Part shown: in pieces, positions 1-32,631 of the stretch | Layout: every line of letters begins with the position of its first letter | How positions within the stretch are numbered: position 1 is the stretch's first letter | DNA from: an uncultured Lentisphaeria bacterium | GTDB taxonomy: Bacteria > Verrucomicrobiota > Lentisphaeria > Victivallales > UBA1829 | Assembly: GCA_949282305.1 (NCBI GenBank) | Contig: CASDPB010000119.1 | Coordinates: forward strand, 1-32,631 | Direction: 5' to 3' | Length of the DNA: 32,631 bases | Notes under the pieces: model-generated | The model's input: the letters and a program-made list of their open reading frames with translations, nothing else | The model's database searches: none | Told to the model about the DNA's origin: nothing | Translations under genes and position numbers: made by a program

Positions 1-1
1 A

Positions 2-94
2 ACCTCCTGTTCTATGCAGAGTTCGGCTGGTGAACCAAACTCTAATATAGGGCCGGAGGTTTCTACTTGCAACTTGAATCTGAAGATTGACTGA
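2..94 (+). CDS. 3' end of an unidentified gene, possibly tnpB-like (partial)
   Basis: An open frame enters from the left edge and stops at TGA 92-94, leaving 30 codons rich in Ser, Asn and Glu (ending ...STCNLNLKID). A strong rho-independent terminator begins 3 bases after the stop, which supports this being the true end of a gene. The last 60 bases of the frame can also fold into a long imperfect hairpin (AACCTCC 1-7 with GGAGGTT 55-61, AGAGTT 18-23 with AACTCT). A small polar tail with a structured coding 3' end is typical of TnpB proteins of IS200/IS605 elements, whose guide RNA overlaps the end of the gene. That identity is inference only: no catalytic or zinc-finger motif is inside the window. 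Confidence 0.35.
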   Translation, partial: TSCSMQSSAGEPNSNIGPEVSTCNLNLKID

Positions 95-97
95 ACA

Positions 98-124
98 TAC
101 CGGCAAAGCCGGTAGTTTTATTGT
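98..124 (+). terminator. rho-independent terminator of the left-edge gene
   Basis: A perfect 7-bp stem TACCGGC (98-104) / GCCGGTA (108-114) closes an AAA loop and is followed by GTTTTATTG. It lies 3 bases after a stop codon on the same strand, the classic layout for intrinsic termination. If the upstream gene is tnpB, this hairpin could instead be the right-end hairpin of the element. Confidence 0.7.
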
Positions 125-133
125 CCTGAAGGG

Positions 134-166
134 GACAAAAAGCGTCTGAACGGCACTGCTGCCGTT
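134..166 (-). terminator. rho-independent terminator of the glycosidase-like operon
   Basis: Read on the minus strand, AACGGCA/TGCCGTT forms a 7-bp stem (149-155 with 160-166) with a 4-base loop, followed after seven bases by a TTTTTG tract (about 135-140). It lies about 70 bases beyond the stop of the minus-strand gene that ends at 234. A small TTGTCC/GGACAA hairpin (121-126, 133-138) separates it from the plus-strand terminator. Confidence 0.5.
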
Positions 167-233
167 CCGGCGTTATGCCGTCATCCCGGCGGAGCATCCG
201 GATACGCGGACACTCCGCACTCTTTTCATTCCT

Positions 234-2381
234 TCATTCCGTTTTTTCCGGGAAGACGGCATTGGCGGAAACATCTCCGGTAAACCGGACTGCCTGCGGC
301 AGAGCGCCGTAAATCTCCCGCAGAAGACGCAGATCGTTCACACCATCGATCAAGCGGAAATACGCCAGTTTTGTAACGGGATTGACCAGTTCCGCATGAA
401 TGCACTTTCCCGTTCCGACTCTCAGGGCATCCGTATTTTCCGTCAGGCGGACGGATGTGGCTTTCAGAGGAACGGCAGGGGCAAGATGCGCATCCCTGAA
501 CTCAAAAAATCCCGTCTCTCCGTATGCCAGAATCATCACCCTGATCTTATCCGTTTCCGGAGTGAAGACCTTCGTCAGCTCTTTCCACTCCCCGGAACCT
601 TCGCTCCCGAGAAGCTCCTGCGCGACGACCTTTTTCCCTTCCAGAATCCGGAATCCGGCAAGCGGCAGAGAAAGCCCCGAGCCCTTCGCATACATTGTCA
701 TTTTATATTTTCTGCCCGGCTCCACGGCGATATTCCAGACCGCCTGATTGGAACCCTGCTTTTCCATATTGAAAATGATTCCGCCTTCCGGGGAGGCTGC
801 CGTGCCTTTGGCATATTGCGGTTTCACGGCAAGAAGATTTGCCGGAACCGCGGCGGAATTGCGGAATGCGATCCCGCCGGGCGCGATCACGAAATCGGGG
901 GAGTCGAAAGCCGGCAGCGGTTTCACCGCGGCGGGCGAAACCGGCGGCGCAGGATGTTTCTCAAGATAGGCGTTCGCCTTTTTCATCGCCGCCAGATAAC
1001 GATCCGCGGACTCCCGCAGCGCATACTCTGAGGGATTGATCTGGTCTTCGATGATGCGTGGTTTCCTTGAAAAGAACATTTCTCCGTAATAAAGCCAATA
1101 GCCATCCGCCTGCTGTGCCGCCTCCACCGCTTTTGCGCCGAGTCCTTCCGCATTGTAGCTTGAAATCGTCAGACCGGGCACATACAGGGCGGGCCAGCCC
1201 CATTTTTTCAGTTTTTCCCGGTTTTCTCTGCTCTGCTGGTTGTAGCCTCTGAAATACTCCCCCTCCCCCGAGATCAGAACCGGCATTCCCGGGGTGGCAA
1301 TTCCGCGTGCAATGCCGTTGGTATACCAGTTTCCCATTCCCGGCATCAGTCCGACAAGGAAATCCGGTTTCACGGAACGGACCTCAAGCATGATTTCCCG
1401 CAGTTTACGAGCCAGGCGCACTTCCAGCACCCCCAGATAATCCTCCAGTGTATAGCCGCGCCGGATGACATATTCCAGACGCTTTCCCGTTCCGGAAAGA
1501 TCGACCTCCTCGCCCACGGCTTCAAAAAAATGTTTCATGCAGCTGTCGCAGTAGCATCCGTCCTCCGCGCCGCCATAGGTGAACCCCGGATAACCGCCGG
1601 CATAGAATTCCTGGTCCAGCATCATTCCGCCGGGTGCGTCAAGCTCCCTGTAGATTCCGGCGACAATCTTCAGCGTGGGTCTGATCAGCCGATCCCAGTA
1701 AACGGAATCAAGGGGGCACGGCGTTTTCTGGACGCCGTAACCCGCGCTGCGGCATTTCTCATACGCGGTGCGATCCATGATCTGCTGAGTCTCCTTATGA
1801 TACCACATCAGCGGAATCGGAATCAGCCCGTATTTTTTTGCCGTCGCAATTTCCCTCCGGAGGAAGTCCAGACGCGGCAGATTCTTTTCCGTGACCAGCG
1901 CACCTTTTCCTGCCGTTGATTCCGGGGTGACTCCATTGTGAATGCCGCTCCATCCCATTGCCATATTGAAACCGGCACCGCACAGTTTTTCCGCACGTTC
2001 CGCAGTCTGGACAGCGGAAGAATTCATGCGGACTTTTTCCCTGCGCAGCTTTGCCGCAATGGCGAACTCCGGAACCGCATCTTCGTAGGAAACGGAAGTT
2101 ACAACCGCGCGGGGACGGCATTCCACGGTGTTTTCCGCAGCATACCAGACCGCCGGCGTAAGATCCGCCTTTATGAGTCCGCCGTCCGGCTTGAAGTATC
2201 CGAGAATCCTGCCGTTCAGCCGGATGCAGAGCGGCTTGTCACTTCGCAGTTCCGCAGTCACGGTTCCCCCTGGTGCGGCATCCGGCGGCAGGACAAAAGT
2301 TCTTCCGTCCTGCGGCTTCATGATTCCTCCGAACGCCGTCATCACAGCCAGCAGACATGTTCCCGTCAGCAATGTTCTCAT
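234..2381 (-). CDS. secreted glycoside-hydrolase-like TIM-barrel protein with C-terminal carbohydrate-binding-like domain
   Basis: A 715-residue exported protein. Residues 1-19 form a signal peptide (basic start, hydrophobic core, AFGG). A short beta-rich region follows, then roughly residues 110-470 read like a glycosidase TIM barrel: GAGFNMAMGWSGIH, a barrel-strand acid in GGMMLDQEFY, and a CYCDSCMKHFF cluster of the kind seen in uncharacterised glycosidase-like families. Residues about 500-650 look like a jelly-roll CBM4/9-type domain (VEPGRKYKMTMYAKGSG, FFEFRDAHLAPA). I cannot assign a CAZy family or substrate. ATG at 2381 has an upstream AGGGAG ribosome site. The gene lies 18 bases after the pseudopilin gene and is the last of a three-gene operon headed by a GntR/LacI-type regulator, so expression is probably induced by a sugar or glycan fragment. 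Confidence 0.6.
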   Translation of the reverse strand: MRTLLTGTCLLAVMTAFGGIMKPQDGRTFVLPPDAAPGGTVTAELRSDKPLCIRLNGRILGYFKPDGGLIKADLTPAVWYAAENTVECRPRAVVTSVSYEDAVPEFAIAAKLRREKVRMNSSAVQTAERAEKLCGAGFNMAMGWSGIHNGVTPESTAGKGALVTEKNLPRLDFLRREIATAKKYGLIPIPLMWYHKETQQIMDRTAYEKCRSAGYGVQKTPCPLDSVYWDRLIRPTLKIVAGIYRELDAPGGMMLDQEFYAGGYPGFTYGGAEDGCYCDSCMKHFFEAVGEEVDLSGTGKRLEYVIRRGYTLEDYLGVLEVRLARKLREIMLEVRSVKPDFLVGLMPGMGNWYTNGIARGIATPGMPVLISGEGEYFRGYNQQSRENREKLKKWGWPALYVPGLTISSYNAEGLGAKAVEAAQQADGYWLYYGEMFFSRKPRIIEDQINPSEYALRESADRYLAAMKKANAYLEKHPAPPVSPAAVKPLPAFDSPDFVIAPGGIAFRNSAAVPANLLAVKPQYAKGTAASPEGGIIFNMEKQGSNQAVWNIAVEPGRKYKMTMYAKGSGLSLPLAGFRILEGKKVVAQELLGSEGSGEWKELTKVFTPETDKIRVMILAYGETGFFEFRDAHLAPAVPLKATSVRLTENTDALRVGTGKCIHAELVNPVTKLAYFRLIDGVNDLRLLREIYGALPQAVRFTGDVSANAVFPEKTE

Positions 2382-2399
2382 GCAAATCTCCCTGTTTAA

Positions 2400-3182
2400 T
2401 TATAAACTGTCAATGTATTTGAAAAAGTAGGTTCCCGCCGCATCATAATAGGACGGCGCGCTGCCGTAGTTGAACATGGCGCTGTCGAACTTCACGGCTC
2501 TTACATGTCCGTCATAGAAAAACGTATTGTATTTGTCGTAATGGAATGCGGGGTAGACATATCCGCGGATTCGATAGCGTCCCTGCATGTCCAGGGACGG
2601 ATTCGCAAAGAACATGGCGATGGAATCCGCTCCGAGCGCGTTCCTGCTGCCGCCGTTCTGCAGACGGGGACGCGCGATTCCGTTCATCGGGCTGACGCGC
2701 ATCATGTAATCGGAGCGCTGATCGCCGTTCTTCCCGTATTTTTCCATCCACATTCTGTTGCGGGGATGTCCATCCGGACAGAGAAGCACTTTGTAGGATA
2801 TCAAGTCCATTTCCCAGAGATGCCCCAGGAGTCTGTAATTCGTCCCCGTCTTGATGTAGGTGGCAAAACCGTAGCTCATCCATGCGGGATTCGCATTCTG
2901 CGGCAGATAACCGTCATATGAGTCCGAATAAACGGCGACCGCCGTGGAAATCTGCTTCAAATTGCTTCTGCAGTTGGACTCCTTCGCCAGATCGCGTGCC
3001 CGTCCCAGAGCAGGCAGGAGCATGGACGCCAGTATCGCGATGATCGAAATAACAATCAGAAGTTCAATTAATGTAAACATTGTTCCGTCCGCAGACTTCC
3101 TTCCGCTCCCCGCCTCTTTCTCCCTGTTTTTCACCGGAACTCCCGGCTCCGGCAGCATGGTGCGATGACATGTGTGCTTCAT
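2400..3182 (-). CDS. pseudopilin-like protein with type II/IV prepilin N-terminus and H-X9-DG motif
   Basis: A 260-residue protein of the prepilin-type N-methylation family abundant in Lentisphaerae and Planctomycetes. A 35-residue basic leader precedes [18 protein letters not shown], the membrane/coiled-coil helix, with Phe36 at +1 and Glu40 at +5. The C-terminal half holds an exact H-X9-DG motif ([13 protein letters not shown]), the hallmark of the prepilin-associated DUF1559-like family. The residue before the cleavage point is Met, not the canonical Gly. ATG 3182 is preceded by GGAGG and GAGGGG; an internal Met35 start would remove the leader and is unlikely. It starts 6 bases after the regulator gene, so it is co-transcribed. 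It probably anchors in the inner membrane or assembles into a pseudopilus; its actual role is unknown. Confidence 0.85.
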
Positions 3183-3188
3183 TGCCCC

Positions 3189-4358
3189 TCAACCTCCATT
3201 TCCATATATGTTCTGTTTTGAGTTAAGATTCCTGAAAGACGGCGTGTTGCCTACCGTAAAATGAGGACGGATCTGCATCGTCACTCCGCCATCCAGCTTG
3301 CCGCTGATCGTCTCCAGCAGCAGCCAGACGGCTTTTCCGCAGATTTCCTCCAGGCGGCAATCCAGACCGCTGATGCAGACGGGGGACAAAACGGAAGAAA
3401 CGCCGTTGTTCCCCCCGGTAACGCCGATGTCGGCAGGGACTTTCAACCCAAGCCGCTCCAGCGCGGTAATGGTGCAATAGGCGCGCCAGTCATCCACACA
3501 TACGAATGCGTCGGGCTTTTCCAGACTGCCGTCATGAAACATGGGTTCCAGATAAGGCAGATAATCGGTTACGCTGCTCTCCTTTTCCGGCAGTCCATTG
3601 CAGAACGGACGCTGCCAGACTGCGCAATATTTCCGCTCAAAAGGCAGATCCAGCTCCTTGAGCGCCGTCCGGAACGCATAATAACGTTCCAGGGAGATCG
3701 GCATGTCGATTTCATTGGTGACGAAGCCGATCCGGCGGTATCCCGCACGCTTCAGCCGCTCCACCGCCTGATAGCAGAAACTGCTGTTGTCTCCTTTGAC
3801 GCAATGACCGTCAAGATCCGGATGCCGATATTGAATCGCCACATTCGGAAGCGGCTCAATCCAGCGCCGGTAGAATTCCGGCGCCACAGGCCCGTGGAAG
3901 ACAATCCCCGCGACATCATTGTTGGAAAGACACGGCGGCGGCATCCAGTCCGGACCGATATGGGAGATCAGCAGATTGTAGCCGTTCGGACTGCAAACCT
4001 TTGTAATGCCGTTGATCATCGGGGCGTAAGTTCCCGGATTGAAGAAGACATCGCGCGGCAGTGCCGTTGCGAAGGAGAGAAACACGATCTGCCGTCTGGA
4101 CACGGCGGATTCCGTCCGTTCTTCTGGCAGAGTGACAAACGTTCCGCTTCCCTTCACCTTCCGCAGCAGTCCGGAACGGACAAGATTGTCCAGCGCGATC
4201 CGCACAGACCCCCGGCTGATGGAATAACGTTCCGCCAGCATTGTTTCCGGGCAAATCTTGCTTCCCGGCGCCAGACGCCCATTCATAATATCCGCGCGCA
4301 GTTCCGCTTCCAGCGCCTCGTAAGCCAGCTCTGAATGCAATGGAGTGAATTCTGCCAT
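3189..4358 (-). CDS. GntR-type winged-helix regulator with LacI-type sugar-sensing domain
   Basis: A 389-residue hybrid regulator of the AraR-like architecture. Residues about 13-72 are a GntR winged helix (LEAELRADIMNGRLAPGSK, RGSVRIALDNL, VKGSGTFV). Residues about 90-370 are a LacI/periplasmic-binding-protein-like effector domain (FVCVDDWRAYCTITALERLG, DIGVTGGNNG). Such proteins are usually repressors released by a sugar. ATG 4358 has a weak AAAGGG upstream. It is first in an operon with the pseudopilin and glycosidase-like genes and has a perfect consensus promoter overlapped by a palindrome, so autoregulation and control of the two downstream genes are likely. The ligand cannot be read from the sequence. 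Confidence 0.88.
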   Translation of the reverse strand: MAEFTPLHSELAYEALEAELRADIMNGRLAPGSKICPETMLAERYSISRGSVRIALDNLVRSGLLRKVKGSGTFVTLPEERTESAVSRRQIVFLSFATALPRDVFFNPGTYAPMINGITKVCSPNGYNLLISHIGPDWMPPPCLSNNDVAGIVFHGPVAPEFYRRWIEPLPNVAIQYRHPDLDGHCVKGDNSSFCYQAVERLKRAGYRRIGFVTNEIDMPISLERYYAFRTALKELDLPFERKYCAVWQRPFCNGLPEKESSVTDYLPYLEPMFHDGSLEKPDAFVCVDDWRAYCTITALERLGLKVPADIGVTGGNNGVSSVLSPVCISGLDCRLEEICGKAVWLLLETISGKLDGGVTMQIRPHFTVGNTPSFRNLNSKQNIYGNGG

Positions 4359-4388
4359 GCTGCCCTTTCAAAAAGTTGTCCAAAATTT

Positions 4389-4410
4389 GTTCTATAATTG
4401 ATTATACAAC
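4389..4410. promoter_or_regulatory. candidate operator palindrome over the regulator -10 box
   Basis: Arms GTTCTATAAT (4389-4398) and ATTATACAAC (4401-4410) are inverted repeats matching at 9 of 10 positions with a 2-base centre. The right arm contains the -10 box of the regulator promoter. Position and symmetry fit a dimeric GntR-type winged helix blocking its own promoter. Confidence 0.6.
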
Positions 4411-4429
4411 ATTTTCATTTCTTTGTCAA
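4401..4429 (-). promoter_or_regulatory. consensus sigma-70 promoter of the regulator-pseudopilin-glycosidase operon
   Basis: On the minus strand TTGACA (4424-4429) and TATAAT (4401-4406) are separated by exactly 17 bases, matching the consensus at all 12 positions. The predicted start lies about 35 bases before the regulator ATG. A promoter this strong is usually held down by a repressor, and the palindrome over its -10 box fits this. Confidence 0.85.
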
Positions 4430-4584
4430 GACCTTTTCTGCGAAAAAGATTGCTTTTTTACGGGAAACATACTCCACATCTGCTGCAAAGGGGAAAACGA
4501 GAGACTTTCCGATTCGGAAAATGATGCGGGAGCCTTCGGCTGTCCTGCCGTGCTCCTGCGCGCAAGTCGTCCGCCGCAGAAGAG

Positions 4585-4660
4585 AATCCCCCGCCGGAGT
4601 CGCCGGGAGGGGGATTTGTTCTATCCGGTTCGGGAACCCCGGCGGGAAGGTTCCCGGAAC
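4585..4660 (-). terminator. tandem hairpins after ruvB, possible terminator region
   Basis: Within the 320-base non-coding stretch 4359-4678 two hairpins follow the ruvB stop. The first pairs GTTCGGGAACC (4628-4638) with GGTTCCCGGAAC (4649-4660, one bulge). The second has an 8-bp perfect stem, AATCCCCC (4585-4592) with GGGGGATT (4609-4616), followed on the minus strand by a pyrimidine-rich CTCTTCT. Neither has a strong T-tract, so termination is plausible but not certain. The rest of the stretch holds the regulator promoter and nothing else I can name. Confidence 0.4.
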
Positions 4661-4678
4661 TTTGTTTCCGTCCGCCGC

Positions 4679-5719
4679 TTACAGCAGGAACGGCTGGTCA
4701 TCTTTCGGATTGCGGGTTCTGCGAACCTGCGGGGTGAGTCCGAACAGGTGCCATGCCTTGTCGGTCGCGAGACGCCCCTGCGCGGTGCGCATCATATAGC
4801 CTTCCTGAATCAGATAGGGCTCATAGACGTCCTCAATGGTGTCCGCCTCCTCGCCGATCGCCACGGAAAGGGAGTTCAAACCGACGGGACCGCCCTTGAA
4901 ATTCGCGATGATCGTCTCCAGAATGCGCTTGTCCATTTCATCCAGGCCGTGGTCATCAATATCCAGCATGGTCAACGCCTTGTGCGCAATTTCCTCGGTG
5001 ACTTTGCCGCCCGCCTTGACCTGCGCATAGTCACGCGTCCAGCGGAGCAGGTTGTTGGCAATACGCGGAGTCCCGCGGCTTCTCCGCGCGATTTCCAGAG
5101 CTCCGGCGGAATCGATCTCGATATTCAGAATCTTAGAGGAACGCAGGACAATGTCCCGGAGATCCTCCGGCGCGTAATAGTCAAGGCGGAGTGAAAGCAG
5201 GAAGCGCGAACGCAGAGGCGCGGAAAGCATTCCCTGCCGCGTGGTCGCGCCGATCAGTGTGAAACGCGGAATATTGAGCCGGACGGAACGCGCGCCGGGC
5301 CCCTGGTCGATCATGATGTCGATGAAGAAGTCCTCCATCGCGCTGTAAAGGTATTCTTCCACCGTGGTGTTCAGACGGTGAATTTCATCAATGAAAAGCA
5401 CATCGCCTTCGTTCAACGAGGTCAGAAGCCCTGCAAGATCGCCCGGCTTCTCAATGACGGGTCCGCTGGAAGTCTTGATTCCGCATCCCTTTTCGTTGGC
5501 GACGATATAGGCGAGCGTCGTCTTTCCGAGTCCCGGAGGACCGCTGAGCAGGAGATGGCCGAGCGGCTCGTTCCTCGACCTTGCCGCATGCACATAGACC
5601 TCCATGCGTTCCTTAACCTTTTCCTGACCGGGAAACGAGGAAAAAGACTGCGGGCGCAGAGTGGTCTCCACCTCCTCGTCCTTCCTGTTCAAAGTGGATG
5701 TAATGAATCTTTCCGCCAT
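4679..5719 (-). CDS. ruvB: Holliday junction branch migration ATPase RuvB
   Basis: A 346-residue AAA+ motor that, with RuvA, drives branch migration of Holliday junctions during recombinational repair. The family order is intact: N-terminal [17 protein letters not shown], Walker [12 protein letters not shown] (about 61-71), Walker [10 protein letters not shown] (about 108-116), sensor 1 and arginine-finger region ([21 protein letters not shown]), and a C-terminal winged helix ([22 protein letters not shown] region). Length is normal for the family. ATG 5719 has an AAGGTGAG ribosome site. ruvA and ruvC are not adjacent, unlike in many bacteria. It is divergent from tkt across 110 bases. Confidence 0.97.
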
Positions 5720-5776
5720 TGCTCACCTTTTTTGTATGAAAAAAATTTGCTTTTTCCGTTTATGAAAGTATCGTAT

Positions 5777-5805
5777 CACCTTATAATCTATTCTGCCTAT
5801 ATAAT
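5777..5805 (+). promoter_or_regulatory. candidate tkt promoter
   Basis: The AT-rich ruvB-tkt intergenic region contains TATAAT at 5800-5805 (within TATATAATATAAC) and another TATAAT at 5782-5787. Neither has a good -35 box at 16-18 bases. One of them probably drives tkt, 25-45 bases upstream of its start codon. I see no equally clear minus-strand promoter for ruvB. Confidence 0.4.
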
Positions 5806-5829
5806 ATAACACAAAAAAGGGAAAGTTAA

Positions 5830-7824
5830 ATGGCAAACGAAAAAATGATGAAACTTGCGGCGGACACCGTAAGGCTTCTGTCGGCAGACGCAATCCAGAA
5901 AGCAAAATCAGGGCACCCCGGCATGCCCATGGGCTGTGCGGACTTCGCATTCGACCTCTGGTTCAATCACATGAAACACAATCCGAAAAATCCGGACTGG
6001 CTCGGGCGCGACCGCTTTGTGCTTTCCGCCGGACACGGTTCCATGCTCATTTACAGCCTGCTTCATCTTTTCGGCTATGGACTTTCCATGGAAGAGATCA
6101 AACAGTTCCGCCAGTGGGGAAGCAAAACCCCCGGGCATCCGGAATACGGACATACGACGGGCATTGAGGTCACGACCGGCCCGCTCGGAACCGGCTTCGC
6201 TTCCGGCGTCGGCATGGCTGTCGCCGCGAAATACACTGCCGCGACATGCGGACTCGAAGGCACCGGACTGCTTGACAACAAAATCTACATCATCTCCGGC
6301 GACGGCTGCATGATGGAAGGCATCACGCATGAAGCCGCCTCTTTCGCCGGACACCAGAAACTTGACAACATCATCGTTTTCTACGATTCAAACAAGATCA
6401 GCATCGAAGGCTCCACCGAAATCGCATTCACGGAAGACGTCGGCAAGCGGTTTGAAGCCTATGACTGGCGCGTCATCAAATGCGCCAACGCCAACGATTA
6501 CGCACAAGTCGAAAAGGCTCTTGAGGAGGCGAAGAAAAGCGACGGGCGCCCGACCCTCATCATCGGGTCCACCACGATCGGATTCGGCGCGCCGAACAAG
6601 GCGGGCAAGGCGAGCAGCCATGGCGAACCGCTCGGAGCCGAAGAGCTTGCGGCTGCAAGAAAAGCGCTCGGCTTCCCGGAACAGGAATTCTACGTTCCGC
6701 AGGAAGTCAGGGACATGATTGACGCGCGTGTCGCGGAACTCGAAAAAGAGGCGGCGGCATGGGATGCGAAATTCCAGCAGTTCGTCGAAGCGAATCCCGA
6801 CAAGGCCGCCCTGCTCTCCAGGATGATGAACCGTGAAGTTCCCGCAAATCTGCTTGAGGAACTGGTCGCCGCAGCTCCGGTTGAAAAGCCGGTCGCAAGC
6901 CGCGCATCCAGCGGAACCATTCTCCAGAAGGCGGCGGCTCTTGTTCCCGCCCTCTGCGGCGGCGCGGCGGACCTTGCGCCATCCACAAAAACGGATCTCA
7001 AAGGGGTTCCCTATTTCTCGCCGGAAAACAGAGCCGGCCGCAACTTCCATTTCGGCGTCCGTGAACTCGGCATGGGCTTTATCGCGAACGGCATGGCGCT
7101 CTACGGCGCGGCAATCGCCTATTCCTCCACGTTCTTCGTGTTCTCCGATTTCATGAAGCCGGCAATCAGGCTTGCCGCGCTCCAGCAGCTTCCGGTCATT
7201 TACGTGTTCACGCATGATTCCTTCTTCGTCGGAGAAGACGGCCCCACCCATGAACCGGTCGAACAGCTTGCCATGCTGCGCACGATCCCCGGCATGACGG
7301 TCATCCGTCCCGCCGAGGCGGTGGAGTGCGCACATGCCTGGGCTTACGCGATCACGGCGAAATCCCCGGTCGCGCTGATCCTGACCCGTCAGGATCTCCG
7401 TCCGCTCTGCGAATGCGTCCGCCCGAAAGTCGCACTCGAAAAGGGTGCTTATGTCGTCTCCTGCGAGGAAGGTTTTGAATACATTCTGATCGGAACCGGT
7501 TCCGAACTCAATCTCGCACTGGACACCGCCGAAGAGCTCCGCAGGGAAGGCAGAAAAGTCCGCGTGGTCTCCATGCCCTCCTGGGAACTTTTCCTCAAAC
7601 AGGACAAGGCTTACAGGGACTCCGTTCTTCCGCCGTCCTGCAAGAAGCGTGTTTCCATTGAAGCCGGTTCCACCTTCGGATGGGAAAAGTTCGTCGGAGA
7701 CGAGGGACTTGCCATCGGGCTGGATCACTTCGGAGCCTCCGCACCGTACAAGGTTCTCACGGAGAAATTCGGGTTCACCGTTCCCGCAGTGATCGAGAAG
7801 ATGAAAGCGCACTTCAAATTCTGA
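5830..7824 (+). CDS. tkt: transketolase
   Basis: A 664-residue thiamine-diphosphate enzyme of the non-oxidative pentose phosphate pathway that moves two-carbon units between sugar phosphates. Visible motifs: the N-terminal signature KAKSGHPGMPMGCADFAFDLW, the GTGFASGVGMAVAAK region, the ThDP/Mg motif GDGCMMEGITHEAASFAGH (about 157-175), the pyrimidine-domain glutamate region HFGVRELGMGFIANGMALYG, and the GEDGPTHEPVEQLAMLR signature. Length is standard. ATG 5830 follows AAAGGGAAAG. The gene stands alone between its own upstream region and a strong terminator, so it is probably monocistronic. Confidence 0.97.
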   Translation: MANEKMMKLAADTVRLLSADAIQKAKSGHPGMPMGCADFAFDLWFNHMKHNPKNPDWLGRDRFVLSAGHGSMLIYSLLHLFGYGLSMEEIKQFRQWGSKTPGHPEYGHTTGIEVTTGPLGTGFASGVGMAVAAKYTAATCGLEGTGLLDNKIYIISGDGCMMEGITHEAASFAGHQKLDNIIVFYDSNKISIEGSTEIAFTEDVGKRFEAYDWRVIKCANANDYAQVEKALEEAKKSDGRPTLIIGSTTIGFGAPNKAGKASSHGEPLGAEELAAARKALGFPEQEFYVPQEVRDMIDARVAELEKEAAAWDAKFQQFVEANPDKAALLSRMMNREVPANLLEELVAAAPVEKPVASRASSGTILQKAAALVPALCGGAADLAPSTKTDLKGVPYFSPENRAGRNFHFGVRELGMGFIANGMALYGAAIAYSSTFFVFSDFMKPAIRLAALQQLPVIYVFTHDSFFVGEDGPTHEPVEQLAMLRTIPGMTVIRPAEAVECAHAWAYAITAKSPVALILTRQDLRPLCECVRPKVALEKGAYVVSCEEGFEYILIGTGSELNLALDTAEELRREGRKVRVVSMPSWELFLKQDKAYRDSVLPPSCKKRVSIEAGSTFGWEKFVGDEGLAIGLDHFGASAPYKVLTEKFGFTVPAVIEKMKAHFKF

Positions 7825-7858
7825 TCGCGGAAGTGATCGTCACATAACAGAAAAGAAG

Positions 7859-7901
7859 GGCCTGAAGGATGAATGCCTGTCCTTCAGGTCTTTCCGGTTT
7901 T
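7859..7901 (+). terminator. rho-independent terminator of tkt
   Basis: GGCCTGAAGGA (7859-7869) pairs with TCCTTCAGGTC (7880-7890), 10 Watson-Crick pairs plus one G-U, around a 10-base loop, followed by TCTTTCCGGTTTT. It lies about 35 bases after the tkt stop. An ATG at 7873 in the loop, in frame with the next gene, is therefore unlikely to be a real start. Confidence 0.8.
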
Positions 7902-7911
7902 CAGGTTATCC

Positions 7912-9312
7912 ATGAATGACAGAAGAAAAATGCAGACAGCCCTGATCTGTGTGACTGCGGCGGCGGTGCTGATCCGTCTGCTGTATGCGATTCCGGGGAT
8001 CATGAACCCGGAGCTGGTCATGCGGATTGATTCCGCCACCTATCTCGGCCCCGCCCTCTCCCTGCTTCATGACGGGACTTACAGCACGGCGGCGGGAAGC
8101 GGAGTTCCCGCGCTGGTCAGGACACCGCTTTATCCCCTGTATCTGGCGGGACTGCTCGGAATCAGCGGGCACAGCCTCGGATTCTGCGTCTTCGTTTCGG
8201 CTCTGCTGGGAGGTCTGATTACAGTTCCCCTTTTTCTGTCCGCGCGTCTTTACGCTTCCTGGAAAGCCGCTCTGGCGGCGGCAGTGCTGTTTGCATTGAA
8301 TCCGACCGCCATAGCGGTTGCCCCGATGTTCATTTCCGATACGCTCTTCTGTTTTGTCCTTGCGTTCCAGATCTTTTTCTTCCTGAAATTCATCAGGACG
8401 CGGCGCCTTGTTTTCCTGCTTGTTTCGGCGGCTGCGGCGGCGCTGGCGCTGCTGGTCCGTCCGCTGAACCTGTTCTGGATCATTCCCTGCCTTTTCGTGG
8501 TCTGGTGCATCAGGGAAATTCCGTGGCGGGAAAAACTGCGGGGCTCCCTGCTCTCCCTGCTTCTGTTTCTCTGCATTCTCTCGCCCTGGGTCATACGCAA
8601 CCATCATCACGGCGCGGGCTGGAGAATCGACGCCGTTTCCGCGGACACGGCTCTGCACAACCGTTCCGCGCTGGAAAGCCGCCTGACCGGAATTCCGGGC
8701 GAAGAGCTGCGGAACCGCTACCGTGCGGATGGGGAGGCGGAATTCAAGGCGCACCCGGAAAAATATAAGACGCCTTCGGCCCGTTTTTCCTATTTTGAAG
8801 GGAAACTTGCAGAAATCATCAAGGCACATCCTTTCCGTTACCTTGCCCTGCATGTGCGCCCGGTGGTGCTGATTCCCGATGCGGCAAGTTTCTTCGAGAA
8901 TCTCGGACTGACGCAGACCGGGCGCGGAACCTGGGACGTCATCAACAGACACGGCATCATTGCGGGAGTCCGCCACTATTTCAACGGCAACTACCTGCTT
9001 CCATGTCTGCTGGCTCCGCTTCTGCTTGCCGCTGCGCTGACTTACCTGCTGGCGTTTTATACCTTGTTCCGCGCATTTTTGAAAAAAGACTGGATGATGA
9101 TCCTGCTCTTTCTCCTGCTCGCGGAATATTATCTTTTCATGACCGGCCCCGTGGCGATGCCGCGCTATCAGCTCGCCGCCCTGCCCTTCCTCTGTGTCAT
9201 GGCAGCCTGCGCCGCCGACCGCATCCTGAGCCGGACATTCAACGGCGCAGACAGCGGTCCCCTTTCCCCAAAAGACTCCGTGATGGCTTCAGCACCGGTG
9301 AAGAATCCATAA
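7912..9312 (+). CDS. ArnT/PMT-like (GT39/GT83 superfamily) integral membrane glycosyltransferase
   Basis: About 466 residues with many hydrophobic segments, resembling polyprenyl-phosphate-dependent glycosyltransferases of the ArnT/protein-O-mannosyltransferase type. After the first membrane helix the loop carries the expected acid and following motif (RIDSATYLGPALSLLHDG, then VRTPLYPLYLAG), and the last third has GPVAMPRYQLAALPFL before a final helix. These enzymes move a sugar from a lipid carrier to lipid A, cell-wall polymer or protein on the outer face of the inner membrane; the acceptor here is unknown. The start at 7912 (weak AGG 6 bases upstream) is preferred over 7873 because the latter sits in the tkt terminator loop. 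It converges on the glutamate dehydrogenase gene. Confidence 0.75.
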   Translation: MNDRRKMQTALICVTAAAVLIRLLYAIPGIMNPELVMRIDSATYLGPALSLLHDGTYSTAAGSGVPALVRTPLYPLYLAGLLGISGHSLGFCVFVSALLGGLITVPLFLSARLYASWKAALAAAVLFALNPTAIAVAPMFISDTLFCFVLAFQIFFFLKFIRTRRLVFLLVSAAAAALALLVRPLNLFWIIPCLFVVWCIREIPWREKLRGSLLSLLLFLCILSPWVIRNHHHGAGWRIDAVSADTALHNRSALESRLTGIPGEELRNRYRADGEAEFKAHPEKYKTPSARFSYFEGKLAEIIKAHPFRYLALHVRPVVLIPDAASFFENLGLTQTGRGTWDVINRHGIIAGVRHYFNGNYLLPCLLAPLLLAAALTYLLAFYTLFRAFLKKDWMMILLFLLLAEYYLFMTGPVAMPRYQLAALPFLCVMAACAADRILSRTFNGADSGPLSPKDSVMASAPVKNP

Positions 9313-9348
9313 AAACAGGAAGTGCATCTGCCGGTGCGGGACAGCAGA

Positions 9349-12282
9349 TTACCCTATGGAACCGACAATCTGCCGCACCTCGTCTTCCAGCGAGAGCGTT
9401 TTGCGGAAAACAATCCGCAGCGACAGCTCCACTGCGGCAATCGCTTTTCTGTAAGCAGGAGGAATCCTGTGCAGACGGTCCGGGAACTTTTCTCTGAACA
9501 GCGGCGGCAGATGCGCGAATATCACTCCGTCCGTCACCAGTTCCGGATGGGAGTCCAGCATTTGGAAAAGCCGCTGTTTATACCCGTTGATCCTGTCGGC
9601 GAGCCGGTCGCTCAGTTCAGTCATGGGAAGATTCCGATGACATTCAAATTCATGAAAAAGCCAATCTGCTTCGCGCCGGGCGCAAAATGCCAGCTTGTCC
9701 ATGATTTCCGCAACCAGTTCCGCATGAATTGCGGCAAATTCATTTTTATCCAGCATGAGCCCGCTCAGAATTTCATAAGAGGAAGTGATTACGCCGCATT
9801 TGTTGGCAGAAGAGTCCTTGACGATCACGACTCCAAGTTTCTGCAGAGCAAGACGTGCTTCAGGCGTAATGAAGGAATTTGCCCCCTCGACAATCGCTTT
9901 CGAGCTCGGTTTGCCGCCCGGCGCATAAAGTTCGCAATTCCCGGCATTGACAGTCTGCGGACGCCCTCCGCAGGGGATGAATACATCTGCTTCATGGCAG
10001 ATGTTCGTCTGAAACATTCTCATGAAATCATCACGTGCAATCCTGGTCCGCCGGAGCGTTCCGTTATCTATGGAAGCCATCGGGTAACAGGAGTCGCCAT
10101 CAGGCTGATTGTAAATTATAAATGCCCCCTCGCCTCTGAGCTTTGCCGGATCAAAGGAGTCCAGATTTGCAGTATGAACCAGACGCGAAAGTTCACTGCG
10201 GTCAATTCCGTCAGGGTCGAAAACTGCTGCGGGACCATCTGTCACTGCCACGATACGAAGCCCCGGCATCCGGTAACATCCGTTTTCATCTGCGGCATTC
10301 AACAGTTTAATCATGTTTCCGGCAACATCGCCAAAGGGACCGCCGGACAGTTTGACGCTGAAACTGTCGTGTGCCGGATTGATTTTCAGGTATTGAAGTG
10401 TGCGCAGCAAATACTGATACACGCCAAATGAAGTCACTCCGTAATGTTTGTGATTGATGCCGGTATCCACTTTCCCTGAAATCACTCCTGAACCGAGGGT
10501 ATAACCGTCTTCCTCCGCACGATCCCCCATCCATGAGATCATCTCATCGAACATGTTTTCATCCGGCCCGATCTCAATAATGTCGGCGCGGCCGGTGAAG
10601 TCAACAATCTTTCCGTCTTTGAGTCTGCCGTCCCGTCCATAACAGATCAGCTGCAGGAATGCTTCGTAGACAGCGCGCTGAGCGGCCCACAATTCCGTCT
10701 TGAAGTCATACTCTCCAGTCACTTTGAGAAGTGTCACCAGCTTTGAGCCGCCTTCGTAAATATCCTTGTTTTTCTTATGCTGTGTATTGGCAAGCACGAA
10801 ACATTCCCGGAAAAGTTCACAGCGTGCCAGCTCAAAGGAATCGCCGTTTTCCAGAAGACTTTTTACCGGTTTCGGGGCGACGGTCCGCCAGCCGCCGCGG
10901 GCAATCTCCGAAAATCGGATCTGAAAACCGCTCACATTGCGCCGCCAGAAAAAGAAAACACCATATGGGCGTTCCGGCGGAAACGCCTTTCTGTAAGATT
11001 CCGAAATTGATTCATAATGACGCATGAATGCCGGATCAAGCCCGAATGCCAGAGCCGTTTTCTTTTCCGAATAGTAGTTGCTCTTCAGGATGCGGCAAAT
11101 GAAATCCGTCACGGAAAAAAGCACCGTTTTCACTTTTGCGTCCTTCTCCGCCATGCCGCTGTTGATGTCTGCAATCTCCCTGCGGACCTCCTGAATTGTT
11201 CCGTCAAAATCAAGAGAGGGGGCATCAGGATGGAATTTTGATTCAAAAGCATCTGCAAGACTGCGCAAAACCGCCGGATATGTCGCCATGAAACGCTGGA
11301 TTTCCTGCAGAGAATAGGCATTGCGGTCCACAAAGGAAAGCTGAGAATGAACAAACTCGGATGCGGCGCGTAGCAGATTGACCGACGCACAGCAGAATTC
11401 ATTGCGCACCAGCAATTCCCGTTCAAAAAGATCAAATTGCGGGCTCCATGCCAACTCATTCAGTTCACGTCTGAGATTCCCCATTCTGCCCAGGGCGTCG
11501 GCACCCGGCTTTGCCGGAACGATGTAATATGTATGGACACAGACCGCCTTGCGCAGAAAATCATCGGGAGCGCCGCCCGTTGTAAAATTGCGGAGATAGG
11601 AACGTGTCACCTTGAACCCGCTTGCCTCCAACTGTTCCAAAGTCCGTGCGTAATAACCTTCTGAACGGGCGACAATCGCGACAGCCATTGTAACGCGGTA
11701 TTCCTCCCCGTCTGTTCTCTTGATTTCCGTCAGGGAATAATCGCGCCTCCTGACCTCGCAGACCAAGCGCAGCCGCCGGACAATTCTTTCAAGGTCAAGG
11801 TCTTCCACATCACGCCAGCAAATGGATTCCACTGTATCCCTGAAGTTTTCCGGTATCTCACCGAAAATTCTCCCGTATTCCTGCTCTATCTGCTCACAGG
11901 TAAACAGAGGCTTCATCACGGGCCCGGGGACGTCTTTTGCCACCTGTTCGATCACAATGATCCCGCCGGAGCCTTCGAGCGGTGCCGATTCGTGGATAAT
12001 CGAGCGCAGGATCCGTTTCCCCGCAAGGAAACGGCTGGTGCAAACCGGGTTGCATGTCTCGCTTTTGAGATAGACCATCAGAATTCGATCCGGCAGTTCA
12101 ATCATCTGAATGCCGGACTTGTTTTCCAGTTCCGCCGCCATCGGAAGAATTGCGGCAAGATCCTCTGCCGACACACTTTTGAAGAAATAAGACGGCATGA
12201 CTTTCTTCAGGCGCGCATAACACTCTTCGAGTTTCCCCGCCTGAACCTTGAAGATCTGTTTCAAAGACTCATCTGTTTTCAT
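9349..12282 (-). CDS. NAD-dependent glutamate dehydrogenase, GDH2-like large class
   Basis: A 977-residue protein. The N-terminal half is a large regulatory region; the catalytic core is in the second half. Motifs match the approximately 115-kDa GDH2 class known best from fungi: ARGGWRTV, NTQHKKNKDIYEGGSK, IGPDENMFDEMISW, HKHYGVTSFGVYQYL, a nucleotide-binding GGPFGDVAGNMIKLL, and VEGANSFITPEARLALQKLG followed by VKDSSANKCGVITSS. The reaction would be oxidative deamination of glutamate to 2-oxoglutarate in the cytoplasm, a catabolic role. It is distinct from the short 450-residue hexameric GDH and from the 180-kDa proteobacterial type. ATG 12282 has GAAAGGGAC close by and AGGAG further up. It is transcribed alone from its own promoter. 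Confidence 0.85.
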   Translation of the reverse strand: MKTDESLKQIFKVQAGKLEECYARLKKVMPSYFFKSVSAEDLAAILPMAAELENKSGIQMIELPDRILMVYLKSETCNPVCTSRFLAGKRILRSIIHESAPLEGSGGIIVIEQVAKDVPGPVMKPLFTCEQIEQEYGRIFGEIPENFRDTVESICWRDVEDLDLERIVRRLRLVCEVRRRDYSLTEIKRTDGEEYRVTMAVAIVARSEGYYARTLEQLEASGFKVTRSYLRNFTTGGAPDDFLRKAVCVHTYYIVPAKPGADALGRMGNLRRELNELAWSPQFDLFERELLVRNEFCCASVNLLRAASEFVHSQLSFVDRNAYSLQEIQRFMATYPAVLRSLADAFESKFHPDAPSLDFDGTIQEVRREIADINSGMAEKDAKVKTVLFSVTDFICRILKSNYYSEKKTALAFGLDPAFMRHYESISESYRKAFPPERPYGVFFFWRRNVSGFQIRFSEIARGGWRTVAPKPVKSLLENGDSFELARCELFRECFVLANTQHKKNKDIYEGGSKLVTLLKVTGEYDFKTELWAAQRAVYEAFLQLICYGRDGRLKDGKIVDFTGRADIIEIGPDENMFDEMISWMGDRAEEDGYTLGSGVISGKVDTGINHKHYGVTSFGVYQYLLRTLQYLKINPAHDSFSVKLSGGPFGDVAGNMIKLLNAADENGCYRMPGLRIVAVTDGPAAVFDPDGIDRSELSRLVHTANLDSFDPAKLRGEGAFIIYNQPDGDSCYPMASIDNGTLRRTRIARDDFMRMFQTNICHEADVFIPCGGRPQTVNAGNCELYAPGGKPSSKAIVEGANSFITPEARLALQKLGVVIVKDSSANKCGVITSSYEILSGLMLDKNEFAAIHAELVAEIMDKLAFCARREADWLFHEFECHRNLPMTELSDRLADRINGYKQRLFQMLDSHPELVTDGVIFAHLPPLFREKFPDRLHRIPPAYRKAIAAVELSLRIVFRKTLSLEDEVRQIVGSIG

Positions 12283-12318
12283 CTTTGTCCCTTTCTCCTG
12301 TTTGCCCCTCCAAGAATC

Positions 12319-12346
12319 ATATTAGCATTCACCGGTGTTTTCGCAA
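12319..12346 (-). promoter_or_regulatory. candidate promoter of the glutamate dehydrogenase gene
   Basis: On the minus strand TTGCGA (12341-12346) and TAATAT (12319-12324) are spaced by 16 bases, about 37 bases before the start codon. Confidence 0.5.
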
Positions 12347-12418
12347 GAGAACGCTATTGTAAAAACCTCTGAAAAGATTGTAAATAAGCATTTTTTCCGG
12401 TATCCGGAGAATTGCCCG

Positions 12419-12446
12419 TTGCTTTTTTGCATTTTCGGAGTATAGT
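12419..12446 (+). promoter_or_regulatory. candidate promoter of the YczE-like gene
   Basis: TTGCTT (12419-12424) and TATAGT (12441-12446) are spaced by 16 bases, giving a leader of about 25 bases to the ATG at 12478. The predicted promoter lies inside the longer upstream reading frame, which supports the downstream start. Confidence 0.55.
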
Positions 12447-12477
12447 ATATGCTTTCACAGATGCAGCAGGACTTGAA

Positions 12478-13128
12478 ATGACGAAAGACGACATCAAACG
12501 CCGAATATCGGTTTTTATTCTCGGCTTGGGCCTCAGCGGATTCGGTGTGGCAATGACGACTCAAGCGGGACTCGGCACAACTCCGATTTCCAGTCTGCCT
12601 TATGTCCTGACCTTTCTCATGCCGCTCAGCCTCGGAATGCTGACTCTGCTTCTGAATGTGTTCCTTGTCTTCGGGCAGCACCTTCTCCTCGGCAGGGACT
12701 TTCACCGAATACAGTATCTCCAGATCGCCGCCACGGGCGTGTTCGGCTTTTTCATTGACCTTGGAATGTTTGTTCTGGAACCGTTCCGCACCGGCAATTA
12801 TCTGCTGCAGCTGATTATGCTTTTCCTCGGTTGTGCAATCCTGGGATTCGGCATCAGCTGCCAGCTGACAGCCAACGTCATGTTCATACCCGGCGAAGGG
12901 TTCGTGAAAGCGCTCTCCTCCAAACTCAAAAAAGAGTTCGGGCTGATTAAAATCAGTTTCGATTTTTCTCTGGTCGCCTGTGCCGCACTCGCTTCCTGGG
13001 TGTTCATTTCCCATCTTACGGGCATCCGGGAAGGCACCGCGATCGCGGCATTCGCCGTCGGTCTGTTTGTGAAATTCTTTCTCCCCCGTCTCCGCTTCAT
13101 CCGCATGTGGTTCTACGTCAAAGGATGA
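12478..13128 (+). CDS. YczE/YitT-like integral membrane protein
   Basis: A 216-residue membrane protein with about five hydrophobic helices. The N-terminal segment RRISVFILGLGLSGFGVAM followed by TTQAGLGTTPISSLPYVLT and a second helix is characteristic of the YczE family (DUF6198), small membrane proteins of unknown function often annotated next to YitT. ATG 12478 is chosen because it has AGGA 6 bases upstream and a promoter just before it; an upstream in-frame ATG at 12412 lies before the promoter. It is divergent from the glutamate dehydrogenase gene and is probably transcribed alone. Confidence 0.75.
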   Translation: MTKDDIKRRISVFILGLGLSGFGVAMTTQAGLGTTPISSLPYVLTFLMPLSLGMLTLLLNVFLVFGQHLLLGRDFHRIQYLQIAATGVFGFFIDLGMFVLEPFRTGNYLLQLIMLFLGCAILGFGISCQLTANVMFIPGEGFVKALSSKLKKEFGLIKISFDFSLVACAALASWVFISHLTGIREGTAIAAFAVGLFVKFFLPRLRFIRMWFYVKG

Positions 13129-13238
13129 CGCCGCAGTTCCTGAATGGGGAGCGGGCAGTGCCGCATCTCCGTGAAACGGCAAAGGCTGTTTTCTCTTTCC
13201 CCGCGGGGGGACTTTCCGCCCTGATTCCTCCCAAATTT

Positions 13239-13257
13239 CCGGCAGGCCGGCTTTTTT
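13239..13257 (+). terminator. weak candidate terminator after the YczE-like gene
   Basis: CCGG (13239-13242) pairs with CCGG (13247-13250) and is followed by C and six T. The stem is short, but the T-tract is good and the next promoter starts 3 bases later. Confidence 0.4.
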
Positions 13258-13260
13258 CCC

Positions 13261-13288
13261 TTGACAAATCGGAATTCGGCGTTATTTT
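13261..13288 (+). promoter_or_regulatory. promoter of the AhpD-like/AlbA_2 gene pair
   Basis: A perfect -35 TTGACA (13261-13266) and TATTTT (13283-13288) are spaced by 16 bases. The predicted start leaves a leader of about 60 bases before the ATG at 13357. Confidence 0.6.
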
Positions 13289-13356
13289 TGGATTTGAGAA
13301 CTGAAGATGCGTCAGGCACTTTCAGAAACGCACAAAATCAACCACAAGGGGGATTT

Positions 13357-13734
13357 ATGGCAAGCATCAAATTGTTCAACAAAGACGGCGACGGAAAAGC
13401 GGTTGAAATCCAGAAGGGAATCGAAAAGAAGTTCGGATTCGTTCCGGAAGTATTTCAGGCGATGGGCAGAAACGGAGATTTTCTTCAGGATGCGCTTCAT
13501 CTCGGGGAAGTCGCCGGAAAAGGACTTGATCCCAAAACAAAGGAACTGATTGCGGTTGCGGTCAGCGCGGTCAACGGATGCGAGTATTGCCTCAGCGCAC
13601 ACCGCGGAGCGGCAAAAGCGGCGGGCGTCACCGATGAGGAAATCACGGCGGCGATTGAAGTAGCGGCAATGATGAGTCTTTACAACAACTTCAACAAAGC
13701 ATTGGGGCTCAAACTCGACCTCAAGGCAAAATAA
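13357..13734 (+). CDS. carboxymuconolactone decarboxylase/AhpD-family protein with CxxC
   Basis: A 125-residue all-alpha protein of the CMD/AhpD superfamily. It has the redox-active signature NGCEYCLSAHRGAAKAAG (about 68-85), with Cys-x-x-Cys and the downstream His of alkylhydroperoxidase-type members, then GVTDEEITAAIEVAAMMSLYNNFNKAL. By family, it probably reduces peroxides or another small oxidant with an unknown electron donor. ATG 13357 is preceded by AAGGGGG 5 bases upstream; an in-frame ATG at 13261 overlaps the -35 box and is rejected. It is followed after 7 bases by an AlbA_2 gene, so the two are co-transcribed. Confidence 0.88.
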   Translation: MASIKLFNKDGDGKAVEIQKGIEKKFGFVPEVFQAMGRNGDFLQDALHLGEVAGKGLDPKTKELIAVAVSAVNGCEYCLSAHRGAAKAAGVTDEEITAAIEVAAMMSLYNNFNKALGLKLDLKAK

Positions 13735-13741
13735 GGCCGGC

Positions 13742-14986
13742 ATGAGCGCAGACATCGACTGGAAGAGCATTATTTACCGCGGAGTGGAATCCGACGAACT
13801 GGATTACAAAGCCGCACAGAACTGGCTGAAACTGTCACGTTCCGGCAAAGCCAAGTTCGTCCGTCATTGTCTCGCCATGGCAAACACCAAAGGCGGTTAT
13901 GTGGTAGTCGGCGTCGGAGAGGACGCCTCCGGGCAGCCCGCTGTTTTTACGGGACTCACGCCGGAAGAAGCCCAGTCCTTCGACCCGACCACCGTCGGCA
14001 GCTTCATCAACCGTTACGCGGATCCGCAGATTGATTTTACGCTGGAACGTCCCGTGGTGGACGGCAAACGTTACGTCGTGTTCGTAATCCGGCGCTTCAG
14101 CACTCTTCCGCATGTCTGTTCGGCAAGTACCGAACATGAACTTCTCCAGGGGGTATTCTACATCCGCACAGCCGACGCATCCAGCCGTCCGGCGTATCGT
14201 TCCAGCGAAATCCACGGAATCATTCAGCGGGCCATGCGGAACCAGCGGGAACAGCTCGGACGCATGATCCGCGGTCTGCTTTACGAAACACACAACACGG
14301 TTACTCCCGTCGGCGAGGGACAAAGTCATTTTGCGGAAGAGACGGCACACTCCCACAACTTTTTCATGAAGCGCAGAAAAAACATCCCGGGCTCCTGTTT
14401 CACAATTGAGCTTACCGTCACACCCGATGAATATGTCGCGGAACGTTTCACTTTAAGCGAACTGCGCCATCAGGCGGAAGCGGCATACGACTTCCATCCG
14501 AATTCCGCCTTCATCGCCCCGGGAGACCTGCGGGAAGCCTATGTGACGAACGTCTCCCTGCGCTTCGCCTCGGAGACAAGAGTCTGGCAGATTTACCAGT
14601 CGGGACTCTTTCACTTCATGGCGGCATATCCCCTGAGCGGTTCCGTGGAATACAGATTTCTCCTGGATTTCTTTGCCGACGCGATAAAGTTCACATCAGG
14701 ACTTTACGCCGGGCTGGGCTTTGACGTGCAGTCTCTCCAGATCGCTCTTTCGCTGAATCACGTGGAAAATCTGGAGCTCAGGATTGAGCGTCCCGCATCC
14801 GACCGCTATGTCTGCCGGATTCCGGAAATCACCGTTTATCAGACCCGAACCGCGGCAGACCTTGCCAGCGGCTACATTTCCCATGCGGCGGATCTTCTGC
14901 GTTCCGTATGTGAACGTTTCAATCTGCCGGAAAGCTATCACCGAAACGCTTTGCAAATGATGAAAAAGCATCTGAACCTTCTGTAA
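13742..14986 (+). CDS. AlbA_2 (Schlafen-type) domain protein
   Basis: A 414-residue protein. Residues 1-150 are an AlbA_2/Schlafen-type putative nucleic-acid-binding domain: ESDELDYKAAQ, KAKFVRHCLAMANTKGGYVVVGV, then FVIRRFSTLPHVC and GVFYIRTADASSRPA, with the usual acidic start and GG turn. Residues about 160-414 form an unrecognised alpha/beta region. Such proteins are described as DNA-binding regulators or RNA-cleaving Schlafen relatives; a function here cannot be assigned. It starts 7 bases after the AhpD-like gene with no separate promoter, suggesting a joint role or shared stress control. It converges on the FAD oxidoreductase gene. Confidence 0.75.
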   Translation: MSADIDWKSIIYRGVESDELDYKAAQNWLKLSRSGKAKFVRHCLAMANTKGGYVVVGVGEDASGQPAVFTGLTPEEAQSFDPTTVGSFINRYADPQIDFTLERPVVDGKRYVVFVIRRFSTLPHVCSASTEHELLQGVFYIRTADASSRPAYRSSEIHGIIQRAMRNQREQLGRMIRGLLYETHNTVTPVGEGQSHFAEETAHSHNFFMKRRKNIPGSCFTIELTVTPDEYVAERFTLSELRHQAEAAYDFHPNSAFIAPGDLREAYVTNVSLRFASETRVWQIYQSGLFHFMAAYPLSGSVEYRFLLDFFADAIKFTSGLYAGLGFDVQSLQIALSLNHVENLELRIERPASDRYVCRIPEITVYQTRTAADLASGYISHAADLLRSVCERFNLPESYHRNALQMMKKHLNLL

Positions 14987-15150
14987 AAGTCATGTCCCTT
15001 CAGAAGACCGGCGGGGATATGCAGAAAAACAGCGCTTTCCAGATTTGCAATGCACACGGAACCGGAATCCCGGAGGACTGCCGCCCCTGTCTGCGGAAAG
15101 CGCACTGCATTTCAATCAAGGTTCCAATCGTTTCAGCCGGAACCGGATGC

Positions 15151-15185
15151 GGGGACTGCCAGGCAGGAAAATCCCGACAGTCCCC
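15151..15185. other. hairpin between convergent genes
   Basis: GGGGACTG (15151-15158) and CAGTCCCC (15178-15185) form a perfect 8-bp stem with a 19-base loop in the 208-base gap between the AlbA_2 and FAD-oxidoreductase genes. Neither side has a T-tract, so a bidirectional (perhaps factor-dependent) terminator is possible but unproven. No convincing gene lies in this gap. Confidence 0.4.
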
Positions 15186-15194
15186 TATGCGTTC

Positions 15195-16901
15195 TTATTT
15201 CACTTCAAAGGCGAATACTTTCTTTCTGCCTTCCTCGTAAACACCGTCAATCACCAGACGCACTTTTGTCGCGGAAGCGGGAACATTCACCCGGACAAAA
15301 CGCTGATAATTGTCTGTTTCACGATAGATTTCCCTGCCGTCCGCCTCAATGTGAAACGCTTTCACAAGCGTTCTCGGAGGTTCATACTTCACCGCCTCGG
15401 CGAAATAATTGGCAACCATGTTATGCGGAGCGCGTTTCAGGTTGCTGTCAAAAACAATCCTGATCTCCCGGAAGGAAGTTTCCTTTCCGAAATCATATTC
15501 GACACTGTCTCCGACTCCGCCTTCCCATGCGTTGACTTCGCCTTCAATATCGCGATCCGTTCCGCTGCGCAGCGGTTCCGGATTGCCGCATGTCGCTGTC
15601 AGTCCGGCGTTTGCGCAAAGCTCTCCGACCGGGCGTTTGAAACCGGGCAGATAGCAGTCGTCGTCCATCAGCATCGCCTGAATCCCGCGAATGTTCTTCT
15701 GTGCGGCTTCCCGCGGCGTTGCATTGTCCCGGCAGGCGAAACAGACCAGAGTGCCGACCGCCTGTCCCAGCAGGGCGCAGGTCGCCATGACGCGCGTGGA
15801 GCTGAGCGCCGTATGACTTGCGCTGATGTTGCGTCCGGCAAACAGCAGATTGTCGATATTGACGGAATAGATCGAGCGGATCGGAATTCCGTAAGGCTGT
15901 TTCGGATGAATATTGGTATTCGGCGGACCGAAATGCTTGAATCCGCCCGGATGATGGTCGTCAATCGGCCAGCCGCCGTATGCGATGGTGTCGTCGAACT
16001 TTCCGCCGGACAGGACATCGTTTTCATTGATGATATAGTCGCCGACATACCTGCGGCTTTCCCGTTTGCCCGGCAGGAAGCCGACCCAGTCGAGCACCCA
16101 GTTGTCCGCGCCGTGATCCCCGTGGTTCTTGATGTGATCCCAAAGTCCGAACGCGGTCTTAATCAGTTCATCGCGCACTTCCTCCGTATCGCCGATGGAA
16201 TCCTGGTCTCCGCCGAGTTCCAGCCACCAGAAATTCTGCCACGGCGTGAACATGTGGTTCCGATCCGGAAACGAGGAGTCGTCCGGATACTTCTTCGCCC
16301 ACTTCGGCGGAATGAACTTCTGCGGGGAATCGGTCTCGCGAGCCTGCAGAAGACAGCTCATGCCCATGGTCTGGCTGTCTCCCGTTTCATGGGCAAGCGA
16401 TTCATTGAATTCGCTTCCCGGTTCGCGCCCATGGCGGAACTGCGCGCCCGTCAAAGGCGCAAGAATGCTGTCTCCGGAACAGTCCGCAAAATATTTCGCC
16501 TCGACTTCATGGAAGGTCTGCGTCGTCATCTGCCAGCCCTTGACGGATTTGATTCTGCTGCCGTCCATTGCCGCGTCCTGGCAGGAGCAGTTGAGCAGAC
16601 AGGTCAGATTGTCCTGAAACTTCACCTTTTCATAAAGAATGCTGTCCCATACGGAAAAATTCGGATAGTTGTTCCGGTAAAGATTTTCGAGCCGGATCTC
16701 CTCTATGAGTCCGGTTTCAAGCCAGCCGGTAGCGCCGCAGACCCACATGCGGATCTCGCTGGACGCATTGCCCCCGAGCACCGGGCGTTCATGCATGAGA
16801 ACAGTTTTGACGCCATGCCGCGCAGCCTGAATCGCGGCGCACATTCCTGCCAGACCTCCGCCGATCACACAGAAATCCGCCTGATGTTTGATTGTTTTCA
16901 T
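15195..16901 (-). CDS. FAD-dependent oxidoreductase with C-terminal discoidin-like domain
   Basis: A 568-residue protein of the FAD_oxidored family common in PVC bacteria. The N-terminal dinucleotide fold reads ADFCVIGGGLAGMCAAIQAA (about 8-27), followed by the acidic ribose-binding position and LGGNASSEIRMWVCG; later FADCSGDSILAPLTGAQFRHG and LFAGRNISASHTALSSTRVM are the second FAD-contact regions. Residues about 455-568 read as a beta-sandwich (NAWEGGVGDSVEYDFG, REIRIVFDSNL, TKVRLVIDGV), like an F5/8 or discoidin carbohydrate-binding module. No signal peptide is seen, so it acts in the cytoplasm. ATG 16901 has a strong AAGGAG site. It lies 69 bases after an IclR regulator, probably its controller. 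The substrate is unknown, possibly a sugar or sugar acid. Confidence 0.82.
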   Translation of the reverse strand: MKTIKHQADFCVIGGGLAGMCAAIQAARHGVKTVLMHERPVLGGNASSEIRMWVCGATGWLETGLIEEIRLENLYRNNYPNFSVWDSILYEKVKFQDNLTCLLNCSCQDAAMDGSRIKSVKGWQMTTQTFHEVEAKYFADCSGDSILAPLTGAQFRHGREPGSEFNESLAHETGDSQTMGMSCLLQARETDSPQKFIPPKWAKKYPDDSSFPDRNHMFTPWQNFWWLELGGDQDSIGDTEEVRDELIKTAFGLWDHIKNHGDHGADNWVLDWVGFLPGKRESRRYVGDYIINENDVLSGGKFDDTIAYGGWPIDDHHPGGFKHFGPPNTNIHPKQPYGIPIRSIYSVNIDNLLFAGRNISASHTALSSTRVMATCALLGQAVGTLVCFACRDNATPREAAQKNIRGIQAMLMDDDCYLPGFKRPVGELCANAGLTATCGNPEPLRSGTDRDIEGEVNAWEGGVGDSVEYDFGKETSFREIRIVFDSNLKRAPHNMVANYFAEAVKYEPPRTLVKAFHIEADGREIYRETDNYQRFVRVNVPASATKVRLVIDGVYEEGRKKVFAFEVK

Positions 16902-16970
16902 TGTTTCTCCTTATTTTAATTGGTATTGTAAAACCGCATGACATGCTGCAAATGCCGGGAAGCCCTCATT

Positions 16971-17645
16971 CTAGCTTTCGATCTGCCGGACATACTCCTT
17001 CAGCTTTCTGACAAGGGGCGGAATCTCGTCAAGCGTCTTCATTCCCGAAACCGCCAGTGCGGCATACGCGGGTTCTCCGATTGCAACCGCAAGCGTATAA
17101 TGTCCCGAGTTCCGCACCAGAGCATAACCGTTCCTGCGGGTATGTCTGAGCTGTTTTTCCAGTTCGGGCGTCAGTCCGGGAATGTCTTCAGAATCCCGTT
17201 CCGCCATCAAAGCATGTCCGATGCTGGAACGCTCCCAGTCATAGAGAAAATTCGGGCTCAGTCCGCTGCCCATCCCGCTGCCGCCGCTGCGATGAAACAG
17301 GTAACAGACCTTTTCCTTCCAGAGCACCCCGAGTGCAACCGTGGGGACAGCCTCGCTCAAGGATTCCAGATACCGGTATGCGCTGCGGAGAAGCCCCGAG
17401 GATGCCATGCTCTCGACCGCAAGCACATGCAGAGCAGGTCCCGGCGCATACTTCCGCGACGACGTGCGGTAGGCATACCCCAGATAGGCGAAAGTTTTCA
17501 GAAGACGATTGACCCTGACGGGGCTCATCCCCAGCTTTCTTGCGAGATCCAGTCCGGCGACAGGCTCCTTATGAGTCGCAAGCTCTTCCAGAAGCGCCAT
17601 CCCGTCAATCAGACCATCCACTTTTTGTGCAGGCAGTTTATTCAT
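16971..17645 (-). CDS. IclR-family transcriptional regulator
   Basis: A 224-residue regulator, somewhat shorter than the usual 240-270. Residues 10-70 are the winged helix (DGLIDGMALLEELATHKEP, LDLARKLGMSPVRVNRLLKTFAYLGY, YAPGPALHVLAVESM). The remainder is a divergent IclR effector domain (TVALGVLWKEKVCYLFHRSG, SSIGHALMAERDS, LRHTRRNGYALV, LAVAIGEPAYAALAVSG). The start at 17645 has no ribosome site; instead a -10 box ends only 9 bases before the ATG, so the message is probably leaderless. A 16-base palindrome covers this -10/start region and is a candidate autoregulatory operator. It probably controls the downstream FAD oxidoreductase gene. Confidence 0.88.
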   Translation of the reverse strand: MNKLPAQKVDGLIDGMALLEELATHKEPVAGLDLARKLGMSPVRVNRLLKTFAYLGYAYRTSSRKYAPGPALHVLAVESMASSGLLRSAYRYLESLSEAVPTVALGVLWKEKVCYLFHRSGGSGMGSGLSPNFLYDWERSSIGHALMAERDSEDIPGLTPELEKQLRHTRRNGYALVRNSGHYTLAVAIGEPAYAALAVSGMKTLDEIPPLVRKLKEYVRQIES

Positions 17646-17659
17646 AATATTACTATTAT
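17644..17659. promoter_or_regulatory. candidate IclR operator palindrome
   Basis: ATAATA (17644-17649) and TATTAT (17654-17659) form an inverted repeat around TTAC, overlapping both the -10 box and the ATG of the iclR-type gene. AT-rich palindromes can arise by chance, but the placement suits autorepression. Confidence 0.4.
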
Positions 17660-17682
17660 AGCAATTTAAGAGAATAATTCAA
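17655..17682 (-). promoter_or_regulatory. promoter of the IclR/FAD-oxidoreductase operon, leaderless
   Basis: On the minus strand TTGAAT (17677-17682) and TATAAT (17655-17660) are spaced by 16 bases. The -10 box ends 9 bases before the ATG, so transcription should start within a few bases of it. The rest of the gap to 17884 shows nothing convincing. Confidence 0.65.
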
Positions 17683-17884
17683 GAACGAAAAGAGAAAAAA
17701 TCAGAAAATTATGATGGAATGCGGAAAATGCGCTGCATCCGCAGCGATCCGTGAAGGCATCTCCCGAATTCACGGCAGAAGAAACCGCCAGCAAGCAGCG
17801 GAACCCGGAAAGAGGAAACGAGGAAAAACGCAGGACAATATCCGACCTCTCCCCCATGCGGCGCAGAGCTGCCGGCGGCACAAC

Positions 17885-18499
17885 TTAAAACAACTTCCTT
17901 CTTGCAAATGTCACCAGATGTTCTTCCGGCGCCTGGTCCTGCAGCATTTTCAGGATCACAAACCCGTTCTGCCGGAGAACCCTGCGGATTTCCTCCTGCG
18001 AAAGAGTCGAATACCGGAACATGACTCCGTTCATCAGCCCGGAAGCGTATCCTTCCTTCATGCCGCTGGTCATCAGCAGGACACCTCCCGGCTTCAGCAA
18101 AGCGGCTGCCCGGCTTATCATCCCGCGGTGACGTTCCGGCGGCAGATGGAACAGGGAATCCCAGGCGAGAACGGCATCGTAAGTTTCATCCGTGCAAAAC
18201 ACCGAAGCATCGCCGTGCACCAGCAACGCCTCCGGGACATATTCCCGGGCAAGCCGGATCATCTTCTCCGAAACATCCACGCCCGTTACCTGAAAGCCAT
18301 GATCCGACAGGACGCGCATCATACGTCCGAATCCGCATCCCAGATCCAGCACATGCGCACCGACCGGAAGCATCGCCATCAGCTCCTCCAAGAACGGAAT
18401 TCCGCACGGGGACGCCTCCATCCCCGCCTTGAACCAGTCCGCGATTTCATCGTAGGCTTTTCCCGTTTCAAGCGGAGCAGGATAATCGTTCCGGTTCAT
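17885..18499 (-). CDS. class I SAM-dependent methyltransferase
   Basis: A 204-residue Rossmann-fold methyltransferase. Motif I is VLDLGCGFGR (about 51-60), followed by the acidic residue of motif II (GVDVSEKM), HGDASVFCTDETYDAVLAWDSLFHLP (motifs III/IV) and LLKPGGVLLMTSG (post-motif). This is the UbiE/Methyltransf_11-type fold; the substrate is not evident. ATG 18499 has AAGGTGA upstream. It starts 3 bases after the SH3-domain lipoprotein gene stop, so the two are transcribed and probably translated together. Confidence 0.87.
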   Translation of the reverse strand: MNRNDYPAPLETGKAYDEIADWFKAGMEASPCGIPFLEELMAMLPVGAHVLDLGCGFGRMMRVLSDHGFQVTGVDVSEKMIRLAREYVPEALLVHGDASVFCTDETYDAVLAWDSLFHLPPERHRGMISRAAALLKPGGVLLMTSGMKEGYASGLMNGVMFRYSTLSQEEIRRVLRQNGFVILKMLQDQAPEEHLVTFARRKLF

Positions 18500-18502
18500 G
18501 TT

Positions 18503-19261
18503 TCACCTTTGCCATGCGGGAATGATCTTATCCACCGTAATCAGCGGACGGTGCCAGCCGCGCACCCAATGTCTTCTTCCGTTCACTCTGACCTGACGTT
18601 TCTCCCACAGCTCCAGGTTAAGCCCGGGGGCGGTCAGATAAGCGGAAATGAACTCTTCCTCGTTCACTTTCACAATCAGGGCATAGGCGACGTCTCCCCG
18701 TTCCCCGGCGATGCGCTTCACAATGCCTTCCGCGGCAACCACACTCTCCGAATCGGCAATCACAACCGGTTCCGGCTGCGGTTTCAACACGGGCTGCTCT
18801 GCAGTTTTCCCGTCGTCCCTGCCCGCCTGTCCAATATCCAGGTAGGCGGAACCGACATACGCGGTAAGTCCCCGCTGCGGTTTGATCCGAAGCCATTTTC
18901 CGTTTTTCGCCTTTCCGCGGATTTCAATTTTTCCTGGGACGGCAGGCCCGATTTCTTCATACGCAGCTCCCGGCCCGGAGCGAAGCACCGCTCCCTTCTG
19001 CGGAATGCCGTCCTCATCCAGCATGGACGCCGCAATCCAGACGGATGCATTGTCCGGCATGACAATCCGGCACCATTCGCTGTCCGGCGAAGAGAGAATT
19101 TTCACCGTATCTCCCGCACGCAGTTTCCCGATAATCCGGTATCCGAGTCCCGCACCGGAGCGGATGTTCAGATATTCGGGCACCACCGTTCCGGTCAACG
19201 GCTCCATGCCGGAACAGCCCCAGGCAACGGCACACAACAGAATTACTGCGGACTTCATCAT
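18503..19261 (-). CDS. lipoprotein with two bacterial SH3 domains
   Basis: About 252 residues from the ATG at 19261, chosen because it has AAGGGTGG immediately upstream and the sequence then begins as a signal peptide (MMKSAVILLCAVAWGCSG). Cys16 is a probable lipidation site, although the -2 Trp is unusual for a lipobox. Residues about 20-85 (PEYLNIRSGAGLGYRIIGKL, WCRIVMPDNASVWIA) and 90-145 (GAVLRSGPGAAYEEIG, WLRIKPQRGLTAYV) are tandem SH3b domains, which typically bind cell-wall peptides. The C-terminal 60 residues (GDVAYALIVKVNEEEF, VRVNGRRHWVRG) form a further small beta domain. It is probably anchored in the envelope. It is first gene of a pair with a methyltransferase; an upstream in-frame start at 19342 would precede the promoter. 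Confidence 0.72.
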   Translation of the reverse strand: MMKSAVILLCAVAWGCSGMEPLTGTVVPEYLNIRSGAGLGYRIIGKLRAGDTVKILSSPDSEWCRIVMPDNASVWIAASMLDEDGIPQKGAVLRSGPGAAYEEIGPAVPGKIEIRGKAKNGKWLRIKPQRGLTAYVGSAYLDIGQAGRDDGKTAEQPVLKPQPEPVVIADSESVVAAEGIVKRIAGERGDVAYALIVKVNEEEFISAYLTAPGLNLELWEKRQVRVNGRRHWVRGWHRPLITVDKIIPAWQR

Positions 19262-19305
19262 GACCACCCTTCCGGAAGATTTGAATTGCATTATTTTTTC
19301 AAGTA

Positions 19306-19334
19306 AATTTAATTTAACTCTCCGCAAATTGCAA
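19306..19334 (-). promoter_or_regulatory. candidate promoter of the SH3 lipoprotein gene
   Basis: On the minus strand TTGCAA (19329-19334) and TAAATT (19306-19311) are spaced by 17 bases, giving a leader of about 38 bases to the ATG at 19261. Confidence 0.4.
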
Positions 19335-19341
19335 ATCCGCA

Positions 19342-19369
19342 TTGAAAATAAGCGTTAAGTATGTATAGT
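19342..19369 (+). promoter_or_regulatory. promoter of the MFS permease-rhaA unit
   Basis: TTGAAA (19342-19347) and TATAGT (19364-19369) are spaced by 16 bases, giving a leader of about 50 bases. It is back to back with the lipoprotein promoter. No CRP or RhaS-type site is recognisable. Confidence 0.55.
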
Positions 19370-19425
19370 TTGAATCCGGCGGAATCAGCCGGAACTGTTT
19401 TTTTTCATAATGAGGAAGCGGAATC

Positions 19426-20775
19426 ATGTTAAGACAAACACCGTGGTCATGGGTGCCGACATTGTATGTTGCGGAAGGCTTTCCCTATGCCGTAATCACA
19501 ACGCTGTCCGTCGTCATGTTCAAGACACTTGATTCCGGCATGAGCGATACCGCCATCGCGTTCTGGACCAGTCTGCTCGGATTGCCATGGGTGCTGAAAC
19601 CGTTCTGGGCGCCGTGCATTGATCTTTTCGGCAGAAAGCGCGGATGGATTCTTCTATGCCAGGCGCTTATGGGGCTCCTGTTTCTCCTGATGGCGTTCAC
19701 CGTTCCTCTTTCATCGGGAACGCCCCTGCTGATCCTGATGCTGTTCCCTGCGGCATTCGCTTCGTCCACACATGACGCGGCGGCGGACGGTTTTTACATC
19801 ATAGGGCTGGGAGAACATGAACAGGCTCTTTTTTCTGGCATCCGCAACACCTTTTACCGTCTGGCGCTCCTCTCGGCGCAGGGGGTGCTTCTCTCCATTG
19901 TCTTCACCCTGACGAAACACTGGAACATCCACGCACAGTGGTCTGCTTTCTTTTTTCTTTCCGGCGGACTGCTCATGCTTCTATTCTTTTTTCATCTGAC
20001 CGCCCTGCCCCGTCCGCTGACGGACCAGCCGCAGAAGCGTGACGCGCGAAAGTCTGTCGGCGGCTCTTTTCTGGAGTCGTTTTCCGCGTTTTTCCGCAAG
20101 AGACACATCATTCCCGCAATTCTATTCCTTCTCTTCTACCGTTTTGCCGAAGCCCAGCTGACAAAAGTCTCCGCCCTGTTCCTGGTCGATGAGCGGGCGC
20201 ACGGAGGAATCGCGCTGAATCCGGCGCAGTATGCGAACATCTACGGAACCGCCGGAATGCTGGCGCTCCTCGCGGGAGGAATCATCGGAGGAGTTCTGAT
20301 CGCCCGGCACGGACTGGGGAAACTGCTTCTGCCGATGGCTCTCATGCTCAACCTGCCGGATGCGGTCTATGTCTATCTTGCCTCCGCGCAACCCGGTTCC
20401 CCCTGGATCGTGAGCGCATGTGTCGTGCTGGAACAGTTCGGATACGGGTTCGGATTCACCGCCTATACCGTTTTCATGCTTCACTTTGCGGAGGACAGCG
20501 GCAGATTCCGCACCACGCATTATGCGTTCATGACGGGGATCATGGCGCTGAGCCTCATGCTTCCGGGCATGGTCTCGGGGGCAATACTGGAACGCATTCC
20601 AGGGTTCGCCTCCCTGTTCCCGGAATTGCTTTCCGGCACATGCGGCAATTATGAACTCTTCTTCCTCTGGATCATGCTCTGCACAGTCCCCGCCATCCTC
20701 ACGATCTATCTGATCCGCCCGTTTATCAAATACAATTTCGGAAAAAAGGACATTCCAGAAAGGAGCCGGCAATGA
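19426..20775 (+). CDS. AmpG-like MFS permease, candidate rhamnose transporter
   Basis: A 449-residue major-facilitator protein with about 12 hydrophobic segments. The start (TPWSWVPTLYVAEGFPYAV), the segment LLGLPWVLKPFWAPCIDLFGRKRGW and the AAFASSTHDAAADGFYI helix match the AmpG/PAT branch, in which the intracellular loop after TM2 and a D-containing helix 4 are conserved. AmpG itself imports anhydromuropeptides, but many relatives carry other sugars. Its stop overlaps the start of rhaA by four bases (ATGA), so the two are translationally coupled and the likely cargo is L-rhamnose or a rhamnose derivative; this is inference from context. ATG 19426 has AGGAAG upstream. Confidence 0.82.
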   Translation: MLRQTPWSWVPTLYVAEGFPYAVITTLSVVMFKTLDSGMSDTAIAFWTSLLGLPWVLKPFWAPCIDLFGRKRGWILLCQALMGLLFLLMAFTVPLSSGTPLLILMLFPAAFASSTHDAAADGFYIIGLGEHEQALFSGIRNTFYRLALLSAQGVLLSIVFTLTKHWNIHAQWSAFFFLSGGLLMLLFFFHLTALPRPLTDQPQKRDARKSVGGSFLESFSAFFRKRHIIPAILFLLFYRFAEAQLTKVSALFLVDERAHGGIALNPAQYANIYGTAGMLALLAGGIIGGVLIARHGLGKLLLPMALMLNLPDAVYVYLASAQPGSPWIVSACVVLEQFGYGFGFTAYTVFMLHFAEDSGRFRTTHYAFMTGIMALSLMLPGMVSGAILERIPGFASLFPELLSGTCGNYELFFLWIMLCTVPAILTIYLIRPFIKYNFGKKDIPERSRQ

Positions 20776-22046
20776 AGTATCCGAACTATTCCGACGCACT
20801 GATTGAAAAACGTTATGCCGATGCCAGGGAAATCTACGATGATTTCGGCATCAATACGGATACGGTGTTGCGAAAGCTCGACAAGATACGCATTTCCATG
20901 CACTGCTGGCAGGGAGATGACGCCCGCGGGTTTGAATGCGGAGAAAGCAAGCCCCCAACCGGCGGAATTCCCGCCGCAGGTTCCAAACCAGGCAGGGCGC
21001 GCAATGCGGACGAGCTCCGGCAGGATGCGGAAAAGGCTTTTTCCCTGATTCCCGGAAAGCACAGATTCAATCTCCATGCGGTTTATCTTGAAACCGGCGG
21101 CAAATCCGTCGACCGGGACGAGATTGAACCGGAACATTTCGCACGCTGGGCGGACTGGGCAAAGTCGCTCAGGATCCAGCTGGATTTCAATCCGACCTTT
21201 TTCTCCCACCCGAAATCCGCCTCCGGCTTCACCCTTTCCAGCCCGGACAAGGCTGTCCGCAAATTCTGGATCGAACATGCGAAACGCTGCCGCTTCGTTG
21301 CGGAATATTTCTCAAAAGAACTCAATTCCGTTGTCATCTGCAACACATGGATTCCCGACGGAGTCAGAGACTTTCCCGCCGACCGCTGGAATCCGCGTGA
21401 AATACTCATCGACTCTCTGGACGAAATTTTCCGCAAGAAATACGGCTCCAAAGTGAAAGACTCCGTGGAGGGAAAACTTTTCGGGAGCGGGGAATATGTC
21501 GTCGGCAGCAATGATTTCTGCCTGTCCTATGCACTCACACGCAAAAAACTCCTCTGCATGGACATGGGACACTGCCACCCCGCGGAGGCGGTTCACGACA
21601 AACTTTCCACAGTGCTGGCATTCATGCCCGAAGTCCTGCTGCATATCAGCCGTCAGATACGCCGGGATTCCGGTCATGTGGTGATTCTGAACGACGATCT
21701 GGAAAATCTCGCCAGAGAGATTGTCCGGGGACGTGCCATCGGGGAAGTCTATCTGGCGACGGATTTCCTCGACACGTCCGTCAACCGCATCGGCGCCTGG
21801 GTCATCGGCATGCGCAGCACACAGAAAGCGCTTCTGAATGCTCTGCTCGAACCGGCGGCGGTCTACAGATCGCTGGAGCGCGACGGGCGCAAAGCGGAAA
21901 TGCTGGCTCTGATGGAAGAGATGAAATCGCTTCCAGCCGGAGCGGTATGGGATTATTTCTGTCTGAAACACAACGTTCCGGTTTCCGTCGCATGGCTGAA
22001 CGATCTCCGCGCCTATGAACAGAGTGTCCTCTCCAAACGGAACTGA
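20772..22046 (+). CDS. rhaA: L-rhamnose isomerase (one metal ligand substituted)
   Basis: A 424-residue enzyme that interconverts L-rhamnose and L-rhamnulose in the cytoplasm. Family motifs are plain: RISMHCWQGDD, VEGKLFG with Glu233, GSNDFCLSYALT, MDMGHCHPAE (Asp264, His267), LLHISR (His291), DSGHVV and ATDFLDTSVNR (Asp331). As I recall the E. coli enzyme, its metal ligands are Glu234, Asp267, His270, His294, Asp302, Asp304 and Asp334; all align with an offset of three except Asp304, which is Gly301 here. The preceding Trp is Arg298. Both changes are single-base differences. ATG 20772 overlaps the permease stop, with AAAGGAG upstream. No rhaB, rhaD or rhamnose regulator is in the window. Confidence 0.93.
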   Translation: MKYPNYSDALIEKRYADAREIYDDFGINTDTVLRKLDKIRISMHCWQGDDARGFECGESKPPTGGIPAAGSKPGRARNADELRQDAEKAFSLIPGKHRFNLHAVYLETGGKSVDRDEIEPEHFARWADWAKSLRIQLDFNPTFFSHPKSASGFTLSSPDKAVRKFWIEHAKRCRFVAEYFSKELNSVVICNTWIPDGVRDFPADRWNPREILIDSLDEIFRKKYGSKVKDSVEGKLFGSGEYVVGSNDFCLSYALTRKKLLCMDMGHCHPAEAVHDKLSTVLAFMPEVLLHISRQIRRDSGHVVILNDDLENLAREIVRGRAIGEVYLATDFLDTSVNRIGAWVIGMRSTQKALLNALLEPAAVYRSLERDGRKAEMLALMEEMKSLPAGAVWDYFCLKHNVPVSVAWLNDLRAYEQSVLSKRN

Positions 22047-22089
22047 AATCTTCCGTGACAACGCAAGACGGCGGGCATGATTCCGACAA

Positions 22090-23337
22090 TCAGTCCGGTT
22101 CATGCCGCAGGATCAGTTTGTAAAAACGGTCATTTTTCCTTACCACCGTATCAAAAGGAAAAGTGATCCCGGCACCCTTGCCGGCGGAATCTGCGGGAAC
22201 ATCATCGACACGCAGAGAGGCAATCACCCCTTCAACAGCCCCGGTTGTCGGACCCGTGACCAGAAAACGGTCTCCTTTGCAGACTCCCTCCGAAGTCAGG
22301 CGCACCTCCGCAACTCCAGCCTTCGGATAATAATGGAGCACCAGACCGGCAAACACTTTGACGAGAGTCGCCTTGTTTTCGGAAGAGGCAGTCCACTCCC
22401 CGACTTTTTCTCCCAGATAATAGCCGCCGTGCCAGAACCCCCGGTTGAACACTTCATACAGACGTTTCTTCCACCGTTCAAGCTGCCCCGCTTCGGGGAC
22501 GATCCCGTTTTTCCACACATCGACGGCATCCCGGTATACCTGTGTCACCGCGGCGACATAATCGGCGGAACGTCCCCTGCCCTCAATCTTCAGAACGGAC
22601 ACCCCGGCATCCAGAATGCGCGGCAGAATGTCAATGGTGCAGAGATCGTTCGGCGACATCACGTAGTGATTGTCAATCGCCAGCTCCTGCCCGTTGACGG
22701 AATCGCGCACCGTGTAGGAGCGGCGGCAGGGCTGATAGCAGTCCCCGCGGTTTGCGGAGGAATTGAAAACGGCGAGGCTCATGTAGCATTTTCCGGAAAC
22801 CGCCACGCACAAGGCGCCATGCACAAACACTTCAATTCTGACGAGCTCCCCGGAGGGTCCTGTAATGTTCTCCCGCCGGATGCCGTCGCAGATTTTCCTG
22901 ATCTGCGAAAGCCTGAGTTCCCGCGCAAGCACCATCACATCCGCGAACTGAGCGTAGAAGCGAACCGCCTCCAGGTTGCTGACATTCGCCTGCACGGAAA
23001 GATGAATGCCGAGTCCATGTTCTTTCGCAATCATCAGAACAGCGGTATCCGCGGCAATCACGGCGTCAATGCCCGCCGCTTTCGCCGCTCCGCAGAGACG
23101 CCGCACGGAATCAAGCTCCTCGTCGAACACGACCGTATTGATCGTCAGCCATGCCCGGACGCCGCGCTCATGGCACATTCCGGCAATCTGCGGCAAGTCC
23201 TCCTCCCTGAAGTTCACGGACGCACGCGACCGCATATTCAGCGAGCCGACGCCGAAATAAACGGCGTCCGCCCCGTGATTCAGGGCGGCGCTCAACGATT
23301 CAAAATTCCCGGCGGGAGCCAATAGCAATGGAGTCAT
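22090..23337 (-). CDS. peptidase U32 family protein, TrhP/YegQ-like
   Basis: A 415-residue U32-family protein, historically called collagenase-like. It starts LLLAPAGNFESLSAALNHGADAVYFG and carries the signature EVFVHGALCVAVSGKCYMSL...NRGDCYQPCRRSY (about 168-205), with four cysteines in the pattern that in relatives binds an iron-sulfur cluster. E. coli YegQ (TrhP) uses prephenate for 5-hydroxyuridine formation at tRNA position 34; UbiU/UbiV are ubiquinone hydroxylation relatives. The length and HGALC...NRG signature fit TrhP best, so a tRNA-modification role is more likely than proteolysis. ATG 23337 has AAGGAAG upstream. It ends tail to tail with rhaA. The 200-base gap to rsmA holds no gene I can support. 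Confidence 0.88.
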   Translation of the reverse strand: MTPLLLAPAGNFESLSAALNHGADAVYFGVGSLNMRSRASVNFREEDLPQIAGMCHERGVRAWLTINTVVFDEELDSVRRLCGAAKAAGIDAVIAADTAVLMIAKEHGLGIHLSVQANVSNLEAVRFYAQFADVMVLARELRLSQIRKICDGIRRENITGPSGELVRIEVFVHGALCVAVSGKCYMSLAVFNSSANRGDCYQPCRRSYTVRDSVNGQELAIDNHYVMSPNDLCTIDILPRILDAGVSVLKIEGRGRSADYVAAVTQVYRDAVDVWKNGIVPEAGQLERWKKRLYEVFNRGFWHGGYYLGEKVGEWTASSENKATLVKVFAGLVLHYYPKAGVAEVRLTSEGVCKGDRFLVTGPTTGAVEGVIASLRVDDVPADSAGKGAGITFPFDTVVRKNDRFYKLILRHEPD

Positions 23338-23537
23338 ATTTCTTCCTTCTTCCGTTTCCGTAATTTACCTTCCCGCCCGGCATTATGCAACCGGAAAAGG
23401 CACGTTCCCTTACATTGACGCGAGCAGACTGCGGAAAAACGTTCACGGCATTCCGACAAGGCATTCCCCCGCCGGGACAGAAAAAGCCGCTGAAATCACG
23501 GCAGTGCGGAACGCTTCCGCCTCATCTCTTCATCCTT

Positions 23538-24365
23538 TCACTGTCTGCCGCCCAGCATCTCCGCCATGCGGATGAACTGTTTCACGGTCACTTTCTCCGC
23601 CCGGATGTCAGGATCAATGCCGAGCGAAACCATCGCATTTCTCACCTGTTCCATATCAAACATGGAGGCTGCCTGTTTCAACATCTTTTTACGGCGATGC
23701 GCAAAAGAAGCGCGGACAAGACGTGTCAGACGGTGAAAAAGTTCCGGTTCCAAAGCATCCCTGCGCAGAGTCAGCCGCAGAATGCAGGAATCCACTTCCG
23801 GCTGCGGATAAAACATCTGAGGCGGAGCCATTTTGACCAGCTCCACCTGATACATTGCCTGAATGCGAACCGTCAGCGCGCCGTAATCATCGGTATCCTC
23901 CTTTGCCGAAAAACGCATCCCGACCTCTTTCTGCAGCATGATGAACATCTCGGACGGCGGAGTTTTCAGCGCAAGCATGTTTGCAACGATCACGGTTCCC
24001 GCCGAATAAGGCAGATTGGAAATCAGACGGAACGGGGTGTCCGGACCGTAAATTTCGGCAATGTCCACCTTGCACGCATCCCCTTCGATGAGGCAGAGTC
24101 CCCGGTTCGCATAAGTGAGACGGAGCCATGCGGCAAGTTTGCGGTCAAATTCAATCGCGGCAACCGAAGCGCCTGTTTTCAGCAGACGTTCCGTCAGGGC
24201 GCCGAAACCGGGCCCGACCTCGATAATCTTATCTTCCGGTTTGACATCGGCAATGCGGACAATCGAATCCAGAAAATTATCATCGATCAGAAAGTTCTGA
24301 CCGAGTTTCCTGCTCGGGGCAATCCCGAGTGAATTCATCAAGGCTGAAAGTTCGGCTTTTTTCAT
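23538..24365 (-). CDS. rsmA: 16S rRNA dimethyladenosine transferase RsmA (KsgA)
   Basis: A 275-residue methyltransferase that dimethylates two adjacent adenines near the 3' end of 16S rRNA during small-subunit maturation. It shows SRKLGQNFLIDDNFLDSIV, the SAM motif IIEVGPGFGALTERLL (about 47-62), IEFDRKLA, a GDACKVD loop, the catalytic motif NLPYS (about 119-123), and the C-terminal VRASFAHRRKKMLKQ. Length is normal. The ATG has no clear ribosome site and sits 6 bases after the FmdB gene stop, so translation is probably coupled to that gene. Confidence 0.96.
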   Translation of the reverse strand: MKKAELSALMNSLGIAPSRKLGQNFLIDDNFLDSIVRIADVKPEDKIIEVGPGFGALTERLLKTGASVAAIEFDRKLAAWLRLTYANRGLCLIEGDACKVDIAEIYGPDTPFRLISNLPYSAGTVIVANMLALKTPPSEMFIMLQKEVGMRFSAKEDTDDYGALTVRIQAMYQVELVKMAPPQMFYPQPEVDSCILRLTLRRDALEPELFHRLTRLVRASFAHRRKKMLKQAASMFDMEQVRNAMVSLGIDPDIRAEKVTVKQFIRMAEMLGGRQ

Positions 24366-24371
24366 GGGATG

Positions 24372-24602
24372 TCAGTGCTTATGCCCGCAGCCGCAGCCGC
24401 AACCGCAGGAGGAAGAGGCGGACGGGCATGACGCCGCCGCGGGGCATCCGCCCGACGAGGGCACCGAAGCGGAAAAAGTGGACATTTTGCGTTTCAGGTT
24501 TTTCGATTCGCATTTCGGGCACTCCGGCTTTGCATCGGAATTTCTCACCAGCACCTCGAAATCATTGCCGCAATCCCTGCAGACATATTCATAAATAGGC
24601 AT
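24372..24602 (-). CDS. FmdB-family zinc-ribbon protein with Cys/Gly/His-rich tail
   Basis: A 76-residue protein. Residues 1-42 are the FmdB/CxxC_CxxC_SSSS zinc ribbon (MPIYEYVCRDCGNDFE, then CPKCESKNLKRKMSTF). The tail is low complexity and ends CGCGCGCGHKH, with several more cysteines before it, suggesting extra metal binding. Family members are putative regulatory or metal-handling proteins of uncertain role. ATG 24602 has AAGGAG. It lies 12 bases after the CorA-like gene and 6 bases before rsmA, in one transcription unit. Confidence 0.87.
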   Translation of the reverse strand: MPIYEYVCRDCGNDFEVLVRNSDAKPECPKCESKNLKRKMSTFSASVPSSGGCPAAASCPSASSSCGCGCGCGHKH

Positions 24603-24614
24603 CTTCAGAACTCC

Positions 24615-25547
24615 TTAACCATTTCTATCGGATCGTGTAATCAGCCAGTAGACAAACAAGGCAAGCAGAAGCATCGCAAAAATGAAAAGCGGATACCCCA
24701 CATACCATTTGGAGCCGGTCAGAAACGCCGTGAATTCGGACATTCCGAAAACTCCGGTAAAGAACGTCGGAATCGAAATTGCGATCACAATCGCATTCAT
24801 ATTCTTCATCATGACGTTCAGATTGTTGTTGATGATCGAAGCGCGCGCGTCCATAAGCCCTGAAAGAACCTGCGAATAGACTTCCGCCTGATCCAGAAAC
24901 TGGCGGTTCTCAATGGCAAGATCGTCCAGCAGCTCGATGTTCTCTTCGGTAAAGCCGAATTTCTGGGCGTTGACTTTCATGCGCTCGATCACGCGGCGGT
25001 TCCCGTTCAGGGCATTGACATAATAGACAAGCCCCTTCTCCAGCGTGAACATATTCAGAAGATTCTTATTGCCGCAGGACTTGTTGATTTCGTGCTCGAT
25101 CTCGTCGCTGCACATGTTGATCACGCGCAGATGGGTTTCAAAATGCCGGATTGTCTGGAGCAGTGTCTTCAGCAGAACATCCTGCGCCGCCTTGACATTC
25201 GAGGCGAGACGCCCGGTGAACAGCGGCACACTGTCGTCAAGGACAATCACGATGCGTTCCGGCGGGAAAATAAAAATTCCCATGGACTTGACCTTGAAGA
25301 GGAAATTATCCTCGGCGGAATAGTTCTTCGGATATTTCAGAATAACCGCCGCATGATTGTCCTCGAACTCAATACGGGGCGTTTCGTCAGGGTCGGTGGA
25401 AGAGAGGAGCGTATGCTCGTCCACGCCGTAATCATTAATCAGATGACTGCGCTCCGTCTCATCCGGCAGGATATAGACTTCAATCTGCGGGAACCCTTCC
25501 GTTCCCTTGGCGATCCTTCCATTGATAACTGAATAACTCTGAAGCAC
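24615..25547 (-). CDS. CorA-family divalent metal transporter with GMS instead of GMN
   Basis: A 310-residue protein from a GTG at 25547, which has AAGGAG 7 bases upstream; a longer frame begins inside the serC terminator and is rejected. The large cytoplasmic N-terminal domain and long helix (INMCSDEIEHEINK, DDLAIENRQFLDQAEVYSQVLSGLMDARASI, then NNNLNVMMKNMNAIVIAISIP) and two C-terminal membrane helices ending RSDRNG match CorA. The pore-mouth signature normally reads Tyr/Phe-Gly-Met-Asn; here it is FGMS with Ser270. In CorA the Asn coordinates hydrated Mg2+, so altered selectivity is possible. Otherwise it is a complete family member, followed after 12 bases by the FmdB gene. Confidence 0.9.
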   Translation of the reverse strand: MLQSYSVINGRIAKGTEGFPQIEVYILPDETERSHLINDYGVDEHTLLSSTDPDETPRIEFEDNHAAVILKYPKNYSAEDNFLFKVKSMGIFIFPPERIVIVLDDSVPLFTGRLASNVKAAQDVLLKTLLQTIRHFETHLRVINMCSDEIEHEINKSCGNKNLLNMFTLEKGLVYYVNALNGNRRVIERMKVNAQKFGFTEENIELLDDLAIENRQFLDQAEVYSQVLSGLMDARASIINNNLNVMMKNMNAIVIAISIPTFFTGVFGMSEFTAFLTGSKWYVGYPLFIFAMLLLALFVYWLITRSDRNG

Positions 25548-25576
25548 AGTGCCGCTCCTTCTTTTCCGGACAGATT

Positions 25577-25613
25577 GAAAACCGGGCGGAGAGGCCGGTG
25601 AACCTCCTCCGCC
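25577..25613 (-). terminator. rho-independent terminator of serC
   Basis: On the minus strand GGCGGAGGAGG (25603-25613) pairs with CCTCTCCGCC (25585-25594, one bulge) around an 8-base loop, followed by CGGTTTTC. It starts about 30 bases after the serC stop and ends 30 bases before the CorA-like GTG start. Confidence 0.65.
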
Positions 25614-25644
25614 TTGCACAACTCAGAAGATCACTGAAAAAAAA

Positions 25645-26718
25645 TCAGTTGTTCTTTCTGAAATCATTCATGATGCCGACGAGTTTCTCAACTCCTTCCA
25701 GCGGCATCGCATTGTAAATGCTGGCTCTCATGCCGCCGACGGAACGATGGCCCTTGAGTCCGATCATGCCGTTCGCCTTCACAACTTCAAGGAACTTCGC
25801 TTCAAGTTCTTCGCTCGGGAGACGGAATACGACGTTCATTTTGGAACGGCTGCATTTCTGAACCGGCGTGCTGTAATAGCCGTTGGATTCATCAATCGCC
25901 TGATAAAGCAGAGCGGCTTTCGCGTCGTTCATCTTTTCAACGGCTTCCAGTCCGCCGACTTCCTTGATCCAGTCGGTCACAAGCCCGATCATGTAGATTC
26001 CGAAGGTCGGAGGCGTATTGTAAAGGGAGTTGTTCTCGGTATAGGTGCTGTATTTGAGCATCGTGGGAACCTTTTCCTGTGTGCGAGCCGCAAGATCCTT
26101 GCGGATGATGACCAGTGCAAGTCCGCTGGGACCGAGATTCTTCTGAGCTCCGGCGTAAATCATGCCGAACTTGGAGACATCGACTCTGCGGGACATGATG
26201 TCGCTGGACATATCCGCGATCAGCGGAGCCTTGGTGGTCGGGAAATCCTGATACTGGGTTCCATAGATCGTGTTGTTGCTTGTGATGTGCACATAGGATG
26301 CGTCGTCGGACAGCTTCCATGTGTCGAACGCGGGAATGTGATCGTATTTGGTGTCCTTGCTCTGGGCGGCGACTCTGACTTCTCCGAAAAGTCTGGCTTC
26401 CTTCATCGCCTTGCTGGACCATGTGCCGGTATCGACATAATCCGCCGCGCCGGTGTTCATAAGGTTCATCGGGATCATTGCGAACTGCATGCTTGCGCCA
26501 CCCTGGATGTAGACAATGTCATACGCATCGGACACGCCGAAAACTTCGCGGATGTTCTGATTGGCATGGTCAAGAACCGCCTGAAAATCCTTTCCGCGGT
26601 GAGAGTGCTCCAGAATACCGCATCCCGTGCCGTGATAATCGCAGAATTCTTTCTGAGCTCTTTCCATAACGGACGTCGGCAGCATGGCCGGCCCTGCATT
26701 GAAATTGAATACCTTCAT
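25645..26718 (-). CDS. serC: phosphoserine aminotransferase
   Basis: A 357-residue PLP enzyme that converts 3-phosphohydroxypyruvate and glutamate to phosphoserine in serine biosynthesis; it can also serve vitamin B6 synthesis. Diagnostic segments: FNFNAGPAMLPTSVMERAQ, EHSHRGKDF, QGGASMQFAMIPMNL, TGTWSSKA, ADMSSDIMSR, the Schiff-base lysine in YAGAQKNLGPSGLALV (about 190-205), NTPPTFGIYM, and GLKGHRSVGGMRASIYNA near the end. Length is typical. ATG 26718 has AAGGAG. It is monocistronic between its promoter region and terminator. Confidence 0.97.
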   Translation of the reverse strand: MKVFNFNAGPAMLPTSVMERAQKEFCDYHGTGCGILEHSHRGKDFQAVLDHANQNIREVFGVSDAYDIVYIQGGASMQFAMIPMNLMNTGAADYVDTGTWSSKAMKEARLFGEVRVAAQSKDTKYDHIPAFDTWKLSDDASYVHITSNNTIYGTQYQDFPTTKAPLIADMSSDIMSRRVDVSKFGMIYAGAQKNLGPSGLALVIIRKDLAARTQEKVPTMLKYSTYTENNSLYNTPPTFGIYMIGLVTDWIKEVGGLEAVEKMNDAKAALLYQAIDESNGYYSTPVQKCSRSKMNVVFRLPSEELEAKFLEVVKANGMIGLKGHRSVGGMRASIYNAMPLEGVEKLVGIMNDFRKNN

Positions 26719-26741
26719 CAGAGAAGTCTCCTTATTGTTAA

Positions 26742-26798
26742 CGTTTCACTGGAAGCATATAAAATACCACATTTTTATGATTTTGCCAGAGTGAAACG
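26742..26798. promoter_or_regulatory. widely spaced inverted repeat around the serC promoter
   Basis: CGTTTCACT (26742-26750) and AGTGAAACG (26790-26798) are a perfect 9-bp inverted repeat 39 bases apart. On the minus strand the interval holds a plausible serC promoter (TGGCAA, 16 bases, TATTTT), so the arms flank it. Two half-sites for a repressor, or a leader/DNA loop, are possible. Confidence 0.4.
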
Positions 26799-26830
26799 GC
26801 GCAATCCTGAAATAAAATCTGAACTTTTTC

Positions 26831-26861
26831 TTGAAAAACATTCGTTCTCAGACTTTATATT
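26831..26861 (+). promoter_or_regulatory. candidate promoter of the LptF/G-thrC unit
   Basis: TTGAAA (26831-26836) is followed by an AT-rich -10 region (TTTATATTATA, 26854-26864), giving TTTATA at 17 or TATATT at 19 bases spacing. It would drive the permease gene and probably the genes downstream. Confidence 0.45.
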
Positions 26862-26922
26862 ATACGCTTCGCGTGCTAAATTGATGTGTGTACTTTAATA
26901 AAAATCTGTAAATGGTATCTGA

Positions 26923-28014
26923 ATGAAAATACTGAATCTTTACGTAATCAGAAGTTTCATGGGAACTTTTCTCATGGCGATCGGCGTTCTGACCTTCGGC
27001 ATGACAGGTTCGCACCTCATGAAAGTCTTTGAATATATCTCCAGCGGTGTGCCCGTCAAAAACGCATTCATCTTCCTGCTCTATGTGCTGCCGATTGTGC
27101 TGGCGTTCACGATCCCCTGGGCGGCGCTGGTGTCCGTCATGCTTGTCTTCGGACGCCTCTCCGCAGACAATGAAATCACGGCGATGCGCGCGTGCGGGGT
27201 GTCCATCCTTCAGATTGTGGCGCCGATTATCGTGATCGCCTTCCTTCTCACCTGCACCTGCCTGTACCTTCAGCTTCAGATCGGGCCGCATTATCTGGGA
27301 GAGGCAAGAAATCTGGTGAAAAACGTGCTGGTGGAGCAGCCCACCGCCATCTTTGAACCGGGAATCCCTGTCCGATACAGCGATCTTTACATCTACATCG
27401 GCTCGAAAGATGGAAATCAGATTCACGATATTCAGGTTTACCGCATGGGGAAAAACGGAAAATGGGAACAGGACGTCACCGCCGCAAGCGGAGTCGTCGA
27501 AGTGGACAAGGAAAAGCAGCTTCTCAATGTGATTCTTGAAAACGCCACGGTCGCCGCTTACGAAGGCAGTGGCAGCAAGACCATGCGGCGGACTTTCAGC
27601 CGGGAACTGACATTCCAGATTGACTACGGACGCGGATTCAACGCAAACAGAGTATCGAGGAAAGACAAGTATCTGACGGCAATGGAGCTACTCGCCAGAA
27701 TGAGTCTGGACAAAAAACGGGGCGTTGATACGACGGAGCTGGAAGTGGAATTGAATCAGCGCGTGGCGCTTGCGCTTGCGCCGATCGCCTTCCTGCTTCT
27801 TGGTATGCCGCTCGCTGTCCGGACCTCCCGCCGGGAAACTTCCGTCGGACTCTTTTTAAGCGTGCTTCTGGCGGGGCTCTATTTCGGCGCGGTTCTTGTT
27901 TCGGATGCGCTGCGGGAATCCCCGAAGCTCTTCCCGCAGTACATCGTCTGGATTCCCCCTGCCCTCTATCAGATATTCGGGGCGTTTTATATCTTCAAGA
28001 TCGCAAAACGATGA
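26923..28014 (+). CDS. LptF/LptG-family permease (lipopolysaccharide export)
   Basis: A 363-residue inner-membrane protein of the YjgP/YjgQ family. The start LNLYVIRSFMGTFLMAIGVL, helix 2 (FLLYVLPIVLAFTIPWAALVSVML), the coupling segment FGRLSADNEITAMRACGVS, a central periplasmic beta domain (about 110-250) and three C-terminal helices (RVALALAPIAFLLLGMPLAV) are the family layout. With LptB it forms the transporter that extracts LPS and passes it to LptC/LptA. LptF and LptG cannot be told apart here; its partner is not in the window. The start codon has no clear ribosome site. The gene implies an LPS-bearing outer membrane. Confidence 0.88.
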   Translation: MKILNLYVIRSFMGTFLMAIGVLTFGMTGSHLMKVFEYISSGVPVKNAFIFLLYVLPIVLAFTIPWAALVSVMLVFGRLSADNEITAMRACGVSILQIVAPIIVIAFLLTCTCLYLQLQIGPHYLGEARNLVKNVLVEQPTAIFEPGIPVRYSDLYIYIGSKDGNQIHDIQVYRMGKNGKWEQDVTAASGVVEVDKEKQLLNVILENATVAAYEGSGSKTMRRTFSRELTFQIDYGRGFNANRVSRKDKYLTAMELLARMSLDKKRGVDTTELEVELNQRVALALAPIAFLLLGMPLAVRTSRRETSVGLFLSVLLAGLYFGAVLVSDALRESPKLFPQYIVWIPPALYQIFGAFYIFKIAKR

Positions 28015-28061
28015 TCCTTCAGTTTTAAATTCACATAACCTAACAGCAACGGAAAATAAAG

Positions 28062-29351
28062 ATGATAAAGACAGAGTCATATCTTCAGTGTGTAAGATGT
28101 TCCAGAACCTATGACATCGGCCAGCTCAGATACACCTGCGACTGCGGCGGCGTTCTGGATGTAAAGCGCGACCTTTCCAGAATCGACGGAGAGGAACTCA
28201 AGGCGCTTTGGGAAAAGAGATGGGGCATGAAACGCGGAATCGAATCTTCCGGTGTATGGAGATACCGCGAACTCGTTCTGGATGCCCCGGACGACAAGAT
28301 CGTAACACGTCAGGAGGGCAATACACGGCTTTACCCGGCAGGCTCCGCGGGAAAATGGGCGGGTCTCGAAAATCTCTACTTCAAGCATGAGGGAGAAAAC
28401 CCCACCGGCAGCTTCAAGGATCGCGGCATGACCTGCGGCGCAAGCGCGGCAAAACTCTTCCATGCAAAGACGGTCGCCTGTGCCTCCACGGGAAACACCA
28501 GCGCAAGCATGGCGTCCTATGCGGCGGTCAGCGGCATGAAATCCGTAATCTTCATTCCCGAAGGCAAGATCGCCTACGGAAAACTTGCGCAGGCGCTGGC
28601 ATACGGAGGAATCACGCTCCAGATTTCCGGAAACTTCGACGATGCCATGAGTCTGGTGCAGGATGTCTGCCATGAACTGGGAATCTACCTGCTGAACTCC
28701 ATCAATCCGTTCCGCATTGAAGGACAGAAGGCAATCACGTTTGAAACGCTCCAGCAGCTCGACTGGGAAGCGCCGGACTGGTTCGTGATCCCCGGCGGCA
28801 ACCTCGGCAACAGCAGCGCCATGGGAAAAGCCCTCATGGAACTTCATGAACTCGGCATCATTTCAAAAATTCCGAAAATCGCGGTCATTCAGGCGGCGGG
28901 GGCGAATCCGCTTTACAAAATGTGGACGCAGCACACCCCGTATGAAGCGGTCAGAAATCCGGAAACCATCGCGACGGCAATCAAAATCGGCAATCCTGTC
29001 TCCTGGGAAAAATCACTGCGCGCCGTCAAGTGGAGCGGGGGAACCGTCGAACAGGTCACGGAGCAGGAAATCATGGATGCGAAAGCAAAGCTGGATGCGG
29101 CGGGAATCGGTGCGGAGCCGGCTTCCTGCTGTTCCCTCGCCGGAGCGAAAAAACTTGCAGATGCGGGCGTTATCAAGCCGGAGGACAAAGTCGTCGGCAT
29201 CCTGACGGGCAATATACTCAAGGATCCCGACGCCGTCATCGGCTACCATCAGGATCAGCTCGGCAAAATGGGAATCAGAGGAACTTTCGCCAACAGGCCT
29301 GTCCAGATTCCGCCGACTTTGGACGCGGTGAAAAAAGCGCTTGGATGCTGA
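28062..29351 (+). CDS. thrC: threonine synthase
   Basis: A 429-residue PLP enzyme that makes threonine from O-phosphohomoserine. An N-terminal rubredoxin-like ribbon (LQCVRCSRTYDIGQLRYTCDC region) is typical of the plant/archaeal-like class. The lysine motif is NPTGSFKDRGMTCGASAA (about 113-130), then ACASTGNTSASMASYAAVSG for the phosphate cup, WFVIPGGNLGNSSAMGKAL, and GILTGNILKDPDAV near the end. Length fits. ATG 28062 has only a weak GGAAAA site. It lies 47 bases after the LptF/G gene and 3 bases before the acyltransferase gene, so it is probably in the middle of an operon. Confidence 0.96.
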   Translation: MIKTESYLQCVRCSRTYDIGQLRYTCDCGGVLDVKRDLSRIDGEELKALWEKRWGMKRGIESSGVWRYRELVLDAPDDKIVTRQEGNTRLYPAGSAGKWAGLENLYFKHEGENPTGSFKDRGMTCGASAAKLFHAKTVACASTGNTSASMASYAAVSGMKSVIFIPEGKIAYGKLAQALAYGGITLQISGNFDDAMSLVQDVCHELGIYLLNSINPFRIEGQKAITFETLQQLDWEAPDWFVIPGGNLGNSSAMGKALMELHELGIISKIPKIAVIQAAGANPLYKMWTQHTPYEAVRNPETIATAIKIGNPVSWEKSLRAVKWSGGTVEQVTEQEIMDAKAKLDAAGIGAEPASCCSLAGAKKLADAGVIKPEDKVVGILTGNILKDPDAVIGYHQDQLGKMGIRGTFANRPVQIPPTLDAVKKALGC

Positions 29352-29354
29352 ATC

Positions 29355-30542
29355 ATGACCGCCTCGAAGACTTTTCCCGGAATTGAAAAGATTCAGTTTC
29401 TGAAAGACGCCTATATCGTGAAATATGCGAATATGGCGGGACTTGATGACGCTGACATCGGTAAAATCATAACGGTCAAGGAGGCGCTTCTGCAGCGTGC
29501 CTCTTTCATGCGGCTGCTGTGGGATCTGCATGACCTGCTTTACATTCAGGGACTGAAGTTTGAAGAGGTGCTTCCGGAAGACCCGAAGCTGGAACGGATT
29601 CTCGGCGAAGAACAGTGCGGAGTGTTTTACTTTCTGCTGGTTCTTTCAGGTTTTCCGTTCGGCATCGGGAATTATGAAAAACGCGGCTGGGACAATGCAA
29701 TGCGCGACTCGGCGTTCCGTGACATGTCGGTCTGGGTCGCGCACTACAAGCGCAATTTCGGAACTCCCGGAATCGCATGGATGATCCTGGTCTGGCTCCA
29801 GGAACACCTGAATTGCAGAATCTTGAGTTTCGGCCGTCTCCAGTTCAATCTCCGCCACGCTTTCCATTCAAGGACATTCGTATTCAGAAACAGTCTGACG
29901 GGAGAGGTCACGGCGCTGTCCGAAGCCGGATTCCGCTATACGGCGGACGGTATCCGCGACGACCTGCACGAACTCCCCTCCCCTGACAGCTGGACCAGTG
30001 TCTACCGTGAAAACGAAAGCTCCTATACAGGCAACCGCATCACGCCGGATGGACGGGCGGAACGGGAACTGACCTCCCTGCCCAGAAACGACTGGGAATT
30101 GGTATTGTCTTTCGGAGATCCCGTCCTGAACATTCACATTCCCGAAGGCGGCGCTCTCACGCATGAGCTCTGCAGGGACTCCATGCTCCGCGCCATGGAA
30201 TTCTTCAAACGCTACGAACCGGACTATCACTGGAAGGCTTTCTTCTGCGCATCCTGGCTTCTGGACCCGCAGCTTCAAAAGATCCTGCCGCAGACATCCA
30301 ATATTCTGGCTTTTCAGCGCGCGGGTTATCTGATTCCGTATCCGGGCAGAGCGGATACGGTTTTCCGGGTTTTCGGCATCAAAGCCGACCGGAACGGAGT
30401 GGAAACCGTTCCCATTCATACATCGCTCCAGCGGACTTTGGTGCAGTTTGTCCGGGAAGGCGGAGAATTCCATTACGGCGCCATGTTCATTCTGCGGGAT
30501 GATGCAACAGGAAAACCGAATCCCTACCACCAGAAATTCTAG
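29355..30542 (+). CDS. acyltransferase-like protein with GNAT-like C-terminal domain
   Basis: A 395-residue protein matching my memory of the two-part family annotated as acyltransferase domain-containing, with an N-terminal helical domain (DUF5596-like, about 20-140) and a GNAT-like C-terminal domain (about 150-380). Segments supporting this are FYFLLVLSGFPFGIGNYEKRG, GIAWMILVWLQEHL, GRLQFNLRHAF, VLNIHIPEGGALTHELCRDSM and ASWLLDPQLQKILPQTSNILAFQ. Natural substrates are unknown. It starts 3 bases after thrC and is followed 12 bases later by a small exported protein, so it is co-transcribed. Confidence 0.6.
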   Translation: MTASKTFPGIEKIQFLKDAYIVKYANMAGLDDADIGKIITVKEALLQRASFMRLLWDLHDLLYIQGLKFEEVLPEDPKLERILGEEQCGVFYFLLVLSGFPFGIGNYEKRGWDNAMRDSAFRDMSVWVAHYKRNFGTPGIAWMILVWLQEHLNCRILSFGRLQFNLRHAFHSRTFVFRNSLTGEVTALSEAGFRYTADGIRDDLHELPSPDSWTSVYRENESSYTGNRITPDGRAERELTSLPRNDWELVLSFGDPVLNIHIPEGGALTHELCRDSMLRAMEFFKRYEPDYHWKAFFCASWLLDPQLQKILPQTSNILAFQRAGYLIPYPGRADTVFRVFGIKADRNGVETVPIHTSLQRTLVQFVREGGEFHYGAMFILRDDATGKPNPYHQKF

Positions 30543-30554
30543 CGGAGACGGGGA

Positions 30555-31088
30555 ATGAGAAATGCGGTACTGCTGACCTTGCTGGCGCTTCCGTTCTGCA
30601 TTCCCGCGGACGATCTGGTTACGGAAAATGGGACAGTCTATCAGGATTATCATATCGCAGACGTCGGTTCCATCGGCATCCGCATCACTTACAAAAAAGA
30701 CGAGGAACTCAGGAAGGCGACGGTTCTTTTCAAAGAACTGCCGGACGACTTTCTGGAAAATTACAAGGGCGATCCGCTGACAACGGAAATTTTTGCCACC
30801 AGTCTGGATAAAAGAAGAAAAATCAGAATTCTGAAGGCAAAGAGAGACGAGGAGCTGGCGGCGCTGGAAGAACTGAAAACGGAATTGCAAGAGCCGTCCG
30901 CAAAGCGCAAAATGAATTCAGAGCGCAGAAAACGGGCACTCCGGCGGATTCGGGACAGGCAGAAACAGGTTCAGCGTATTTTCAACGGGGAATGCGACAA
31001 ACTTGATGCCGAGGAAGCCCGTAGAATCGAAGCCGCAAAGAGGAAAGCAGAGGCAGCAGAAAACACAGAACAGACGAAATCCCAATGA
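30555..31088 (+). CDS. small exported coiled-coil protein of unknown function
   Basis: A 177-residue protein. Residues 1-18 form a signal peptide (MRNAVLLTLLALPFCIPADD); no clear lipobox follows. A small beta-like segment (VTENGTVYQDYHIADVGSIGIRITY, then ATVLFKELPDDFLENY) is followed from about residue 85 to the end by highly charged Arg/Lys/Glu-rich helix likely to form a coiled coil. I do not recognise the family. It lies 12 bases after the acyltransferase gene, and its start codon is preceded by GGAGACGGGG. It is probably periplasmic. Confidence 0.6.
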   Translation: MRNAVLLTLLALPFCIPADDLVTENGTVYQDYHIADVGSIGIRITYKKDEELRKATVLFKELPDDFLENYKGDPLTTEIFATSLDKRRKIRILKAKRDEELAALEELKTELQEPSAKRKMNSERRKRALRRIRDRQKQVQRIFNGECDKLDAEEARRIEAAKRKAEAAENTEQTKSQ

Positions 31089-31148
31089 CAGAAAGTCCGT
31101 CCTCCCTTCATTTTTCTATCCTTGAAACTGCACTTAAGGAGTCTGCCG

Positions 31149-32363
31149 ATGAAACACATTCTGATCCGTAAAGAAAAGACAAATGAATTCCGCACCGTGG
31201 AAAATCTGGTAAGGGAGGCATTCTGGGATGTCTACCGTCCCGGCTGTAACGAACACCTGCTGGTTCACCGTCTCAGAAACAGTTCAATCCATCTTCCCGA
31301 ACTCAGCTTCACAGCGGAAGTCGATGGCAGACTCGCAGGTGCAATCTTTTGCAGCAAGGCGGTCATCAGGCGGAAAGACGGGGGCGGGCAATGTGTCCTG
31401 ACTTTCGGGCCGCTGGCGGTGGCACCCGAATTCCAGAGACAGGGAGTCGGGAAAGCATTGATGGAACACACCGTTAAACAGGCACATTCCCTGGACTACC
31501 CGGCAATCGTCATCTATGGCAGCCCTGCTTATTATTCCCGGTTCGGATTCGAGCCCGGAGAAAAATACGGAGTAACGGATGCGGAAGGCGTCTTCCGCGA
31601 ATCTTTGCAGCTTCTCCCGCTGAAACGGGAAATTTGTCTCGCAGGATGTTTGGAGGAGAACAGCCTTTACCGTATCTCCCCGGAAGATATCTGCCGGTTC
31701 GATGCGGAATTTCCGCCAAGACAAAAACATCTGCGTTCCTCCCAGATTCTTGCCGGAGATTTTTTCGATGAACCGGAAGATCCCGCGGCACATCTGGCTG
31801 CGGAAAACCAGCGGACGGCATGGCGCATCATCAGAAATTCCGGCGTGCTCCGGGCATGGGAATCCATCGGCGCGGAAATCCGCCTTGTCGGTTCGCTCCG
31901 GACAGGACTGCTTACAAGACACCGGGATATTGATCTTCATATCTATACTCCGGAATTGAATCCTGCCGAAAGTTTTCGTGCAGTGGGGCTGTTTGCTTCG
32001 AACCCGGCGGTATGCGGCTGCACCTTCCGGAATCTCGCCGATACGGAAGAAGCATGTCTGGAATGGCATGCGGCATATCGCGCCGGAGATCATACGGAGT
32101 GGCAGCTTGACATGATTCAGATCCGGAAAGGTTCCCGTTACGACGGCTTTTTCGAGAGAGTCGCGGAACGGATCACGGCGCTTCTTACCCCGGAAAGCCG
32201 TAAAACAATCCGGAATCTGAAATACATCACACCGGAAACGGAGCACATCATGGGAATTGAATACTGCCGCGCGGTCATCGAAGGCGGTGTGAAAAGCTGG
32301 GAGGAATTCCGGCAATGGCGTCAATCCCATCCAGGGGAAGGCATTATGGACTGGTGCCCGTAA
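31149..32363 (+). CDS. GNAT acetyltransferase fused to a nucleotidyltransferase-like domain
   Basis: About 404 residues from ATG 31149, which has TTAAGGAG 8 bases upstream; the longer frame from 31122 lacks a ribosome site. Residues 1-165 form a GNAT domain with the CoA-binding segment GPLAVAPEFQRQGVGKALM and a YGSPAYYSRFGFEPG acceptor-site strand as in YhbS-like enzymes. After a linker, residues about 230-404 contain a nucleotidyltransferase signature: GSLRTGLLTRHRDIDLHIY (Gly-Ser near 247, Asp-Ile-Asp near 258-260) and a third Asp in WQLDMIQ (near 320). All key residues of both domains are present. The substrate of neither half is known. It lies 60 bases after the exported protein gene and may have its own promoter. 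Confidence 0.75.
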   Translation: MKHILIRKEKTNEFRTVENLVREAFWDVYRPGCNEHLLVHRLRNSSIHLPELSFTAEVDGRLAGAIFCSKAVIRRKDGGGQCVLTFGPLAVAPEFQRQGVGKALMEHTVKQAHSLDYPAIVIYGSPAYYSRFGFEPGEKYGVTDAEGVFRESLQLLPLKREICLAGCLEENSLYRISPEDICRFDAEFPPRQKHLRSSQILAGDFFDEPEDPAAHLAAENQRTAWRIIRNSGVLRAWESIGAEIRLVGSLRTGLLTRHRDIDLHIYTPELNPAESFRAVGLFASNPAVCGCTFRNLADTEEACLEWHAAYRAGDHTEWQLDMIQIRKGSRYDGFFERVAERITALLTPESRKTIRNLKYITPETEHIMGIEYCRAVIEGGVKSWEEFRQWRQSHPGEGIMDWCP

Positions 32364-32394
32364 ACTCCATTTCCGGATCGTATTTTTTCATAAG

Positions 32395-32423
32395 CCTCCC
32401 TTCCCCTTCCCCTTCCCCCTTCC
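32395..32423 (+). repeat. polypyrimidine tract with short TTCCCC repeats
   Basis: A 29-base run containing only C and T, built on three to four near-copies of TTCCCC, in the 200-base gap after the GNAT fusion gene. It is a possible slippage or triplex site. No convincing terminator for the GNAT gene is seen beside it. Confidence 0.7.
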
Positions 32424-32522
32424 GGCTTCTTTGACGCTTTTTTCAGGGAAAAATGAGCGTGAACTGAAGTAAAGAGAAGAATTTTCCCGACTTTTTGTTT
32501 GACGCCTGGGATATGGTGGAAA

Positions 32523-32543
32523 GACGGAACATGGGGTTCCGTC
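32523..32543 (+). other. leader hairpin before the last gene
   Basis: GACGGAAC (32523-32530) and GTTCCGTC (32536-32543) form a perfect 8-bp stem with a 5-base loop. The stem ends 9 bases before the ribosome site of the last gene. No T-tract follows, so an mRNA-stability or control element is more likely than a terminator. Confidence 0.5.
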
Positions 32544-32563
32544 GGAAAACAGAAGGAGGTCAC

Positions 32564-32631
32564 ATGACAAATCCATCCATAATCCTGTCCGCTCTCAAGG
32601 AGAGGCTCGAAGGCATCAGAAACGAAAACGG
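32564..32631 (+). CDS. start of an unidentified gene (partial, cut by the window end)
   Basis: The first 22 codons (MTNPSIILSALKERLEGIRN, then EN) follow AAGGAGGT (32553-32560), a near-perfect match to the anti-Shine-Dalgarno sequence with a short 3-base gap. The frame is open to the edge. The ribosome site and upstream hairpin suggest strong translation. Nothing in these residues identifies the product. Confidence 0.6.
   Translation, partial: MTNPSIILSALKERLEGIRNEN

Follow-up and report, generated by a model that had tools for sequence, protein, structure and literature searches.

L-Rhamnose isomerase (RhaA, EC 5.3.1.14) is represented by solved structures of three enzymes, from E. coli (1d8w, 1de5, 1de6), Bacillus halodurans (3p14, 3uu0) and Lactobacillus rhamnosus (8jq3-8jq6). 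The passages of the L. rhamnosus report that deal with the metal site describe a catalytic metal, Mn2, held by His264, Asp296, Asp298 and three waters (PMC10908623). The metal moves, according to the same passages, between this resting site of His, Asp, Asp and waters (occupancy 0.8) and a second one (occupancy 0.2). For the second position, Mn2B, in the complex with D-allulose, the groups named there as able to coordinate are His264, Asp296, waters and the substrate atoms O1 and O2, with Asp298 absent from the set (PMC10908623). The sugar-binding section of this source places Trp42, Ile47 and Phe330 around the C6 methyl group of L-rhamnose (PMC10908623). The D-xylose (glucose) isomerases, which share the fold superfamily, are portrayed in excerpts of two further papers as working by a two-metal hydride shift with a mobile M2 on Glu217, His220, Asp255 and Asp257 (PMC11194214, PMC8070043). 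Mobility of M2 is reviewed for both xylose and rhamnose isomerases in a section of the first of these (PMC11194214), and part of the second has xylitol binding to glucose isomerase release M2 (PMC8070043).

The window analysed here, a stretch of 32,631 nucleotides from an uncultured Lentisphaeria bacterium, carries a gene of the RhaA family with an open reading frame of 424 codons. The gene and its immediate upstream context are as follows.

19426..20775, + strand: upstream MFS transporter gene, for which the nearest NCBIfam model is the AmpG family
20761..20765, + strand: AGGAG, Shine-Dalgarno-like, 6 bases before the ATG, read from the sequence
20772..22046, + strand: RhaA-family gene with an open frame of 424 residues; the genome has three RhaA matches in all

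By its sequence and its predicted fold this protein is a member of the RhaA family. It matches PF06134 over residues 11-423 with 553.1 bits (cut-off 22), and its best sequence match among solved proteins is 1d8w (E 2.3e-137), a homology that runs the whole length. The AlphaFold2 model, for which the input alignment held 31 RhaA relatives and so partly imposed the fold, has a mean pLDDT of 89.1 and a pTM of 0.91, and confidently predicts an intact RhaA fold. It superposes on the ten entries of the three solved enzymes with Z scores of 52.4-54.0, the best being 8jq5 (Z 54.0, rmsd 1.7 over 417 residues), with 1de5 at Z 53.6. Among the matches listed, D-xylose isomerases give Z 24.4-25.6 and 11-16% identity. 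The two equivalog models disagree, however: the protein scores 583.4 bits against a cut-off of 572 for NF002203, but 551.7 bits against 584.95 for TIGR01748. Because the equivalog cut-offs split in this way, and because neither the Mn2 ligand set nor the C6 pocket is that of the solved enzymes, annotation as a functional L-rhamnose isomerase is not warranted. The protein is unusual within a family already known and represents no new kind of system.

The surroundings of the gene are not those of a rhamnose operon. Its ATG overlaps the stop codon of the MFS gene (ATGA), and its start signals, as read from the sequence, look intact. The MFS gene scores 170 bits against the AmpG-family model, below the cut-off of 350; it is present in all three congeners without rhaA beside it, and a search next to it in these three revealed no recognisable rhaA remnant. 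A U32 peptidase gene lies on the other flank, and several further neighbours match no family. The best rhamnulokinase candidate, on another contig (C89), reaches 437 bits, under the cut-off of 528, for a model that also matches in 11 of 14 control genomes and exceeds its cut-off in two of them. The operon test says little, however, since the scanned relatives from the same clade also lie outside rhamnose operons: 20 ORFs around eight clade loci, picked by a simple ORF script and perhaps in some cases on the wrong strand, included none of the rhamnose kinase or aldolase families. In the nearest relative (L134, genome G004), rhaA has beside it an iron-dependent alcohol dehydrogenase of unclear type, which scores 160 bits against the lactaldehyde reductase model, well below the cut-off of 523. 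Further upstream in the window, beyond the MFS region, a gene at 13742-14983 has a Schlafen/AlbA_2 domain (PF04326).

The residues that set the protein apart were placed in an alignment with 124 other RhaA rows (120 of all 125 rows being different sequences). They are listed here together with the metal ligands that are kept.

20922..20924, + strand: Ala51, where all 124 other rows have Val; aligned with L. rhamnosus Ile47 of the C6 pocket
21366..21368, + strand: Arg199, for Lys in 124 of 124
21468..21470, + strand: Glu233, ligand of the structural metal (Mn1), kept
21489..21494, + strand: site of the two-residue in-frame deletion, codons 240-241, in a loop of constant length
21561..21563, + strand: Asp264, Mn1 ligand, kept
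21570..21572, + strand: His267, Mn2 ligand, kept
21573..21575, + strand: Cys268, for Phe (104 rows) or Tyr (20 rows), adjoining the ligand His267
21582..21584, + strand: Ala271, for Thr in 124 of 124
21642..21644, + strand: His291, Mn1 ligand, kept
21663..21665, + strand: Arg298 (CGG), for Trp in 124 of 124
21666..21668, + strand: Asp299, Mn2 ligand, kept
21672..21674, + strand: Gly301 (GGT), replacing the catalytic-metal (Mn2) ligand Asp, which all 124 other rows have
21762..21764, + strand: Asp331, Mn1 ligand, kept
21768..21770, + strand: Leu333, where all 124 other rows have Phe; aligned with L. rhamnosus Phe330 of the C6 pocket

The four Mn1 ligands are thus all present, as are the substrate-contacting residues Lys235, His102, Trp193 and Phe144; in all this, and in two of the three Mn2 ligands, the protein agrees with the solved enzymes. 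It differs from them in Gly301, Arg298, Ala51, Leu333, K199R, T271A, Cys268 and the loop deletion. The codons at 21663-21674 read CGG GAT TCC GGT (R298, D299, S300, G301), and a preliminary description of this DNA had both the place and the content of the two motif changes right. Its interpretation of the metal site also holds: in an alignment with 8jq3, Gly301 falls opposite Asp298 of the L. rhamnosus enzyme, which the metal-site passages of the structural report give as a ligand of the catalytic metal (PMC10908623). The set of His, Asp and Asp is therefore reduced to His267 and Asp299, and as judged from the aligned sequences the protein is without a catalytic-metal ligand that is invariant in the sample examined. 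Cys268, new and next to His267, was considered as a candidate stand-in for the lost ligand. Gly at 301, which the same description had envisaged in relatives, occurs in 0 of the 124 aligned ones. Two other points in it need amending. The six kept ligands do not align with E. coli at a constant offset of three, for Glu233, which in the alignment corresponds to E. coli Glu234, has an offset of 1 and the other five an offset of 3, because of the two-residue in-frame deletion after Gly240. Nor is the rest of the protein intact, as had been supposed: four more invariant positions are changed, in addition to the deletion and Cys268.

From the order His..Asp-x-Asp, the counterpart of the lost residue in xylose isomerase would be Asp257. 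Xylose isomerases engineered at the equivalent Asp reportedly have activity on L-arabinose; the literature search found no support for this lead as a D256N or D256R enzyme (for D256N, among the matches listed). The search likewise found nothing on rhamnose isomerase in Lentisphaerae or on rhamnose isomerase as a pseudoenzyme.

How exceptional is this set of changes within the family? At 60 positions all 124 other rows agree, and the window protein departs from them at six (V51A, K199R, T271A, W298R, D301G and F333L); its stretch from Glu233 to Gly245, 15 residues long in each of those rows, has 13. In the C6 pocket Trp46 is kept, and Ala51 and Leu333 are changed. When each row is left out in turn, the protein breaks 7 of 61 strictly invariant columns and the C60 copy of RhaA from the same genome breaks 6 of 60, with 0-1 for the other 123 rows, in a count where rows with an identical twin cannot score. 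If the columns counted are those that 98% or more of the other rows share, which is kinder to rows with twins than the strict count, the breaks number 10 for the C60 copy, 9 for the window protein, 4 for L103, 3 for L056, 2 each for L077 and L065, and 0 or 1 for all remaining rows. The window protein belongs, in a quick tree, to a clade of 14 rows (SH-aLRT 100), in which its 13 sisters from Lentisphaerota (L004-L011, L033-L036, L113) are 58-63% identical to it; 12 of them break none of the columns conserved at 98% or more and one breaks a single column. All 13, unlike the window protein, keep W-D-S-D-H. The same motif stands in 39 of the 39 loci that cover it among 40 further loci fetched from relatives (L208 being the same gene as L028, and L203 lacking coverage of the motif).

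Could so many departures be an artefact? The contig comes from a fragmented assembly (132 contigs), but we consider it very improbable that the changes stem from faulty sequencing or assembly or from strains merged into a chimera. The preliminary description had listed sequence error among its explanations. The six substitutions and the 6-base deletion extend over 0.8 kb, with the deletion in frame and no frameshift. Of two control genes on the same contig, scored for invariance over 29 relatives (26 without the congeners), ruvB breaks 1 of 186 invariant positions (2 of 187 without congeners) and transketolase 0 of 179; both controls lie 13 kb or more upstream, a distance that would still allow a purely local fault. 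An odd and unexplained uniformity speaks for error: compared with the nearest clade codon, each of the six substitutions at invariant positions is an A-to-G or T-to-C change. Such A/T-to-G/C transitions make up 12 of the 29 private changes at codon positions 1 and 2, and the pattern may be chance plus GC drift.

With the changes taken as real, the genome offers a setting for them. It has two further RhaA matches, C27 (53% identical to the window protein), which is of the type found in the three congeners, and C60 (46%), and both have complete metal ligands, including all three for Mn2. The reading we prefer, at a probability of roughly one half (0.52), is that the constraint on the window gene, a redundant paralogue of RhaA, has been relaxed and that its rhamnose isomerase activity is gone or almost gone. 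It would be a real, lineage-specific and partly degenerate copy, in which the predicted fold and the Mn1 site are kept, the Mn2 site is short of one of its three protein ligands (Asp replaced by Gly301) and of the neighbouring Trp (now Arg298), and two residues of the C6-methyl pocket have acquired smaller side chains (Ala51 and Leu333). Purifying selection on this copy has probably been relaxed, because the genome holds two other RhaA genes with complete ligands. The protein is most likely still made and folded, yet inactive or nearly so on L-rhamnose, because at rest Mn2 would be held only by His267, Asp299 and water. Lacking the second Asp, the resting site would be weakened, so that we would expect Mn2 to be sparsely occupied and rhamnose isomerase activity to be low. 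Residual activity is possible, by analogy with the L. rhamnosus enzyme, because the second Asp is no ligand at the second Mn2 site. With a metal ligand and several family-invariant residues replaced, the enzyme activity of the window protein is probably gone or altered, whereas the other two copies keep their metal-binding residues. Should it prove inactive, it would exemplify a redundant metabolic enzyme whose active site goes while the frame is still open, and would warn that a protein of this kind can be labelled L-rhamnose isomerase when annotation relies on profile scores alone.

Several observations weigh against decay. The frame is fully open, the deletion preserves it and the start signals look intact; GC3 is 0.651, like that of seven other genes in the window (0.616-0.714); and the overall rate is raised only moderately. 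In neutral simulations an average of 58-60 substitutions (about 40 amino-acid changes) was needed to alter six of 60 invariant codons, and no stop codon arose in 19-21% of runs. Because only that share of neutral runs stays free of stops, some selection on the gene may persist; because as many as 19-21% do, the open frame is weak evidence that it does. Synonymous sites are probably saturated, since protein identity to the nearest relatives is no more than 63%. The end branch of the window gene, at 0.72, is the third longest of 125, and paths from the clade base are 0.78 for L011, 0.66 for L008 and 0.63 for L009. Private changes at codon positions 1 and 2 number 29 in the window gene, the highest of ten genes, 26 in L011 and 2-16 in the other eight. 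A strong acceleration of the whole gene was considered and rejected, since L011 is equally far from the clade base with nearly as many private changes; the excess in the window gene falls on invariant sites.

Loss of the ligand need not abolish activity, because in L. rhamnosus Mn2B is held by His264 and Asp296 without Asp298. An ordinary L-rhamnose isomerase would result if Asp301 served mainly to hold the resting metal, Mn2A, and a water took its place, with activity kept or modestly lowered. That Mn2B can be coordinated without Asp298, in the account given by the metal-site passages cited (PMC10908623), favours such an outcome, as do the passed NF002203 cut-off and the quality of the model and of its superposition on 8jq5. 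We nevertheless think it improbable, for the Asp is kept in every other RhaA row examined, five other invariant residues are changed as well, and the TIGR01748 score falls short. If the protein is active, it would allow a direct test of whether a mobile catalytic metal needs a third protein ligand, a point left open by the structures in which Mn2 moves.

Has the activity, then, been lost, or has it been changed? The main rival to decay is a functional shift, in which a selected isomerase or sugar-binding protein would serve another sugar by means of a roomier C6 pocket (Ala51, Leu333) together with a centre that is re-tuned or reduced to one metal; we rate this as rather unlikely. It accords with the open frame and its start signals, and with an excess that lies more on family-invariant sites than on the overall rate. 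The changes also lean towards the active site. Among the invariant positions, 3 of the 12 first-shell residues (those named in PMC10908623) are changed, compared with 3 of the remaining 48 (p 0.088); of the 18 positions that lie no more than four residues from a metal ligand 4 are changed, compared with 2 of the 42 elsewhere (p 0.060). Neither enrichment is significant, however, and the lean is suggestive. Against a shift, no substrate logic is apparent for K199R, T271A or the loop deletion, and the flanking genes are those for an MFS/AmpG-like protein and a U32 peptidase, with several neighbours of no family. As no relative has the changes, selection on a new state cannot be shown. An evolved isomerase paralogue with a rebuilt or single-metal centre, where Mn2 would be bound transiently by His267, Asp299 and the substrate while the opened C6 pocket takes another aldose, is a doubtful proposition. 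The preliminary description had offered altered substrate and early decay side by side; both stand, and the sequence evidence gathered cannot separate them.

A point in favour of a shift is that pocket diversification does occur in this group. The C60 copy (L003, G000:C60:24385-25617) and 17 of the 40 additional loci from relatives (L169-L183, L185 and L186) form a RhaA-like subfamily in which the sugar-recognising His97 of L. rhamnosus is replaced by Gln and Phe138 by Tyr (H102Q and F144Y in the numbering of the window protein). From these replacements the subfamily is probably a RhaA with another sugar specificity. It is a homologue from the same genome and order as the window protein, and its one member in the main alignment, L003, likewise breaks many invariant columns. 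Unlike the window protein, it keeps every metal ligand and W-D-S-D-H, and its pocket changes are common to many genomes whereas those of the window protein are found in no relative examined.

A DNA-pattern scan of 387 genomes of the phylum gave 26 matches in 23 genomes, among which the checkable ones include no RhaA with Gly or Ala at position 301: the 20 loci examined are not RhaA (best tblastn E 0.16), and the window itself accounts for one of the remaining six, which have no locus. The scan is a weak one, as in its wild-type form the pattern would recover only 19 of the 125 gene sequences already known, and 7 of the 44 that come from the order, in a count that takes the C27 gene twice. Split or interrupted genes were also seen among the fetched loci. 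One that looked split (L203, G048) was rejected as an instance of decay, since runs of N lie between its pieces. In another relative rhaA is divided between two frames and contains an in-frame TGA (L204, G052:C42:25400-27000); if the assembly is correct there, decay of rhaA copies may be under way elsewhere in the order. A further rhaA (L200, G018:C174) has a single in-frame TGA where its relatives have Trp, which is either real or an error.
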